DNA of 64,000 nt, from contig NZHC01000144.1 in NCBI GenBank assembly GCA_002689655.1, forward strand, positions 5,719-69,718, written 5' to 3'. The DNA is from Rhodopirellula sp. GTDB lineage: Bacteria; Planctomycetota; Planctomycetia; Pirellulales; Pirellulaceae. Made by a program: the position numbers and the translations under genes. The stretch's first letter is position 1. The number at the start of each line of letters is the position of its first letter. The notes under the pieces were generated by a model that ran no database searches, had not been told where the DNA came from, and worked only from the letters and a program-made list of their open reading frames with translations. Below are positions 1-64,000 of this stretch, piece after piece.

Positions 1-190
1 AACGCTCCACTGGTGTTTCACGGCTATCGTCGTTCGGAACAGCACGGACGTTGGTGTCGTAAATGACCGCTTTGGGATTACGCGCGGACAATCCCTGCCC
101 ACTGCATTCCTGACAACCGATAACCAGGGCAATGGTCAAGAACGCAATAACGAGTCGTGTGAAACACAAGTGCTGCATGAGGTTTGCCAT
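1..190 (-). CDS. lipoprotein, 3' part outside the window
   Basis: This minus-strand gene starts at an ATG read from 190 (a second in-frame ATG is at 178) and stays open to the left edge, so only the first 63 codons are visible. The N-terminus has a short charged region, a hydrophobic core and the lipobox L-V-I-G-C near residue 27, typical of a lipoprotein cleaved by signal peptidase II and anchored by its cysteine. After the cysteine the chain turns polar, with no recognisable domain in the visible part. The next minus-strand gene ends at 416, 225 bp upstream, so the two could share a transcript. Function unknown; the lipoprotein call rests on the signal sequence. Confidence 0.7.
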   Translation of the reverse strand, partial: MANLMQHLCFTRLVIAFLTIALVIGCQECSGQGLSARNPKAVIYDTNVRAVPNDDSRETPVER

Positions 191-415
191 GTTCGAGTAG
201 ACCGGGAAGTACCAAACTATCTACGCACATGGAAAGAGGGATCGCGATTCGCTGTAATTTTTCACCGGATGGCTGCGGACCATCATCCGTCGCCGAAAAC
301 CGCAAAACCAAGGTGCTGGTGGGCTTGAACGCTGGCAGAACTATTTGAGCAAGCACCTTCTAACTTATCTTTCCAACCGGAGGTAGCGATCATCAGTCAG
401 CTTGGACTTTAAATC

Positions 416-1255
416 CTAGCGGACTTTCTTTCGCTCTAAGAAAGGCGTATTCATTTCCGCGGGCACACGCTGCTCAGGTGTTACCGGTCCTTGCAAAGCT
501 GATTGCTCATCAGCTTTTTGTTTTCGAAGTTCAAGTGCCTGGGCTTCTGCCACATCCGCGGCGTTTAACATGTTCTGAAGCATGGGCATCACAACCTGCC
601 GATAAATACTGTCAGCGATGGGGAACTGTTTGAGCTGCTGAAATGTGCTGTACGAACTCTCACCCTCGGCCCTCGGTAGATCAATCTTCTGCGTTCGACC
701 AGCCGCATCTACCAAGATGGACTGGTACACCCAATCCCCATCCTTGTTACGACTACGAGTCACATCGTAAATCTGAGCAGTGTCCGTATCAAACGTACCT
801 GCTACAGGTCCAACTGCTGGAAGTGGCCCTGGAGCGAGCCCGAGCGTGTTGGCTATTTTCTGCGTCGCATCTTGAACAGAGACGTCTGACGAGATGTCAT
901 TCAGACGATTAAGGTTTTTTTCCAATTCGGACAATTGCAACTCATCCGTTAACGCTTCTGCGTCTTTCATGGCTGACCTGAGTGAGGCCTCGATTTCGTT
1001 GGCTGGAACGTTCTCTCCTGATGTGGGGGGAAAACTTGGTTCTTCCTGAACATTCGCGTCCCTAGGCTTTGGGCCCGTGGCCGTATCGTCCCCAGTTAGC
1101 AAAACAGAATTTGAGTGATTGGGGACGTACCAGCACAGAAGTGCAACCAACAGTAAGATGTGAAAAAGCACTGAAACCAGAATCGCGTGACGCCGAGTAA
1201 AGGCACGAACTGAGGTTCCCTGTGGGTCGGAAAGTTTTTCGTCAGGATCGAACAT
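416..1255 (-). CDS. single-pass membrane protein with TonB-like N-terminus, unknown function
   Basis: This 279-residue protein has a short cytoplasmic N-terminus with an R-R-H stretch and one hydrophobic segment at about residues 25-43 (ILVSVLFHILLLVALLCWYV), the arrangement of TonB- or TolA-type anchors. A polar Pro/Ser-rich linker follows. Residues about 85-130 are Glu/Leu/Lys-rich with heptad-like spacing and probably form a coiled coil. The C-terminus is highly charged and ends in a basic run. No enzyme motif is visible. It may be a planctomycete envelope protein, but homology to TonB is not established beyond topology. Confidence 0.65.
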   Translation of the reverse strand: MFDPDEKLSDPQGTSVRAFTRRHAILVSVLFHILLLVALLCWYVPNHSNSVLLTGDDTATGPKPRDANVQEEPSFPPTSGENVPANEIEASLRSAMKDAEALTDELQLSELEKNLNRLNDISSDVSVQDATQKIANTLGLAPGPLPAVGPVAGTFDTDTAQIYDVTRSRNKDGDWVYQSILVDAAGRTQKIDLPRAEGESSYSTFQQLKQFPIADSIYRQVVMPMLQNMLNAADVAEAQALELRKQKADEQSALQGPVTPEQRVPAEMNTPFLERKKVR

Positions 1256-2195
1256 TCTGTTACGTCAAGTTGTGAAGGGAGTCGCCGGCACGGATTCTAA
1301 ATGAACCAGTCGATCTTTCATTAGAATGGAAGTGACACTGAGCCCACTATCCACTCTGCCATAATCCACAGACGCAGGCTGTTTCTGAACGACCGCAACT
1401 CGGTTTTGGAACTAACAGTGGTACCCAGCAGTCGAAGGCTAGGTTCAACACAAGGCATCCTACGCAGCGTACTAACGACTAGATTCCATACCGGGACTAC
1501 CCACGAGTGTCCTTGGCATCGAGTCGTGACTCGTCCATTCGGCGAGGCCGCGTTTTCCTTCCCCAGATAGGTACCCCAACAGAACCGGAGCAACGGTTGC
1601 TCTGGGGTATAATAAAAAACGACTGGCAGGCACGCTGACCCGCCAGTCGTCTCCCCTCACGCACACTGATGGATGACTTTTTGTAAGTAGGGCCTCAATC
1701 TCACGCCAAAGATCGACGTGTGCGCCGCATGGTGCGACCGAGCAGCCTTCTACCTTTCGCGAGGATGAAGGAGCAACCGGCGTACCAACATGAAACTTGA
1801 CGGCCAAATTCCAGAAAACTGTTTCATCTGCTTCAAGACAGTGCCATTTCATGTCATTGCACCAATCAATGCCACGCATTTACAAAGAATGAAGGTCGAA
1901 CTTCCTCGTGCCAAAGTCGCATCGCCACGCCGATGCCAATTTTCGAGGCACTGCCTGCCTGCTCAGCGTGCACTCAAGTCGGAGTTATAGACATAACCGC
2001 TGGAATCGGAACTTCCCCAACCACCGACTCCGCCATCAAAACTGGTGGTAAGGTTGTGCAACAAGTCGCAGGTTCGCGGGACGCTGTCGCTGTATCCACT
2101 GAAGTATTGGCAACGGTGCTGCAACTGCGTTTCAGAAAGGCGGCCGCTGAGTACGCTGACAGGGAGCTGGATGTCAGTGTTTCAAAAACAACGCG
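1256..2195. other. long non-coding stretch with one terminator
   Basis: About 940 bp separate the membrane protein from the ABC permease. The only clear element is a minus-strand intrinsic terminator at 1611-1650. Several reading frames of 60-140 codons cross the stretch on both strands, but none has a convincing ribosome binding site or recognisable protein, and the longest minus-strand one (1472-1879) runs through the terminator. A minus-strand frame from about 2155 to 1967 reads in a protein-like way but has no start codon. Confidence 0.5.
1611..1650 (-). terminator. Rho-independent terminator, minus strand
   Basis: On the minus strand a perfect 9-bp stem (ACGACTGGC at 1650-1642 paired with GCCAGTCGT at 1627-1619) encloses a 14-nt loop and is followed directly by a run of T (TTTTTTATTAT). 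There is no T-run on the plus-strand side, so it is unidirectional. It lies about 550 bp past the stop of the permease gene, so it ends either a long 3' UTR or a separate small transcript. Confidence 0.85.
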
Positions 2196-4424
2196 TCAGC
2201 CTGCCGACTGCTGTGAGTTTGTATTTGGTGGGCCTGTTTCAACCGAGCACCCCCCGGCATTCGACTCTTCAACTGGTGAGCGCAACGTTGCAAAGTACAT
2301 CACGCAAGTGATTGCCAATCCAATGCTCATTAAGAACCACAAGGGTTGGTAGACTGCACCATCCTGTGTCGTGGTAATGAACAAATCAATGCCCGGCAAA
2401 CGGCTATTGGTCAGTCGCGACATCGACACCGATAAGGCATTGCTGGTGAAGTGCAGCAAGATACACGGCAAGACACTTCCGGTTCGCAGGGCGACCCACC
2501 CGATTAGGACACCCATGCACGACGCAGCAATGGATTGCTGAAGAAAGCCGTGGGAGATTCCAAACATTAGTGCAGTCACGACCATGGCCCGAAGCCGCCC
2601 GCCCTGCCGCACGAGTCCCGCGAAGATAAAACCGCGGAATGCCAGCTCTTCACACACCGCAGGGATAAAAGCCATGAGAAACACAATCGAATACCAAGGT
2701 GCTGTTTCAACCTGGTCCAAGAACGGTCGCATCGCCTGTAGGGCTTCGGCGCTTACAGGATAGGTGTATTCAATCCATCTCCCTAAGGCGAGATACAGTG
2801 GGTGCAGAGTCACCCCAAGTGCAACAGCCATGGGCAATGAGAACCAATGCGGCCAGCGGACCCGCAGGCTGCTTCGAATAGAGGTAGTCAGCATCACTGA
2901 CATCAGTAGTGCAGGCGTTAGAATCAAACCGAGTTGGGAGTTGAGAATCATTTTGGTGATTCCCGCCAAATCATCAGGGACCGCCGTTGCCGCGAGACGC
3001 CCGAAAAACAAGGCAACCAGAATGATGGCCCCGCAGGCATAGGCCTGTGCCGTTGTTGCGACGGGTTGTCGATCTCTCCAAAGGTGTTTAACCCACGCGC
3101 CAAATTCCCACTGTTCTTGACCACCGAATAACACCGCCTCGTTCTCAAACTGGCGTTTTGCCCATGTCACGGCCAACCATAAGCAACCCACGGTGACTCC
3201 AAATACGAGCGGGAAATGCAGCATGGATTCACTGTATTGCCCCTCAACCAAAGCTCTGACCAGCAAAAACATTCCCGTCACTGGAATCAAACTGGTGCCG
3301 GCAGACAAATTCATCCCCGGCAGCATTGGCAGCAGGACAAGCGGCAAGGTAACCATCATCAGTGGCATCAAGTAATATTGTCCCTCCTTGCTACTGCGAG
3401 CCATCGCAGCGACAGCCAAAGCGAGCGCGCTAAACAGGCAAGACAGGGGAATCAGGGCTACAAACAGCCAAAGCATGGGAACGAGCGGTGGGGCTCCGAT
3501 CGCTGCACCGCCAACACCTATCCGTTGGACAACGAAATAGCTTGTGACCAGCATGCTGCCAGCGTTCAGAATGGCAGTCAGCATGCTGAAACTTGCCACG
3601 GCACCGAGCTTGCCCCAGACAATTTCACTGCGTAGGGCTGGGCTGCATAGTAATGTTTCAAGCGTACCTCGCTCTTTTTCTCCGGCAACCAAATCAATGG
3701 CTGGGTAGAAAGCACCCGTCATCGCCCACACGAGCATGATGAAAGGAAGCATCTTGCTCCAAAATGCGGCTTCACGCGTTCGTTCAGGGGACAAATCAAC
3801 ATCCTTCCACTGAAAAGGCTCAAGCATTGCCATATCAATGCCCGATGCTTCCAGCGACTGACCGACCCACGCTGATCTCCACTTTCCAAGAATCGTTGTG
3901 ACGCGACTCATTGCAATTTGCGACTCATCTGAGGAAACGTTGTATAACACTTCCACGGATCTTTTGGTCTGACCCTGCTCTGACGCCGGGGCCACGAAGC
4001 TCGGCGGAAACATCAGAACACAATCAAACGATCCGTCCTGAACCCATTGCACAGTTGCTTCTTGAAGCGTCTCGCCTTCATCCACGTCATCAGCACGACG
4101 CAGCACGACAGTTAGGTTGTTGGACCCATCGGTATATTCTTCGGAGAATGCGTCACCCTTCAGTAGCGGAGGGCCTCCTTGGATATTCTCAGAACCCACG
4201 AGACAAATGGTGGTGGTGTGTTTTTGGCTGAACTGTGCAATCTGTAGAAGCAAGGTACCCACGAGCGGGTACAGCATGATCGGTAGCAGAGCGATCGTGA
4301 ACAACGTTCTGCGGTCTCGTAGTTGGTCTCGCATTTCCCGCACATAAATGAGCACAATTGCGGAGAGCCGGGGCTTTCCTGACTCTGCTCTGAGGTCGTC
4401 AGACGACTGATCCTGTCTGCTCAT
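2196..4424 (-). CDS. ABC-2 (NatB-type) permease fused to a CPBP intramembrane protease
   Basis: The 742-residue protein joins two membrane modules. Residues 1 to about 430 are an ABC-2/NatB-type permease: a first membrane helix near residue 40, a large extracytoplasmic loop, the GEKERGTLE signature near residue 250 and a cluster of helices. Residues about 480-742 form a second multi-helix module with the CPBP (CAAX-protease-like) motifs: EELAFRG, then FGISHG, then HFTSNA, which supply the glutamates, arginine and histidines of the glutamic-type active site. The start overlaps the ATPase stop (ATGA), so the two are translationally coupled and probably form one exporter. This fusion is known in planctomycetes. 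The substrate and the role of the protease cannot be read from sequence. Confidence 0.85.
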
Positions 4425-5233
4425 GCCGATGCCTCTCCATCGCTGGGAAAGGGCGAATCCACTTGACCCGTCTGGTTACTGTCCTCTTCTGTTCCCTTTC
4501 CATGCTTGCTCAGCAGGCCAAAAAACAACTCCTCGAATTCATCCTCGTCATGGCGTTCTCTTAATTCCTTGAGGGTTCCGATATCGAGGATCCGCCCCTG
4601 ATGCATGATCGCGATTCGGTCGCAGAGACGCTGGACCTCGCTCATAATGTGAGTCGAGAAAATCAAGCACTTACCGGACAGTCGCAGCCCCTTGATCACC
4701 TCAAGCAGATTGCGGGCGACAAGCACGTCAAGTCCTAAGGTGGCTTCGTCAAAAATCAAGACTGGCGGATCATGAACCATGGCCCGAGCAATGGACACCT
4801 TTTGCTTCATTCCAGTCGACAGCTTACCGCCTGGTACATTACGAAATTCATTCATTCGCAACTGGTCAAATAGCGTCTCCAGCCGCGATTCCAGTGGCCT
4901 GCGCGGCATACCATGCAAACGTCCGAAATAAGTCACAAGTTCCCAGGCTGTCATCCGGTCATAAATCGCAGTATTGTTGCTAACGAAACCAATGTTACGA
5001 CGCACGGTAGCCGGGTCGGTTGTAACGTCATGGCCTGCTATTTTAGCCGTCCCACTGGTTGGGGAGAGCACTGTGCTTAGGATCCGCAAGACGGTGGTTT
5101 TGCCAGCTCCATTTGGCCCGAGGAGGCCAAAAATCTCGCCCCTTCCGATCGAGAAAGAAACCTGATCAACGGCGACAAACCTGCCACGGCTCAAATCGTC
5201 ATAGGCTTTCGTCAGGTGATCAACTTGGATCAT
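4421..5233 (-). CDS. ABC transporter ATP-binding protein (NatA-like)
   Basis: This is the ATPase partner of the following permease. It shows Walker A (GPNGAGKT), the signature loop (LSTGMKQK), Walker B followed by the catalytic Glu (VLIFDEAT) and the switch His (STH). The common D-E-P-T after Walker B is D-E-A-T here. The tail of about 40 residues after the nucleotide-binding domain is acidic and low in complexity. The frame is open upstream to 5335, but the ATG read from 5233 starts directly at the usual ABC N-terminus ([11 protein letters not shown]), so this start was chosen, giving 270 residues. The stop overlaps the permease start by 4 bp. Confidence 0.88.
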
Positions 5234-5435
5234 GAGGGGAGTCTCTTGGCAGTGCGACCAACGAGTTGCCGCGATGCTTAGGCAGGTTAGTGCCGGTTTT
5301 GCGCCTCGTATCGGTTGTGCAGCTGCCTCATCCAAACCGGCACAGCCACTACCGTTACGTAGCCCCCAGAGGCAGATGAGGACGGACCAGACTGATGAAA
5401 GAAGTAGGATTTCGAGAACGGTCCCCGACTAATCG

Positions 5436-6743
5436 TCAATCCTTGACGCGAAGTCGCACGACCGGTCCAGTCACCGATCCCAGAGCCTGGATATCATCCG
5501 TGGCAGCTCTTGCCTCTCCCTCGCTGGCAATATGCGTCATGATCACCAGCGGAACTGGGTCAAGGTGCGGTCCACCCTCGCGGCCCTCGTGCTGAATAAC
5601 GGATGCGATGGAAATCCCATGTTGAGCTAGTACGTCGGCAATCGAAGCGAGAGTGCCGGGATGATTCGATACGCTCAGCCGAAAGTAGTAGCGGCCCGTG
5701 CTGGTGTCACCATCTCGCAGTTTGACTCGAGGCGGTTGATCAATTGAGAAGTATTCCAACGTCTGGAACGTCAGTCGGGTCCTTCCCACTGCAGTATCAA
5801 TCAGGTCAGCCGCAACAGCTGACGCCGTGGGCATCTGACCTGCCCCCAGACCATGATAGAACACAGGCCCCACAGCATCGCCGATAACTTGGATTGCGTT
5901 GTAAGCGTCACGTACTTCCGCCAAGGGTGTTCCCACCGGCACCAGTGTCGGTGATACGGATAGCTCGAGTCCGTCGTCCGCAAGGTTCGCAATAGCAAGC
6001 AATTTAATTCGATAACCAAGTTTCTGTGCGTAAAGCAGGTCCTCGGGGTCCAAGCCATCGATGCCAGTACGTGGAATCTGCGACCAATCAACCGTCGCCC
6101 CAAACGCCAGATGAGCTAGAATGGCAAGCTTCTGCGCGGCATCCGTTCCATCAACGTCCATGGTCGGATCGCTCTCCGCGTAACCTAGCCGTTGTGCTTC
6201 CCGCACTACATCGTCGTAGCCGGCTCCATTTTCGTCCATCTGTGTCACGATGAAGTTGCTGGTGCCATTCAAGATACCTTCCAACGACCCAATCTGGTTG
6301 GCCGACAGACACTGGCTGATGTTAGCAATGATCGGGATGCCGCCCGCAACCGAGGCTTCAAATGCAATGCTGCGTCCCAACTCCCTCGCCCGGGTAAACA
6401 ATTCAGCACCATGCTCCGCCAGTAAAGCTTTGTTAGCGGTCACGATGTCTTTTCCTGATTCCAGTAGCGACAACATGATCGTACGCGCTGGTTCCAGGCC
6501 CCCAATCAATTGCGCGACAACGGTGATCTCATCGTCTTCGATCACCTCCTGTAATGAATCGGTTAAAACCCCATCCGGAAGTTCGACGTCGCGGGAACGC
6601 GATAAATCACGCACAACCGCCCTCTTCAACCACATTGTCCGCCCTGCATGCCGAGCGGTCCGATCTCCGTGATCCAACAAAAGACGTGCGACACCGCTGC
6701 CAACGGTTCCCAGACCAACAATAGCTACATTTGTTTTTTCCAT
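5436..6743 (-). CDS. hom: homoserine dehydrogenase
   Basis: Homoserine dehydrogenase makes homoserine from aspartate semialdehyde, the branch step to threonine, methionine and isoleucine. Its 435 residues show the full family layout. There is an N-terminal NAD(P)-binding fold (VGLGTVGSGV) and the T-A-N-K segment. The catalytic domain has E-A-S-V-A-G-G-I-P and LNGTSNFI with the G-Y-A-E-S-D-P-T-D-V-D-G-D/A-A-Q-K-L region. A C-terminal ACT domain (SNHPGTLASIADVL onward) usually mediates threonine feedback. It reads in the same direction as the ABC genes, 202 bp away, with no functional link evident. Confidence 0.95.
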   Translation of the reverse strand: MEKTNVAIVGLGTVGSGVARLLLDHGDRTARHAGRTMWLKRAVVRDLSRSRDVELPDGVLTDSLQEVIEDDEITVVAQLIGGLEPARTIMLSLLESGKDIVTANKALLAEHGAELFTRARELGRSIAFEASVAGGIPIIANISQCLSANQIGSLEGILNGTSNFIVTQMDENGAGYDDVVREAQRLGYAESDPTMDVDGTDAAQKLAILAHLAFGATVDWSQIPRTGIDGLDPEDLLYAQKLGYRIKLLAIANLADDGLELSVSPTLVPVGTPLAEVRDAYNAIQVIGDAVGPVFYHGLGAGQMPTASAVAADLIDTAVGRTRLTFQTLEYFSIDQPPRVKLRDGDTSTGRYYFRLSVSNHPGTLASIADVLAQHGISIASVIQHEGREGGPHLDPVPLVIMTHIASEGEARAATDDIQALGSVTGPVVRLRVKD

Positions 6744-7228
6744 TCTGCAATTTTAGCCGGTACAGCCTCATGCTGGGAGGCCACGACAGAAGCGGTACAC
6801 ACGCACAAAAGACACACTTGAAAAACAGAATCAGCTTTAATCCTTAGAAGATTCCCTCCATTGTGCCGCTATGTAGAACCCGCTCGCTCGATTACGATCG
6901 GACCTTGATGGACAAACCAGCGGTCTAGCTGCACAACCAAAGTGGAAAGTCGTAGCGAAAGTCCGGCCTGTCTGATGCAGGATGGAGGCGGGTGTGCAAG
7001 CACCCAAAAGAAGCATTCAAAACCTAGCAACCCGCTTGTTGTACAACAATAAGCTATTCTCAGGATCGTCGCCGATTCCGTTTTCCGAACAACCACCCAT
7101 CGCGCTTACATTTCCCCAGGGTGACTTCCCCGGTGACTCACACCGGCAACCCCTTACCACCTTCGTCTTCCCATCTACCACAACGCGATGACATTCCGCG
7201 TTAGCGGACTTCGCCGCCGAGCAATTGA
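6744..7228. other. divergent intergenic region with two inverted repeats
   Basis: These 485 bp lie between divergently read hom and the AEC transporter and should hold both promoters. Two inverted repeats are visible. TTGTTGTACAACAA at 7036-7049 is a perfect 14-bp palindrome, and CCGGTG-5-CACCGG lies at 7130-7146. Either could be an operator or RNA hairpin for the transporter gene. No convincing coding sequence is present. Confidence 0.35.
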
Positions 7229-8185
7229 ATGAATGACCTTTGGCCAATCGTCGCAAGTGTCCTGGGAGTTTTTCTGGTCATCATGACCGGAGCCTTAAGC
7301 CGACGTATGGGCTGGCTTATGCCAGAGGCCGATCACTCATTTGCGAGTTTGATTACTCATGTGCTATTGCCCGCTTACTTCGCGAGCCGGATTTTGGCTG
7401 GCCCCCCATTCGAATCCAGCATGGCTGCTTGGCAGCCCCCAGCATTTGGATTCATGATGACGGTGTTAGGCTTTGGTTTAGCATTTCTATTCGCAAAACA
7501 AGTCGGACCAAAAATTGGGTTACGGAGTGATGCACAACAACGTGCATTCGCGTTGTGCGTTGGGATCTGCAATTACGGCTACATCCCTTTACCGTTAGCG
7601 GAAAGCTTTTATCCGGGTGCAGTGGTACCTCTTATCCTGCACAACGTTGGGGTTGACCTTGCGCTGTGGAGTGTGGGTGCGGCAATTATCAGCGGAGGCA
7701 GGGGCAAGGCGTGGTACAAGGCTCTATTCACTCCACCCTTGATCGCTGTGGTCATCGCCTGCTGTTTGAAAATGTTGGTGGACCCCACGCAGATACCAAA
7801 TATGCTGTTGTTCGTCTTTGACACGCTTGGAAATTGCGCAATTCCCCTTGGGTTATTGCTGAGCGGAGCGATCATCATGGATTTTCTTGCCGAAACAGCG
7901 TGGACCAAGTCTTTTGCGGTACCCGTCATCGCTATCCTGCTTCGTCAAATCGTCCTGCCATGCCTTATGATTGGCACTGCTTTGTTGTTCTCGGTGGGAA
8001 CACAGATGGAGGAAGTGGTTCTGCTACAGGCGGCGATGCCCGCAGGTGTCTTTCCGATTGTTTTAGTGCGTTTGTATGACCGCGATACTACCGTCGCAAT
8101 ACAGGTGATCATTTCGACTTCGCTTGCAGGGTTAGTCTTGATCCCAGCTTGGCTGCTGATCGGTCAACTGATTTTTGCTTCCTAG
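7229..8185 (+). CDS. AEC-family transporter (auxin efflux carrier fold)
   Basis: The 318-residue protein is almost entirely hydrophobic, with about ten membrane helices. Helix 1 at residues 7-25 is followed by the R-R-x-G-W-L motif and a second helix with H-V-L-L-P-A-Y, as in the AEC (PIN-like/MleP/YfdV) permease family. The two-fold repeated topology with a central hydrophilic stretch is kept. Members export small carboxylates or auxin-like compounds; the substrate here is unknown. Downstream lies the decayed Hsp20 pair, starting within about 35 bp of the stop. Confidence 0.82.
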   Translation: MNDLWPIVASVLGVFLVIMTGALSRRMGWLMPEADHSFASLITHVLLPAYFASRILAGPPFESSMAAWQPPAFGFMMTVLGFGLAFLFAKQVGPKIGLRSDAQQRAFALCVGICNYGYIPLPLAESFYPGAVVPLILHNVGVDLALWSVGAAIISGGRGKAWYKALFTPPLIAVVIACCLKMLVDPTQIPNMLLFVFDTLGNCAIPLGLLLSGAIIMDFLAETAWTKSFAVPVIAILLRQIVLPCLMIGTALLFSVGTQMEEVVLLQAAMPAGVFPIVLVRLYDRDTTVAIQVIISTSLAGLVLIPAWLLIGQLIFAS

Positions 8186-8187
8186 AA

Positions 8188-8394
8188 AGATGCGAATTTT
8201 GGGACGCGTCTAGCATTACACGACTCGAGATGTTGGCAACTGCCCAATAGTCGACCGCGGATTATATCGACGGACTCTTGGAACTGCGTCTACCCGAAAT
8301 TCCGGCCCTTCAACTCAACTCAATCGAGGTCGCACCGTCCCAGTTAGACCATTTGAACCACACACTCAGTGGTTACTTTCACTACGCAGGCTGA
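8188..8394 (+). pseudogene. Hsp20 remnant 1 (C-terminal part only)
   Basis: One frame reads D-Y-I-D-G-L-L-E-L-R-L-P-E from 8260, matching the last alpha-crystallin strand of small heat shock proteins (typically Y-k-D-G-x-L-E-x-x-L-P-K). It continues to S-I-E-V, the position of the I-x-I/V tail motif, and ends at TGA 8392-8394. The same frame is interrupted by TAG at 8248-8250, and the first two thirds of the family are missing because the AEC stop is only about 75 bp upstream of the homologous stretch. It is therefore a 5'-truncated, non-functional remnant. The 5' boundary is approximate. The next Hsp20-like frame begins 4 bp later, so this was once a tandem pair. Confidence 0.6.
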
Positions 8395-8398
8395 AGAC

Positions 8399-8842
8399 AT
8401 GACTCCAACAAGCGTGAACACACAGTTGCTCCCGTCTCAAAAACCCCAACCCATCCAAAATCTCCAAGAAATCCCGATGTTTGCGTGCTACCCCACACAT
8501 GCCTAGGTGGTTCTTTCACGCGACAACCCCGGCGCGGAATCGAGAAACACGCGCCTTGAATATCAAGAACTGCTACTAACGATCACTGCATCCTGTGCGA
8601 GTGGTACCGTTTCCGGCCAAATTGATGCTGGTTCTGGAACACAGACAAGAGCCGAATTCGGTTACAAATGCCTTAAATACTTATTTCAAATTCACGAGGA
8701 GATCAACAACGAAGGAAGCAAGGCATCGTTTGACAACGGGGTGTTAACGCTCGTGTTTTCCCTCGAACAACCACCTTTGCCGCAAAGCAGCCCAGTCTCT
8801 GCTTGTGAACTCGAGCCAATTGCGATGGAATCCGGAGACTAA
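8399..8842 (+). pseudogene. Hsp20-family gene with internal amber stop
   Basis: From ATG 8399 to TAA 8842 there are 148 codons in one frame, the usual length of an Hsp20 protein, broken only by TAG at 8504-8506. Just after the stop the frame reads V-V-L-S-R-D-N-P-G-A and L-E-Y-Q-E-L-L-L-T-I-T, matching the start of the alpha-crystallin domain (v-V-l-x-a-D-l-P-G and L-x-L-T-I). Later it gives R-A-E-F-G-Y and A-S-F-D-N-G-V-L-T-L, the conserved A-x-x-x-N-G-V-L strand. The L-P after that strand and a clear I-x-I tail are lost. Small heat shock proteins are holdase chaperones; this copy appears inactivated. Restart at GTG 8507 would lack the N-terminal arm. Confidence 0.65.
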
Positions 8843-9035
8843 AAACCCGGAAAGCGTAACAAGCCACATGGTTTCTTTAGAGACCAGTCACTCTTCGGAG
8901 GTGTTGCCACGAATCAAAACAAGAGTACTTGCCAAAGTTTGCCATCAGGCTAACAAAAAACTAAGTCCCGGAGCACCACCTGATTGCAATGTCCTGAAGA
9001 AAGCAATCCTGTTGCGTTCTCGCTTCGGTGGTGGA

Positions 9036-9839
9036 CTACACTTCAATCTGTAACCGTAACCCATCGTAAGCAAGTTCCACCCCAGGTGGCAGAGCGGCGT
9101 TTGTTGACTCGTGTTCAAGGTCATGGCAGATGTGCGTAAGAAATGTCCTCTTGGCTTGAATCCGCTCAGCGACCTCGCATGCTTCTTTGACGCAGAAATG
9201 AGTGGGGTGTGTTTTCCATCTCAGCGCATCGACAACAAACGTTTCTACTCCAGACAATAAATCGAGCGACGCATCTGGGATGAAGTTTGTGTCGGTACAA
9301 TAGGCGAAATTGCCGATCCGGAAACCAAGAACATCGAAATGAGGTCCGTGGGATAAACGCAAGGGCTGAAAATCGACACCCAGAACTGTGAACGGGTCAA
9401 CTGCGTTGATGGTTTCAAACTCGAGACGCGGGGTAGCCCCGGGATGCGTTTCCTGCCGATCGCTGAAGGCATAGTCAAATGACTTCCTAATGCGAGTTTC
9501 GACACTCGTCTCACAATACAGTGGAACCGGCGTCCCCAGCCGGAATGGGAACAAACGCAGGTCGTCAAGTCCGAAAAGATGGTCTGCATGCTCATGCGTA
9601 TAAACTACCGCATGAACCAGAGGTATCTTTTCTCGCAACAACTGGCTCCTCATATCTGGACCGGTGTCAATGAGGATTGTTCCCTCAGCCGTTCGGATCG
9701 CAATTGAGCAACGTGTGCGATTGTTTTTGGGGTTTGCACTCATGCAGACCGCACAGTCACAACCCAATGCAGGGACACCCACGCTCGTTCCTGTTCCGAG
9801 CAGGATCACCTCAGCAGAATGAACACACATTTGATTCAT
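9036..9839 (-). CDS. MBL-fold metallo-hydrolase, PhnP-like phosphodiesterase
   Basis: The 267-residue protein carries the metallo-beta-lactamase signature T-H-E-H-A-D-H near residue 82, preceded by LIDTGPD and followed by SHGP, Y-C-T-D-T-N and a C-terminal L-T-H-I-C-H-D. This ligand set is typical of the PhnP/RNase Z-like branch acting on cyclic phosphates or phosphodiesters. C-D-C-x-V-C near residue 28 matches the Cys-containing insert seen in PhnP relatives. No other C-P lyase gene is nearby, so a phosphonate role is not supported. A second Met at residue 4 is an equally possible start, as neither has a clear ribosome binding site. Confidence 0.82.
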   Translation of the reverse strand: MNQMCVHSAEVILLGTGTSVGVPALGCDCAVCMSANPKNNRTRCSIAIRTAEGTILIDTGPDMRSQLLREKIPLVHAVVYTHEHADHLFGLDDLRLFPFRLGTPVPLYCETSVETRIRKSFDYAFSDRQETHPGATPRLEFETINAVDPFTVLGVDFQPLRLSHGPHFDVLGFRIGNFAYCTDTNFIPDASLDLLSGVETFVVDALRWKTHPTHFCVKEACEVAERIQAKRTFLTHICHDLEHESTNAALPPGVELAYDGLRLQIEV

Positions 9840-10304
9840 TGCGTTTTCGGGCTTTTCTAGACTGGATAATAGGCAACCGAGCGATAGCGGAGTCGACTGC
9901 CCATCTTTGGTGGCTTAAATGACCGATAGAATCTTTTGATCACGGCAATCCAGTCCGTTCCAGACCTACCGGCGCTGTTATTTTGCTAGATGTACACAAA
10001 TACGGGAAGCAGGGGCGAATTTCTTTCCAAGATGCCCCTTGGCTGAAATACCCGAATTCTGCGATACTCTGTGCCTTGGGCATCATGCCCTTCTCCTACA
10101 ACCGTATTTTGACGGCGTGATCGGCCCGGTAGAACGGTGCCTAATGGCGATCATGCTACCAGACTTTTCGAACCCGAATCAGCATGTTTGCTGAGAGCAG
10201 CCCCAGGCCAACGGCTTGGACATGGAATGAAATAGGCACACCCATGAGGGTGCGTATCCTACGCTTCGGGTTCATGCCATTACACATTAAGAAAGATCCT
10301 TTTG
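9840..10304. other. non-coding interval
   Basis: These 465 bp separate the divergently read MBL hydrolase and the isomerase-like gene and should contain both promoters. No convincing promoter, structured RNA or coding sequence was seen. Confidence 0.35.
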
Positions 10305-11222
10305 ATGTTAAAAAACTTTTCACCTGCAGCGCTTGGAATCAACGGTCGCCAAAGCGAATTGATCGAACTGGCACTGACATACGGCTTCACCGGCATGGAC
10401 GTGGACATGCACGAAATGCTTCGGCGCGCCCAACGCACTAATGTTGAAGATGCCGCTAAGTACCTCGAAGCTGCGAAAATTGAAGTGGGTGGTTTTGAGC
10501 TGGGAATTGACTTGGATGCTGATGACGATGCATTTACCAGTCAACTTGGTGCACTGCATCCAATCGCCGACATGGCAAAACAATTGGAGGCTACTCGTGG
10601 TTATATACGCGTGCCAGCTGCTACCAATCGCTTGCCTTACCATGAGTATTTCGATGTCCAAGGGACACGGCTTGGCCAGATAGCTCAGGTACTCGAGCCA
10701 CGAGGAATCAAACTGGGGATCGGGTTCTCTGCCGGGAAAGAGCTTGAGGAAGGAAAAGAATTTTCTTTCATTCGCAACGTTGAAGGCTACCTCGCCCTTG
10801 TTAACTCCGTTGCGGGTGCTAATGTCGGGATGCTTCTTGACACATGGGACTGGGTAGTGGGTGATGGCGCCATGGACCAGCTCACCGAAATCACAGCTGA
10901 CAAGCTGGTTGCGGTCCGCCTCGGATCTGTGAACACCGAAACGGAGCCTGACAAGGCTAGCACGAGTGATCGCGTTCTTCCTGAAAAGGAAGGTACTTTG
11001 AATCACGTCAGCGTAATCAAGCATCTTGAGTCAATTGGCTTTGATGGCCCTGTCAGCCCCAGTGCCTCTAACCAGTGCTACAAAGGACAAACCCGAGAAA
11101 GCATCGTTCAGCGTGCACAGGAAGCTGTCGACGGGATCTCAACCGAAGCAGGGCTTTCCGTCGCAAAACTGCCAATGGAAACCATCGAAGATATTCCGTA
11201 CGAACCCAATCCGATAAGCTGA
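10305..11222 (+). CDS. sugar-phosphate isomerase/epimerase-like TIM-barrel protein
   Basis: The 305-residue protein has the layout of AP-endonuclease-2-type xylose isomerase-like barrels: G-F-T-G-M-D-V-D near residue 30, G-G-F-E-L-G in the third strand, R-V-P-A, L-G-I-G-F, L-L-D-T-W-D-W and a late F-D-G-P-V-S. Such enzymes isomerise or epimerise sugars with a divalent metal. Positions that usually bind metal look changed: V-H-L-x-D is V-R-L-G-S and the terminal P-V-x-P-E is P-V-S-P-S. Activity may be altered or lost. ATG 10305 was chosen over an in-frame TTG one codon earlier; A-A-G-A-A-A-G lies just upstream. A strong terminator follows. Confidence 0.75.
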   Translation: MLKNFSPAALGINGRQSELIELALTYGFTGMDVDMHEMLRRAQRTNVEDAAKYLEAAKIEVGGFELGIDLDADDDAFTSQLGALHPIADMAKQLEATRGYIRVPAATNRLPYHEYFDVQGTRLGQIAQVLEPRGIKLGIGFSAGKELEEGKEFSFIRNVEGYLALVNSVAGANVGMLLDTWDWVVGDGAMDQLTEITADKLVAVRLGSVNTETEPDKASTSDRVLPEKEGTLNHVSVIKHLESIGFDGPVSPSASNQCYKGQTRESIVQRAQEAVDGISTEAGLSVAKLPMETIEDIPYEPNPIS

Positions 11223-11313
11223 CGCGAGTGCCAGCGGACCGCAAGCTACATGCCACACGTGCACCGCGGAGCTGTGGTCAAGGCTGGGGCGAGTACACAA
11301 AAACTGAAACGGT

Positions 11314-11348
11314 AGCGACAAAGGCATTGCCCTTTGTCGCTTTTTTTA
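11314..11348 (+). terminator. Rho-independent terminator after the isomerase-like gene
   Basis: A perfect 10-bp stem (GCGACAAAGG at 11315-11324 with CCTTTGTCGC at 11331-11340) with a 6-nt loop is followed by seven T at 11341-11347. It lies about 90 bp after the upstream stop and separates this transcript from the convergent dinB. Confidence 0.92.
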
Positions 11349-11406
11349 TGCAGTTTTGGTAAGTGGCGCCTGCCGCTCCGAACGGGTTGCCAATCGCCAA
11401 GAAGCA

Positions 11407-12612
11407 CTACTCGTTTGACCGTTTTTCCGATCGCTTGATCCAAACATGGCTAGTTGCACGATAGACAGAGTCTTTGCCGATCTGATCACTCAGTTGGTCG
11501 ACCACCTGATCAACGGCCTTCTGTGACTGTTCCTCAGCCTCAGACTGGAACAAATCGAGCTGTCTCGATCCCTTCTTGGTCAGATTTCCAAGGCTTACCC
11601 CAAGTAGCCGGATAGGTTTTGGATGCTTAGCAGAAAGTTCCGACAGCAGCGTCATGGCCGTTCGGAAGACTGAATCAGTTGCCTGCGTTGGCTGGGTGAA
11701 TGTGCGGGTTTGCGCAAAGGTCTGAAAATCATCGCAACGATATTTGACGGTCACGGCTCGAGTCCACCTGTCGTTTCGCCTCAGGCGACGCGTCACCTGT
11801 TCGCAGAGGTGGCTAATGACTGCCCGCATCATCTGCGCATCATCAATGTCAACCGAGAACGTGCGTTCGTGACTGATTTGTTTCGCGGTGCGATCCGGTA
11901 CAACTTTTCGCTCATCGATCCCGTTCGCAAGCGTCCACAGGTGCTCACCCCAATTGCCGAACTTTTCAAACAGGACCCTTCGGTCGTATCTACGAATATC
12001 TCCGATAGTTTTCAGCTGCAGAGCCGCCAGTTTACGATTGCCAACACGACCAACACCCCATAACCGAGACACAGGAAGCGGATCCAGAAAAGACTGAATC
12101 TCATCAGTCTTTACTTCCGTGAAGCCGTCAGGCTTCTGGATGTCGCTGGCGATTTTAGCAACAAATTTCAACGGAGCGATTCCCACACTTGCTGTCAGGC
12201 TGAGCTCCTCTTGGATCAGTGTTTTAATTTGCCCACCAATGTTGCTGGCAGACCCAAACAGCCGCAGGGTGCCGGCTACATCCAGAAACGCCTCGTCCAG
12301 TGATAAAGGTTGAACCATTGGGGTGAAACGTAGAAAGATTTCCCGCACCTGACGTCCCACCGCTGCATAGTGGTCGAGCCGACTTTTCACGAACACGGCA
12401 TGAGGGCATAACTCGGCTGCTCGCTGACCTGACATTGCGCTGTGAATACCAAACCGACGGGCCTCGTAACTCGCAGCCGCAACGACACCTCTTTTTGCGT
12501 TTCCACCGACAACAACAGGTTTGCCGAGCAGAGTCGGATCGTCACGTTGCTCAATTGAAGCGTAAAAAGCGTCCATGTCGATGTGCAGAATCATATTTCG
12601 TGTCTTTACCAC
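11407..12612 (-). CDS. dinB: DNA polymerase IV (Y-family)
   Basis: This 401-residue Y-family polymerase performs error-prone translesion synthesis. Catalytic motifs are intact: H-I-D-M-D-A-F-Y-A-S near residue 10 and S-L-D-E-A-F-L-D near residue 105 give the metal-binding acidic residues. Y-E-A-R-x-x-G-I is the steric-gate neighbourhood, and W-G-V-G is the helix-hairpin-helix of the thumb. The little-finger domain spans about 245-350. Near the C-terminus Q-L-D-L-F is a canonical beta-clamp binding motif. A Met at residue 7 (12594) starts directly at the usual N-terminus and may be the real start. A HAD phosphatase gene ends 38 bp upstream. No LexA-type box was recognised. Confidence 0.95.
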   Translation of the reverse strand: MVKTRNMILHIDMDAFYASIEQRDDPTLLGKPVVVGGNAKRGVVAAASYEARRFGIHSAMSGQRAAELCPHAVFVKSRLDHYAAVGRQVREIFLRFTPMVQPLSLDEAFLDVAGTLRLFGSASNIGGQIKTLIQEELSLTASVGIAPLKFVAKIASDIQKPDGFTEVKTDEIQSFLDPLPVSRLWGVGRVGNRKLAALQLKTIGDIRRYDRRVLFEKFGNWGEHLWTLANGIDERKVVPDRTAKQISHERTFSVDIDDAQMMRAVISHLCEQVTRRLRRNDRWTRAVTVKYRCDDFQTFAQTRTFTQPTQATDSVFRTAMTLLSELSAKHPKPIRLLGVSLGNLTKKGSRQLDLFQSEAEEQSQKAVDQVVDQLSDQIGKDSVYRATSHVWIKRSEKRSNE

Positions 12613-12650
12613 ACCTTCCTATCGAGATAGCACTTCAACTGGCAGGTACA

Positions 12651-13325
12651 TTACTGCGTCAACCAGCGATAAACCCGGTCGACGTCAGAAAAATCTCGAT
12701 GCACGACATGGGCACCCGCCGTTTCTAATGTCTGCCGGTCGAAATGCCCTGTGCAGACAGCCATGACGCGCGCATCAATGTCCAAGCCACAGACGATATC
12801 AGCAGGTGTGTCACCGATCACAATTGTACCATCGGTTGCTTGATGGCCGTGTGCCCCGCGTAAATAGAGAGCGGTCCGCCTCGCCAAATGTCGTCGGTCA
12901 GAATCAAAATCACCGCCAAAGATGTCGTCAAAATACCCCCGCAACCCGAAGTGGCGTAGTTTCTGTGTCGCGGTTGCCTTCAAATTCCCTGTCATTATCG
13001 CGCACCGCAGATCCTGATGCAGCCTGAGACGGGTTAGCAAGGCCTCAACCCCCGGTAATACGCTTCCGCCACACTTCTGAAGCACTTTGGGCAGAATAGC
13101 ACCGTACTCCGTCGTAAAAATATCAAAGTTAGTTTCCGTTGGCTTGATGTCGTTTATCAGCATCAGCTCGTTCAGCAACGAGCGATCAGTTCTTCCGCCG
13201 AATCTCACCTCCAGATTGGGACGCACAACACCGAATTGATCCCTCAGAACTGCCTCAAGGGCCCGGGTACCAGTCTCATTTGTCACGATTAGGGTACCGT
13301 CGATATCAAATAACAGGGTTTTCAT
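12651..13325 (-). CDS. HAD-family hydrolase, phosphoglycolate-phosphatase-like
   Basis: The 224-residue protein starts with the HAD nucleophile motif D-I-D-G-T-L at residues 7-12. It keeps motif II (I-M-T-G-N), a basic motif III region and motif IV (V-I-G-D-T-P-A-D), with a helical cap between about residues 20 and 90. The GDTPxD form is typical of phosphoglycolate phosphatase and beta-phosphoglucomutase relatives. Substrate cannot be fixed from sequence. Gene order and the 38-bp gap suggest cotranscription with dinB. Confidence 0.85.
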   Translation of the reverse strand: MKTLLFDIDGTLIVTNETGTRALEAVLRDQFGVVRPNLEVRFGGRTDRSLLNELMLINDIKPTETNFDIFTTEYGAILPKVLQKCGGSVLPGVEALLTRLRLHQDLRCAIMTGNLKATATQKLRHFGLRGYFDDIFGGDFDSDRRHLARRTALYLRGAHGHQATDGTIVIGDTPADIVCGLDIDARVMAVCTGHFDRQTLETAGAHVVHRDFSDVDRVYRWLTQ

Positions 13326-13418
13326 GTCTGACGCGGAGGCGAGGATGTGTGGTCGGCGGAAATTCGCCGCAATGCTAGACTAAAAGCGTAGCCCGCAGAA
13401 CATACGCAAGAGATTACG

Positions 13419-14210
13419 ATGAACAATACCGCTGTCGACCCCGAACCGGCAACCGCACCCACGCAGGGCCACGGCATCGATAAGAGTAACGCACGCGTCC
13501 AGGAAATGTTCCGCCAAATTGCGCCGCGTTACGATGCCATGAACCACCTGTTGTCCATGAACGTCGATCGGTACTGGCGTTTTCGGGCCGTCCGAAAACT
13601 TAATCTGCAACCCGGCATCCCCGCCTTGGATACCTGCACAGGGACAGGGGACCTTGCTCTTTCAATTGCCAAGCATGCACCCGAGGGGGTTGATGTGGTG
13701 GGTAGTGACTTCTGCAATGCAATGCTGGAAATTGCAAGGGACAAACGCTTGCCCCCGAAGAGAGGGGCGAAACCAGTTGATTTCATTGAAGCGGACTCAC
13801 AAGCTCTTCCGTTCCCCAGCGATGTTTTCCAATGCGTGACGGTAGCATTCGGGTTGCGCAATGTTGCGGATACAGACCTGGGTTTGCGAGAGATGTTGCG
13901 GGTGTGTCGGCCAGGTGGGCAAATGCTAATCCTTGAGTTTTCAAGGCCCACCATGATTGGCCTCAAGCAGGCGTACAACTTTTACTTCAAACACATCCTT
14001 CCTCGGTTGGGGCAACTGTTTGCCCGCAACGATAAGTCAGCATACGAATATCTGCCGGAGTCGGTTGGCCAGTTTCCTGACGGAAAGGCTCTCGCGGACC
14101 GAATGGAAGCCGCTGGAATGCAACACGTCGACTTTACCCCGCTTACCTTCGGCGTGGCAACCATTTACGTTGGGCAAAAACCCATCTCGAGCGAAGGACC
14201 GGGCGAATGA
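13419..14210 (+). CDS. ubiE: demethylmenaquinone/ubiquinone methyltransferase
   Basis: The 263-residue class I SAM-dependent methyltransferase performs the C-methylation that completes menaquinone (or ubiquinone) synthesis. The family signature Y-D-x-M-N-x-L-L-S is at residues 38-46. The SAM-binding loop [10 protein letters not shown] is near residue 67, followed by [16 protein letters not shown] and R-V-C-x-P-G-G. The first 20 residues are Pro/Ala-rich and not conserved. Its stop overlaps the ubiX start (ATGATGA), so the two are coupled. In a planctomycete the product is most likely menaquinone, so menG is an equally valid name. Confidence 0.93.
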
Positions 14211-14866
14211 TGAGCACGCCAAATCGGATAGTTTTGGGCATCACGGGTGCTAGTGGTAGCGTTTACGCCATCCGTTTACTCCAGGTTCTCGTTAAGGCAG
14301 GGCACGAAACCCATTTAGTTGTAAGCCCTAGCGGCGCGGCAGTCCTCAAACAGGAATGTGGCCTTGAGCTTAACCTGAAGAAACCTGACGTTGAATCGAT
14401 GGTCTGCTGTACTCCGGGTTGGTCGCAGGCAGCGCCGCTTGTCGACGCCGAAACCGTGACTGCTGCCATTTCCTCCCAGCGGCTGTGCTACCACCAGCAC
14501 GACGATTACATGACGCCAATTGCGAGCGGCTCATTCCGCACGCATGCGATGGTTGTTTGTCCCTGCAGCGGAAGCACTCTGAGCGGCATCGCCAGAGCAG
14601 CCTCTACGAACCTGATCCAACGTGCCGCTGACGTACACCTGAAAGAACACCGAAAATTGGTGCTAGTACCCCGCGAAACTCCGCTAAGTGTGATTCAGCT
14701 TGAGAACATGCAACGCTTGGCAGCCTCAGGTGCAGTGATCCTGCCTGCGATGCCCGGCTGGTACCATGGCGTAAAATCCTTGGATTGCCTTGTAGATTTT
14801 ATCGTCAGCAGAATCCTAGATCAGCTGGACATAGATAACACGTTAATGAATCGCTGGGGTGAGTAG
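14207..14866 (+). CDS. ubiX: flavin prenyltransferase UbiX
   Basis: UbiX attaches a dimethylallyl group to reduced FMN, making prenyl-FMN for UbiD-type decarboxylases. The 219-residue protein begins with [12 protein letters not shown], the flavin-binding start of the family. It keeps V-S-x-x-A, C-P-C-S-x-x-T-L-S-G-I-A (loop around the prenyl phosphate), R-A-A-D-V-x-L-K-E and the late V-P-R-E-T-P-L-S and P-A-M-P-G-W-Y. A Met at residue 2 lies exactly on the ubiE stop, so either ATG couples it to ubiE. No ubiD partner is visible in the window. Confidence 0.94.
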
Positions 14867-15973
14867 TTGCCCGTCACCGGATCCAACACCCCATGCGACC
14901 CCGCACACGCAGGCACCAAATCATTACGGCGGCCCGCACGGAAATATCGGACCAGCTACAGAAAGTGTCCAGACCACGACGTAGTCACACTTTCGACGAC
15001 GAACCTCAGTACCGAATGCAGCCACGGATCATGCGTCCCAGGACAGCGTTACTTAGCTCTCCAAGTCGCATCGAATGATTACCCTCACCCTTCGTGACGC
15101 TGCAACCCCTGCTAATCGTCTACTGTTGAGCGTTTCTCTTGTTACTCGCTGGCCAGAGATGTTAACTTCACCAGTTAGCCAAAACCGCGATGCACAGCTG
15201 ATAGGTCGCTTGATGATTGGCGAGTGTCGCTCATCATATCATGTTGACACGCGGTCGCTCCTCACATGAACAGCGCCAGTCCAATGAAACGCTCAAGTCA
15301 ATAACCGCAAAGCTAAGTTGATACAGTGAGGTGTTGGACACGCAATTCTCTCAACTCTCGCGTTGTTGACTCTGTTGGCGTGATCTTCCGAATCGAGGTT
15401 CTCAGAGTTGAGGCCGCTACGCTCGAAACTGCTGCAAAACATGCTGCAGTGCCGGCGACATGGGACGGATCGGTCGTGCCGGCACCAGGTCCCCGTATAC
15501 GCTGATCATTATTCACAACTTCACTTCTCGTCTTCTGCGAACGAGTGGTCCTGCCTTCGAACTTGGGTTGACCAACCTCATAAGGCAAGCAAATGGTGGC
15601 CTGTCGGCACAGATCTTACAGGCCGGAGAATCGGCATAGCCCTCTGTCTGATGGAATAATCAGAACTTACAGAACCTCCCATCCAGCACGTCGCCGTAAT
15701 CCCTCTGTTTTGCCTTGGCGTTTCTCTTTGCGTGTCCAACGATTAACCCGTAGTCGATGTAGTCAGAGCATCGTGATCCGATGCGTTGGTATGAAACGGC
15801 TGGGACGGCCCAAATCTCCTGTCAAGACGAAAATGTCGCACAGGGTTTTGACGGATCAGCTATTTATGCCGGAACGAGCACGAGGATCGATGACGCGACA
15901 TGTGTGCCGAAGCACCATGATCGCCGAAGCTGCGTCTTGCAACAGATGTGTTGTTTCCCTTGGAGAAATCGAG
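14867..15973. other. 1.1-kb non-coding stretch before the YTV gene
   Basis: No convincing gene, terminator or structured RNA was found. Short frames exist on both strands (for example 14893-15078 plus and 15313-15588 minus), but they have no ribosome binding site or recognisable sequence. The promoter and leader of the YTV protein must lie in the 3' part. Confidence 0.45.
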
Positions 15974-17641
15974 ATGAATAGGCTGTGGATCATACCCGCC
16001 ATCATGATCAGTGCGATCGTGGCCGGTACAAATTCCGCGAGCGCCGCATATTGTGGTGCGATCAGCTATGAGGGCTGTTGTGGATGCGGAGAGACCGCTG
16101 ATGGTAATGAAGTGTCCGCGACTCCGGTGGCTGGAGGAACTTACACTTGCATGCGAACCGTACGAGAGACGGTTTACGATCGAGTTCAAGAGACTCGCTA
16201 TCGCACTCGAAACGAGGTTTACTACGAGGACCGTGAAGTGCAGTGCAGTCGGCTTGTGCCGGAAACTACTACACGCAACGTTAATTACACCGTGATGGTT
16301 CCAACCTATGAAACCAAAACGCGCACGATTAATTACACCGTTTGCAAACCTGTCTACGAGAAACATCAACGCACAATCAACTACACCGTACGGCGTCCGG
16401 TGTATGAGACCTGCAAAAAAACAATCAAGTACACAGTCTGCAAACCGGTTTACGAGAAGCACGAACGCACCATCAACTACACGGTCAAAAAACCCGTGTA
16501 CGAGACACGCACGAAAAACGTCAAGTACACGGTTTGCAAACCGGTCTACGAAACTAAATCAAGAACCATCAAGTACACGGTATGCAAGCCTGTATACGAA
16601 ACGAAAACACGCCAAGTAAATTACACCGTTTACAATACGGTCCGTGAACAAAAGATGCGAACGGAGCAGTACAGCGTCTGTGTGCCAGAGCAGTACACAC
16701 GTACGGTTACGGTCAGGGGCGGTCACTGGGAAACCAAAACCGAAACCATCCCTGGTCCGGTGATGAAAAAGACTGTCCGTGAGCGTGGCAGGTGGACATA
16801 CGACCCTTGCACCTGCAAGTGCATTTACACCCCGGGCAAATGCCGCACAGAATGCGTCCAGTGTCCCCCCAAAACCCTCTGCAAGAAAGTTTGGGTTCCA
16901 ACCTGTGAGCAGAAGGAAATCCGCTGCACAAGATATCGACGGGAATGTCGTACCCGAAACGTGCCGTATACAGTTTGCCGTGTTGTGCCTGAGTGCCGCA
17001 CAAAAACTTGCACCTACCGTGTCTGCAAAATGGTGCCGGAATGCCGAACCAAAACCTGCAATTACAAGGTTTGCCGAATGGTTCCTGAATGCCGCACCAA
17101 GGAAGTTTCCTACAAAGTGTGCCGAATGGTTTGTGAGAATCGAACCAAGGTTTGCCACTACACCACCTGCAAGATGGTTCCAGAGTGCAAAACCAGGGAA
17201 GTCTGCCACAAAGTGTGCCGAATGGTATGTGAGAATCGAACCAAGGTTTGCCACTACACCACCTGCAAGATGGTTCCAGAGTGCAAAACAAAAACTTGCA
17301 CGTATCGCGTGTGCAAAATGGTTCCTGAGACCCGCACACGTACTGTTTGTGAAACTAAGTGCAGACGCGAGTGCTATACCAAAACTGTTCAGGTTAAGAA
17401 GTGCCGCCAGGTTTGCGAACCTTACACGGTCACCCGTTGTGTGCCGCGAGTCGTATGCAAGCAGGTGCCGGTAGAAGTTTGCTGCCCCTCACCTTGCTGC
17501 ACATCCCCCTGCGGCCCCTCGCAACCAGGACCTGTCAAAAGCATCTTGAATCATCTGTTGCACGGTCACCAAAGCAACGGATGCAATTCTGGCGGTGCCG
17601 CCCCTTCCTGCGGGTGCGAAACAGCAAATTGCGACTGCTAG
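15974..17641 (+). CDS. YTV-repeat, cysteine-rich secreted protein
   Basis: The 555-residue protein starts with a signal peptide (residues 1 to about 23, ending A-S-A-A). Residues about 95-240 hold some eight or nine 16-residue units of the form x-Y-T-V-C-K-P-V-Y-E-T, the planctomycete YTV repeat. A linker follows, then about eight more 16-residue Cys-rich units (C-K-M-V-P-E-C-R-T-K-x-C-x-Y) at residues about 335-480. The tail is Cys/Pro/Gly-rich and ends C-E-T-A-N-C-D-C. YTV proteins are reported as disulfide-rich components of planctomycete cell envelopes; a structural wall role is inferred. ATG 15974 was chosen because GGAGAAA precedes it by 7 nt and a signal peptide follows; the frame is open upstream to 15593 without good signals. 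A terminator follows. Confidence 0.9.
   Translation: MNRLWIIPAIMISAIVAGTNSASAAYCGAISYEGCCGCGETADGNEVSATPVAGGTYTCMRTVRETVYDRVQETRYRTRNEVYYEDREVQCSRLVPETTTRNVNYTVMVPTYETKTRTINYTVCKPVYEKHQRTINYTVRRPVYETCKKTIKYTVCKPVYEKHERTINYTVKKPVYETRTKNVKYTVCKPVYETKSRTIKYTVCKPVYETKTRQVNYTVYNTVREQKMRTEQYSVCVPEQYTRTVTVRGGHWETKTETIPGPVMKKTVRERGRWTYDPCTCKCIYTPGKCRTECVQCPPKTLCKKVWVPTCEQKEIRCTRYRRECRTRNVPYTVCRVVPECRTKTCTYRVCKMVPECRTKTCNYKVCRMVPECRTKEVSYKVCRMVCENRTKVCHYTTCKMVPECKTREVCHKVCRMVCENRTKVCHYTTCKMVPECKTKTCTYRVCKMVPETRTRTVCETKCRRECYTKTVQVKKCRQVCEPYTVTRCVPRVVCKQVPVEVCCPSPCCTSPCGPSQPGPVKSILNHLLHGHQSNGCNSGGAAPSCGCETANCDC
17112..17289 (+). repeat. 96-bp tandem duplication within the YTV gene
   Basis: The 82 bases at 17112-17193 recur at 17208-17289, offset by 96 bp, with a single difference (T at 17131, A at 17227). 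The offset equals two 16-residue protein units. The other Cys-rich units differ far more in DNA sequence, so this duplication is recent. Confidence 0.9.
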
Positions 17642-17700
17642 GGACGATCAATTCTTCGGGATTGGTTTGCAAAGGCTCAATGCTCGGAACCAAGCTAGCC

Positions 17701-17732
17701 AGAGGCGGAGCGTGACAGCTTCGCCTCTTTTT
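17701..17732 (+). terminator. Rho-independent terminator of the YTV gene
   Basis: AGAGGCG at 17701-17707 pairs with CGCCTCT at 17722-17728, with an inner AGC/GCT extension, followed by a T-run to 17732. It lies 60 bp after the YTV stop, so the downstream DUF1573 gene has its own promoter. Confidence 0.82.
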
Positions 17733-18000
17733 GTGCGCTGTCTACCCGTGCACTGCGTGCTGCAGAGTGGGCGAGAAACACGGTTTATCAGGCGGACCGC
17801 ATCAGGCAGAAGCGGCCTTCCATCTATGTCAGCTAGCATGATTAGGCCGGGTTGTTCGAGATGGTACTAGCTCAAACCGATCGGAAATTCATCTCAAATG
17901 CTTGCCTTCGCCCACGTGCCCGCTAAGTTGGAGTTTACGGACACGGGGTACACGGGATGTGATTTTTCGTATCGCTCCCAATTAGATCCCACATCAGCGA
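17733..18000. other. promoter region of the DUF1573 gene
   Basis: About 270 bp between terminator and the next start, with no coding sequence and no promoter that could be assigned with confidence. Confidence 0.3.
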
Positions 18001-19035
18001 ATGTCACCTTTCATGTCAGGCATGCTTTCAATGCTTCACGCAGCACTCAGCCCCTTCTTAGCCTCCACCCTGACGCTGGTCTGTTTCGTTAGTCCTTGCG
18101 CTGCCCTGGATCTCAATTGGAAAGAAATCTTCCCCATAAGAAAACATGACTTTGGTATCGTTGCGGTAGCTGCAAAAACGGAATTCAGCTTCCCCATCGA
18201 AAACACGTCCGATCGGCCCATACACATTCGGACGGTTCGAGCGAGCTGCGGATGCACCACGCCTACAGTAGACAGCAATACAATTGCTCCGGGCCAGACG
18301 AGCTACCTACACGCACGATTTAATACAGACACGTTCAAGGGTAAGCGAGGCGCAAACCTCACCGTCGTGATTGATCGACCGATCTATACCGAGGTCCGTC
18401 TTCGTGTGGATGGCTTCATTCGCAGCGACCTCGTTTTTCACCCCGGCGCAGTTGAATTCAAACGCACCAGCTCCGGTTCCCCCGTCACACAAACTGTAAA
18501 GGTTTTTTACGCTGGCCGAAAAAACTGGCACATAAACAAGATCGAGAGTCCGCAATCGTGGCTCGTCGCTGATATCAAGGAGCTAAGTCGTCGACGAGGT
18601 CGAATCAACTACGAGGTCACGGTGACGATCGACAATGCTGCACCTACAGGGTTTTTCCAAGATGAATTGGTCCTGTTTACAGATGACTCGGGGATGCCGC
18701 GCGTTCCTCTCCGAGTGACCGGCGAAATAACTGCCCCCCTGACGATTTCACCGGGCATCATCTCGCTGGGCACTGTCAGGGCTGGCACGCCTACCTCGAA
18801 GAAGATTGTAGTCCTTGGCCAGCGTCCCTTCGTTATCGAGTCGCTGACGGCCGAAGGTTGGAAGGTAGATGTTTCGCTATCTAGCGAAGCAAAGAAAACC
18901 CACATTCTACGGCCAAGCTTTGACATTGCCGGTACCTCGAAGGGTGCCTTTAAAAGTACACTTATCATCACGACGGCGGGTGAGAATTCATCGAGAGCTA
19001 CGGCATTGGTGACCGCAGACGTGGCCAGTGACTAA
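18001..19035 (+). CDS. secreted DUF1573-domain protein
   Basis: The protein of up to 344 residues has a signal peptide (hydrophobic stretch about residues 15-33, cleavage after C-A-A-L) and a DUF1573-type Ig-like domain. That domain is marked by F-P-I-E-N-T-S-D-R-P-I-H-I and A-S-C-G-C-T-T-P near residues 65-87, the characteristic C-G-C-T motif. Two further beta-rich segments follow. The family is widespread in secreted proteins of planctomycetes and Bacteroidetes and has no known activity. Four ATGs (18001, 18013, 18022, 18031) are possible starts with no decisive ribosome binding site. The stop overlaps a GTG at 19028 that may start the next gene. Confidence 0.85.
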   Translation: MSPFMSGMLSMLHAALSPFLASTLTLVCFVSPCAALDLNWKEIFPIRKHDFGIVAVAAKTEFSFPIENTSDRPIHIRTVRASCGCTTPTVDSNTIAPGQTSYLHARFNTDTFKGKRGANLTVVIDRPIYTEVRLRVDGFIRSDLVFHPGAVEFKRTSSGSPVTQTVKVFYAGRKNWHINKIESPQSWLVADIKELSRRRGRINYEVTVTIDNAAPTGFFQDELVLFTDDSGMPRVPLRVTGEITAPLTISPGIISLGTVRAGTPTSKKIVVLGQRPFVIESLTAEGWKVDVSLSSEAKKTHILRPSFDIAGTSKGAFKSTLIITTAGENSSRATALVTADVASD

Positions 19036-21159
19036 TTCACGGCTAAACATCCGTGGCAGTATCCAAATGGATTCATGTCGTCGGTGCGAGCCCTTGGAGG
19101 CTCCGAGTGACAGGCGGCGTGCGAATGTACAACAGCGCCGCCGCTCAAGCCGAAACAAGGAACCGCAGTCATCTCACTCCGGGATAGAATCGAACGCCTT
19201 CACCTGTTCAGAACCGCCATTCTGGGTCTAATCTCAGCGTTCTCGACGACCATGGTGATTGCAGCGCTCATTACATGGGATGGACGCTCATTATCAGCCA
19301 ACCCCAACGAAGTTGCACGTGCAGACTATCTGTGGCTTTGCGTTGCCACACAGGCACTTTGCCTCATGCTTCCCGCGTTGGCGCCCCTGTATGCGTGGGC
19401 AGCTCTCAGCAAAAACGCACAACTGTTTGTTTACCTCCGCACTTTGGTAAGCAGCTACATCCTGTGCATCCCTATCGTGCTGATGCTCGATGGCATGGTA
19501 TTCGGTTGGATCGGTCAAAGATTGCTATCGCCAACTTTTGCACGCGGTCTTGGCGAGTTTACCAACATTATTCCGTTCTTTACCAGTGGCTCGTTAATCC
19601 TGCTCGGATCCGCCGTTGCGTTCAGCGTTGGTTTCCCGGCTGTCGCGTGGACACTGAGCAACCAACTTGACAAGCGTATTCGGGGCCGTTGGCAGAAGCC
19701 ATGCGTGATCTTCCTGTCATTTACTTATGCTGCGGCATTCCTGTTCGGCGGATTCATTTTCCTGCGTCCCGAACCTGAGTTGATAAACGCAATGCAATTA
19801 CGTAGTTCTGCGCATCCATTCGTCGTGTTCAGGCTGCTGCCAACGCCATCGGTGGGGCCGGCTACCATACCCACGTCGCCTCGACCCAATGGCCCGAGTT
19901 CAGAAGCCACGTTTGCGGCGCTTCCAGATATGGCTGCCGCAAAAGGCTATTTGTCACGAGGTCGACGTTTGCGTAATACACACGCAATTCGACCGCTCCG
20001 GCATGAGAAACCACTTGACGTGGTTATGTTGGTAATCGAATCATTGAGGCCTGAGTTGGTAGCCAATGACATCATGCCCAACCTCTTTGCATTAGCACAG
20101 CAATCAATTCACTGCCGGTATCACTTCTCAGGTGGAAACGCAACGAACCACGGGATGTTCAGTTTGGTCACTGGGCTGGAGCCAACCTGGTTTGGTACAC
20201 CCCAGCAGTTTGATCCCTGTCTGAACCGTTGGTTCAACGCCCTGGGTTATGAGACAGGATTTTTCGCTGGCGCAAATGACTGGGATGACTTTCGCATGAA
20301 TGGTTTCATTCGTCCCGAAGTTTTTGATGAATTCGAAGTGCGTCCCCGGAACGGAATTTCAAGTGATCGGAGGGCAGTAGAGTTGGCTTCGTCGTTTCTT
20401 GACCGTGGTGGTGACGCCATGAGCGAGAAAATGAATCGCCGACCAAGGCTGGCAATCGTTTACCTATACGGGACGCACGCAACTTACCAAAGCTACCCAG
20501 CTGATCAACTTGACCAACCTGCTGCAGATGATCGTTTTCCCTTTCCGTACCCAGCACGCATGCGGGCTGCAGTTTGGAACAGGTATCGAAACAGCGCCCG
20601 CACCGTAGATCGCCTGATCAAACCACTCATGAATCGCAATCGTGTCATTGTTGCCGTGGGAGATCACGGCGAAGCATTCCTCGAAGATGGTACGGTTGGT
20701 CATGGACTTCGTCTGTCACGCTATCAGAACATGACCGCAGCGGTGCTGTATTGTCCGGGCGCATCGCCCAACATCATTGATCAACCGACATCCCATTTGG
20801 ATGTACTACCAACGGTGCTCTCGTGTCTCAATGTACAACTATCTGACCCTGATGCGATCGATGGTTTGTCGCTGATCGATGCGAATCAACAACGCTTAGA
20901 CAAGCGAAGCTTTTGTGTTCGAAACTACCTGGGAACAGATTATGGTCTGATTGGCCCATGGACTCGGAAGCCCGGCCAACCGTTTGCCTACCGTTTCTCA
21001 GCATCAATCAAAACCGGTATGGCACGGGCTTTAAATGGCATCGATGAACGCGGTGTGGACAGGAAACTTCAGGATGCGGAAACGCAATCGATGGAGATCC
21101 GAAAGTGGCAATCGCGGATGTACCGCACCTCACCAAATCCAATGCTAGACCCAGGGTGA
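19028..21159 (+). CDS. YejM/PbgA-like membrane sulfatase-fold protein, 5' end uncertain or frameshifted
   Basis: The main frame (ATG 19252 to 21159, 635 residues) has membrane helices followed by an alkaline-phosphatase/sulfatase-fold domain: L-V-I-E-S-L-R-P-E near residue 262, S-G-G-N-A-T-N-H-G-M-F with the putative nucleophile Thr, then V-G-D-H-G-E and G-H-G. The S-G-G-N-x-T motif and layout resemble YejM/PbgA, which controls LPS synthesis in enterobacteria. ATG 19252 falls inside the first membrane helix, which continues upstream in frame to at least 19190. That frame has no ATG/GTG/TTG before the TGA at 19108. GTG 19028 (overlapping the DUF1573 stop) opens an adjacent frame to 19231, so a -1 shift between 19111 and 19230 would give a complete protein. 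Confidence 0.7.
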
Positions 21160-21201
21160 GGATCACTGCGCAGCATACTTTAGTCGCAAGTCTTCGATTT
21201 C

Positions 21202-23418
21202 TTATTCAGCTACGCTATCCGCAACGCGGATGCTGAGTTCCGCGAGACGCCAACGTCCTTCTGCTTCAACACCAAAATGCGGTGAACTGTCCAGCATTAG
21301 CGTTTGCCCCTTTTCTAAGACCCCGATGTCACTGAGAAGGCCCGACTGGTCCTTCTCGTCAATATCGGCATCCATGCAATAAATTGCCATCGGTGATTGA
21401 TTCGACTTTCGATAGAAACCTCCACACACCCCGTTTCCTGCGACAATCGCAACGGATTCGATCAGGACATCTTGATCGAAAGTGATGTTAAGCCGCTCGC
21501 CAGCATCCACCTGTTTAACCGCTCCCCCGGTAATCCCAAGTCCTCGAGGATTCAAATTAAAAGAGAACGAATCACTGCCATTTCCTACTTGTGCTCGAAC
21601 CGTAAGTCGCAATTCTCCACCACCGGGTAGCTTCACCTCAGTTGAAACGGCGCCTCGAGTTGCCGCCTGAAAGCTAGTACGCAGGTCCACTGCAACCTGA
21701 GTCTGATCCTTAAGGATATCTTTTCGCCGCATGTCCGCCCGTTGAGTCCAAGAAAACTTGACCAACGTGGTATCACCTTGAGGGACAAGGCGGTGGCCCC
21801 CGGCGTTGCGGTGCATGGATGCCCGTTGTAATAATTCGCCGATTATTGCTTCATACTCAGTCCTTCCAAGGAGGTTTTTTTCCTCCTTGGGGTCGGCTCG
21901 AAGCTCGTAAACTTCAGTCGGGACGGCATGACCTGCACGGAGCAACTGAGCATTGAAGAACACCTTCCATGCACCCGGCACGACCTGTCCATCCACCACA
22001 GGATCATCAGATCGAAATGCGAGCACGGCGGGATCTTCGGCCTCCTTGTGGTCGTTAAAAAACATCTGACGCTGGTCGACGACCTTGCCTCGCCAGGCTG
22101 ATAGTACGCTCACACTATCCTCGCCACCTTTCTCTGAACCCAGAAAGTTCGCTTCCTGATGGTCCAGCACATCCGCGAAGGTCGCATACATATCCTGTAG
22201 CCCGACTAGCGTTTCGTTACTGGTTCCCGGGCTGTCTGGATTCCCATCACCCACGTTGCCGGATGGCCAAGCCACCAAGAATGGGATTCGATGCCCGCCT
22301 TCATAAACAGACCCTTTGTTGCTCCGAAATGGGCCAGTAGCCGTCTTGGCAGTGATCTCTGCCCCATTGTCGCTTGTGAAGATGACTATGGTGTTGTCAA
22401 TCAGGCCATTGCCGGGGTTGCGTGGATCTTCGGTGGTCCGCAGATAATTGAGAAGACTTCCAAGTACCACGTCGTTCTCGTAAATGTAATCAGCGCGTCG
22501 GCCCATCGGTTGCAGGACTACATTTGTAGCGGCACCTAAGACGGGAACACCCTCTATCTCGTTTTCGGGTGTGTGGGGGCCATGATTTGAATTACAGGCA
22601 TAGTACAGAAAAAACGGTTTGTCTTCGTGTGCCTTAAAATGCTCCGCAAAGAAAGTCTTCGCATTGGACAGGTGACGGCTTCCAAGCTCTTCCAAGATGT
22701 AGGCGTTGCTGCCAACATCCACGATCCGTTTGCCATCCCCAGTGGCTCCAATGATCGTTCTGCCATGAATGTGCCCAGGTCCTATGGATTGCCTCGCATC
22801 ATTGGGCCTCTTCTTCCCACCGCGCGCGGGCCCCGATGTCCCATGCGATCGAGATGTGAAGCGACAGAAGTCAAACCCGTGGTCCAGCGGAGTGTCCCAC
22901 ATGGGTTGAGTGAGATCAGCATCTTCCCAAGCGTCAGCAGGGCTACCATCACTATTACGATACCGGAGCCCAACGTGCCATTTCCCGACCAATGCAGTGC
23001 GATAACCATGAGACTGAAACAAGGTACCCAAGGTCGGGCGATCCGCCTCTATCATTGGATCTCCCTGAGCACCAAAGAGTACCCAATGTTTCAAACGATT
23101 GCGCCAAGAGTAGCGACCTGTGAGCAACCCATAACGTGTTAGTGTGCATCGTGAAGCAGGGGTATGGGCGTCGGTAAATCGCACGCCCATGCGAGCTAAG
23201 CGATTCATGTTCGGCGTTAAAATCTGCTGGCTATCCTGATTGCCTGTGACATCCTGATACGCACTCGTGTCACCCATCCCCATGTCATCAGCCATCATCA
23301 GAATGACATTCGGCCTTAGGTCACGTTCATCAGCACCCAGCAGACCGCTGGCACTGCACCAGAACAACACGACAAAGACGACAACACGAGAGTCAGTTTT
23401 GAACATTACGGCCCGCAA
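21202..23418 (-). CDS. secreted sulfatase with non-consensus active-site motif
   Basis: The 738-residue protein has a signal peptide (residues 1 to about 28) and an arylsulfatase domain to about residue 560: D-D at 44-45, the nucleophile motif at C91, G-K-W-H near 143 and T-S-D-N-G-A for the metal site. Residues about 570-738 are a beta-rich C-terminal module, possibly carbohydrate-binding. Formylglycine conversion normally needs C-x-P-x-R; here residues 91-95 are C-T-L-T-R, Leu for Pro, inside an otherwise canonical R-Y-G-L-L-T-G-R context. Sulfatases of this type desulfate algal polysaccharides; the substrate is unknown. Start may be Met1 or Met5. It is convergent with the YejM-like gene. 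Confidence 0.9.
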   Translation of the reverse strand: MRAVMFKTDSRVVVFVVLFWCSASGLLGADERDLRPNVILMMADDMGMGDTSAYQDVTGNQDSQQILTPNMNRLARMGVRFTDAHTPASRCTLTRYGLLTGRYSWRNRLKHWVLFGAQGDPMIEADRPTLGTLFQSHGYRTALVGKWHVGLRYRNSDGSPADAWEDADLTQPMWDTPLDHGFDFCRFTSRSHGTSGPARGGKKRPNDARQSIGPGHIHGRTIIGATGDGKRIVDVGSNAYILEELGSRHLSNAKTFFAEHFKAHEDKPFFLYYACNSNHGPHTPENEIEGVPVLGAATNVVLQPMGRRADYIYENDVVLGSLLNYLRTTEDPRNPGNGLIDNTIVIFTSDNGAEITAKTATGPFRSNKGSVYEGGHRIPFLVAWPSGNVGDGNPDSPGTSNETLVGLQDMYATFADVLDHQEANFLGSEKGGEDSVSVLSAWRGKVVDQRQMFFNDHKEAEDPAVLAFRSDDPVVDGQVVPGAWKVFFNAQLLRAGHAVPTEVYELRADPKEEKNLLGRTEYEAIIGELLQRASMHRNAGGHRLVPQGDTTLVKFSWTQRADMRRKDILKDQTQVAVDLRTSFQAATRGAVSTEVKLPGGGELRLTVRAQVGNGSDSFSFNLNPRGLGITGGAVKQVDAGERLNITFDQDVLIESVAIVAGNGVCGGFYRKSNQSPMAIYCMDADIDEKDQSGLLSDIGVLEKGQTLMLDSSPHFGVEAEGRWRLAELSIRVADSVAE

Positions 23419-24328
23419 TCTGAAGAGAGATTTTCAAATGCTCAGTATAGCAGGCCATACGGACGTTTCGAAGATCCGACCTACCAGTTTACCGACTCGG
23501 CGTGCTTCGTGAGCAGCTGCCCCGCTGCCTGTGTGCGCATACCGCCACCGCTGTAAGCTCCTGCGACACCTACTCTCGGTCCTCTCCTCGATACCGTACT
23601 ACCGAAGTTCCATCACTCCGCTGTTCTTCGTCGGTGACGCAAAACTTGGTGTTGGTGTGTTAAGTCCGAAAACTGAGCGTACTTAATGCCAAACGCCGTC
23701 ACCGTCGTCTTACGAATTTGCCGTGCCAAAGATCGACCTGTGTGCAACTGAGCACCTCTTTGCAACTGAGTAAGCGTGGATGTTCAATGCAAGCAAGTTC
23801 ACCAACTGGATCATCCTGGGCAACCTGAATGAGTCGTCTAAAGCCGATCCGCAGCGGACGGTGCAATAACAGCGCGGCGCAGATTTCACTACCCGAAAGA
23901 CCCCAGCAACTCATTCGTCTTCACTGCCAACTCCGGGCATGGACTTCACCTTGCGAAATGAGGGCGTCCGCGCACGGTAAGGAGTAGACTCATTGGTCGT
24001 GGTGTTAGTGGGGGCCTTCAACAACCCCGTGAAAACCGTGTGAGAAGCCTTGGTTGATCGTCAAGGTGACGTTAGCTCCTGCAAAAATTCAAGAAATTTC
24101 ATCCACCGCCACCCAGTATTTTTTCGTGTTCGCCACGGAAGTTCACGGAAATATCGGCAAACGCTGAGGCTCCTCTCTACGGCAATTAGATTTACCTATC
24201 GGTGTCAGTGTGGTCAATTACCGGCAGATTACGTTTACAATCTCAGCCCGACACAGTCGACGACCTGTCGACGCGTCCGTTGATCCAGACCCAGTAGCAA
24301 AAAAATCGCCTTGAGGTGCAATTCACTG
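23419..24328. other. 910-bp non-coding stretch
   Basis: This lies between the divergent sulfatase and the first PQQ propeller gene. Frames at 23699-23914 (minus) and 24050-24283 (plus) exist but show no start signals or recognisable protein. No structured RNA or terminator was found. Confidence 0.4.
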
Positions 24329-25594
24329 ATGTTCATGATTCAAAAAGCTGCGGTTCTTCGATTGCCCATGTTGGTCGCTTTAGCCAGCTTCAGTTCAGGT
24401 CTTGGGTACGCTGAAAACTGGGGCCATTGGCGGGGCGACAATGGCAACAGCGTGTCAAGGGATGCTACTCCTCCCACAAGCTGGGGGCCCAAGGAGAACA
24501 TAAAATGGAAAGTGGTGGTTCCAGGAAGCGGTTCGAGCTCACCAGTGGTCTGGAATGAGCGCATTTTTGTTACCAGTGCAGTGCCCACCCCCAGTGCTGA
24601 ATATGAGTTCTCAGTCTTCTGCTTTGATCGGCAGTCAGGGAAACAGAACTGGAAGAGGATCGCCACCGCAGGGCAGCCCCATGAAGGCACGCATAGCACG
24701 AATGGTTACGCTTCTGCCTCACCATGCACGGATGGAGAGCACGTCTACGTGCAATTCGGCTCACGTGGCCTTTATTGCTATACGGTTGATGGGCAACTCG
24801 TCTGGAATCGCTCGGATTTCCCCGAGATGACCATGCGTGGCACCTTTGGCGAGGGATCCTCGCCCACGTTGGCTGGCGATTTATTGATCGTTCCCTGCGA
24901 TCACGAAGGGGAGTCCGCCTTATACGCACTGAACAAAAAAACCGGCAAAACTGTTTGGGAAACGAAAAGAGACGAGCCAAGTTGCTGGGCAACACCGTTT
25001 GTAATGAAGGCTCACGGGACAACACAGATCATCATGAATGGTGAAAACTTCGCCAGAGCTTACGATGCAAAAGATGGTAACGAACTGTGGAGGTGCGGTG
25101 GTCAAACCCAACGACCCGTCGCATGTGCCGTTGGCGCCAACGGCGTTGTTTACATAGGGAGTGGATTCCGCGGCTCGTTTCTGGGTGCATTTCAAACACA
25201 TCAACGTGGGGACATTGGAGCCAGTGACGCCGTGCTCTGGAGTGTAACCCGTGATACGCCAGACATCGCCTCTCCGTTACTGTCACAGGACCGTCTTTAT
25301 TACCACAAAGGCAAAACCGGTATGTTGACGTGCCTGGACGCCGCTACTGGTCGGCCCCACTACACAACCACTCGTATCCCAGACATCAGATCCACCTACG
25401 CCTCGCCTGTCGCAGCGGGAGGGCATGTCTATGTCACGGGTCGGGCCGGCACAACCGTTGTGATCAAAGATGCTGACGAATTCGAAATTGTCTCGAGCAA
25501 CTCGGTGGGCGAGCCTGTTGATGCAACTCCTGCACTGGCAGGTGGTGATTTATTTATACGAGGCCAAAAGCACCTGTTCCGCATATCAAAATGA
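24329..25594 (+). CDS. secreted PQQ-type beta-propeller protein
   Basis: The 421-residue protein has a signal peptide (residues 1 to about 28) and begins with W-x-x-W-R-G-D-N-G-N-S, the typical opening of planctomycete PQQ-like (outer membrane WD40/BamB-like) proteins. Repeats of the blade form L-Y-A-L-N-K-K-T-G-K-x-V-W follow, each ending in W or Y. It probably folds as a seven- or eight-bladed propeller in the periplasm; no cofactor site or catalytic residue can be named. ATG 24329 was preferred over the upstream TTG 24311 because GAGGTG precedes it. It is paralogous to the gene at 40950. A DUF3500 gene follows 50 bp downstream, probably cotranscribed. Confidence 0.88.
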   Translation: MFMIQKAAVLRLPMLVALASFSSGLGYAENWGHWRGDNGNSVSRDATPPTSWGPKENIKWKVVVPGSGSSSPVVWNERIFVTSAVPTPSAEYEFSVFCFDRQSGKQNWKRIATAGQPHEGTHSTNGYASASPCTDGEHVYVQFGSRGLYCYTVDGQLVWNRSDFPEMTMRGTFGEGSSPTLAGDLLIVPCDHEGESALYALNKKTGKTVWETKRDEPSCWATPFVMKAHGTTQIIMNGENFARAYDAKDGNELWRCGGQTQRPVACAVGANGVVYIGSGFRGSFLGAFQTHQRGDIGASDAVLWSVTRDTPDIASPLLSQDRLYYHKGKTGMLTCLDAATGRPHYTTTRIPDIRSTYASPVAAGGHVYVTGRAGTTVVIKDADEFEIVSSNSVGEPVDATPALAGGDLFIRGQKHLFRISK

Positions 25595-25644
25595 ACAACG
25601 CCCACGCCTCTGCCCAACCCCCTTTCCCTCAACGGTGAGATCCT

Positions 25645-26844
25645 GTGACTAAACCTCGTTATACGTTCGTGACCATTGCAATGCTTGCTTTGGCCGTTTC
25701 TGCCTCCATTGTCGCCGAGGCCCAGCGGCGCGGAACTCGAAGAGGTGGTCGAAACAGCGGGCAGCAGGCTTTGAACGAGCCGTTCCGGGGTATATCTACG
25801 AATGACGAAATCGAAAAAGCATTGTTCGAGATCCAATCAACTGGCGTCTCTACCAAGCCTGTTGTTGATGCGGCCCAGGCATTTTTGGCAGGCATCTCAC
25901 CCGAGCAACGTGCACGTGCATCATTCAACGTGGACGACATCGAATGGAGAAGCTGGGATAACCGACATTTCTATAAACGAAAAGGCGTCGGCTTTGACGA
26001 AATGAATGCCAAGCAAAGACAGCTTGCATTCGGCTTGCTACAAGCCAGCTTGAGTGCAAAGGGGCTCAAACTGTCAAAGGATATTATGAAATTGAATGGC
26101 ACTCTGGCCGAGCTTGCAGACAATTTTGATGAGTATGGCGAGTGGCTTTATTGGATAACCGTAATGGGTGAACCCTCCGTGTCCAAGCCTTGGGGTTGGC
26201 AAATCGACGGTCATCACTTGATCATCAATTATTTTGTGCTTGGCGATCAAGTGGTCATGTCTCCTGTCTTTATCGGCAGCGAGCCCGTTCACGCGGTTTC
26301 GGGCAAGTTCAAGGGAACAATTGTCATGCAGGAACAGCAGAATGCCGGCGTCGACTTCATGCGATCATTATCTGAGGAGAAACAGGCGGTTGCGACCCTC
26401 ACAAAGATCAAAAATCAAAACAACGCTGTCGCTCAAGCATACAAGGACAATATCAACTTGGACTACGCCGGACTACGAGCGGACCGGTTATCAGCATCTG
26501 AAAAAGAAAAGTTGCTCGGAGTGATAGAAACGTTTGTCGGCACCATGTCCGAGGGACACGCTCAGATCAAAATGGAGCAGGTGAAGAAGCATCTGAATCG
26601 CACCTATTTTGCTTGGGTGGGCGGCACTGACCCTGACAGTGTTTTTTATTATCGCATCCATAGCCCTGTCTTGCTTATTGAGTTCGACCATGAACGTCGG
26701 GTTGCTCCCTTTCGCTCTTCCGAACCGTCCCGTGACCATATTCACGCAGTGTTACGAACACCCAACGGCAACGACTACGGCAAAGACCTGCTGCGGCAGC
26801 ACATCGAGGATCATCACAAGAATGATGATCACCAGCACAATTGA
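25645..26844 (+). CDS. secreted DUF3500 protein
   Basis: The 399-residue protein starts at GTG 25645 with GGTGAG eight bases upstream and a signal peptide (residues 1 to about 27). Features of the DUF3500 family are visible: R-A-x-F-x-x-D-D-x-x-W near residue 95, Q-x-x-L-A-F-x-L-L-x-A-S-L-S, then [14 protein letters not shown] near residue 192, and a late Y-F-A-W-V-G-G with [14 protein letters not shown]. Each is rich in conserved His, Asp and Trp. The tail is His/Asp-rich and could bind metal. The function of the family is unknown. The 50-bp gap from the propeller gene suggests an operon. Confidence 0.85.
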
Positions 26845-26946
26845 AACGAAGCAACACTTGACCTCGTCTTTCTAAACAAATGTGCGTTAGCGACTAAGCT
26901 ACAGCAAAGCCTTGCGTGACTACCATGCACGGCTTCGCGGCAAGGG

Positions 26947-27321
26947 TTAATTTACGTTGGCCCCGTTGCCCGGCATTTCACTGAGAAAGGCCGGCATCAC
27001 TCCCAAATAACAGTTGCACTTACCACACACTGACGCGCTATCCAGCACCGAGGTCCCGCATCTAGGACACGGTCGCTCGGTTGTGGCGCGCCTTTTGGGT
27101 GCAGGCGGGACGGCATCCATGGACCCTAGGATCCGCATGACACCAGTGTCAGTTACTTCCTTCACGGCCGCGTCAGCCGCCGGCTTGTACGTCAACGCAA
27201 AAACGAACTCGACTTCGCAGCGAGGACATCGGACCTTCTTTCCCACAAGATCCGACCTGCCTCTTACCTTGTGCCCAGACGGGCATGCCGTTGTGACTTT
27301 TTGGTTCAGTGGCTGTAACAT
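26947..27321 (-). CDS. zinc-ribbon protein, unknown function
   Basis: The 124-residue protein has two zinc-ribbon modules. The first, near residues 13-35, is C-P-x-G-H followed by K-K-V-R-C-P-R-C. The second, near residues 84-105, is C-P-R-C-G-x-x-V followed by C-G-K-C-N-C. The linker is Ala/Val-rich and low in complexity. The frame is open to 27369, but ATG 27321 has GGAGAG seven bases upstream and begins just before the first ribbon, so it was taken. Such proteins often sense or scaffold; no partner is indicated by context. Confidence 0.7.
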   Translation of the reverse strand: MLQPLNQKVTTACPSGHKVRGRSDLVGKKVRCPRCEVEFVFALTYKPAADAAVKEVTDTGVMRILGSMDAVPPAPKRRATTERPCPRCGTSVLDSASVCGKCNCYLGVMPAFLSEMPGNGANVN

Positions 27322-27951
27322 TTGTCTCTCCGTTATAGGCTGTGCAGTCTCTTTACACTGTGCAAACACTCCGTTGCTCGCCGAACCGTTTACGCGTCGG
27401 CTATGTTCGATTTAACAGTCGGTAACCCCTGAGGTTCCGAAAATAGTTGGCTGACAAGGAAACGGCCACGTTTCCCGAGTGCAAAGAGGCGGGGTGATCT
27501 CAGCGATCCTATTGAGTTTAGCTCTTTGGCAAGTCAGGTATTACCTCTCGGCTTCGAGGGTCTCACAGCCCGCACCGCATCGAGAGCCGAACCGACGGCA
27601 TGAATTGGTCGAACGAATCTCGCATTCCTCTGGTGCAAGCCGCGGTCGGGAAGCTGAGCGAGACAAAGTACAACTGAATCGCGTCCGAAGGTTTTCACAA
27701 ACCGACAGGCCCCTGAATAAGACCATCGCCAGTCGCTGTTGAACTGCGTCCCACCAATGATTTACCGAGCCGCGGCAATCCTGGCATCAAGCGAACCGGC
27801 ACTGGATAACGCGTGGAAAAGGACAGCTTGCTAAATCAAAAGTGCAAGACGAGAGATACAGCGTGGCGATCCCTTTCCCAGTCGGTTGGTTGCTTTGGTA
27901 TTCGCTCAGACGCTCGCCATGGAAGCACTTAGGGGACACTCAAAGAGGGCC
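27322..27951. other. 630-bp non-coding stretch
   Basis: This lies between the zinc-ribbon gene and the end of agmatine deiminase. Short frames exist on both strands but none is convincing, and no terminator with a T-run was seen. Confidence 0.4.
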
Positions 27952-29022
27952 TTACGACATGACTTCAACGGGGCGCGGTTTCGGTTGGTCGCGGCTAGCG
28001 CAGTGTAGCGCTCCGAGTCCCCATGCGAGATCACTGCAGTCAATTTGTCTTACCTGAGCACCCGTCAGCTCCCTTAGCAAGCCCGCGGCATAATCGTCTT
28101 CTGGTTCATTAAACTGCGGCACCAACAAACAGTCAGTCCCCAACCGAAGGAAATTACAATAACTTTGTGGTATTGGCTGCCCCCTGATACGCCGTATTTC
28201 CGGGATCGGCAACTCGTGTACTTCGGGCTTGGGAACCGTTGTGTCTGCCCAGGCACGTAGCTGCCGAAAGTTGTTTTTAAGACCCCAGCTATGCCGGTCG
28301 TGAGCATAGTTAGATACACACGCAACAATATTTTCCGCATCGATGAAGCGTGCTAATTGATCGATGTGACCATCAGTGTCATCACCTTCCAAACCCCCAC
28401 CGTCGAGCCAAACGATTTCTGTTGCGCCGGTTAGACGGTGTAGCTCTTGAGCCACATTCGTTGCGTCAAGCCGAGGATTACGAGTATCTGCCAGCAGGCA
28501 ACTGGGGGTAGTTAGCAAACGGCCTCTGCCGTCAAATTCCAACGCACCGCCCTCGACAACCAAGTCACTAACCGCACGCGATAAGTTCAATTCCTCGCCA
28601 ATCCGTTTGCAAACTGCCGCATCCGCGTCCCATGGAGGGTACTTTCCTCCCCAAGCGTTGTACTGCCAGTCAACGATGCTCAGGTGTGTATCAGCGTGTT
28701 CGAGCACAAAGGTGGGTCCATAATCCCTGATCCAGCAATCATCCGTTGGAATATCAATCAACTCAATATTGCGATGCGTTCCAAGTCGCTTGGCGCAGTC
28801 ACCGGCAAACTCAGTGCCAGCCAGCACGCGCACCGGTGTTGATTCTGCGATGATGCTTGCCCACATCGTGAAAAACGCTGGGATTACCTCAAAGCGTCCC
28901 GGCCAAGTGGCCTGTTTATGAGGCCAAGAAATCCACACGCACTCCTGGGGTTCCCATTCGGCAGGCACTCTTCGATCACTGCCGAACTCAATCTTCTGGC
29001 TCGCGTTGGCCTGCGAAGTCAT
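27952..29022 (-). CDS. aguA: agmatine deiminase
   Basis: Agmatine deiminase hydrolyses agmatine to N-carbamoylputrescine on the route to putrescine. Guanidino-deiminase family residues are present: W-P-H near residue 33 after P-A-E-W-E-P-Q, the D-D-C-W-I-R-D-Y-G-P-T substrate loop, E-G-G-A-L, and D-D-T-D-G-H-I-D with the catalytic His and Asp. The catalytic Cys lies near the C-terminus in G-A-L-H-C-A-S-R-D-Q-P. The usual context is G-N-I-H-C, so the Asn is Ala-Leu here. The frame extends to 29049, but the ATG at 29022 forms TGATG with the esterase stop, which indicates coupling and fixes a 356-residue product. Confidence 0.9.
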   Translation of the reverse strand: MTSQANASQKIEFGSDRRVPAEWEPQECVWISWPHKQATWPGRFEVIPAFFTMWASIIAESTPVRVLAGTEFAGDCAKRLGTHRNIELIDIPTDDCWIRDYGPTFVLEHADTHLSIVDWQYNAWGGKYPPWDADAAVCKRIGEELNLSRAVSDLVVEGGALEFDGRGRLLTTPSCLLADTRNPRLDATNVAQELHRLTGATEIVWLDGGGLEGDDTDGHIDQLARFIDAENIVACVSNYAHDRHSWGLKNNFRQLRAWADTTVPKPEVHELPIPEIRRIRGQPIPQSYCNFLRLGTDCLLVPQFNEPEDDYAAGLLRELTGAQVRQIDCSDLAWGLGALHCASRDQPKPRPVEVMS

Positions 29023-29846
29023 CAGGGCTTCCGTTGTGCGAACAGCCACTCAAACACATCATCGCGTTTAAATGTCTGGTCCCAACTATTGTGGCCCACC
29101 CCAGGATACTCGGTGTATCGTAATTCGGGTGAATGCCCGACTTCTGTGAGCGCAACCACCATTTCTCTGGCCCGCGAGATTGGAACCACATTATCTTTTT
29201 GCCCATGAAGAGCCCAAATTGGAATCCCGCGATAAGAAGTAGCCCAAGTTGGATCTCCTCCACCGCAAACCTCTAACATGGCGGCGAAACGATGGGGCTT
29301 GCTTGCCGCGGCAAACCAAGCCCCCTGGCCACCCATCGATAGACCTGCAACGTATACTCGGCGTGGATCAACCGGCAATTCATCGATCAGTTTATCGACA
29401 AGTTCCAGCGTTGCCTTCATCGGCTTCGAAGGTGCTGGATCAAACTCACCGCGTCCTGATGGCAAGTCCCAAGCTGACTCGACCCAACGCTGCTCACTTG
29501 GACACTGCGGAAACACCACGAAAGCTGGGAATCGCTTCATGCGTTTCGGGTGGGCGAAGTCCACTGCTGCGTGAACGAGTTGTTTCTGGTTGTCGTTACC
29601 TCGTTCCCCCGCGCCGTGCAAAAAAAGCACGAGCGGGTACTGCTTACCCGCTTCAACGCCGATCGGGGCCAAAAGCCGATAGGGAATCGGTGTCTCCGCC
29701 ACGGCGGAAAAAAGCTCTGCCGAATATTTGTGCAGCACCGAATTTTTTTCCTGAGCCATTGACCAAGGGCCCCGCGAAACGTGCACGACCGACAAAAATG
29801 CCACAATCCCAATAATTAAGCTTGGGTTGAATGAGCGCTCGTGCAT
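29022..29846 (-). CDS. secreted alpha/beta-hydrolase (esterase/phospholipase type)
   Basis: From ATG 29846 the 274-residue protein has a signal peptide or anchor (hydrophobic stretch about residues 9-25). An alpha/beta-hydrolase fold follows: oxyanion-hole segment L-F-L-H-G-A-G-E-R-G near residue 78, nucleophile elbow G-L-S-M-G-G near 170, an acid in H-G-Q-K-D-N-V-V and the catalytic His in G-V-G-H-N-S-W-D. This is the layout of prolyl-oligopeptidase-like and PHB-depolymerase-like carboxylesterases. The substrate is unknown. It starts 10 bp after the Lys-rich gene stop and is coupled to aguA through TGATG. Confidence 0.85.
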   Translation of the reverse strand: MHERSFNPSLIIGIVAFLSVVHVSRGPWSMAQEKNSVLHKYSAELFSAVAETPIPYRLLAPIGVEAGKQYPLVLFLHGAGERGNDNQKQLVHAAVDFAHPKRMKRFPAFVVFPQCPSEQRWVESAWDLPSGRGEFDPAPSKPMKATLELVDKLIDELPVDPRRVYVAGLSMGGQGAWFAAASKPHRFAAMLEVCGGGDPTWATSYRGIPIWALHGQKDNVVPISRAREMVVALTEVGHSPELRYTEYPGVGHNSWDQTFKRDDVFEWLFAQRKP

Positions 29847-29856
29847 CAGAAATATC

Positions 29857-30153
29857 TTATTCGGGTTTGATTTCTTCCTTAACCTTTTGCACAAAGTGAG
29901 GGGATTTCCCGCCTTTGCTGAGCTCAGTGGCTCTCTTCTCGGCCTCTTTCTTTTGGTCGAATTCGAACACGGCTACCCGCTTCAGATTCTGACTAAAGAC
30001 GCCCCAATACAGTCGCAGCCGAACTTCGGCAGCGACCTTCTTTTTCCGCTTGGTAGCCTTTTTAGCGGCTTTTTTCTTCTTTGCGGTAGCCTGTTTTTCT
30101 GCGGCTTCAGCTTCGGCAGCTTTCGCCTTCCGATTGACGACCTTTCGGGCCAT
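29857..30153 (-). CDS. Lys-rich small conserved protein
   Basis: Taking ATG 30153, the protein has 98 residues: an N-terminal half rich in Lys and Ala, highly basic and probably helical, and a C-terminal half (R-L-R-L-Y-W-G-V-F, V-A-V-F-E-F-D-Q-K-K-x-A-E, G-K-S-P-H-F-V-Q-K-V-K) that looks like a small folded domain. The basic arm suggests nucleic acid binding. Similar short proteins occur in other planctomycetes as far as can be recalled; no function is known. The frame is open to 30318, but the upstream part looks non-coding. It heads a three-gene minus-strand unit and is divergent from hpf. Confidence 0.65.
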   Translation of the reverse strand: MARKVVNRKAKAAEAEAAEKQATAKKKKAAKKATKRKKKVAAEVRLRLYWGVFSQNLKRVAVFEFDQKKEAEKRATELSKGGKSPHFVQKVKEEIKPE

Positions 30154-30362
30154 GGAGCAAGCGGGGGTTTGGAGGGGTGGAAAAAACGTTGAAAAACTCG
30201 GTTCAGAGCGTAACATGCCAGCGAGCTCTCTGTCAGGGGGAGTGAGGGCAGCATTCTGACGGCATAAGAAAAAAGGATCGCTATTCGCCGACGACGAAGT
30301 TGCGTATGCTGTCTGCACCGGAATCTTCCGTCATCAGCGTCGTACAAATCGACGTCGAACCA

Positions 30363-30368
30363 TATAAT
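30363..30368 (+). promoter_or_regulatory. possible -10 element for hpf
   Basis: TATAAT occurs 75 bp before the hpf start, in the divergent region between hpf and the Lys-rich gene. No acceptable -35 hexamer lies at 16-18 bp, so the assignment is weak. Confidence 0.3.
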
Positions 30369-30442
30369 TGAAGGTTAGAAGTTTCCTATTCAGCAGTCGT
30401 CCCATTGATTGGGCGTCCAATTCAACGGAGGAGAATCAGAAG

Positions 30443-30784
30443 ATGCAGGTCAATGTTTCAGCTAGGCACGGTAGTTTGCAGCCAGGGGACCAAGAGCTGC
30501 TTGTCGAGAAAACAGAAAAACTCCGGCGGCTGTACGATCGCATCAATGCAATCGAGGTGACTGTTGATCTGAAGCAGTTGGATAACCCTTCAGTTGAGAT
30601 TCAGGTTTCGGCTGAGCACGCCGATGATTGTGTAGCAACAGCCGACGCAAGCACCGTAATTGCGGCGCTCGACACTGCCATTCCGAAAGTAGAACAGCAA
30701 CTTCGAAGACTGAAAGAGAAAAAAACCGGCCATCGAGCAACAGCTCACAAACATATTGATCCATCGGCCGCGGAAGACGAGTAA
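30443..30784 (+). CDS. hpf: ribosome hibernation-promoting factor, short form
   Basis: The 113-residue protein belongs to the HPF/RaiA family, which binds the 30S decoding region and stabilises idle ribosomes. It begins M-Q-V-N-V-S-A-R-H-G and shows the beta-alpha-beta layout with K-L-x-R-L-Y-D-R-I, V-x-V-D, V-E-I-Q-V-S-A-E-H and A-A-L-D-x-A-I-x-K-V-E-x-Q-L-R-R-L-K-E-K. It lacks the long-form C-terminal dimerisation domain. ATG 30443 has GGAGGAG upstream; the frame opens at 30368 but the extra residues look non-coding. Position ahead of EIIA, HPr and EI mirrors the hpf-ptsN clusters of proteobacteria. Confidence 0.9.
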   Translation: MQVNVSARHGSLQPGDQELLVEKTEKLRRLYDRINAIEVTVDLKQLDNPSVEIQVSAEHADDCVATADASTVIAALDTAIPKVEQQLRRLKEKKTGHRATAHKHIDPSAAEDE

Positions 30785-31020
30785 CGCTGGTGTTGCATGG
30801 CCGTGCAGCACGTTTCCTCTCCTTTTGCGACCTTAACCATTTTCATTGCCGTCAGCTGTCACATCCAAGTCCAGACGCTCTTCTTCAGGACGAACAACCT
30901 TCGCTCTCGCATTATCGAAAGTTGATAGGGTTGCTTCGACAAGATAGGCCGAGCCCCAAAACTTGGCTGACACAGGCGGTTAGCTAACAACGAGATTTCC
31001 AAACAAGGAATCGCACTCAA

Positions 31021-31500
31021 ATGAAGTTTGCAGATTTTATTACCACAAAAGCAATTCGCGCCGAGTTAAAAGCTCAAACCAAAGAAGGTGTGGTCGAAGA
31101 ACTTGTCCAAGCTCTTCTTGACTCGGGCCATGTGGAAGCCGATCAGCGTGAAGACATCGTCGCCTCGATCATGAAGCGAGAAGAACTCGGTAGCACGGGC
31201 ATTGGGCGAGGCGTTGCTGTACCGCACACCAAGCACCCTAGTGTCCAAAAACTTGTCGGAACCGTCGGCGTCAGTGAAGACGGCGTGGATTTTGATTCCC
31301 TCGACGGCGAGCGTGTTCAACTGTTCTTTCTGCTGATCAGCCCACCCGAGCGTCCCGGAGACCACCTTCGCGCGCTCGAAAACATATCCCGACAATTGAG
31401 AGATGAAACGTTTTGCCGCTTCCTGAAGCAAAGCAAAACGCCGGCCGATATCAATCAATTGTTAAAAGAAGCAGACGGCAATCAGTTCGTCTCTGGCTAA
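31021..31500 (+). CDS. ptsN: PTS EIIA domain protein (PtsN-like)
   Basis: The 159-residue protein is a PTS EIIA domain of the fructose/nitrogen class. The phosphorylated His is H69 in G-V-A-V-P-H-T-K-H, preceded by R-E-E-L-G-S-T-G-I-G. F-F-L-L-I-S-P-P and H-L-R-A-L-E-N-I-S-R follow as in PtsN. No EIIB or EIIC gene is present, so it most likely acts as a regulator phosphorylated by the adjacent HPr, as in PTS-Ntr. The HPr gene starts directly after its stop (TAA-ATG), so the pair is coupled. Confidence 0.92.
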   Translation: MKFADFITTKAIRAELKAQTKEGVVEELVQALLDSGHVEADQREDIVASIMKREELGSTGIGRGVAVPHTKHPSVQKLVGTVGVSEDGVDFDSLDGERVQLFFLLISPPERPGDHLRALENISRQLRDETFCRFLKQSKTPADINQLLKEADGNQFVSG

Positions 31501-31815
31501 ATGAATAACAACTTACCCACTCGAACCGTTACCGTCCGTAACCCTCAGGGTCTGCACGCGCGTCCCGCGGATCTACTTGTCCGCATGGCGTCCGCACACC
31601 AATCAAATATCCTGATTGGCAGAGACGGTGAACTTGTCGATTGTAAGAGTATTCTCTCACTTCTTACCTTGGGCGCCGCTCAAGGTACCGTGCTGACCGT
31701 CTCAGCAGACGGTGAAGATGCGGATGAGGCGCTCGCCGCGATCGAAGAACTATTCGAGGCGGGCTTCGATGATACAAATGAATTGCCGGGAACGGAGTCA
31801 ACCCTCGACGGCTGA
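31501..31815 (+). CDS. HPr-family phosphocarrier protein
   Basis: The 104-residue HPr accepts phosphate from EI on H19 in N-P-Q-G-L-H-A-R-P-A and passes it to EIIA. The regulatory serine region is retained as C-K-S-I-L-S-L (S50), so an HPr kinase could act, but none is seen here. A C-terminal acidic extension of about 15 residues exceeds the usual 85-90 residue domain. It follows EIIA without spacing and lies 243 bp before EI. Confidence 0.93.
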   Translation: MNNNLPTRTVTVRNPQGLHARPADLLVRMASAHQSNILIGRDGELVDCKSILSLLTLGAAQGTVLTVSADGEDADEALAAIEELFEAGFDDTNELPGTESTLDG

Positions 31816-32058
31816 CTCGCTGATCTTGGATAGAAGACCGGTCACGCAACCCAAATTGCGTGCGCCGACGAATCGGGTTCGCGCGTGCGAACTCGGTACA
31901 GAACATAAATCACAACTAACGAACAATGACGGACCGCAACCCACGTACTCGCGGCCGCTTACGCGGTCTTGGAGCAACGCCGAGGAACTGACGAGGGAGC
32001 CTATGTCTTCTTCAACCTTGGTGGGTACCTCCCGTGAGATCCGTTCCGTCGCACGACG

Positions 32059-33804
32059 ATGGTCGAACTGCAAGGTATTCCTGTTTCGCCGGGAGTCGCT
32101 ATCGGCCCAGCACTAGTGCTGGATTCCGATGGATATCGTATTTCCCGCACTCTTATCGCCGCTGATAAAGCGGACGAGGAGTATGCGCGTTTACGATCAG
32201 CCATTGATGCAGTTGCGGAGCAAATCGAGGCTAATCGCCTGGAAACGAGCGCCGCAGCAGGCGATGAGACCGGAGACATATTCTCCGCTCAAATGCAGAT
32301 GCTGAATGATCCGCGTTTGAATGGTGAACTGCGACGTCGGATTACAAGTGATTTGCATGCAGCGGATTATGCGGTGAATCGGGTTCTTCGGAATTACGCC
32401 TTAGCTCTCCGACGCCTCGAGAATCCGTTGCTCGCCGAGCGAGCAGAAGATGTGCTTGACATTGAGAAGCAATTGCTGCTGCAACTGGGTGCCTTCGCGG
32501 AACAACCACTCTCGGACTTGACCGAGCCAGTCGTCATTCTGTCGCACAATTTATCTCCAAGCGAGACTGCGAATCTGGACCGCCGTTACGTTCAGGGATT
32601 CTGCACCGAGGTAGGCGGTTCGGGCGGTCACACTGCTATCGTCGCAAAGGGTCTTGAGCTTCCTGCCGTAGTTGGCATTGGCACGTTCCTCGATTCCGTT
32701 GTGAACGGCACACGGGTAATCGTCGATGGAGACCGTGGGAAGATCATCCTGGACCCAGATGAGGATACCCTCGCAAGCTACCAGCAACGCATCGAACAAA
32801 GTCATTCTCTTAGCGCTCGGTTAGCGGAACTACGTGACCTTCCTGCTGAGACTGCCGACGGCACCCGCATTCGACTTAGCGCGAACATCGAGTTTCCTCA
32901 CGAGACGGGATCCTGCCTCGAACGTGGAGCAGACGGAATAGGACTTTATCGAACCGAGTTCCTGTATCTGGCCAGCTCGGAAGAACCAAGCGAAGAAGAT
33001 CACTACGAAGCCTATAGTCAGGTGGTGAGTGAGATGAATGGGCGGCCTGTGGTTATTCGCACACTGGATCTCGGTGCCGACAAAATGGGGCATCGCCCGT
33101 TAGCGGAGCAAGAATACAACCCGTTCCTTGGGCTTCGAAGCATTCGGCTATCTCTCCGGAACCTTGATCTGTTTCGACCTCAATTGCGTGCAATCTTGCG
33201 AGCCGCCACCCATGGCGATATCCGTGTCATGTTCCCGTTAATCACAACCATCGGCGAGTTGCGGCAAGCAAGAATGCTTCTAACCGTGGTCGCAAGAGAC
33301 CTCAAGGATGAGGGCATCCCCCACCGCGCGGACATTCCAGTGGGCATGATGGTTGAGGTCCCAGCCGCCGTGGTGATGCTGGAGCACTTCGTCCAGGAGG
33401 TTGACTTCCTGAGCATTGGGACGAACGACCTTGCCCAGTACACACTCGCGGTCGACCGAAGTAATGAATACGTCGCTGATCTTTATCAATCCAGTGATCC
33501 GGCAGTGCTCCGATTAATCCAAAAATGTGTCGAAGTTGCAGATGATTGGGGACGGCCCCTCGCCGTCTGCGGAGAGATGAGCAGCATTCCTGGGCGAGCC
33601 TTGCTTCTTGTGGGGCTCGGAGTGAGGAATCTCAGCGTTCCTCCGCTTGCCCTCTCACGCATCAAAAAGGCAATCAGAAGCGTTTCCATCAACCAGTGCA
33701 AGGACATCGCGGAACGTGTCATGACCCTTGATTCGGCGAAAGATGTGGATGTGTATCTACTCGACCGCCTCGGCGTGCTGGTACCGGAACTTGTAGTAAC
33801 CTGA
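32059..33804 (+). CDS. ptsI: PEP-protein phosphotransferase (PTS enzyme I)
   Basis: The 581-residue enzyme I transfers phosphate from PEP to HPr. It opens with G-I-P-V-S-P-G-V-A-I-G-P. The phospho-His is H191 in G-G-S-G-G-H-T-A-I-V-A-K; the usual context is G-G-x-T-S-H, so two neighbours are Gly. The PEP-binding barrel is intact: G-I-G-L-Y-R-T-E-F-L, R-T-L-D-L-G-A-D-K, N-P-F-L-G-L-R-S-I-R, M-V-E-V-P-A, S-I-G-T-N-D-L-A-Q-Y and the catalytic Cys in C-G-E-M-S-S. No GAF domain is attached, unlike PtsP. With HPr and EIIA it forms a complete phosphorelay without a sugar transporter. Confidence 0.93.
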   Translation: MVELQGIPVSPGVAIGPALVLDSDGYRISRTLIAADKADEEYARLRSAIDAVAEQIEANRLETSAAAGDETGDIFSAQMQMLNDPRLNGELRRRITSDLHAADYAVNRVLRNYALALRRLENPLLAERAEDVLDIEKQLLLQLGAFAEQPLSDLTEPVVILSHNLSPSETANLDRRYVQGFCTEVGGSGGHTAIVAKGLELPAVVGIGTFLDSVVNGTRVIVDGDRGKIILDPDEDTLASYQQRIEQSHSLSARLAELRDLPAETADGTRIRLSANIEFPHETGSCLERGADGIGLYRTEFLYLASSEEPSEEDHYEAYSQVVSEMNGRPVVIRTLDLGADKMGHRPLAEQEYNPFLGLRSIRLSLRNLDLFRPQLRAILRAATHGDIRVMFPLITTIGELRQARMLLTVVARDLKDEGIPHRADIPVGMMVEVPAAVVMLEHFVQEVDFLSIGTNDLAQYTLAVDRSNEYVADLYQSSDPAVLRLIQKCVEVADDWGRPLAVCGEMSSIPGRALLLVGLGVRNLSVPPLALSRIKKAIRSVSINQCKDIAERVMTLDSAKDVDVYLLDRLGVLVPELVVT

Positions 33805-33839
33805 AAAACAATTACCCCGATTCCCCTCATTGAACAACC

Positions 33840-34652
33840 GTGACAGATCCTGACCCAACCGCTCGAGAGTCCGATAGCTTGCCGCAGAATGGCGATGTGT
33901 CAGGACCGGACCAAGCGACCGCGCCTCTTTTGCGGATCCGTTATCGGGTGCGATTCGGGAAAACGGACCTTTTGCGATGGATCAGTCACCGAGACTTGGC
34001 ACGACTCTGGGAGCGTTTATTGCGACGAGCCGGTCTGGTGCTTTCAATGACCGAAGGATTTCATCCCAAGCCCAGAGTCGGCTTCCCATCTGCTTTGGCA
34101 CTCGGCGTTGAAAGCCTGGATGAAGTGGTTGAGATCGAGCTCGCCGAAGAGCTCTCCGCCCAAACGCTATTGGAACGGTTAGAAGCTGATCAGCAGCCAG
34201 GACTCAACATCAAGAGTGTAACCCGGTTGCCCGAGGGAATGAGCAAAGCTCAACTCAACGCAAGTGATTACACCTTCTCGGTCGTGGAAGACGCTCAGAA
34301 ATCGCAAATTGACGCGGCGATTGCGAAGCTGTTGTCACAAGATTCTGTTTCTGTAGAACGCAAAAAGAAGACGCTGACCGTCAAGGTCGCAGAGCAAATA
34401 ACGAAACTCGAACTAAATGGCGACGTTATCAACCTTCGCCTGGCAGCGAGCCAGGCAGCCTCACTCCGCCCCGGCGATGTCCTTGACTTGCTTGGCTTCG
34501 GTGATTGGGTGGATCGCGGAACTCTGATCCGCCGCATCTCCGTAGAGCTGAAACAAGAGCACGAAGGATCCGCCCCCAGTGATCTAGCTCAGTCTCAGAA
34601 TTGGCAGACCCAAATCAATTCATTCATCAGCCACAGCGGGGAGCAGACATGA
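33840..34652 (+). CDS. TIGR03936/DUF2344 radical-SAM-associated protein
   Basis: The 270-residue protein matches the DUF2344 family that elsewhere is fused to, or neighbours, a radical SAM protein. Diagnostic segments are R-I-R-Y-R-V-R-F-x-K, L-R-W-I-S-H-R-D-L near residue 45, E-G-F-H-P-K-P-R and F-P-S-A-L-A-L-G-V-E-S. It starts at GTG 33840, with about 30 non-conserved residues before the domain. Position next to RNase E/G is a recurrent arrangement in bacteria and suggests an RNA- or translation-related role, which remains unproven. The usual radical SAM partner is not in the window. Confidence 0.85.
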   Translation: MTDPDPTARESDSLPQNGDVSGPDQATAPLLRIRYRVRFGKTDLLRWISHRDLARLWERLLRRAGLVLSMTEGFHPKPRVGFPSALALGVESLDEVVEIELAEELSAQTLLERLEADQQPGLNIKSVTRLPEGMSKAQLNASDYTFSVVEDAQKSQIDAAIAKLLSQDSVSVERKKKTLTVKVAEQITKLELNGDVINLRLAASQAASLRPGDVLDLLGFGDWVDRGTLIRRISVELKQEHEGSAPSDLAQSQNWQTQINSFISHSGEQT

Positions 34653-34766
34653 AACACGCTCCCTTAGCCTCAATGGCTATTCACAAAACATTACCACCGT
34701 CGGCGTCCATGCCGGAATCTTTTGGTTTCGCATTAAGCCGGCCCAACACCCCTGAGGTGCTTGTCG

Positions 34767-36380
34767 ATGAAAAAAGAAATGTTAATCAACGTGTTGCAAC
34801 CGGAAGAATGTCGGATTGCAGTCCTGGAGAACAATCGCCTTGAAGAGCTCTACATGGAGCGGAAGAGTGTGGAGGCGTTCGCAGGAAATATCTATCGCGG
34901 CAAGATCGTAAATCTCGAACCAAGTATTCAGGCTGCGTTTGTCGATTTTGGTGTCGGACGGAATGGATTTTTGCACATTAGTGATGTTGAACCCCAATAT
35001 TTCAGACAGGGTGGCTACGATCCGGCAGAGATAATGCGCGAGTCAGATGAGCTTGCAGAAGCCGCGGCAAAACGTGCGAGAGAATCAGGACGCGGCAGCA
35101 AGCACGCCTACAAGGGTGGAAGGCCGCGTGTGAAGCCGCCGATTCAAGAGATCTTCCGTCGGGGTGATGAAGTTCTTGTTCAGGTGATCAAAGAAGGCAT
35201 CGGCACCAAAGGACCCACACTTAGTACGTATATCTCGATCCCGGGAAGGTATTTGGTTTTGATGCCATCACTGGCACGCGTTGGAGTCAGTCGAAAAATC
35301 GAGGATGAGGACGACCGCAAGCGACTCAAGCGATGCCTGCTCTCACTCAATCCCCCAAAAGGACTCGGTTTCATCGTTCGAACTGCGGGCGCGGGCCGGA
35401 AAGAGAAAGAGCTTTCACGCGATCTGGAGTACCTGCTTCGATTGTGGAAAGCGATCGCCCGTCGTGTAAAAACAACCAAGGAACCGGGCGTGATCTATGA
35501 GGAAAGCGATCTTATTATTCGCACGATTCGCGATATTTACAGCGACGACATCGATCAAATCTTAGTAGATGAACCCGAATCCTACGAGAAAGCGCGCGAC
35601 TTCTTGAAAATGGTCATGCCGCGCGTCGTCGATCGATTGAAGTTATACGACGGCGATTTACCCCTATTCCACAAATATAAATTGGAACAGGAAATCATCA
35701 ACCTTAATACACGGCAGGTTCAGCTCCGCGATGGCGGCTCAATCGTCATCGATCCAACAGAAGCACTCGTTGCGATCGATGTCAATAGCGGCAGTTTCCG
35801 TGGGAATGATTCGGCGGAGGAGAACGCCTTCCGTCTGAACGTTGCTGCAGCTAAGGAGATTGCACGCCAACTCAGGCTGCGGGACCTGGGTGGAGTGATT
35901 GTGAACGATTTCATTGACATGAGAAAAGAAAGTCACCGGCGAAAGGTCGAACGCACTCTTCGTGACGCAATGGCAAATGACAGGGCGCGGACGAAAATCT
36001 TGCGGACCAGCCCGTTTGGTTTAATCGAGATGACTCGACAACGAATCCGTCCGAGCCTGAAGCGAAGTATCTACAAAGATTGCCCCTGCTGCAAAGCTGG
36101 TTGTGGTTTGGTCAAGACGCCGGAAAGCATGTCAATTGAAGTGATCAGGACCCTCGCCCTAGCTGTTACGAAGAAGCGCGTAATCCGTGTGACCGTTCGA
36201 GTCAATGATCAAGTCGCGGCGCATCTAAATAACAAAAAACGCCGCGAGGTCATGGAGATGGAGGATGCGGGCAGGATGACCGTGCAAATTCTCGGTAGCG
36301 AGGGGTTGTATCCCGAGCACTTGGAAATGGATTGCCGCGATGATAGCGGCGAACGTGTGGAAATCGACTCCAGCAACTAA
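34767..36380 (+). CDS. rng: ribonuclease E/G
   Basis: The 537-residue endoribonuclease acts in RNA processing and decay. An S1-like RNA-binding domain spans about residues 35-125 (G-N-I-Y-R-G-K-I, A-A-F-V-D-F-G, G-F-L-H-I-S-D). It is interrupted by a charged Lys/Arg-rich insert near 85-115. The catalytic DNase-I-like part keeps G-x-I-V-R-T-A, V-A-I-D-V-N-S-G-S-F near residue 335 with the metal-binding Asp, and the zinc link C-P-C-C near residue 435. No long C-terminal scaffold is present, so it resembles RNase G. ATG 34767 has GAGGTG upstream. Confidence 0.93.
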   Translation: MKKEMLINVLQPEECRIAVLENNRLEELYMERKSVEAFAGNIYRGKIVNLEPSIQAAFVDFGVGRNGFLHISDVEPQYFRQGGYDPAEIMRESDELAEAAAKRARESGRGSKHAYKGGRPRVKPPIQEIFRRGDEVLVQVIKEGIGTKGPTLSTYISIPGRYLVLMPSLARVGVSRKIEDEDDRKRLKRCLLSLNPPKGLGFIVRTAGAGRKEKELSRDLEYLLRLWKAIARRVKTTKEPGVIYEESDLIIRTIRDIYSDDIDQILVDEPESYEKARDFLKMVMPRVVDRLKLYDGDLPLFHKYKLEQEIINLNTRQVQLRDGGSIVIDPTEALVAIDVNSGSFRGNDSAEENAFRLNVAAAKEIARQLRLRDLGGVIVNDFIDMRKESHRRKVERTLRDAMANDRARTKILRTSPFGLIEMTRQRIRPSLKRSIYKDCPCCKAGCGLVKTPESMSIEVIRTLALAVTKKRVIRVTVRVNDQVAAHLNNKKRREVMEMEDAGRMTVQILGSEGLYPEHLEMDCRDDSGERVEIDSSN

Positions 36381-36396
36381 CCTACGCCGGGACGAT

Positions 36397-36430
36397 GGCG
36401 GTCACCGGTAACTATTCTGTCGGTGCCGCC
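36397..36430 (+). other. strong hairpin between rng and pdxJ
   Basis: GGCGG-T-CACCG at 36397-36407 pairs with CGGTGCCGCC at 36421-36430, ten base pairs with one bulged T and a 13-nt loop. No T-run follows, so it is not a classical terminator; it may stabilise the rng 3' end or shape the pdxJ leader. Confidence 0.5.
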
Positions 36431-36477
36431 CAAGATTACAGTTGAACGTCGATACGCTAGCTTAAAGGGCAAACCTT

Positions 36478-37200
36478 GTGATTGAACTTGGTATCAACAT
36501 CGATCATGTCGCCACGGTGAGGCAGGCGAGGAGAACCGTTGAGCCTGATCCCGTGGTTGCTGCTGCCTTGGCTGAACAAGGCGGCGCCGATGGAATTACT
36601 TTCCACCTCAGGGAGGATCGAAGGCATATTCAAGACCGGGATGTCGAACTGCTGATGCGCACTGTCACCATTAAAACCAATATGGAGTTTGGTTGTGCAG
36701 ATGAGATCGTTGACATCGCATGCAAGGCTAAACCCACATGGGGACTGCTTGTGCCAGAAAATCGAGCGGAGGTCACAACCGAAGGAGGCCTGGACGTTGT
36801 ATCTGATAAGGGAAGAATTGCTGCGGCTATCAAGAAGTTAAAAGACCACGGCATTTTGGTCAGCCTATTCATCGATCCCGATGTGGAACAGGTTGAGGCT
36901 GCCGGAAACCTTGGCGCTGACGCGGTCGAGTTACACACCGGGCCCTATGCGCTCGCAACCAATCAAACGCTGCCAAAGGAGCTGTCGAGGCTCTCAGAGG
37001 CTGGGAAAGTGACGTCAGCACTCAGCATGCGTCTGCATGCTGGCCACGGTCTGAATTACAGCAATGTTCGATCAGTAGCGGGAATTCCCAATATGATCGA
37101 ATTGAACATCGGTCACTCTGTGGTCAGCAGGGCATTGATGGTCGGGATGCGGGACGCCGTTGCCGAAATGCGTCGTATTCTTGATGTGTGCCGACCCTGA
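36478..37200 (+). CDS. pdxJ: pyridoxine 5'-phosphate synthase
   Basis: PdxJ condenses 3-amino-2-oxopropyl phosphate with deoxyxylulose 5-phosphate to form pyridoxine 5'-phosphate. The 240-residue TIM barrel begins L-G-I-N-I-D-H-V-A-T-V-R-Q-A-R and keeps E-x-G-G-A-D-G-I-T-x-H-L-R-E-D-R-R-H-I, C-K-A-K-P, V-P-E, S-L-F-I-D-P, V-E-L-H-T-G-x-Y-A, H-A-G-H-G-L and I-E-L-N-I-G-H, with all active-site His and Glu residues present. It starts at GTG 36478 with A-A-A-G-G upstream. Confidence 0.96.
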   Translation: MIELGINIDHVATVRQARRTVEPDPVVAAALAEQGGADGITFHLREDRRHIQDRDVELLMRTVTIKTNMEFGCADEIVDIACKAKPTWGLLVPENRAEVTTEGGLDVVSDKGRIAAAIKKLKDHGILVSLFIDPDVEQVEAAGNLGADAVELHTGPYALATNQTLPKELSRLSEAGKVTSALSMRLHAGHGLNYSNVRSVAGIPNMIELNIGHSVVSRALMVGMRDAVAEMRRILDVCRP

Positions 37201-37331
37201 ACTCCAAGAATGAGCAGTACCACACCACAAGTCTGGGCTCTCTCACCTTTTGACGCGGTCCGCAGCTTGCACAGGCAACCACCTGCTTGACGCAGCCGCC
37301 ACCTCAAAGTCTGTTTGTATTTCCGCGGTTT

Positions 37332-37361
37332 TTGAGATCTTTGCGGATACTCGGGTATAAT
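37332..37361 (+). promoter_or_regulatory. sigma70-like promoter
   Basis: TTGAGA at 37332-37337 and TATAAT at 37356-37361 are separated by 18 bp, 38 bp before the ATG of the CXXCH protein. This is the best consensus promoter seen in the window. Confidence 0.7.
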
Positions 37362-37398
37362 TTGTTAAAAGCATTTTTTGTCGCTTGGAAGTCGCTCC

Positions 37399-38343
37399 AT
37401 GAATTTAACACAACGTCTACTCATCATCGTCTTGGTTGGGATCAGCGCGATTATCCCCCATGTGCGGGCCGATGAACGCCGTGCTCCCGCGCCAAAGGTC
37501 GACCCAGACAAGTTAAAAAACATCTTTTTCACTGATATCAACGATGCATTCCGGGGTCAGGCACCCACGATTGCAAGCGTACGAGCAACCGCCGCGCCTG
37601 CAGCGCCGGCTTCTACTGCGCCCTCGGGAGGACAAACAACGCAAACGGGGAACGACTTATGGTCAGGTCTGATTTCGCCCCAGTCACTCGAAGACGAGGT
37701 CAAAAGGATAAAACTTGAATTCGACAGCGTCGTGACAACTCCGGGTGCGTTCAACAGTGGTGGATACCTTGACGCACGATTGCATCTTACAGTGCTTGCT
37801 TCTTTGTTTGCGGTCATCAATCAACACCCCGCTGAGGTTCGTTGGAAGGATCAGGCTGCCTCGGCTCGTGACCTGATCAGTAGAACGGCCTTCAACTGTA
37901 AGGCTGGCTCAACGCAGGTCTACAACGAAGCCAAGCTGCGAAAGGGGGACTTGCAAGATCTCGTTGCAGGCAGCGGGCTCGCGAGCAAAGAGTCGGAAGA
38001 GGAAACCGATTGGACCATGATTGCCGACCGCTCACCCTTGATGGAATATGCTGAGTTATTGATCGATTCATTAGAAGATGGTGCCCGCGACGAGGGCACT
38101 ATCAAGAAAGAGACGGATTTGGTTAAACGCAACAGTGAATTGATTGCTGTCTTGGGAGAGATCCTCGCCCAAGAAGGCATGGATGATGCGGATGATGACG
38201 ACTATGCAAAGCTTAGTCGCGACATGAGTGACAATGGCAAAAACGTGACCGCCGCCTTGACTCGTGGGGACTTCGAGGCCGTTCGTCTTGGGGTGTCGAA
38301 GATTCGCCAAAAGTGCGATGCGTGTCATGAACAATACCGCTAA
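37399..38343 (+). CDS. secreted protein with C-terminal CXXCH heme motif (cytochrome c'-like)
   Basis: From ATG 37399 (GGAAG upstream) the 314-residue protein has a signal peptide to about residue 25, a Pro/Ala/Thr-rich linker (about 60-90) and a helical C-terminal region. It ends C-D-A-C-H-E-Q-Y-R, a single CXXCH heme site at the extreme C-terminus as in cytochrome c'. The middle part (about 100-200) also looks helical and may be a second, heme-less copy of the fold. It should be periplasmic and redox- or gas-binding; this is inferred from motif position only. It has its own promoter at 37332-37361. Confidence 0.72.
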   Translation: MNLTQRLLIIVLVGISAIIPHVRADERRAPAPKVDPDKLKNIFFTDINDAFRGQAPTIASVRATAAPAAPASTAPSGGQTTQTGNDLWSGLISPQSLEDEVKRIKLEFDSVVTTPGAFNSGGYLDARLHLTVLASLFAVINQHPAEVRWKDQAASARDLISRTAFNCKAGSTQVYNEAKLRKGDLQDLVAGSGLASKESEEETDWTMIADRSPLMEYAELLIDSLEDGARDEGTIKKETDLVKRNSELIAVLGEILAQEGMDDADDDDYAKLSRDMSDNGKNVTAALTRGDFEAVRLGVSKIRQKCDACHEQYR

Positions 38344-38457
38344 GTGAGCGGTGTTGCCAGCGCGCCAGCAACGACATCATGCACCCTGCTGGCTCCTGTG
38401 ATGTGAGTCACCTGACATCCCCGCTGGTCGTCCTCCTCATTCTCGACCATCCATGCC

Positions 38458-39624
38458 TTACCAATCTGCCAATGGCCCCGTCGAGGACTCCACAGCGTAC
38501 CCGAACTGAGTATCGCAAAAAGCGTCTGTCATGCCTGCGATGTATTCACCCACCACGGACTCAATGGGGTTTGATTCAGCCCGCTGACGGAATCTCAGTG
38601 GCATTCGAGATGGGTTTTGTACCAAGACGCGAAACATTGTCTCGAGCCTGTCAGATGCGGCCCTGCGAACGGGGATCAACCGTTCATGCCGATAGACAGC
38701 GTTGAAGAGAAACGACTCTAACTCACGCCGCTCAAAGCCAATCGCGTCACTATGGCAGAAACGCAACCCGGCCTCGCTTACACTTGCGGTGTCGTGTCCC
38801 GCAAAGGGACGTAAGGCTTCAACCGCCTGTTCCAATAAATCGCCCACCTGCAAATCGATCAATTCGTGCACCAACAGTTGCCGCAGCTGTGATTTTGGTA
38901 ATAAACCGTGCCTACCTCGAGTCCGCTCCAAAGCACGGCGAATCACCGCAAGTTCCGACAACTCTTCGATTGACAACAAGCCCATTTGAAGTGCATCGTC
39001 AACATCATGTGCGTCGTAGGCAATTGAATCCGCAGCGTCAACTAGCTGAACTTCCAGCACGGGAGAGCGGCCCACAGCGGCTTCTGCCTTATGAGCACGC
39101 ACATCCTGTCCGGCCAGTGTCTCGCGCGACAGGTTCAACCCGGGAAAGCTTGCGTATCTTTGTTCTAATTGTTCGACAATTACCAATGCGAAGCCATTGT
39201 GGGAGAACCCTCCAACGGATTCCATGCAATGACTGAGAACATCTTCGCCGCAATGGCCGAAAGGTGGGTGCCCGATATCATGCATCAGCGCCAATGCTTC
39301 GGTCAGATCCTCATTCAGACGCAGAACCCGCGCCATCGTTCTCGCTACTGATGCGACTTCAAAGGTATGCGTCAGGCGGGTGCGATGGTAAATCCCCATC
39401 TCACCTGTAAACACCTGCATCTTCCCGCTTAATCGCCGAAAAGCGCTGCTATGCAAAATTCGATCACGATCACGCGCAAATGGCCCGCGATAGGGATGAG
39501 ATACCTCAGAATGAACACGTCCCCCGGTGTCCCGACTGTGCATGGCGTATGAGGCCAGCAACAGGTGTTCGCGGTCGGCATATCGACGAAGGTCAATCAT
39601 GGGTTCAGAATTTGGTTGATCCAA
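38458..39624 (-). CDS. dgt: dGTPase-like deoxynucleoside triphosphate triphosphohydrolase
   Basis: The 388-residue HD-domain protein shows R-D-R-I-L-H-S-S-A-F-R-R-L-x-x-K-x-Q-V-F near residue 52, then R-x-T-H-T-F-E-V near 83 and H-D-I-G-H-P-P-F-G-H-x-G-E near 115. These supply the H...HD...D metal site and the family-specific HPPFGH loop. D-S-I-A-Y-D-A-H-D-V-D-D-A follows. Such enzymes hydrolyse dNTPs to nucleoside and triphosphate; length and layout fit the Dgt type-2 family. It is convergent with the upstream CXXCH gene. Confidence 0.92.
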   Translation of the reverse strand: MDQPNSEPMIDLRRYADREHLLLASYAMHSRDTGGRVHSEVSHPYRGPFARDRDRILHSSAFRRLSGKMQVFTGEMGIYHRTRLTHTFEVASVARTMARVLRLNEDLTEALALMHDIGHPPFGHCGEDVLSHCMESVGGFSHNGFALVIVEQLEQRYASFPGLNLSRETLAGQDVRAHKAEAAVGRSPVLEVQLVDAADSIAYDAHDVDDALQMGLLSIEELSELAVIRRALERTRGRHGLLPKSQLRQLLVHELIDLQVGDLLEQAVEALRPFAGHDTASVSEAGLRFCHSDAIGFERRELESFLFNAVYRHERLIPVRRAASDRLETMFRVLVQNPSRMPLRFRQRAESNPIESVVGEYIAGMTDAFCDTQFGYAVESSTGPLADW

Positions 39625-39923
39625 AGTGTTCCCATTAATATTTTGGTGGACGTTGTTCAGTTAGATCGACCCCCGTCAGGATAACATTTTGCGACGTTGC
39701 CCACAGCGGCCTCGCCCATCGCCATTTAAACCATGCACAGGGCGGCTAAACCAAATTAGTCAAGATCCGAAGGTCCCAAATCTGCCTTTCACATGTTGGA
39801 TTTTAAGCCTGAACTCGGCCCCACGCGACAAATATGCTCCCACCGACACGCTTTCTCTGTTCAACGCGTACCGATAAACTGCGAGTCCAAAAGATCTGTA
39901 TTCTGATCGGAGAGGCTCACACG

Positions 39924-40403
39924 ATGGCTGGCAGCAAACCCTGGTTGCAAAATGAATGGATCCAACATAGCCAACACATGCTCGATTCGTATCACTGTCT
40001 GTTGGGTCATCATCTGATTGAACGGGCGGGCGGTCCTGCCGAACAAGCAGAGAGGCTGTTCAACTCAACTTTCGTCGTCGTTTCACATGGCACTCAGCCA
40101 GACCCGCTGCTCAACTATGCAAACGCTGTCGCACTAAGACTTTGGAATATCTCCATTCCCACCCTTCTCGAGACGCCGTCCCGAATGACCGCAGAAACCA
40201 TGCACCGAGACGAGCGTGCGAAGCTATTGGCACGCACGACCCGTGACGGATACGTCGATGATTATCGAGGCGTTCGAATTACAACCGATGGACAGCGTTT
40301 CCTCATTGACCGGGCCACTGTTTGGAATGTTTCTGACCACATGGGAGCCTGTGTCGGCCAAGCAGCAACATTCAACCGTTGGACCAACCTGGAACCAGCC
40401 TAG
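39924..40403 (+). CDS. MEKHLA-domain protein
   Basis: Taking ATG 39924, with GGAGAGG nine bases upstream, the 159-residue protein is a stand-alone MEKHLA domain. It shows H-x-x-x-M-L-D-S-Y near residue 20, V-V-S-H-G-T-x-x-D-P-L-L-N-Y-A-N, A-L-x-L-W, T-P-S-R-M-T-A-E, R-D-G-Y-V-D-D-Y-R-G-V-R-I and V-W-N-V-S-D-x-x-G-x-x-V-G-Q-A-A. This PAS-like domain is known from plant HD-ZIP III proteins and as short proteins in bacteria; its bacterial role is unknown. No neighbour suggests a partner. Confidence 0.82.
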   Translation: MAGSKPWLQNEWIQHSQHMLDSYHCLLGHHLIERAGGPAEQAERLFNSTFVVVSHGTQPDPLLNYANAVALRLWNISIPTLLETPSRMTAETMHRDERAKLLARTTRDGYVDDYRGVRITTDGQRFLIDRATVWNVSDHMGACVGQAATFNRWTNLEPA

Positions 40404-40949
40404 TACCCTCTGTCTTGCTCTACTGGCAGGGTCACTTACCCGGACTCCACCACTTCATTCGTTGCATGGACAAGGTACGACTCGGATGATATTCCCCGAT
40501 TTTGCCTCAGCGATGAAATAAAAGTTCTGATTCAAAATGGGAAAAATGATTTGGTATTGCACGACAGTTCTCCATTCGGCTTCGGGAACGACGGAAAATT
40601 AAACACACGGCTCCGCTATCAGGAATAGCACTGCACCCTGAAGAGCATCAATCAGACTCACATCTCTTGAGCGAGCTTGTTAGGCTCGTGGACAACCCGT
40701 GACGGCTACTGTTAATCAACGCCACCCAATAGGTTGCTAACCGTCAGCTCTGCTAAACTCTACGCACCAATGTTATTGTTGGGTCACACACTGCGCAAAC
40801 ACGAAGCCCAATGCTTTCGGCCAGCTTGCACTTTAGAGCGCATGCCCGCAACTTGTGTAAGTGAGTGCGCTTGCCGCCGGCCTAAAATCCCGCTGCTACA
40901 ACACAGTCACAACTCACTTCCTACTTACGCCCTCGACAGGACGCACTTC
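40404..40949. other. non-coding interval
   Basis: These 546 bp before the second PQQ propeller gene hold no convincing gene or structure. The propeller frame is open from 40734, but that upstream part has no signal features. Confidence 0.4.
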
Positions 40950-42299
40950 ATGCCCGGTCCCCATCTACGCCATCTCGCCCTTCTTGTCACCGTTGCGGTT
41001 ACCTGCGCACCGCACATCACAACGCTCAGAGCAGCTGATGTGAGTTATTCATGGGGAAGTTTCAGGGGGCCCGAAGGAAATGGGGTTGCTTCCGGATCGC
41101 ATCCCAATTCGTGGAGCATGAATAGCAACCTGGCGTGGTCAGTTGAGGTTCCCGGTGGTGGCTGGTCATCACCGGTAGTTGCCGGAGAGAAAATTTTCGT
41201 AACCACCGCAGTGGCTGGGGATGGCACGCGTCCCAAAGGGTTTGGGGAAGGCGTAGCGTCCATGCGATCGCACTTTTCGGGAAAGGCACCCACAGAAGCT
41301 TATAGTTTCGAGGTGCACTGCATAAGCCTTAAAGACGGCAGCCTCTTGTGGAGGCAGCAAGTGGTTTCGAAAACACCACCTCACAAAGTTCATCCCTCGA
41401 ATTCTTACGCAACAGAGTCCCCGGTAGCTGATGGCGAGCGAGTGTACGCCTACTTTGCGGCCGTGGGTGTTGTCGCATGTCTCGATCAGAGGGGTAAAAC
41501 TCTGTGGCGAAAAGAGGTGGGAGCTTACAGAACTTCGAGCGACTTCGGCAGCGGCAGTTCACTAGCCATCAACGACGGTTTAGTTTTCGTTCAATGTGAC
41601 AATGAAGAGAAGTCTTTCCTTACAGCACTGGATTGCAAGACGGGTGAGGAGAAGTGGAAGCTTGACCGTACAGGTCGAACGAGTTGGAGCTCACCAATCA
41701 TTTGGAAGAACAAAACACGGACGGAACTCGTCGTTTGTGGCGCTGGAAATGTCTCGGCCTACGAGCCCGCAACAGGCGCTTCCTTATGGAAGTTGACCGG
41801 AACTGGCGGGGCATTTAGCGCATCACCGACCTGTGACCAAGACCGTATTTATCTTGGCAACAGTGGACGGAACAGCCGCGGGCCTTTGATCGCAGTTGCT
41901 GCAGGCGCAACGGGCGACCTGAATCTCGAGTCGCTAGGCGAGGGCCAAGTCGTATGGATCGAAGATGCAGCCGCGCCCGGAATGTGTTCACCAGTGGTCG
42001 TTGATGGGCGTCTGTACGTTCTCAGCCGTGGCATTCTCAGTTGCCACGACGCGGCAACTGGCGAGCGTCTGTACAGGGAGAGACTCAAGAATGCATCCAG
42101 CGTAACTTCTTCTCTATGGGCTGCCGACGGCATGATTTATGCACTCAACGAATCCGGTGAGACCTCAGTCATTCAGGGAGGCGACGAGTTTGCCCAACTA
42201 CCAACAAATGAAACTCCTGGTTTATACTGGTCGACTCCCTCCGTTGCCGGGAAAGCCCTCCTGCTACGCGGTGCGAAAATGCTCCACTGCATTCGATAG
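40950..42299 (+). CDS. secreted PQQ-type beta-propeller protein
   Basis: From ATG 40950 the 449-residue protein has a signal peptide (residues 1 to about 30, ending L-R-A-A). W-G-S-F-R-G-P-E-G-N-G-V-A, the planctomycete PQQ-like opening, comes next. Propeller blades follow with G-W-S-S-P-V-V-A-G-E-K-I-F-V-T-T, A-L-D-C-K-T-G-E-E-K-W and A-Y-E-P-A-T-G-A-S-L-W. It is a paralogue of the 24329 gene with the same blade order; no catalytic residues can be named. The start was chosen for the signal peptide; A-G-G-A precedes it. Confidence 0.87.
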   Translation: MPGPHLRHLALLVTVAVTCAPHITTLRAADVSYSWGSFRGPEGNGVASGSHPNSWSMNSNLAWSVEVPGGGWSSPVVAGEKIFVTTAVAGDGTRPKGFGEGVASMRSHFSGKAPTEAYSFEVHCISLKDGSLLWRQQVVSKTPPHKVHPSNSYATESPVADGERVYAYFAAVGVVACLDQRGKTLWRKEVGAYRTSSDFGSGSSLAINDGLVFVQCDNEEKSFLTALDCKTGEEKWKLDRTGRTSWSSPIIWKNKTRTELVVCGAGNVSAYEPATGASLWKLTGTGGAFSASPTCDQDRIYLGNSGRNSRGPLIAVAAGATGDLNLESLGEGQVVWIEDAAAPGMCSPVVVDGRLYVLSRGILSCHDAATGERLYRERLKNASSVTSSLWAADGMIYALNESGETSVIQGGDEFAQLPTNETPGLYWSTPSVAGKALLLRGAKMLHCIR

Positions 42300-42782
42300 A
42301 ATGGTCTTTCAAGGGTTCCCCAAGCAGCCACACCTCAACAGCACGAGAATGAATTCTGTTGATAGAACGGTGCATGAGCATTGTTGATATGCGGGCGAGC
42401 ACGCCGCATGCCTAAGATCGTATTGCCCAGCCCAGCAGTCATCTTGCCGGATCTTGTGGCACATTTAACGGCTAGTCTGCTTATCCCAAAGGAATGAGAT
42501 GTGAGGCGGCAAACGCCACCCCGCAGTTGGGGTGAAAACGATTCTGCAAGTTGTCCCGCCCCTCCGGCTTACGCTTGCGACCGCTATCCCTCCAGCATCA
42601 TGGACGCAAGAAAAATGTCGGACGTGTGATCGCCCCACAACCCAATTTCAACCTAAGCTCCCTACAGCGGGGGCTGTCCGTGGGAAATAAGTTCTCCACC
42701 GCCCCCTGCTGGCGACAGCAATTCAAATTGAAGTTCTCGGGCATGTTGCACCGAGTATTCAATCGGCACTGGGGATGGTCCG
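42300..42782. other. leader region of the chemosensory operon
   Basis: These 483 bp precede cheA. The one notable structure is a pair of adjacent hairpins at about 42503-42533. No coding sequence is convincing and no promoter could be assigned. Confidence 0.4.
42503..42533 (+). other. tandem hairpins in the cheA leader
   Basis: GGCG-GCAAA-CGCC is followed directly by CACCCC-GCAGTT-GGGGTG, two compact stems of 4 and 6 bp with no T-run after them. They lie about 250 bp before cheA. The sequence does not match the known c-di-GMP riboswitch consensus, so an RNA element is only a possibility. Coordinates are approximate to a few bases. Confidence 0.4.
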
Positions 42783-45248
42783 TTGGAAAACGAAGAGTTC
42801 ATTCGCGAGTTCCTCGAAGAATCCGAGGAGAATCTTGATCAACTTGATCAGGATTTTGTCTCGCTCGAGCAGCACCCAGGGGATCTCGAGCGGCTGGACA
42901 GTATTTATCGCGCCATCCACACGATCAAGGGAACCAGCGGTTTCTTTGGCTTTTCGAAACTCGGTGCTGTGGCTCATGCGGCTGAAAACCTGCTAAGCCG
43001 TCTTCGTGACGGCGAAATCACGCTCACTGAGCGCCTCACATCTGCCCTGCTCGACTCAGTCGATGCGATTCGTGACATCCTGTCAAACATCAGCAAGGAT
43101 GGTGGAGAGGGCGAAGGTAATTACAGGGCGCTGAACCAGCAATTGGATGACTTGTGTGCCTCAGCTCCTCTTACCGAGGTTGCCACTGACGATGCAAAAC
43201 ATGCAGTTGTCGATGGAAACGCCTCGCATGTCGCAGGATCAACCGACAACGTCATTACGGATGATGAAGAACCGCCACCAACGCCGCCAGCTGTTACATT
43301 TTCCCAACCAACGTCGGTACATCAACCGCCTGCATTTGACCCGTCAAGCACGGACAATCAAAAGAGCGTGGCAAGCAGCATCACCACTGCTCCCCCGATT
43401 GAATATTCGATTGAGCAGCCCACTGCTGATCTAAACCAACCCACCGGCGAGGGACCGCGACGCCTCGAACAGGAAACCAACCTTCAGAACTCAACTCCGG
43501 AACTGGCCCATCGCACCGACCCAACCTCAGGAACGAACCACAATGCTGGATCCGAGGGCAGCATTCGTGTTGACGTCGGTTTGCTCAACCAATTGATGGA
43601 TCTCGTCGGTGAACTTGTTCTCGCTCGAAACCAACTTTTGCAGACACACGGTAACGACAAGGATTCTCAGTTTTCCAAGATCACACAACAAGTCAATCGT
43701 ATCACTACGGAGCTTCAAGAACGCGTCATGCAGACGCGAATGCAACCTATCGGCAATATCTGGGGAAAATTCCCGCGGTTGGTTCGCGACCTCGCCGTGA
43801 TGTGTGGAAAAGAAATCGATCTAGGCATGCACGGTGCTGAGACCGAGGTAGACAAGTCTCTGCTGGAAGCAATCAAGGATCCACTGACGCACCTCATCCG
43901 CAACGCAATTGACCACGGTATCGAAACTGCTGAAGACCGTGTCTTGTGCGGCAAGCACGAAAAAGGCCAGCTGCATCTTCGAGCCTGGCACCAAGGTGGC
44001 AAGGTCAACATTGAAATAACTGATGACGGACGCGGAATCGACGCTGCAAGCATCCGCGAAAAAGCCATTTCAAAAAACCTGATCACACCTCAAGACGCGG
44101 AGACAATGGAGGATCAACAAATGGTCCAACTCATCTTTCGACCCGGATTTTCGACCGCACAGGAAGTTACCGGAATCTCGGGACGCGGAGTTGGCATGGA
44201 TGTCGTCAAAACAAATATTGAAAGCATTGGCGGCACGATTGAGGTTCAAAGCCGACCTGGCACTGGTACCGCCATCAAAGTCAAAATTCCCTTGACACTT
44301 GCAATTGTTCCCGCACTTATCATCTCGAGCAACAACCAACTATTTGCGATTCCGCAGAGTCATCTCGTTGAAATGTTGCGATTGGACCTGAAAAATCAAC
44401 GCGACCGTATTGAGCACCTAAGGGATACTCCAGTGTATCGCCTCCGTGGTGAGTTACTTCCTCTGGTTGGACTTCGTCAACTAATGGGAACCGAATTAGC
44501 AACCAACACTGCACAATTGGAACATGTCAATATAGTCGTCCTCCAAGCCGACAACTGTCGTTTCGGGCTGATTGTTGATCATGTGGAGCGTACAGAAGAG
44601 ATCGTAGTCAAAGCCCTTCACTCATCGCTTGGTGTCGTTCCGCACTTCGCCGGTGCAACTGTCATGGGCGATGGCCGTGTAGCGCTGATTCTTGATGTGC
44701 TTGGACTAGCAACCGACATTGGGCTCACAGTAGAAGAACTCCAAAGAGCCTCAGAGCTGATCGATCAACCAACCCTTGAGTCACCAGCAACACGAATGCT
44801 GATCTTCCGCGTGTCGTCAGGGCGTGAATTAGCCATGCCTCTCTCTGAAATAGACCGAATTGAAGAAGTACCGATCGCGAGAATCGAACAAACAGAAAAA
44901 CTGCAGGCTGTTCAGTATCGTGGACAAATCATGCCATTGTTGCCACTCTCAGAAATACTCGGCGAGCCGGGCCGAGATCGTTTCCTCCCCAATGACAACA
45001 CAACTTTTCCAGACGAGGCTGTAAAAGCGATTGTGGTGAGTGTAAACGGAGCACACACAGCACTCGCCGTCAGAGACATTGTTGACGTGGCGGCACAAGA
45101 AGGCACCATGCGTGTGACAAACAATCCAGCAAGCCTCGTACGCGGAGCGGCTGTGATTAACGGAAAAGTAACCGATGTGCTTGACCTTCAATCCGTCCTA
45201 CACAGTAGCGGTCTCCATGATCACTCGCTCATAGGAACAGAACAATGA
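42783..45248 (+). CDS. cheA: chemotaxis histidine kinase CheA with two CheW-like domains
   Basis: The 821-residue kinase phosphorylates its response regulators in answer to receptor state. Domain order: HPt at 1-110 with phospho-acceptor H46 in A-I-H-T-I-K-G-T-S-G; a Thr/Pro/Gln-rich linker at about 125-255 in place of a CheY-binding P2; dimerisation helices; then the ATPase with R-N-A-I-D-H-G-I, D-D-G-R-G-I and G-R-G-V-G-M-D-V-V. Two successive CheW-like modules follow (about 500-655 and 670-815), whereas most CheA proteins have one. It starts at TTG 42783 with GGGGA upstream; an ATG at 42775 is out of frame. Its stop overlaps cheW by 4 bp. Confidence 0.93.
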   Translation: MENEEFIREFLEESEENLDQLDQDFVSLEQHPGDLERLDSIYRAIHTIKGTSGFFGFSKLGAVAHAAENLLSRLRDGEITLTERLTSALLDSVDAIRDILSNISKDGGEGEGNYRALNQQLDDLCASAPLTEVATDDAKHAVVDGNASHVAGSTDNVITDDEEPPPTPPAVTFSQPTSVHQPPAFDPSSTDNQKSVASSITTAPPIEYSIEQPTADLNQPTGEGPRRLEQETNLQNSTPELAHRTDPTSGTNHNAGSEGSIRVDVGLLNQLMDLVGELVLARNQLLQTHGNDKDSQFSKITQQVNRITTELQERVMQTRMQPIGNIWGKFPRLVRDLAVMCGKEIDLGMHGAETEVDKSLLEAIKDPLTHLIRNAIDHGIETAEDRVLCGKHEKGQLHLRAWHQGGKVNIEITDDGRGIDAASIREKAISKNLITPQDAETMEDQQMVQLIFRPGFSTAQEVTGISGRGVGMDVVKTNIESIGGTIEVQSRPGTGTAIKVKIPLTLAIVPALIISSNNQLFAIPQSHLVEMLRLDLKNQRDRIEHLRDTPVYRLRGELLPLVGLRQLMGTELATNTAQLEHVNIVVLQADNCRFGLIVDHVERTEEIVVKALHSSLGVVPHFAGATVMGDGRVALILDVLGLATDIGLTVEELQRASELIDQPTLESPATRMLIFRVSSGRELAMPLSEIDRIEEVPIARIEQTEKLQAVQYRGQIMPLLPLSEILGEPGRDRFLPNDNTTFPDEAVKAIVVSVNGAHTALAVRDIVDVAAQEGTMRVTNNPASLVRGAAVINGKVTDVLDLQSVLHSSGLHDHSLIGTEQ

Positions 45249-45766
45249 TCGCAACATTCCCCCCCAAACAAACACAAGTCTGTGCCTTCACGCTTGGTGA
45301 ACATTTATTTGGCATTGATGTCAGGTACGTTCAGGAGGTGCTCCGCTTCCAGGAATGCACTCCGATTCCGTTGACTCCGCCGTTAGTGAAGGGACTTCTG
45401 AATCTGCGCGGCCAAATTGTGTTGGCAATAGACATGAGGCACCGGCTCGGGCTCCCTGAGCAACCACGCGGATCATCGCCCATCAGCATCGTGGTACGAA
45501 TCGCGGATGGCGTGTTGAGTTTTCTCGTTGATGAAATCTTTGACGTCATGAGCCTTGATTCCGCACAATTCGAAGCGACGCCGGAGACACTTTCCAACAA
45601 CGAGAAACGGTTTGTGAGTGGATGTTTCAAGCTGGACGATCGCATCTTGATCATGCTTGATGCCTCTCAAATCGCTGACATCTCTGCCGACCTACGCAGT
45701 GCACTTGAAGGACAACGCTTGATGCCCGAACTGGACGTCCTGGCTTGCCCCAGTGCTTGCACGTGA
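45245..45766 (+). CDS. cheW: CheW coupling protein
   Basis: The 173-residue protein bridges receptor and CheA. It shows the CheW beta-barrel features: [12 protein letters not shown]-x-Y-V-Q-E-V-L, P[23 protein letters not shown] near residues 40-65, and F-L-V-D-E-I-F-D-V. The C-terminal 25 residues extend past the domain. It starts within the cheA stop (ATGA), and the mcp frame begins 100 bp after its stop. Confidence 0.93.
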
Positions 45767-45866
45767 TCTACCGAACACAACTTACAAATTTAGCGACCCC
45801 GATCCCCTTCCAAAATCAGTAATTTGGCTGCTCTTCATTGAGCCGCTACCCAACGAGGGACACAAC

Positions 45867-48047
45867 ATGAACGAACCATCCACCATGAATGAACAACGAG
45901 GTCTTGCTCGACTCACTGGTATGGCGCGCAGCATATTTCGAAACCGATTGCTACTGGCATTACTTGCCATCTCGTTGATTCCCTTAAGTGTTCTCGGCTT
46001 GTCGATGTATTACCTCGCATCCAATGCGATCATGAAGCAGGCCAACGATCGATTGAGTGCTGTGCGTACCATTAAAGCCAATCAAATCCAAAGTTACTTT
46101 CACTCGATCCAGGATCAAATTCAGACATTCTCGGAAGACCGCATGGTAATTCAGGCCATGTCGGACTTAAAAACAGGGATGGAAAAGATTCAGGGCGAAA
46201 CTGAAGTGACCGACGAAAGCATCGTGGAAATGCGTCAGCAGGTCGGCAGGTACTACAACACCGAATTTGTGCGTCGATATAACGCAGAGACCAACAATGC
46301 CCAGAAAGCAGGAGGAGCTTTGCTGGACAAGCTTGTCTCTCCGTTGGACCCCAACGCGATCATGCTTCAATACCAGTACATCCAGAGAAACCCAAACGCC
46401 CTGGGGAGTAAACACCTGCTCGATGATTCTGGTGATGGCTCCAGCTACAGCAGTTCCCATTCCCTATATCACCCTATCATTCGAAGTTACTTACAGAAGT
46501 TTGGTTACTACGACATTTTCCTAGTCGACATTAAAAGCGGCGACATAGTTTATTCGGTCTTCAAGGAAGTAGATTACGCAACCTCTTTGCGTGATGGACC
46601 ATATGCATCAACCAACTTAGGACGTGCGTTTCGCGCAGCGGCCAAGTCAAGCTGGAAGGATTCAGTCATCTTTGTTGATTATGAAGCGTACCCTCCCTCC
46701 TACGAAACCCCAGCCAGCTTCATCGCATCGCCAATTTTCAATGGAGACGAAAAAGTTGGAGTGGCAATTTTTCAAATGCCTATCGGCCGAATCAATGAAA
46801 TATTGTCTGAACGCACGGGATTGGGAGAAACAGGCGAGACGTACGCCGTCGGCTCCGATCATCTGTTTCGAAATGACTCCCGTTACCTCAATGAACTGGA
46901 CGTGGAATCAACCATCATCAATCCAGCATTGAAAGTGAACACCAAGGCGGTCCTCAGTGCTCTCGAGCAAAACGACACAGATTGTACGGTCATCCAGAAT
47001 TATCGCGGAGAGCAAGTTCTTTCGTCGTGGCAACCTCTTACCGTTGACATCGACGCGGAGGGCAATCAAGACGGGCGACATTGGGCTCTGATGTCAGAAA
47101 TCGAATTAGCCGAAGTACGCCGACCTGTTATCCAGATCGCCTTTTACTCAACAATGATCTGCGTCATCACAGCGTTCTTGGTCCTATGGATCTCGTACCG
47201 CTTCTCAAGGCAATTTACCGCGGAGGCCGTTCGGCAGGCGGCACTCGTTCACGGTATCGCCGACAATACTACGTCGCTTGCGGGGGCCTCAGAAGAATTG
47301 TCGTCGGTAAGCCAACAGATGAGCACCAATGCAGAGCAAACAACCGCCCAGGCAAACGTAGTCTCGAGCGCCGCTGAACAGGTAAGTCAAAACGCACAAA
47401 CTGTTTCATCCGGCGTCGAAAGCATCACCGCAAGCATTCGAGAAATCTCAGAGAGTGCGAATGAAGCAGCTCGCGTTGCAAGCGAGTCGGTGCGGGTGGC
47501 ATCAGCTGCCAATGATCGAATTACCAAGTTGGGCCAAAGCAGCTCAGAGATCGGTGAAGTCATCAAAGTGATTACGTCAATCGCTGAGCAAACCAACATG
47601 CTTGCCCTTAATGCCACCATCGAAGCAGCGCGTGCGGGTGATGCGGGAAAAGGGTTCGCCGTCGTCGCCAATGAGGTAAAGGAATTGGCACACGAAACAG
47701 GTCGAGCCACGGAAGACATCCGGCAAAAAATTGATGCCATCCAAGAGGATACCGGCGAAGCCGTGGACGCAATTGGGCAGATTAGCACCATCATTAACAA
47801 GATAAGTGATTTTCAAAACACCATTGCAAGTGCCGTTGAACAACAAACCTCAACAACCTGTGAAATAAGTCGAAATGTTTCGGAAGCCGCCATAGGCAGC
47901 ACCGAGATTGCCCAGAACATTACCCAAGTTGTGTCAGCTGCCGAGAGCACCGCCGAGGGAGCTGGCAACATGCAGATGTCGGCAGAAGAGTTGGCGAGAA
48001 TGGCAGCGGATCTCCGTTCCCTCGTCGAGCAGTACCGCGACGCTTGA
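45867..48047 (+). CDS. methyl-accepting chemotaxis protein without an evident HAMP domain
   Basis: From ATG 45867 (GAGGGA upstream) the 726-residue receptor has membrane helix 1 at about 27-48 and a large extracytoplasmic region of about 370 residues, long enough for a double Cache sensor. Membrane helix 2 is at about 420-443, and the signalling coiled coil reaches to the C-terminus. The CheA/CheW-binding tip reads [16 protein letters not shown] near residue 580. Only about 20 residues separate helix 2 from the coiled coil, too few for a HAMP domain. No C-terminal CheR/CheB tether peptide is present. The ligand is unknown. Confidence 0.9.
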
Positions 48048-48067
48048 TAATTCGGTAGCATCAAACC

Positions 48068-49744
48068 ATGCGAGCATTTGTAATTGACGATTCGAAACCG
48101 GTACGCAGTATCTTGGCAAAGATGCTGCAGACCATGGATTTCGAGACGACAGAAGCCGGAGACGGGAAGCAGGCATTAGAGCTTCTGACTGACCAAACCA
48201 AACCCGACGTGTTTGTGGTCAATTGGAATATGCCGATCCTGAATGGCTTGCAATTCATCAAAACGGTCAAAGCCGATTTCAAGTACTCTGGTATTCCCGT
48301 GCTTGTCGTTTCTGGTGAAACAAAAAAATCCACCAAAGCCAAGGCCGCCAACGCTGGCGCCAGTGCCTTTCTCAGTAAGCCCGTAACTCTTGCCACACTC
48401 CGCACCACGCTTGTCAAACTCAGCGTACTCCCAAGTGTCACTGACACAGCACTTCCACAGCAACCTCTTGCCAACCCCGTCACACCATCAATCCCAAAGT
48501 TGACTCAGGCATCCCCCACAGAAAACAGGGGCCCTACCCACCATGCTTCCCGTACCACAAACCCATCCACCTCGCACAATGAAGTGAAGATCCTTGAAGA
48601 CAAGGCTGCTGAGAATTCATCTGCCGCGAAGACTCGCGTTTTTATTGTGGATGATTCGGTGGTGGTACGCGGAATCGTGAGCAAGATGCTGCAGCAAGAT
48701 GGAGAAATCGATGTAGTTAACACGGCTGCTGATGGTGTCATTGCACTTGCCAAACTTGAACGGTGCGAGGTGGACGTGATTTTGCTGGACATTGAAATGC
48801 CGCGGATGAATGGCTTGCAAGTACTAAAAAAACTTCGCGAAATGAGAAACCGCACGCCAGTCGTGATGTTCAGTAGCCTCACGCAACGTGGCGCATCGGA
48901 AACCATCGAAGCCCTGATGTTGGGTGCGAAGGATTATGTGATGAAACCCGGTGGTGCCTTCATGACCGACGCCAATGAAGGAAAACGGGCCATCCTGGAG
49001 GAATTGATACCGAAGGTAAAACAGGCTGCATCGAAAACGCGTACTGGACTTGCAGCCTCAAACACAACAACTCCGGCGCTGACAACAACAAACCCAACAC
49101 CGGCGAAGCGGGCGAGAAAGATAGACGCCGTGGTAATCGGTGTGTCAACCGGAGGTCCTCAAGCTCTCGCGAGATTGATTCCAAAACTTGGAAGAGATTT
49201 TCCAGTGCCTGTGTTGATCGTTCAACACATGCCGGCCGACTTCACCAAACATCTCTCTGACCGATTAACCATGGAATGCGGGTTTCCTGTATCCGAGGCA
49301 GTGCATGGTCAGAAACTGGAAGCGGGGTCATTTGTGGTCGCTCCCGGCGGGTACCATCTGAGTGTGAAACGTTTTGCATCCAAAGTGATCGTCGCACTGA
49401 ACGACGGACCTGCAGTCAATGCTTGCAAACCATCGGCGGATGTGCTTTTTAAATCAGCCGCAAAAGCCTATGCAGGAAGCGTTCTCGGGGTGGTGTTAAC
49501 GGGCATGGGGTCCGACGGAACCGCCGGGGCCAACGCAATCAAGGCCGCCGGTGGCAGCACCGTCGTTCAAGACGAGGACAGCAGTGTGGTGTGGGGCATG
49601 CCAGGAAGTGTGGTTCGTCACGGTGCTGCTGAACAAATGGTCCCAATCGACGAACTTGCCAGCGAGATATTGAAACGAGCCTGGAAACAACGCATTCGGA
49701 ATACCTCTTCTAACTCCTCCGTTAGTGAGGCATCCAGCAAATGA
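48068..49744 (+). CDS. cheB: CheB methylesterase with an extra, phospho-acceptor-less receiver
   Basis: The 558-residue protein has three modules. Receiver 1 (1 to about 120) keeps the acidic pair D7-D8, S82 and K104, but the phospho-acceptor site reads V-V-N-W-N-M-P with N52 instead of Asp. After a Pro/Ser/Thr linker, receiver 2 (about 190-310) is intact with D241 in L-L-D-I-E-M-P. The CheB domain (about 350-540) has G-V-S-T-G-G-P-Q, V-Q-H-M-P and G-M-G-S-D-G, giving the Ser-His-Asp triad that demethylates receptors. The cheR start overlaps its stop (ATGA). Receiver 1 probably acts in protein binding or as a fixed-state module. Confidence 0.92.
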   Translation: MRAFVIDDSKPVRSILAKMLQTMDFETTEAGDGKQALELLTDQTKPDVFVVNWNMPILNGLQFIKTVKADFKYSGIPVLVVSGETKKSTKAKAANAGASAFLSKPVTLATLRTTLVKLSVLPSVTDTALPQQPLANPVTPSIPKLTQASPTENRGPTHHASRTTNPSTSHNEVKILEDKAAENSSAAKTRVFIVDDSVVVRGIVSKMLQQDGEIDVVNTAADGVIALAKLERCEVDVILLDIEMPRMNGLQVLKKLREMRNRTPVVMFSSLTQRGASETIEALMLGAKDYVMKPGGAFMTDANEGKRAILEELIPKVKQAASKTRTGLAASNTTTPALTTTNPTPAKRARKIDAVVIGVSTGGPQALARLIPKLGRDFPVPVLIVQHMPADFTKHLSDRLTMECGFPVSEAVHGQKLEAGSFVVAPGGYHLSVKRFASKVIVALNDGPAVNACKPSADVLFKSAAKAYAGSVLGVVLTGMGSDGTAGANAIKAAGGSTVVQDEDSSVVWGMPGSVVRHGAAEQMVPIDELASEILKRAWKQRIRNTSSNSSVSEASSK

Positions 49745-50574
49745 CCATCAGACCAGATACCTTCGCGTACATCCGTGACAACTTACACCGACGAACTGCG
49801 ATTCATCTAACGGAGAATAAAGAATATCTTGTAGAGACGCGTTTATCGATGCTGGCACGTAAAAATGGACTTCGTAATGTTGATGCCCTGGTAGATCAAC
49901 TGCGAATACCGGGTTCCTCAGTGCCCTGGCACGAGGTTGTGGATGCAATGACGACCAACGAAACATCGTTTTTCCGGGATGGCACGCCCTTTGACGTATT
50001 TAGCAACAAGGTCCTGCCGGCCCTGACGGAAAACGCAACGGGACCGAAGCAGCTCCAGGTGTGGTCGGCCGCCTCTGCCAGTGGTCAGGAGGCCTACAGC
50101 ATTGCAATGCTATGGAATGAACTCCGTGACCATTACCCACATTGGGATCTCAAAATCCTAGCCACCGACATCTCGCAGAAAATGCTAAAACGTGGACAGG
50201 AGGGCTCGTACTCGGGTTTGGAGGTTCTCCGGGGCGTCTCTGAGCGTCGGCTGGCCGAACACTTCCACCGTTCCGGCGACCGCTACCGCGTCAACGAACA
50301 GCTAAATAAACAAGTGCAGTTCAAATATCTCAACCTAATTCGTGCCTGGCCGTCACTTCCCAAAATGGACATTGTCTTCATTCGCAATGTTTTGGTCTAC
50401 TTTGACCACCCCACCAAGTGCAATTTATTCGCTAAAGTGCGCAAGATATTGAAGCCCAATGGCTTCTTGTTTTTAGGTGGAGCGGAGTCAGCACTGACCA
50501 TCGACGACCAATTTGAACGAGTTTTTGACAACGGTGGCAGTTGCTATCGGTTGAAAAATGAAGACACAACATGA
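49741..50574 (+). CDS. cheR: chemotaxis protein methyltransferase CheR
   Basis: The 277-residue SAM-dependent enzyme methylates receptor glutamates. The N-terminal helical domain (about 1-75) includes L-x-x-R-L-S-x-L-A-R-K-x-G. T-T-N-E-T-S-F-F-R-D follows near residue 72, and the SAM site is W-S-A-A-S-A-S-G-Q-E-A-Y-S-I-A-M; typical CheR has W-S-A-G-C-S-T-G-E-E-P-Y-S, so several positions are changed while the fold pattern is kept. D-I-V-F-I-R-N-V-L-V-Y-F-D closes the active region. There is no tetratricopeptide extension. Both ends overlap neighbouring genes by 4 bp. Confidence 0.92.
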   Translation: MTIRPDTFAYIRDNLHRRTAIHLTENKEYLVETRLSMLARKNGLRNVDALVDQLRIPGSSVPWHEVVDAMTTNETSFFRDGTPFDVFSNKVLPALTENATGPKQLQVWSAASASGQEAYSIAMLWNELRDHYPHWDLKILATDISQKMLKRGQEGSYSGLEVLRGVSERRLAEHFHRSGDRYRVNEQLNKQVQFKYLNLIRAWPSLPKMDIVFIRNVLVYFDHPTKCNLFAKVRKILKPNGFLFLGGAESALTIDDQFERVFDNGGSCYRLKNEDTT

Positions 50575-51956
50575 CTGAACAAATCGAAGTTCTGATCGCG
50601 GAAGACAGTCGCATCCAAGCCAAAATGCTCCGCAGAAACCTTGAAGCTGCTGGCTATGCCGTCCGCTGGGCGGAGAACGGTAAGCTTGGCATTGAGATGA
50701 CAAAACAGCAGCGTCCTGCACTCATCATCTCCGACATTGAAATGCCCGAAATGACCGGTTATGAATTTTGTGAGGCTGTTAAAACAGACGCAAAACTAAA
50801 GACGATACCTTTCATCCTGCTGTCGACCCTGTCAGAGGCAGAGGACATTATTCGCGGTTTGCACGTAGGTGCCGACAATTATGTCACCAAACCCTATGAA
50901 CCAGCCTACCTGCTTTCCAGAGTCAGCGATCTGTTAGCAACGCCTTTAGGGAACGATGAGGACGAAACTGAACTTCAAGTGACGTTGGCGGGTAAACGCT
51001 ACACCGTTAAAGCCGGCAAACAACAAGTGCTGAACCTTCTTGTCTCAACATTCGAGAATGCAGTTGGGAAAAACCGCGAACTTGTCGCAGCAAATCAGGA
51101 GCTGTCGCTCGCCCGGGATCAGCTCAAAGAATGGAACCAAAGCCTCACAACGCTTAACTCTGAGCTCGAGGGCAAGAATCAAAAAATGGCGACCGACTTG
51201 GCAGCTGCTGCGAAGATTCAGCAGTCCCTTCTGCCCAGTGGTACGCCAAATATCCCGAGTGTCAAATTGGCATGGACATACTTGCCTTGTGACGAACTTG
51301 CGGGTGACTTCCTGAACTTCTTTCCGTTGGATGATCGGCATCTTGCAGCCTTCGTAGTCGATGTGAGCGGCCATGGAGTTGCTTCATCCCTGCTCGCGGT
51401 AACCGTGGGGCGGGTCATGACCCCAATGGTTTCCAGTACGTCACTGTTGGTGAAACCATCCAAAGACGCAGGCGGAACAAATATCGTACCGCCCGCTGAA
51501 GTTGCGTATGAGCTCAACAATCGCTTCCCGATGGAAGATCAGGGCAACCTCTATTTTACGATGGTGTATGGAGTTCTGGATAAACAAACCCAACAATTTA
51601 CCTTCGTCTCTGCCGGGCATCCAAACGTCGTCCACGTACCTGCTGGTGGCAAACCCACACTTGTGGAGACTGCTGACATGGCCATCGGTTGGATTGAAGA
51701 TACCGAATTTGAAGAGCACAGCCTGCAGCTTGCACCCGGCGATCGCATCTATTTGTACTCAGACGGCGTTCCCGAGGCGATGGACCACGATTTGGAGGAG
51801 TTCGGGGACGTCCGAATGATTGAGTGTTTGACTAAGTCCCTCGGACAATCTGTCGACGTCAGTATTCAACGATTGTTCGATGCTGTGCACAACTGGTGCG
51901 CAGTGAACGGACCTAAGGATGACGTGTCAATTCTGGGAATCGAGATCACTGAGTGA
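50571..51956 (+). CDS. response regulator fused to PP2C (RsbU/SpoIIE-type) phosphatase
   Basis: The 461-residue protein has an intact receiver (1 to about 125: E-D at 11-12, phospho-acceptor D55 in I-I-S-D-I-E-M-P, K107 region T-K-P-Y). A coiled-coil linker spans about 160-215, and a PPM/PP2C phosphatase of the RsbU type follows (about 220-461). Its metal-binding residues are present in A-G-D-F, V-V-D-V-S-G-H-G-V-A-S and L-Y-S-D-G-V-P-E-A. Such proteins dephosphorylate STAS anti-sigma antagonists in partner-switching pathways. No STAS or anti-sigma gene is in the window. It overlaps cheR by 4 bp and ends the operon, so it is the likely CheA output. Confidence 0.92.
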   Translation: MTEQIEVLIAEDSRIQAKMLRRNLEAAGYAVRWAENGKLGIEMTKQQRPALIISDIEMPEMTGYEFCEAVKTDAKLKTIPFILLSTLSEAEDIIRGLHVGADNYVTKPYEPAYLLSRVSDLLATPLGNDEDETELQVTLAGKRYTVKAGKQQVLNLLVSTFENAVGKNRELVAANQELSLARDQLKEWNQSLTTLNSELEGKNQKMATDLAAAAKIQQSLLPSGTPNIPSVKLAWTYLPCDELAGDFLNFFPLDDRHLAAFVVDVSGHGVASSLLAVTVGRVMTPMVSSTSLLVKPSKDAGGTNIVPPAEVAYELNNRFPMEDQGNLYFTMVYGVLDKQTQQFTFVSAGHPNVVHVPAGGKPTLVETADMAIGWIEDTEFEEHSLQLAPGDRIYLYSDGVPEAMDHDLEEFGDVRMIECLTKSLGQSVDVSIQRLFDAVHNWCAVNGPKDDVSILGIEITE

Positions 51957-52165
51957 CCGGCAACGCCTTTTCCATTTTTTCAGCACCTGCAGACCTGCCC
52001 TCAGCTTGGTTACACATCTGACTTTTCAGAGCGTCGCATGCCCATCCCCGCTCTTCCGTCTCCCGCCACTTCGTTTGTATCTTCCAAGCTGAAGTGTCTT
52101 GCCACGAGACTCTACGCACGTGCTACAGTAGTTGCTCCACCAGTTACCGTCCTCCAGGGTACGCC

Positions 52166-52957
52166 ATGACCGATCCGCAACCAGTCGACGCAACTCAGCA
52201 CCAGTTTGAGTTGGACACTGAATTGGACTCTCATCAGCAGGGACTGGGGGGCTGTGCGCAGGCGGCCATTGCCTTCGCAGGTTTCACCATCATATTACTG
52301 TGCATTGGGCTTGCAGGGGTTTACTGGGCCGTAAGAAACGCTCGCGATATCGCAGCCAACATGGTAACGCCAGCCATTCAAGAAACAGTCTCACAGATGG
52401 AGATTCCAACCTCCCAGAAGAAACAGATTTCCGCGAAAATCAGCGACTTGGCAAAAGATTTCAAAACTCAAAAACTCGACATAGAAGATTTGAAGCAGAT
52501 TCTCAAAGGTGTCGTTGAAAGTCCCATTGCGGGCGCGGCAGCAACAATCTGGTTCACCGATGAATACATCAACAAATCAAGCCTGACGACCGAACAAAAA
52601 GCGGAAGCCACGGACACCACACAAAGATTCGCCAAGGGCCTGTTAGAGAACAAGATAAACAACGAAGAAGCGGACGAAATCATGGACATGATTAGTGAGA
52701 GAACGCCCAATGGTCAGACGCAAATCAAGGAAGCACTTACGGATGAGCAGTTAAGAGCTGCCCTCGCCAAGATGAAAATAGCGGCAGACGCGTCTGGTGT
52801 GCCCGCTGACGTACCTGACATCAATTTCGCAACAGAATTCGACAAGGTCGTGAGCAAGGTACTTGAGGGAACGCAAAACCCCAAAGCCTCAGCATCACCA
52901 GCGGCGTCAGCCCCATCTACAAGTGACTCAGACGCTACCACAGGTGAAGCCTTGTGA
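52166..52957 (+). CDS. membrane-anchored protein of unknown function
   Basis: From ATG 52166 the 263-residue protein has a polar N-terminus of about 30 residues, one membrane helix (about 38-60, A-G-F-T-I-I-L-L-C-I-G-L-A-G-V-Y-W), and an extracytoplasmic part rich in Lys, Glu, Thr and Ala that should be largely helical. The last 25 residues are Ala/Ser/Pro-rich. No motif was recognised. The upstream frame to 52094 looks non-coding. It lies 209 bp after the chemosensory operon in the same direction, with no functional link apparent. Confidence 0.65.
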   Translation: MTDPQPVDATQHQFELDTELDSHQQGLGGCAQAAIAFAGFTIILLCIGLAGVYWAVRNARDIAANMVTPAIQETVSQMEIPTSQKKQISAKISDLAKDFKTQKLDIEDLKQILKGVVESPIAGAAATIWFTDEYINKSSLTTEQKAEATDTTQRFAKGLLENKINNEEADEIMDMISERTPNGQTQIKEALTDEQLRAALAKMKIAADASGVPADVPDINFATEFDKVVSKVLEGTQNPKASASPAASAPSTSDSDATTGEAL

Positions 52958-53646
52958 CCAAGCGTCGTGACAAGGCAGTCATCACCGCTCGCGTCTCTTC
53001 CTAAAAGGGTGGTGTTTCAGGCAAACACATAATCCCGGCGATTTGCACGTCCAGACCTGCTGGACGCTTGCCAATCGCAGTATGCGTGCATGGCGTCCAC
53101 GCCCAACAAGTCAAAAGCGGCGACTTTCCAGGTCCCACCCCAGAGCCGCTAATCCCCCGCCGTCTTTTAGACCTTAGCCCAGGGAAAGAGGTTTGGCATG
53201 CGTAAGACACGCTCATGCAGTACAGTAGGCTTCTCAAAACGGAACAAACCGCCTACGGAAGAGGACCGCTGTGACTATTGAATCGGTAACCACGTGGATG
53301 CATCAACTATTAACTCAGGAATCATTTCAAGCAATGCTTCCGGGTGTACCCATTGCATTCGCAATTCTAATTCACGCGGTTCTCACGCGAACTCGCAGAC
53401 CGACAAACAAGGTTACGACTCCAACCAAAAGGTCCGAGGCAAGGATTCGGTAGGCCGACGTCTGATTCGTCGTGGCTCTCCTTATCGATCAAGGCGGATC
53501 ATTCGCGGTAAGGCGGGGATTACTGTAAGTTAATTTTTAACGTGACATGGCGATACACATCTGCAGGCCGCCTACAGTGCCACTGTTCACCTTCAACAGA
53601 ATCCTTACGCACGCTGAGCTAGCACCAGCGCGTTGGATTGCCCAAT
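52958..53646. other. 689-bp interval with at most one tiny gene
   Basis: Apart from the possible 60-codon frame at 53271-53453, nothing recognisable lies here. No terminator with a T-run was found. Confidence 0.35.
53271..53453 (+). CDS. possible small membrane protein
   Basis: A 60-codon frame begins at GTG 53271. It encodes a short amphipathic start, one hydrophobic segment (about residues 22-40, M-L-P-G-V-P-I-A-F-A-I-L-I-H-A-V-L) and a strongly basic tail, the pattern of a single-pass small membrane protein. G-A-G-G-A lies ten bases upstream as a possible ribosome binding site. Length and lack of known relatives leave it doubtful. Confidence 0.28.
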   Translation: MTIESVTTWMHQLLTQESFQAMLPGVPIAFAILIHAVLTRTRRPTNKVTTPTKRSEARIR

Positions 53647-54471
53647 ATGCCCCCAACTAATCGAAACACAATGGCCCCTTTACATTCCAGGATCCGCACG
53701 AAGTCCATTACCCTTTTCACCCTTATTCTCTTCACTACAGGTTGTAGTTCAACCGACAGTGCTACGCAGGCGCTCGACTCAGTAACGAACTCCATCGGGA
53801 TGGAGTTTTTAGTTGTTCCCCCAGGGAAGTTTCGCATGGGCTCCAATTCCGGCGGCAAAAACGAACTACCGATCCACGAGGTTGAACTGAGCGCAGCTTT
53901 TGGGCTGGGAGTCACCGAGGTAACGGAACAGCAGTACACAACAGTCATGGGAAAAAGCCCCAAGTTCTCAAATCCAGATAACGCAATCAACTCGTTATCT
54001 TGGAATCAAGCGACGGAATTCTGCCAACGACTATCGGATCTGCCTGATGAGAAGGCGGCGGGTCGCGTTTACCGTTTACCCACAGAAGCAGAATGGGAAT
54101 ATGCTTGTCGCGCTGGGACCGATACCGCGTACAGTTTTGGGGATGACGCAAGATTAGTAACGCAACATGCATGGTACAACCGCAACAGCAGACAAGACAC
54201 GCATCCGCCAAGCCAAAAGATCGCCAACCCGTGGGGCTTTTCTGACATGCATGGCAATGCCTGGGAATGGTGCCAAAATTGGTTTTACGAATACCCAAAT
54301 GGCACCACCACAGATCCGATGGGTCCCCCAAAAGGCAAAACTCGGGTTTTGCGTGGAGGCGGATGGTTTCACCGAGAACCCGATTGCCGCTCCGCTTCGC
54401 GATTCACAGAAGATCCAAACTCACCGACGAAGTTCACCGGTGGACTGAGGGTCGCTTACACTGCCTCCTAA
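53647..54471 (+). CDS. FGE-sulfatase-fold (SUMF1-type) lipoprotein
   Basis: From ATG 53647 the 274-residue protein has a signal sequence with lipobox L-F-T-T-G-C-S near residue 33, so it is likely membrane-anchored outside the cytoplasm. The formylglycine-generating-enzyme fold follows: N-S-I-G-M-E-F-x-x-x-P-P-G-x-F-x-M-G-S, L-S-W-N-Q-A-T-E-F-C, Y-R-L-P-T-E-A-E-W-E-Y-A-C-R-A-G, N-P-W-G-F-S-D-M-H-G-N-A-W-E-W-C and R-V-L-R-G-G-G-W. The Cys pair of true FGE near the C-terminus is not matched (W-F-H and D-C-R-S-A), so it is probably not a sulfatase activator. Start could also be Met 53671. Confidence 0.85.
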   Translation: MPPTNRNTMAPLHSRIRTKSITLFTLILFTTGCSSTDSATQALDSVTNSIGMEFLVVPPGKFRMGSNSGGKNELPIHEVELSAAFGLGVTEVTEQQYTTVMGKSPKFSNPDNAINSLSWNQATEFCQRLSDLPDEKAAGRVYRLPTEAEWEYACRAGTDTAYSFGDDARLVTQHAWYNRNSRQDTHPPSQKIANPWGFSDMHGNAWEWCQNWFYEYPNGTTTDPMGPPKGKTRVLRGGGWFHREPDCRSASRFTEDPNSPTKFTGGLRVAYTAS

Positions 54472-55105
54472 GCTGTGGCAGATTGACCAACCCAAGGCAT
54501 GCCAACGCGACACTTCACACGTCCCATTTAACAGCAAGGTCCAACCACTGTACAGCATCAATCATGCGGCTTCAGCTGCCGCCGCAAACGTGGTTCTGCT
54601 GTTATTGTCATGTGCTGCTATTTCTTCCCAGCCAAGTCAAAACGGGATCTGAACGGCATCCCTAAGGTTGCGCCGACGTCATTGCAGGCGCAACCGGACC
54701 ATGCGACAAACGTGCCACTGGCCGCCAAAATCTTGCAATCTGATCTTCATGCCACGACATGGTTGCTGTGACTAGCTCGTCTTTGGATCGGCGAACACTT
54801 GACCACCGCCAATCAAAACGCGAACACCAATACGCACCCACAGGACCACCGTCTCACTGAAGTTGCGAACGAAACAAAGCTGCAACGCAAACACTCTTAG
54901 CGTCAGATAGACAACTCACTTGACCTACGGAGCGTATCACAATTGAACTTCTCCAGCCCTACGATTACACTAAGAACTGCACCGGTGCACCGAAGCACGT
55001 CTCGCTACCCTGCTCGCCAAGACGCTCACCTCAAAGGTATCGTCAGTGCAACAGCGTTGCCTCCATTCAAGCTCCAGCAGTTTGACCCAACCTTGGAGAA
55101 CCGAA
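54472..55105. other. 634-bp non-coding stretch
   Basis: No convincing gene, terminator or structured element. The promoter of the DUF1592 gene should lie in its 3' part. Confidence 0.4.
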
Positions 55106-57961
55106 TTGCATCCCACACGCAATCTGACCGCCGCACCGTTTTTAGTCTTCGGCTGCTTGTTTTCGCTGATTCCTGAACTTCTTGAAGCCGCCGAAACAAC
55201 GGGCAATTTTGAACGGGAAATTCGGCCAATCCTGGCTAGGTATTGCACTGATTGCCACGATGCGAACACGGCCAAAGCTGATTTACGGGTTGACACTCTG
55301 GACGGACAATTACACGGCGAACAGGGCGAAACGTGGCACGACATCCTAAACCGTGTCAGCATTGGAGAAATGCCGCCTCGAGACGCAGAGCAGTTGCCAA
55401 CCCACCAGCGTCGCATGTTAACTGGTTGGATCCGGAGCAAACTTAAAAAGCTCGCAGCTCAAAACAATCCAGGCGGCCAGACGGTACTCAGGCGTCTGAC
55501 GCGATACGAATACAATAATACGCTACGAGACCTGACGGGTATTGCGTTAGACTATTCAGTTGACTTACCACCTGACTCCAATTCCCCCAATGGTTTCAAA
55601 AACAATGGCTCGGTACTAGGAATCTCACCGCTCCAATTGGAGTACTACGTTGGCGCGGCCCGTAAAGCAATGTCAAAGGCGATCGTGACCGATCCTGCCC
55701 CGCACGTCCATCGACATCACTTCGAAACGTCTTCCCCTTCCAATGCACCGAACATCAAAACGGCAATTGGGAATCGCATGACACCGGGCGGCCGCTTCTT
55801 CGGCAAGATGCTTGAGTACCCACGTGAGGGCGAGTTCGTCATCAGGGTGAAAGCGAGTTCACTTATCCCCGCAGGCCTTGAAGTTCCCCGAATGCGTGTC
55901 AGCCTTGGACTGAGATCTGATACCGTGTCGCCCACCAAGTTGTTGGGTGAAATCGATGTTGCGAACCCCGAAAATGCGCCAAAGGTGTACGAGTTCCGAG
56001 GACGCATCGAAGAATTCCCACTCCCTGGACACAATCCAAAATTCCCCGGTGTCACGATCGTAGTTTCCAATGAATGCGATGATGGACACCCCCCCGAGGC
56101 AGACCTGGTATACCCGCGCATCAAATTTACACGCGAAGAAGCAAAACGAGTAGCCAGCCGAGCCAAGGAACGGGCCTTCGTTTTCCCCGAAGCCGAGATA
56201 GCAGGACTCAAGATCCAAGACAAACGGCTTCGCGAAATCACCAAAGCCGCCGAATCGCTACAAAAAAATATTGAAGAGTTGCGTCTCGTCGATCCAAACT
56301 CAGATGCTGTGGTCGATTTGGCATGTCGCTTGTTTGAAGTGAATAACTCCAGCAAGAAACTTCGTAACAGCATCAAGCAACTCTGCAAACAACAGAAGCT
56401 TGACCACGCGAGCATCTTGAAAACGTTTGACACCGAAAATGCCGAGGAGATCAATGACCACCGCGCTGTGCTGTCAAAATTCCAACACCTGACGCCAGTG
56501 AGCCGCAAGGACAAAAAAGCACTGCGTGCCTTGCTGCCCCCCGGACCGCCGAGGTCAACGTTGGTACTCGAGTCCCTCGAGTTCGAGGGTCCCATCTACG
56601 ATCACTGGCCACCGGACTCGCACCGACGGCTGTTACCGGAACTGCCCGACGTGGACGCCCCGTTGAACGACCATTCTGAAGGTGGCATCCAGACAAAGGA
56701 TCGACAACACGCCCAGTTCGCGATTCAGCGTTTTATGAAAAGAGCATTTCGGCGGCCCATTACTGACCATGACTCCTCATACGTTCTTGATTATTTCAAT
56801 GAAGTACACGCGAGATCGAACTCCTTTGAACTGGCGATGCGTGAGGCGTTTGTCATGATACTCGTTTCCCCGGAGTTTCTTTTCCACGTCGAAGCGAGTC
56901 CCACCCTCGGTCCACGTCCACTTACCCAGCATGAAATCGCTACCAGACTCTCCTATTTTCTTTGGTCGACAACACCCGATACGCAACTCACTCAGTTGGC
57001 AGACTTGGGCCAACTCCTGAATCCGAGCATACTTGAAGCCCAGGTTCGCAGACTTCTCAAATCGCCCCAGTCAAGCGAATTTGTGACGCACTTCACAGAC
57101 CAATGGCTTGACCTGTCAGGTCTCGACCGCGTTGCCATCAATCCTGAGTATTACCCGGGATTTGATGACGCCTTGAAAACCTCGATGCGTCAGGAGACGC
57201 ATTCGTTCTTCGCAGAGGTGCTACACAAAGAGCTGAATGCGCTAAACCTGCTGGATTCGGACTTTTTGATGCTGAACGGCCCACTGGCAAAACACTATGG
57301 TTTAACGGGGCCGAAAGGAGGCCGATTTGAACGCGTCGATCTTGCCGACAACTCACGCCGAGGGGGCCTACTCACTCAGGCCAGCGTCCTGCTTCTAAAT
57401 TCAACTGGGGAGGACTCCCATCCAATCCGTCGCGGAGTTTGGCTCCGCAGTCGACTGCTGGACGACCCACCAGCACCGCCTCCACCTGATGTACCCGAAT
57501 TGGATTCGCAGTCCGCGAAAATTGCAGGACAATCGGTGCGTCAGCAACTGGAGCACCATTCTCGCCGCGAAGCCTGCAACGACTGCCACCGCGGAATCGA
57601 CCCTTGGGGCATTCCCTTCGAACATTTCGACGCGATCGGAAAATATCGCACCGAAGCGGTCCGCCTTCAGACGGGAAAACGAAAGCCGCTACAAGTCGAT
57701 GTCTCCTCGCAAACCGTTCTTCCTAGCGGAAAGAGCATCGACAACATGCACGATCTCAAAACGCATCTGCTGAAAAGCGAGCGACGCAGGTTCGCAAGCG
57801 CCTTGGTTTCACGCTTGTTGGAGTATGGCACGGGCCGAAACCTTGTCTTCCAAGATCAAGCAAGCATAGAACAGTTGACAGACCAATTTGAAGCGTCTGA
57901 GTATCGCTTGAGTGACTTGATTGTAGCCATCGTGCAATCAAAACCTTTCCAAAACAAATAA
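55106..57961 (+). CDS. secreted planctomycete cytochrome protein (DUF1592 family)
   Basis: From TTG 55106 the 951-residue protein has a signal peptide (to about residue 29). Next is a PSCyt1-type domain with heme motif C-T-D-C-H at 47-51, a DUF1587 segment (R-L-T-R-Y-E-Y-N-N-T-L-R-D-L-T-G) and a divergent Lys/Glu-rich middle. DUF1595/DUF1592 follow (R-F-M-K-R-A-F-R-R-P, S-P-E-F-L-F, R-L-S-Y-F-L-W-S), then DUF1588 with C-N-D-C-H-R-G-I-D-P-W-G, and DUF1585 at the end. The family is paired with DUF1552 proteins, as here, 19 bp downstream. Function is unproven. TTG 55106 was chosen over GTG 55046 because GGAGAA precedes it and the signal peptide then starts at once. Confidence 0.88.
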   Translation: MHPTRNLTAAPFLVFGCLFSLIPELLEAAETTGNFEREIRPILARYCTDCHDANTAKADLRVDTLDGQLHGEQGETWHDILNRVSIGEMPPRDAEQLPTHQRRMLTGWIRSKLKKLAAQNNPGGQTVLRRLTRYEYNNTLRDLTGIALDYSVDLPPDSNSPNGFKNNGSVLGISPLQLEYYVGAARKAMSKAIVTDPAPHVHRHHFETSSPSNAPNIKTAIGNRMTPGGRFFGKMLEYPREGEFVIRVKASSLIPAGLEVPRMRVSLGLRSDTVSPTKLLGEIDVANPENAPKVYEFRGRIEEFPLPGHNPKFPGVTIVVSNECDDGHPPEADLVYPRIKFTREEAKRVASRAKERAFVFPEAEIAGLKIQDKRLREITKAAESLQKNIEELRLVDPNSDAVVDLACRLFEVNNSSKKLRNSIKQLCKQQKLDHASILKTFDTENAEEINDHRAVLSKFQHLTPVSRKDKKALRALLPPGPPRSTLVLESLEFEGPIYDHWPPDSHRRLLPELPDVDAPLNDHSEGGIQTKDRQHAQFAIQRFMKRAFRRPITDHDSSYVLDYFNEVHARSNSFELAMREAFVMILVSPEFLFHVEASPTLGPRPLTQHEIATRLSYFLWSTTPDTQLTQLADLGQLLNPSILEAQVRRLLKSPQSSEFVTHFTDQWLDLSGLDRVAINPEYYPGFDDALKTSMRQETHSFFAEVLHKELNALNLLDSDFLMLNGPLAKHYGLTGPKGGRFERVDLADNSRRGGLLTQASVLLLNSTGEDSHPIRRGVWLRSRLLDDPPAPPPPDVPELDSQSAKIAGQSVRQQLEHHSRREACNDCHRGIDPWGIPFEHFDAIGKYRTEAVRLQTGKRKPLQVDVSSQTVLPSGKSIDNMHDLKTHLLKSERRRFASALVSRLLEYGTGRNLVFQDQASIEQLTDQFEASEYRLSDLIVAIVQSKPFQNK

Positions 57962-57980
57962 TCATTTCGCGAGCATAAAC

Positions 57981-59321
57981 ATGAAACAAAAATCTTGGCA
58001 ACTGGATCGACGTACGTTGCTACGCGGAGTGGGTGCCAGTTTGGCTTTGCCATGGATGGACGCAATGGCTTGGGGGGAGAACACCGCTGCCAGCCTTCCG
58101 ACACGTTTCTGTTGCGTTTATTTTCCATTCGGCGTGGCGGTACCCCGTGAGGATGATCCGAGCCGGCAATGGGGCTGGTTTCCAACAGGAGAGGGCAAAG
58201 ACTTCAAATTCACCCACGTGCTGAACTCCCTCGAAGCCCTTCGTGACAACGTTACCGTCATCGGTGGTATTTCACACCCCAATGGCTGGGCGATGGGGGG
58301 GCACGACACCGGGGATATCTATCTCACCGGATCGCTGATGAAGAATGGTGTATTTACAAACACGATCTCGCTGGACCAGCGGATTGCAGAAGCGAATGGA
58401 GCTGACACCCGATTCTCTTCCCTTACGCTCTCAAGCGATGGTGGTGTCGGCGAACCAACCCGGTCATGCACTTTGTCTTTTTCTCGAGAGGGGCGTCCGA
58501 TCCCTGCGTTATCAAGTCCCTCCCAAATCTTTGCGCGTCTTTTTGGCGATGAACAGGGTGGAACTCGAACACAACAACTCCAGCAACTTAGAAACACCAG
58601 CAGCATGCTGGACCGTGTACTAGAACACTCCAAACAATTGAACCGTAGCCTGGGTGCGAATGATCAGCGCAAATTCGATGAGTACCTCTCTTCTGTCCGA
58701 ACCATTGAGCAGCGAGTTGAGCGTGCCGAAGCGTGGCTGGATGTTCCGAAGCCCGAGGTGTCACGTGATTCTCTCGATTTTGATGCTACGCAACAGGGAC
58801 CGATCGAATACATCAAAGCCATCTACGAACTCATGTACCTCGCGTTCCAAACCGACTCGACTCGCGTGGCGACTTACATGATTGGTCAGGTTGCTGGAGC
58901 AACCACCATCGCCAACGCCTTCCCAAGTTGCATTGGCCTTTCACCCAATTGGCACGGTTTAGCTCATGGTGCGGGTAAAGCTGGCGGGATTGAGAAACTC
59001 GGACGTTTTGATCAGTTCCTTGCCCAAAACCATGCGGCCTTCTTGAGCCGGTTGAACTCTACCAACGAAGGCGACGGCACCTTGCTGGACAGAACCATCG
59101 TGCTATATGGATCAAGCAACAGCAAAACCCACAACAATCATAACTATCCACTTCTTCTTGCTGGTGGGCGCGGTCTCGGCCTCACCCATGGACAGTATTT
59201 GAAGTACAGCGAACGGGACATGCGTTTATCGAATCTGTATGCAACTGTGCTGCACCGGCTTGGGGTGACCGATGAGGGCTTTAGCGATAGTACTGGAGAG
59301 ATGACCGATATTCTTGCCTGA
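57981..59321 (+). CDS. DUF1552 secreted protein
   Basis: The 446-residue protein begins with a Tat-like signal (L-D-R-R-T-L-L-R-G-V-G-A-S-L-A-L-P near residues 8-24), as usual for DUF1552. Family features follow: F-P-F-G-V near residue 49, G-G-I-S-H-P-N near 95, G-H-D-T-G-D-I-Y-L-T-G, S-L-D-Q-R-I-A, L-D-x-V-L-E-H, Y-L-S-S-V-R-x-I-E-Q-R-V, and a late S-S-N-S-K-T-H-N-N-H-N-Y-P. The fold is distantly sulfatase-like. It is the standard partner of DUF1592 proteins and probably forms an exported complex with the gene upstream. The function is unknown. Confidence 0.9.
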   Translation: MKQKSWQLDRRTLLRGVGASLALPWMDAMAWGENTAASLPTRFCCVYFPFGVAVPREDDPSRQWGWFPTGEGKDFKFTHVLNSLEALRDNVTVIGGISHPNGWAMGGHDTGDIYLTGSLMKNGVFTNTISLDQRIAEANGADTRFSSLTLSSDGGVGEPTRSCTLSFSREGRPIPALSSPSQIFARLFGDEQGGTRTQQLQQLRNTSSMLDRVLEHSKQLNRSLGANDQRKFDEYLSSVRTIEQRVERAEAWLDVPKPEVSRDSLDFDATQQGPIEYIKAIYELMYLAFQTDSTRVATYMIGQVAGATTIANAFPSCIGLSPNWHGLAHGAGKAGGIEKLGRFDQFLAQNHAAFLSRLNSTNEGDGTLLDRTIVLYGSSNSKTHNNHNYPLLLAGGRGLGLTHGQYLKYSERDMRLSNLYATVLHRLGVTDEGFSDSTGEMTDILA

Positions 59322-60022
59322 CTCAACGATGGCGTGATGGCGTGAACAGAGGACAAAGGCTGTCACGAAAACCTCCGTTGCCAAGTGCGTGTCATCGCCT
59401 GTTGGGTTGACAGCCGACGCTGCCTGAGGGTGAACTTGCAAGCCGGTTCCCCGCCTGTGCCAGCTGCAGGAAAAAGAAAAGCAACACCGCCCCGTGCTCA
59501 TCTGCCTATTTACACAACGCCAGATGCACACACCGCAACTTCCACATGAGTACACCCACTCGTTACTCGCAAATCCAACCAACAAGTCGACCATTCTGCG
59601 CTGTCCCGCAGTTTCTGCTCAGCCCCCACCATGTCATCGGATCGCGTTAAGTCAAGGAACAGCGTTGTCCTCAACTGACGGGAGAGAGGCCCTGTGTCCC
59701 AAAGGAAAGCCGCTTGCTTAGTTTCTATGCTACTGCCTAACCGAAGATCAACATTGATACGGCAGCCCGCCCGGGCTATTCACGTGACCCAATGGTTTGC
59801 ATAGCATTCAGTCCTATGAGCTTACACTGTTGGCCTTCAAGTCTATGCCTATCGAGGCTGAAACCGGCGTAGAACGTATCCTTTCAGAAGAGCAGCGATA
59901 CAAAACCCGCGGTCCAGTTGTTTTCCAGCAGGTGTCAATGAACTTTGAAAAGGATCGGGCTCATGAGCGGTGAGGGCGAGCAAGTTGTAGTTTTTACACG
60001 AGATTAATAAAGGAGATAAACA
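59322..60022. other. 701-bp non-coding stretch
   Basis: No gene or terminator was recognised. GGAG six to nine bases before 60023 serves the next gene; a promoter could not be fixed in the AT-rich 60 bp before it. Confidence 0.4.
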
Positions 60023-60499
60023 ATGCGAGTTGCAACTCGAATCTTATTTGTCATGATATTCGCTTTGTATTGGGGCGGCCTCACCTTTTATACCGGCTTC
60101 GTAGTCAGAATTATTCATAGTGTGCTTAATAACCCGATGGATGGAGGCCTCATCACGCAGAAAGTCACCATCGTGTTGCAAACACTTGGCTTATGCACGA
60201 TACCTCTCATGCTGGTCAATGACTTTACCGTCGCCAGAAGCTCAAGACGTCTTGGACTGGCCCTGCTCACGTTGACCCTCGTGCTCTCATCCTCGCTGGT
60301 TGCTCTTTTTATTGTTCACTGGCAATTGGACGCCGTGATCGACACAAAGGAGATGTCGATTACCAATCGCATTGAATTTGATGCAGCCCATCGACGTTAC
60401 AACCAAAGCACCACCGTGCAGTGGATCGCAGCGGTCCTGTACCTACCGCTGGCGGTGCACTCGTGGCGGGTCACAGATTCGCGTACCCCTGCCCCATAG
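60023..60499 (+). CDS. four-helix membrane protein, possibly DUF4149-like
   Basis: The 158-residue protein has four hydrophobic segments at about 8-28, 48-66, 75-97 and 132-150. A conserved-looking F-D-A-A-H-R-R-Y-N-Q lies before the last helix, resembling the F-x-x-L-H-x-x-Y of DUF4149/TMEM205-like proteins. A strong ribosome binding site (AAAGGAG) precedes the ATG. No catalytic residues. The call to DUF4149 is tentative. Confidence 0.7.
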   Translation: MRVATRILFVMIFALYWGGLTFYTGFVVRIIHSVLNNPMDGGLITQKVTIVLQTLGLCTIPLMLVNDFTVARSSRRLGLALLTLTLVLSSSLVALFIVHWQLDAVIDTKEMSITNRIEFDAAHRRYNQSTTVQWIAAVLYLPLAVHSWRVTDSRTPAP

Positions 60500-60714
60500 T
60501 AACAACGAATGAACATCAAACGCTTCATTGAGCACGCGTTGCGGTTGATTACGTGGAAAGCCTTACGGCCCTATTCAAAACATCGAGCAGCCAACCGTTT
60601 GACGCCTTTGCGTCCAGAATACCGATACTTGTCCGATGAACTACAAAACGCAGTGGCGCTAATACGCTCAGATCGAAGGTGTGTTGGAAGCTCATTCTGT
60701 AGCAATGAGATGCC

Positions 60715-61803
60715 TCAGGCCTGTTGGTGATGAGGCACTTCAATGCCCTTGGCCGAGAATTTGTCAACCAGGTCTGCGCGCTGCAGTGAACGATGAACCG
60801 CTTCTTCCGGCGTGATATTTTCGTCGACTACATGCTGCACCAACGCATCATTCATCAGCATATTTCCCTCTTTCCTGCCCACCTGCATGCCGGACTCAAT
60901 TTGGAACGTTTTACCTTCACGGATTTGGTTGGAGATCGCGTTGTTGACAATCAGAACCTCCAAGGCTGCAATCCGTCCTTTAGATGGCCGTTTGCATAGA
61001 GTCTGGGCGACAATGCCCTTCAGACTGCTGGCTAACATCGTCCTGATCTGTGCCTGCCGATCTGCAGGAAATTGATCGATAATTCGATCCACGGTGGAAG
61101 CAGCCGTTGTGGTATGCAATGTCCCGAACACAAGATGCCCGGTCTCGGCGGTTTCAATCGCAATGTGGGTCGTCTCAAGATCTCTCATCTCCCCAACAAG
61201 AACGATATCAGGATCCTCGCGAAGGGCCGCCCTCAATGCACGCGAAAACGATTCCGTGTGCGTATGAACCTCACGTTGGTTAATCAAACATTTTTTATTC
61301 TCATGGACAAATTCAATGGGGTCCTCGATGGTAATGACATGATCCGTACGTCGTTGATTGATATAGTCAATCATGGCCGTCAAAGTGGTGCTCTTGCCGG
61401 ACCCCGTGGGACCGGTAACCAACACAAGGCCCTTGGGAAGAGTGCACAGTTGAAGCACAGCTTCTGGCAATTGAAGGTCCTCTGCGGTCATGAAATCATT
61501 GGGAATGATTCGAAAAACGGCTCCTGGTCCTCGTCGGTCCTGAAATGCATTGCATCGAAAGCGGGCAATTCCCTTGAGATCATAAGCCCAATCAGCGTCG
61601 CCAGTTTCGGCGAAGTTCTTCCGTGCGGTTTCCGTCATGATCGGATCAAGTAACGACTGAACCTTTTCGGACTCCAGCGGCGTCGCTTTCAGAGGAGCCA
61701 TCGTACCGTGGACTCGAAGAATCGGCGGCGACCCAGTGCTGATGTGCAGATCCGATCCTTCATTCTTCTGTATTGCGGACAAATACTTGTCGATGTCAGG
61801 CAT
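60715..61803 (-). CDS. pilT: type IV pilus retraction ATPase PilT
   Basis: The 362-residue secretion ATPase powers pilus retraction. It has the N-terminal PAS-like domain (D-L-H-I-S-x-G-x-P-P-x-x-R near residues 20-32) and Walker A G-P-T-G-S-G-K-S-T-T near 133. The Asp box (T-I-E-D-P-I-E), Walker B L-V-G-E-M-R-D, and the His box G-H-L-V-F-G-T-L-H-T-T follow. The A-I-R-x-x-I-R-E-G-K region is altered to A-I-S-N-Q-I-R-E-G-K. ATG 61803 has GGAG seven bases upstream and starts at the usual N-terminus; the frame runs on to 61887. No other pilus gene is in the window. Confidence 0.94.
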   Translation of the reverse strand: MPDIDKYLSAIQKNEGSDLHISTGSPPILRVHGTMAPLKATPLESEKVQSLLDPIMTETARKNFAETGDADWAYDLKGIARFRCNAFQDRRGPGAVFRIIPNDFMTAEDLQLPEAVLQLCTLPKGLVLVTGPTGSGKSTTLTAMIDYINQRRTDHVITIEDPIEFVHENKKCLINQREVHTHTESFSRALRAALREDPDIVLVGEMRDLETTHIAIETAETGHLVFGTLHTTTAASTVDRIIDQFPADRQAQIRTMLASSLKGIVAQTLCKRPSKGRIAALEVLIVNNAISNQIREGKTFQIESGMQVGRKEGNMLMNDALVQHVVDENITPEEAVHRSLQRADLVDKFSAKGIEVPHHQQA

Positions 61804-62311
61804 GCGGAACTCCAACGCCAAAGAGGACGGTAGTTGAAAACGAACACCCCAAGGTGTTAACGAGTTCGGTGAACCCGCATCACTCATTTTTCCATTATGG
61901 GACTCGTCTAGCGGTGCATCCTTGCCTGCACGCAGGCTTCTGCTTCCCTAGCGGTATACCAACCGCAAGATCCCATAGCAAACGTTTCTACGCCATTTGT
62001 TACCCCGAAAGTGCTTTTTTCGGGAAAGTCGCAGAGCCATCATGATGGAACGCGCGACACCTGTAGCCACAATCCAGACCGTGCCAGCAGCGAGGATGAA
62101 CATCGAGGTCGGAATGAAAGAAGAGCCAGAACAGACGCCGATTCGTCGCAATCACCTGCCAATCCCCTCGCATACGTATGCAGGCATAGCCTGTCGCACC
62201 ATCGACACTCGATCCTGTGCCGCTGCAACGTACACCATCGCAATGCGGCCTGCATCTGGAATGCGCGTAGGGTGATAATCGAGAACAACTGCTCTCCAGC
62301 TGGCCTCAGCC
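61804..62311. other. interval upstream of pilT with a hairpin and a doubtful small frame
   Basis: CCCGAAA-7-TTTCGGG at 62004-62024 is a clean 7-bp hairpin with no T-run. A minus-strand frame (61948-62151) could encode a small membrane protein and is listed separately. Confidence 0.35.
61948..62151 (-). CDS. possible small membrane protein
   Basis: The frame starts at TTG 62151 directly after an in-frame TGA and could also start at ATG 62097. It encodes a hydrophobic segment (M-F-I-L-A-A-G-T-V-W-I-V-A-T-G-V-A) followed by a strongly basic tail. The same frame is open above the TGA to 62388 and overlaps the preceding gene in another frame. It might be a small gene between two minus-strand genes, or the tail of a broken one. 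There is no clear ribosome binding site. Confidence 0.3.
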   Translation of the reverse strand: MRRIGVCSGSSFIPTSMFILAAGTVWIVATGVARSIMMALRLSRKKHFRGNKWRRNVCYGILRLVYR

Positions 62312-62698
62312 TCATCGCGGAGCGGTTCGCTCCCCAGCATCGGAGGTTCTCTCTTGGGAGCTCTGTGTCGCAACAGCAACCCGATCAAGCAAATCGCAAA
62401 GAAAACTTCCGAGAGGATTCAGGGTGGGCGGAACAACAGTCTCCTTCCCTCGGTAAGCAGTCTCACTTGAGTCCGCCCCCGTGTTCGTACCTGCCCCATG
62501 CGTGGCACTTCCGTTAGTACCTTCCGCACTAGTCTCCGTTGAATACTCCTTGGCCGCGGATGCGGTCATTTCATCAACCACCTGTTCGGCAGCACTGACT
62601 GCAACACGCTGTGCCTTCTCCCAGAGTTCAGAAACCTGAATTCTCTCACCACCTTCTGTTAACTCGATATCCAAGTCTAAATTCAGCCTGACCTTCAT
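62312..62698 (-). CDS. short protein of unknown function
   Basis: The 128-residue protein begins M-K-V-R-L-N-L-D-L-D-I-E-L-T with GAGG upstream. Residues 1-45 look folded (a beta-strand pair then an amphipathic helix with E-K-A-Q-R-V-A-V-S-A-A-E). Residues about 50-90 are Ser/Thr/Gly/Glu-rich and disordered. A short hydrophobic patch (L-G-S-F-L-C-D-L-L) comes before a polar tail. No family was recognised. It may be cotranscribed with pilT, about 500 bp downstream. Confidence 0.55.
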   Translation of the reverse strand: MKVRLNLDLDIELTEGGERIQVSELWEKAQRVAVSAAEQVVDEMTASAAKEYSTETSAEGTNGSATHGAGTNTGADSSETAYRGKETVVPPTLNPLGSFLCDLLDRVAVATQSSQERTSDAGERTAPR

Positions 62699-64000
62699 CG
62701 TAGAACCTCATTATTGCGAACACGGGCTGTAAACTACCAGCAACCGAGGCGATCCCGCACCTCACAGGACGTCACCACGCTATTTTGGGCCAGAAGGCTC
62801 CTTGTTCAGGGCGCAAAACAACTGAAGTTCCTCCCACCCTTTTCCATACCCATGACCCTGTCACGATCTAGCCTGCCCTGCAGCCAGAAGTGTCACCTCG
62901 GCATCGCGCACATTCCCAACGATTAAAGCCATTCCGTTCATAGCCATTCATTCGAGTGGTATGGGTGAATCACAACACCTTGTTCGCTACGTCTGCCCGG
63001 CCGAGCATGATTCCCTAGTGGAAATGAAAATTTGAGACATCAGTTCCCTGAGAGTGCCCGGGGGTGACGATCGAACCCTGCCTTCAACAAACGAGTTGAA
63101 AAGACTACTGCTTTACATGCCAGAAGAAGAAACGGAAGCCTCGCCCCAAGGGACCCCAACCCCGCGATCCTCGCTTGCCATCGCGTGCTGGACTTCGCGT
63201 GCACGCCACCATCTTGGGCCGCTGTGTTCTTTTTTTGGGCATGAACAGCTAGCGATCGCACCGCCTACACTCGCCGGGCCAAACAGAACGCAGAAAAATC
63301 AGGCTTAAGCCACTACGCGGTGCACTAATTAAAAAGCAAAATAGCAGAATGACTTATTCCGCATTGGCGTGTCTCAGAGCTCTCCCGGTGATAGCCCGAA
63401 TTTTCTGCCCTACACGCCTCCTTACTTTCATCCGACTCCAACCTTTCCCTGACCCAATCGCACCCCCACTCAGAGCAGTAATTGTTATAAGCTCGGAACC
63501 TTTCCATTTTATATCGTTCGGCTCCCGTCGCATCCCATGAAGCTTGATGCTACTGGTGTGTTGCAAATGGGGCTGGAAGCTGTACAAGCCTGGTTTAACA
63601 CGCAAACGCAGGATACGAACCACGCCTCTTATGTCACTCGCTGTTTGCCCCAAGGACATAAGCATGCGGAACCGCCTTTGCGATGTACGTGTCCGGCGTT
63701 GAGAAACAGGGGTTCAGAAAACCACATCTGCAGAATCCCCTGACCGAGTAGCAACATCGCGAATAAATACACTGCATGCACACCGGAGAAGTAGCCTGCA
63801 TGACGAGTACGGTGTTGTTCGCGAACATTCAGTTGCCATTTTCAACCTCAGGGCTGCTAACCACCACGAACAGTCAACTGGTGTTCAGCCCGGTGCTTTC
63901 AGTTGCAGGGTGTTAACGCTACAGCGTTCGCACAATGTGGCTCCCCAAAAAAGGCGTAGAACGAAGCTTACCTAAGAGACAAAGACGGAGCTTTCTGCGT
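62699..64000. other. 1.3-kb stretch with no convincing gene
   Basis: Frames of 60-100 codons occur (for example 63354-63665 and 63040-63261, both minus) but lack start signals and recognisable sequence. An ATG at 63935 opens a frame rich in Lys and Arg that is still open at the right edge, 22 codons later; it is too short to call. No terminator, repeat array or RNA gene was recognised. Confidence 0.4.

Follow-up and report, generated by a model that had tools for sequence, protein, structure and literature searches.

The operon of Rhodopirellula sp. described here probably encodes a chemosensory pathway in which a Ser/Thr phosphatase under receiver control has taken the place of CheY as the output and acts on a STAS protein. 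The last gene of the operon encodes a receiver joined to a PP2C domain (REC-PP2C), and this protein is a plausible output of the operon. The window referred to below is the whole stretch of DNA that was analysed, 64,000 nucleotides in length.

Operon layout and chemosensory gene content

The open reading frames and their Pfam domains give the gene order cheA-cheW-mcp-cheB-cheR-(REC-PP2C) between positions 42783 and 51956 (Table 1). This agrees with the order given in a preliminary description of this DNA, and the three 4-bp overlaps listed there are present as ATGA at the cheA/cheW, cheB/cheR, and cheR/REC-PP2C junctions, while a 20-bp gap separates mcp from cheB. The mcp reading frame opens at GTG 45753, but judged from the sequence the ATG at 45867 is more likely to be the start. 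The match of the mcp sensor part to dCache in Pfam is sub-threshold. Scans for promoters and terminators returned fewer sites than were found in shuffled sequences. SpoIIE matches number 6 in the 7.09 Mb genome, and ~0.01 would be expected by chance at a distance of 1 kb or less from the che block.

Table 1. Genes of the operon and receiver domains of CheB, with positions in the window
Feature	Position	Strand	Domains and remarks
cheA	42783..45248	+	Hpt (His46), H-kinase_dim, HATPase_c, two CheW stretches (Pfam)
cheW	45245..45766	+	CheW domain (Pfam); 4-bp overlap with cheA
mcp	45867..48047	+	MCPsignal (Pfam); dCache-like sensor part
cheB	48068..49744	+	Two Response_reg stretches and CheB_methylest (Pfam); CheY-CheB fusion
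CheB receiver 1, CheY-like	48068..48427	+	Acceptor position Asn52, codon 48221-48223
CheB receiver 2	48638..48949	+	Residues 191-294; Asp241 intact, codon 48788-48790
cheR	49741..50574	+	CheR_N and CheR (Pfam); 4-bp overlap with cheB
REC-PP2C gene	50571..51956	+	Response_reg and SpoIIE (Pfam); 4-bp overlap with cheR

A CheA with Hpt, dimerisation, ATPase, and CheW domains is accompanied by CheW and an MCP (Pfam), and these are the only such matches in the genome, which is 99.95% complete. With one CheA and one receptor in the whole genome, the operon encodes its sole chemosensory system. The receptor gene inside the operon is a single one, as had been claimed, since mcp is the only MCP-signal match in the genome. 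Neither a P2 domain nor a receiver was found in CheA with Pfam. Two CheW domains in one CheA are described mostly for class F5 (PMC10782961); the CheA studied here has two CheW domains but lacks a C-terminal receiver (Pfam). The acceptors that had been named as intact, Asp241 in CheB receiver 2 and Asp55 in REC-PP2C, are both present.

The fused CheY and the flagellar motor

The first receiver of CheB had been described as lacking an intact acceptor. This is correct in that the acceptor position is Asn, but an inactive receiver is not all that the domain represents. It resembles most closely the free CheYs that sister operons encode, here joined to CheB, and the difference at the acceptor is conserved, with Asn in 24 of 24 fused CheBs versus Asp in 12 of 12 free CheYs of the sister operons. 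No free CheY with a phosphorylatable Asp was found in the operon. A profile was built from 11 sister-operon CheYs and searched against genomes, where true members scored 197-208 bits in three controls. In this genome the first receiver of CheB scored 112 bits and nothing else scored above 71 bits. In G000, G046, and G092 the profile detected no free CheY like those of the sister operons, and CheYs of other classes would not stand out in this search. With the former CheY now probably non-phosphorylatable and joined to CheB, no canonical path from this CheA to the flagellar motor is apparent.

The absence of motility genes, as first described, holds for the operon but not for the genome, which contains a FliM gene (contig C23) as well as two flagellins and FliD (contig C7). 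The idea that the organism has no flagella was therefore rejected, and because the genome is flagellated, the operon alone does not suffice to dismiss a link to the motor. The system may still serve mainly flagellar chemotaxis, through a single-receiver CheY of another class encoded elsewhere and with REC-PP2C as a side branch or phosphate sink, and this is considered rather unlikely. The flagellar genes are consistent with it, as is the CheY-binding-like motif LSQNQVENLL retained at the N-terminus of FliM. However, the same kind of motif is found in the FliM of a genome that lacks CheA (G058), so the motif is not diagnostic and was not accepted as proof that the system is linked to the motor. 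Matches to FliM (E < 1e-28) were also counted by hand in 15 of 36 CheA-less genomes of the family, which indicates that flagella without CheA are common there.

The type A CheA is related to CheAs that are encoded in operons with a free CheY. In type B operons REC-PP2C occurs together with CheD and with a free CheY, which carries Asp in 10 of 10, so that there REC-PP2C would be an added branch and not a replacement. With the profile the type B free CheYs reach only ~59-60 bits (G083, G036, and G059), and a CheY outside the sister-operon class might therefore go unnoticed among this genome's generic receivers; short receiver frames in G000 score 53-69 bits (contigs C62, C82, and C61). Three other receivers in G041 score 77-82 bits, one of them in a frame of 155 residues. 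The invariant Asn of the fused CheYs and the negative searches of G000, G046, and G092 for a sister-operon-type free CheY argue against flagellar chemotaxis as the main role, and in favor of an output that does not pass through CheY.

REC-PP2C and its proposed link to STAS proteins

REC-PP2C consists of a receiver, a linker that is predicted to form a long helix (residues 150-218), and a PP2C domain of the RsbU/SpoIIE type (SpoIIE domain, residues 254-459). Asp12, Asp55, Ser85, Lys107, Asp246, Asp264, and Asp398 are kept in 36 of 36 aligned relatives and Asp450/451 in 35 of 36, with one gap. The SpoIIE domain together with the metal-binding Asp residues places the protein with the RsbU/SpoIIE-type PPM phosphatases.

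The protein belongs to a conserved planctomycete family with 37 distinct loci, and 29 of these lie beside che genes that represent two CheA lineages, apart in the tree, and both orientations. Orthologues occur in 9 of 100 genomes of the taxonomic family, with che genes adjoining all nine. The 37 loci include L297 and leave out the distant relatives L134-L139 as well as L248, the second SpoIIE gene of G095, which lies at a contig end. L248 shares 50% identity over residues 169-459 and lacks a matching receiver. Separately, the GC of two orphan REC-PP2C genes (L110 and L124) fits loosely with the group that has a fused CheB and no adjacent copy.

In 17 of the 37 loci a STAS gene on the same strand lies directly upstream of REC-PP2C (median gap 92 bp, counted on unfiltered ORFs), and all 22 aligned STAS rows carry Ser at the putative acceptor position. 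A search of relatives for a nearby STAS gene had been suggested in the preliminary description. The proposed output to a STAS protein through REC-PP2C remains plausible given this linkage and the residues kept in the relatives, but the linkage does not extend to the window's own clade, where a STAS gene adjoins REC-PP2C in 0 of 6 loci; the count is 0 of 10 in type B. No STAS gene was found from 30001 to 64000 of the window, and the stand-alone STAS genes of this genome are on another contig, unlinked to the operon. A fully self-contained pathway, as first proposed, was accordingly rejected. The STAS gene of this genome on C140 was also rejected as a specific partner because its family occurs in all 22 of the genomes tested, including 13 that lack REC-PP2C.

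The solved structure nearest to REC-PP2C is that of P. aeruginosa RssB, and the two share the architecture of receiver, long helical linker (predicted here), and PPM domain. REC-PP2C might then work in the manner of RssB, binding a sigma factor or some other client as an adaptor under receiver control, and its phosphatase activity would be secondary. This is improbable, as the checked metal-site Asp residues are kept in relatives, the STAS linkage favors use as a phosphatase, and the best NCBIfam match, RssB_Pseudo, reaches 144 bits, far under the 700-bit cut-off. P. aeruginosa RssB is reported to be an active phosphatase as well (PMC12143880), so the adaptor and phosphatase readings are not exclusive. 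Even less probable is that other histidine kinases phosphorylate REC-PP2C and that its place in the operon reflects co-expression only, with the che genes not feeding it: three REC-PP2C genes (L124, L125, and L128) are followed by at least 8.5 kb without a che gene, and five relatives (L300-L304) have a che operon with a fused CheB and no adjacent REC-PP2C, but REC-PP2C and che genes recur side by side in two CheA lineages and in both orientations, which argues against it.

Proposed pathway, known parallels, and implications

The pathway that we infer, from phosphotransfer through phosphatase activity and its direction of control to the STAS substrate and the final target, would begin with the dCache-like receptor controlling CheA through CheW. 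Phosphate would move from CheA to two acceptors, Asp55 in REC-PP2C and Asp241 in CheB, the latter providing adaptation feedback together with CheR. Phosphorylation of the receiver may reorganise the long, dimeric helix and thereby switch the PP2C domain, which would remove phosphate from a SpoIIAA/RsbV-like STAS protein at its conserved serine. The dephosphorylated STAS protein would then change partner, to an anti-sigma factor, a kinase, or another enzyme, and what was once CheY would persist within CheB as a domain that cannot be phosphorylated.

Wsp-type systems also have a non-motor output, in which CheA feeds a receiver with an enzymatic output that is a diguanylate cyclase and not a phosphatase. 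The che1 locus of Shewanella oneidensis is one known parallel and a precedent for a phosphatase output of a che locus. Partner switching has been reported there for CrsR-CrsA and RpoS, and a link to Che1 has been proposed (PMC9855816, PMC6482189). In both organisms a receiver-PP2C regulator is encoded within the che gene cluster, in one transcription unit with it in Shewanella. According to the same sources, CrsR has a third, anti-sigma/kinase domain, the STAS antagonist gene crsA is inside the che1 locus, and CheY1 and CheD1 are retained, whereas REC-PP2C has Response_reg and SpoIIE only (Pfam), the planctomycete operon has no STAS gene, and its CheY is fused to CheB with Asn. A dimeric helical linker, a PPM phosphatase, and a STAS substrate or partner are described for P. 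aeruginosa RssB-RssC and B. subtilis RsbU-RsbV (PMC12143880). The input of RssB is a receiver, as here, while RsbU lacks one; RssB serves as an adaptor for sigma-S and shares its operon with an rsbV homologue, and the available part of that account mentions no che operon (PMC12143880). Pseudomonas HsbR-HsbA is likewise comparable to REC-PP2C in that a receiver-PP2C regulator acts on a STAS protein, but HsbR has a kinase domain and belongs to the HptB cascade rather than a CheA operon (PMC6482189).

Stated for one lineage of flagellated planctomycetes, the proposal is more tentative: it is possible that the sole chemosensory system of this lineage is cut off from the motor, with CheY fused to CheB as an Asn domain and the CheA signal rerouted to STAS dephosphorylation, so that the array provides the sensory input to a partner-switching circuit, possibly one of a sigma factor. 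This would be a natural case of output swapping, in which a chemosensory array would feed Ser/Thr partner switching instead of the motor and the displaced CheY would be kept as a pseudo-receiver. The relatives supply specific STAS-phosphatase gene pairs for bench work, and the choice of CheA among receivers and the driving of planctomycete stress or developmental programmes by receptor arrays become testable.

Chemosensory and flagellar genes of the genome

The operon consists of the six open reading frames that the preliminary description had read, and their domains were confirmed by Pfam. The last gene encodes a receiver-linker-PP2C protein of the RsbU/SpoIIE type (REC-PP2C). The 4-bp overlaps (ATGA) claimed for three junctions are found at cheA/cheW, cheB/cheR and cheR/REC-PP2C. 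CheA has one Hpt and two C-terminal CheW domains, and neither a P2 domain nor a receiver was found in it by Pfam. CheB has two receivers, the first with Asn52 at the acceptor Asp position, and an intact acceptor is present, as described, in CheB receiver 2 (Asp241) and REC-PP2C (Asp55). The whole genome (7.09 Mb in 156 contigs; completeness 99.95%) contains one CheA dimerisation-domain match, one MCP-signal match and three CheW domains, all in this operon. With six SpoIIE matches in the genome, the number expected by chance no more than 1 kb from the che block is about 0.01.

Coordinates of the operon and of another PP2C gene in the same genome
Feature	Stretch	Coordinates	Strand
cheA-cheW-mcp-cheB-cheR-(REC-PP2C)	window	42783-51956	+
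FHA-GAF-PP2C gene	L101, contig C7	7874-9655	

The statement that no motility gene is present holds for the operon only, since Pfam identified a FliM gene on contig C23 and two flagellins and FliD on contig C7; by its gene content the genome is that of a flagellated bacterium. Among 100 family genomes, 87 have a FliM match and 64 a CheA match, and FliM is found at E < 1e-28 in 15 of the 36 genomes that lack CheA (a hand count from two match lists). It is thus common in the family to have flagella but no CheA. The FliM of this genome keeps an N-terminal LSQNQVENLL-like motif, which we take to be CheY-binding, and a similar motif is found in the FliM of G058, a genome without CheA. The FHA-GAF-PP2C gene on contig C7 (Pfam) lies ~2 kb upstream of the two flagellins and fliD.

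The CheY-like receiver fused to CheB

CheB receiver 1 can be aligned with the free CheYs encoded by related operons, here called sister operons. The acceptor position holds Asn in all 24 fused proteins (17/17 plus 7 further distinct ones), the free CheYs of the sister operons have Asp (12/12), and receiver 2 of the fused CheB keeps Asp (18/18). A CheY profile built from 11 of the free CheYs gave 197-208 bits in the controls (G059, G053 and G036). In this genome its best match was CheB receiver 1 at 112 bits, and no other hit rose above 71 bits, which is where CheB receiver 2 and REC-PP2C score. Nothing else exceeded 73 bits in the congeners G046 and G092, and in G041 (73% complete) three other receivers score 77-82 bits, including one encoded by a 155-residue frame. 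The free CheYs of a second class of cluster, type B below, reach only ~59-60 bits with this profile (G083, G036, G059), and therefore a CheY of another class could sit among the generic receivers of this genome.

A family set of 241 genomes was searched with the window CheB, with few candidates scored per genome. The fused CheB was found in at least 12 genomes, and in G585 it is cut at a contig end; because the G041 entry lacked receiver 1, further fused proteins may have been missed. REC-PP2C adjoins the fused CheB operon in six of the 12 listed and in G585. In G595 the fused CheB lies at a contig end, with the position of REC-PP2C out of reach. Five loci within the window's own genus (L300-L304, from G587, G589, G593, G596 and G597) have the CheY(Asn)-CheB fusion and no REC-PP2C in ~3.5-9.3 kb beyond cheR. 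Such operons are evidence against tight coupling of the two features. In a second CheA tree three of these five loci were placed beside the type A operons with a convergent REC-PP2C (89/82), which suggests that the gene was lost or relocated in these genomes; the whole of type A, the window's type, forms one side of a weakly supported branch (80/63).

Distribution of REC-PP2C and linkage to STAS genes

Six REC-PP2C members served as the seed for a scan of named genomes, which gave at least 80 loci. Among the 80 listed, 29 (L105-L133), labelled planctomycetes, are 51-86% identical along most or all of the protein; the next best (L134) reaches 32%. After duplicates were removed, named and other genomes together gave 37 distinct loci, 29 of which share their fetched stretch with che genes. 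The co-directional gene order of the window, whose conservation the preliminary description proposed to check, occurs in six loci. Of the eight loci without che genes, five (L110, L116, L120, L123, L131) extend no more than 0.9 kb past REC-PP2C, and L124, L125 and L128 show no che gene in at least 8.5 kb downstream. In two Rubripirellula-labelled MAGs (L110, L124) an orphan REC-PP2C lies immediately downstream of a gene that, by its sequence, resembles an aspartokinase gene, with neither a che nor a STAS gene found nearby. When orthologues were ascertained regardless of che genes (E <= 1e-90), they were found in 9 of 100 family genomes; all nine adjoin che genes, eight with CheA on the same stretch. 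The ninth, in G095, is on a short contig with CheB and a receiver gene, and one CheA of that genome (L058) belongs to the type B clade. At 1e-40, matches of some kind occur in 33 of the 392 genomes sampled across the phylum, and three of these are full-length orthologues.

By gene order and CheA phylogeny, REC-PP2C is carried by two chemosensory lineages. Type A is cheA-cheW-mcp-(REC-REC-CheB)-cheR; in the window's clade (6 loci) REC-PP2C points the same way as these genes, and in 13 loci it is convergent. Type B (10 loci) is cheW-mcp-cheR-cheA, CheD (a Pfam match in both loci scanned), a free CheY that keeps its Asp (10/10), cheB and then REC-PP2C; the contig of L247 holds just the final three of these. 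In a CheA tree of 130 rows, a single branch (support 100), remote from type A, unites the nine type B rows with L058. Type A groups with free-CheY operons (support 96) as two branches whose union is unresolved. A CheA kinase is present on 116 fetched stretches, which, checked by eye, take in the family-sample CheA matches apart from the window's own and a 99-base fragment. Of these stretches 13 carry a PP2C gene, nine of the REC-PP2C family and four more divergent. The divergent genes (L204, L208, L221, L223) accompany other CheA groups, and the Pfam confirmation of receiver plus SpoIIE is limited to L204 and L221. Divergent PP2C genes also lie beside other CheA groups in a chlamydial genome (L134, Parachlamydiaceae), where REC and PP2C are separate ORFs, and in a cyanobacterial one (L136, Gloeocapsa).

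The preliminary description proposed a STAS protein, such as an anti-sigma antagonist, as the probable target. With a profile started from the two stand-alone STAS genes of this genome, a STAS gene was found directly upstream of REC-PP2C on the same strand in 17 of the 37 loci, three with a tandem pair (median gap 92 bp, range 8-302), and Pfam confirmed the domain in all four neighbours scanned. These are not 17 independent events, as close relatives are among them; L120 and L133, for example, have near-identical REC-PP2C. A Ser that we take to be the acceptor, by analogy with SpoIIAA, is invariant in 22/22 aligned rows (20 neighbours and two from this genome). The STAS gene is upstream in 11 of 13 convergent type A loci and in 6 of 8 loci without che genes; L073, a convergent locus without it, is on a contig that begins just upstream of REC-PP2C. 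The same profile gave a STAS gene anywhere on 5 of 103 CheA stretches without PP2C, one of them weak. The expectation of a nearby STAS gene is thus borne out in relatives but not in the window's clade (0/6), and the profile search also found none directly upstream in type B (0/10). The nearest STAS relative in this genome is on contig C140 (93.5 bits). STAS genes of this family occur in all 22 genomes tested, including 13 that lack REC-PP2C, and for this reason we infer, rather than observe, a STAS target for the window's REC-PP2C. Candidate kinases are REC-HATPase_c_2 proteins on contigs C93 and C16, which showed no link to the operon.

Domain architecture, precedents and outputs

The AlphaFold2 model of REC-PP2C (mean pLDDT 83.8, pTM 0.56) has a receiver, a beta-hairpin, one helix (residues 150-218) and then PP2C. 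Among solved structures, P. aeruginosa RssB comes closest in both sequence and fold. Over the full length the two superpose poorly (TM ~0.4-0.5), and it is the domain content and order that support the relation. The receptor sensor model (pLDDT 77.5) gave a low-TM-score match to dCache ligand-binding domains such as those of McpH and PctA. RsbU is described as activated through a dimeric crossed-helix linker (PMC12143880). By analogy, phosphorylation of Asp55 by CheA would set the linker, which would in turn set the state of the phosphatase.

The principle is already known. Shewanella che1 is one transcription unit of CheA1, CheY1, CheW1, CheR1, CheD1, CheB1, two MCPs, CrsR and CrsA (PMC9855816), and CrsR combines a receiver with phosphatase and anti-sigma/kinase domains (PMC6482189). 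A review places STAS proteins in some motility or chemotaxis operons (PMC8256260), and a survey puts forward, for Campylobacterota, a possible effect of a PP2C-kinase with a receiver on a chemoreceptor, mediated by a STAS protein (PMC9239204). In contrast to CrsR, the window's REC-PP2C lacks the third domain; unlike CrsA in che1, the STAS gene either lies apart from the operon or is linked in relatives alone, and a pseudo-CheY is fused to CheB. Excerpts of a study of soil planctomycetes report che, Wsp and flagellar genes without detail of a REC-PP2C arrangement (PMC6461901), and no description of the arrangement in planctomycetes was found in those titles, abstract starts and passages of the open-licence literature that were examined.

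The receiver-plus-linker part (~residues 1-187) also precedes other outputs at 39-44% identity in deltaproteobacterial/Myxococcota and Nitrospirota genomes, namely a histidine kinase (L135, L139) and GGDEF-EAL (L138), and the gene directly follows cheB in L135, L137 and L139. This occurrence of the module fits an exchange of outputs on a common receiver module. Within the family, ten chemotaxis-like clusters with a free CheY end in REC-PP2C (L062, L095, L112, L115, L121, L233, L234, L236, L238, L247), and these type B clusters may possibly draw two outputs from one CheA.
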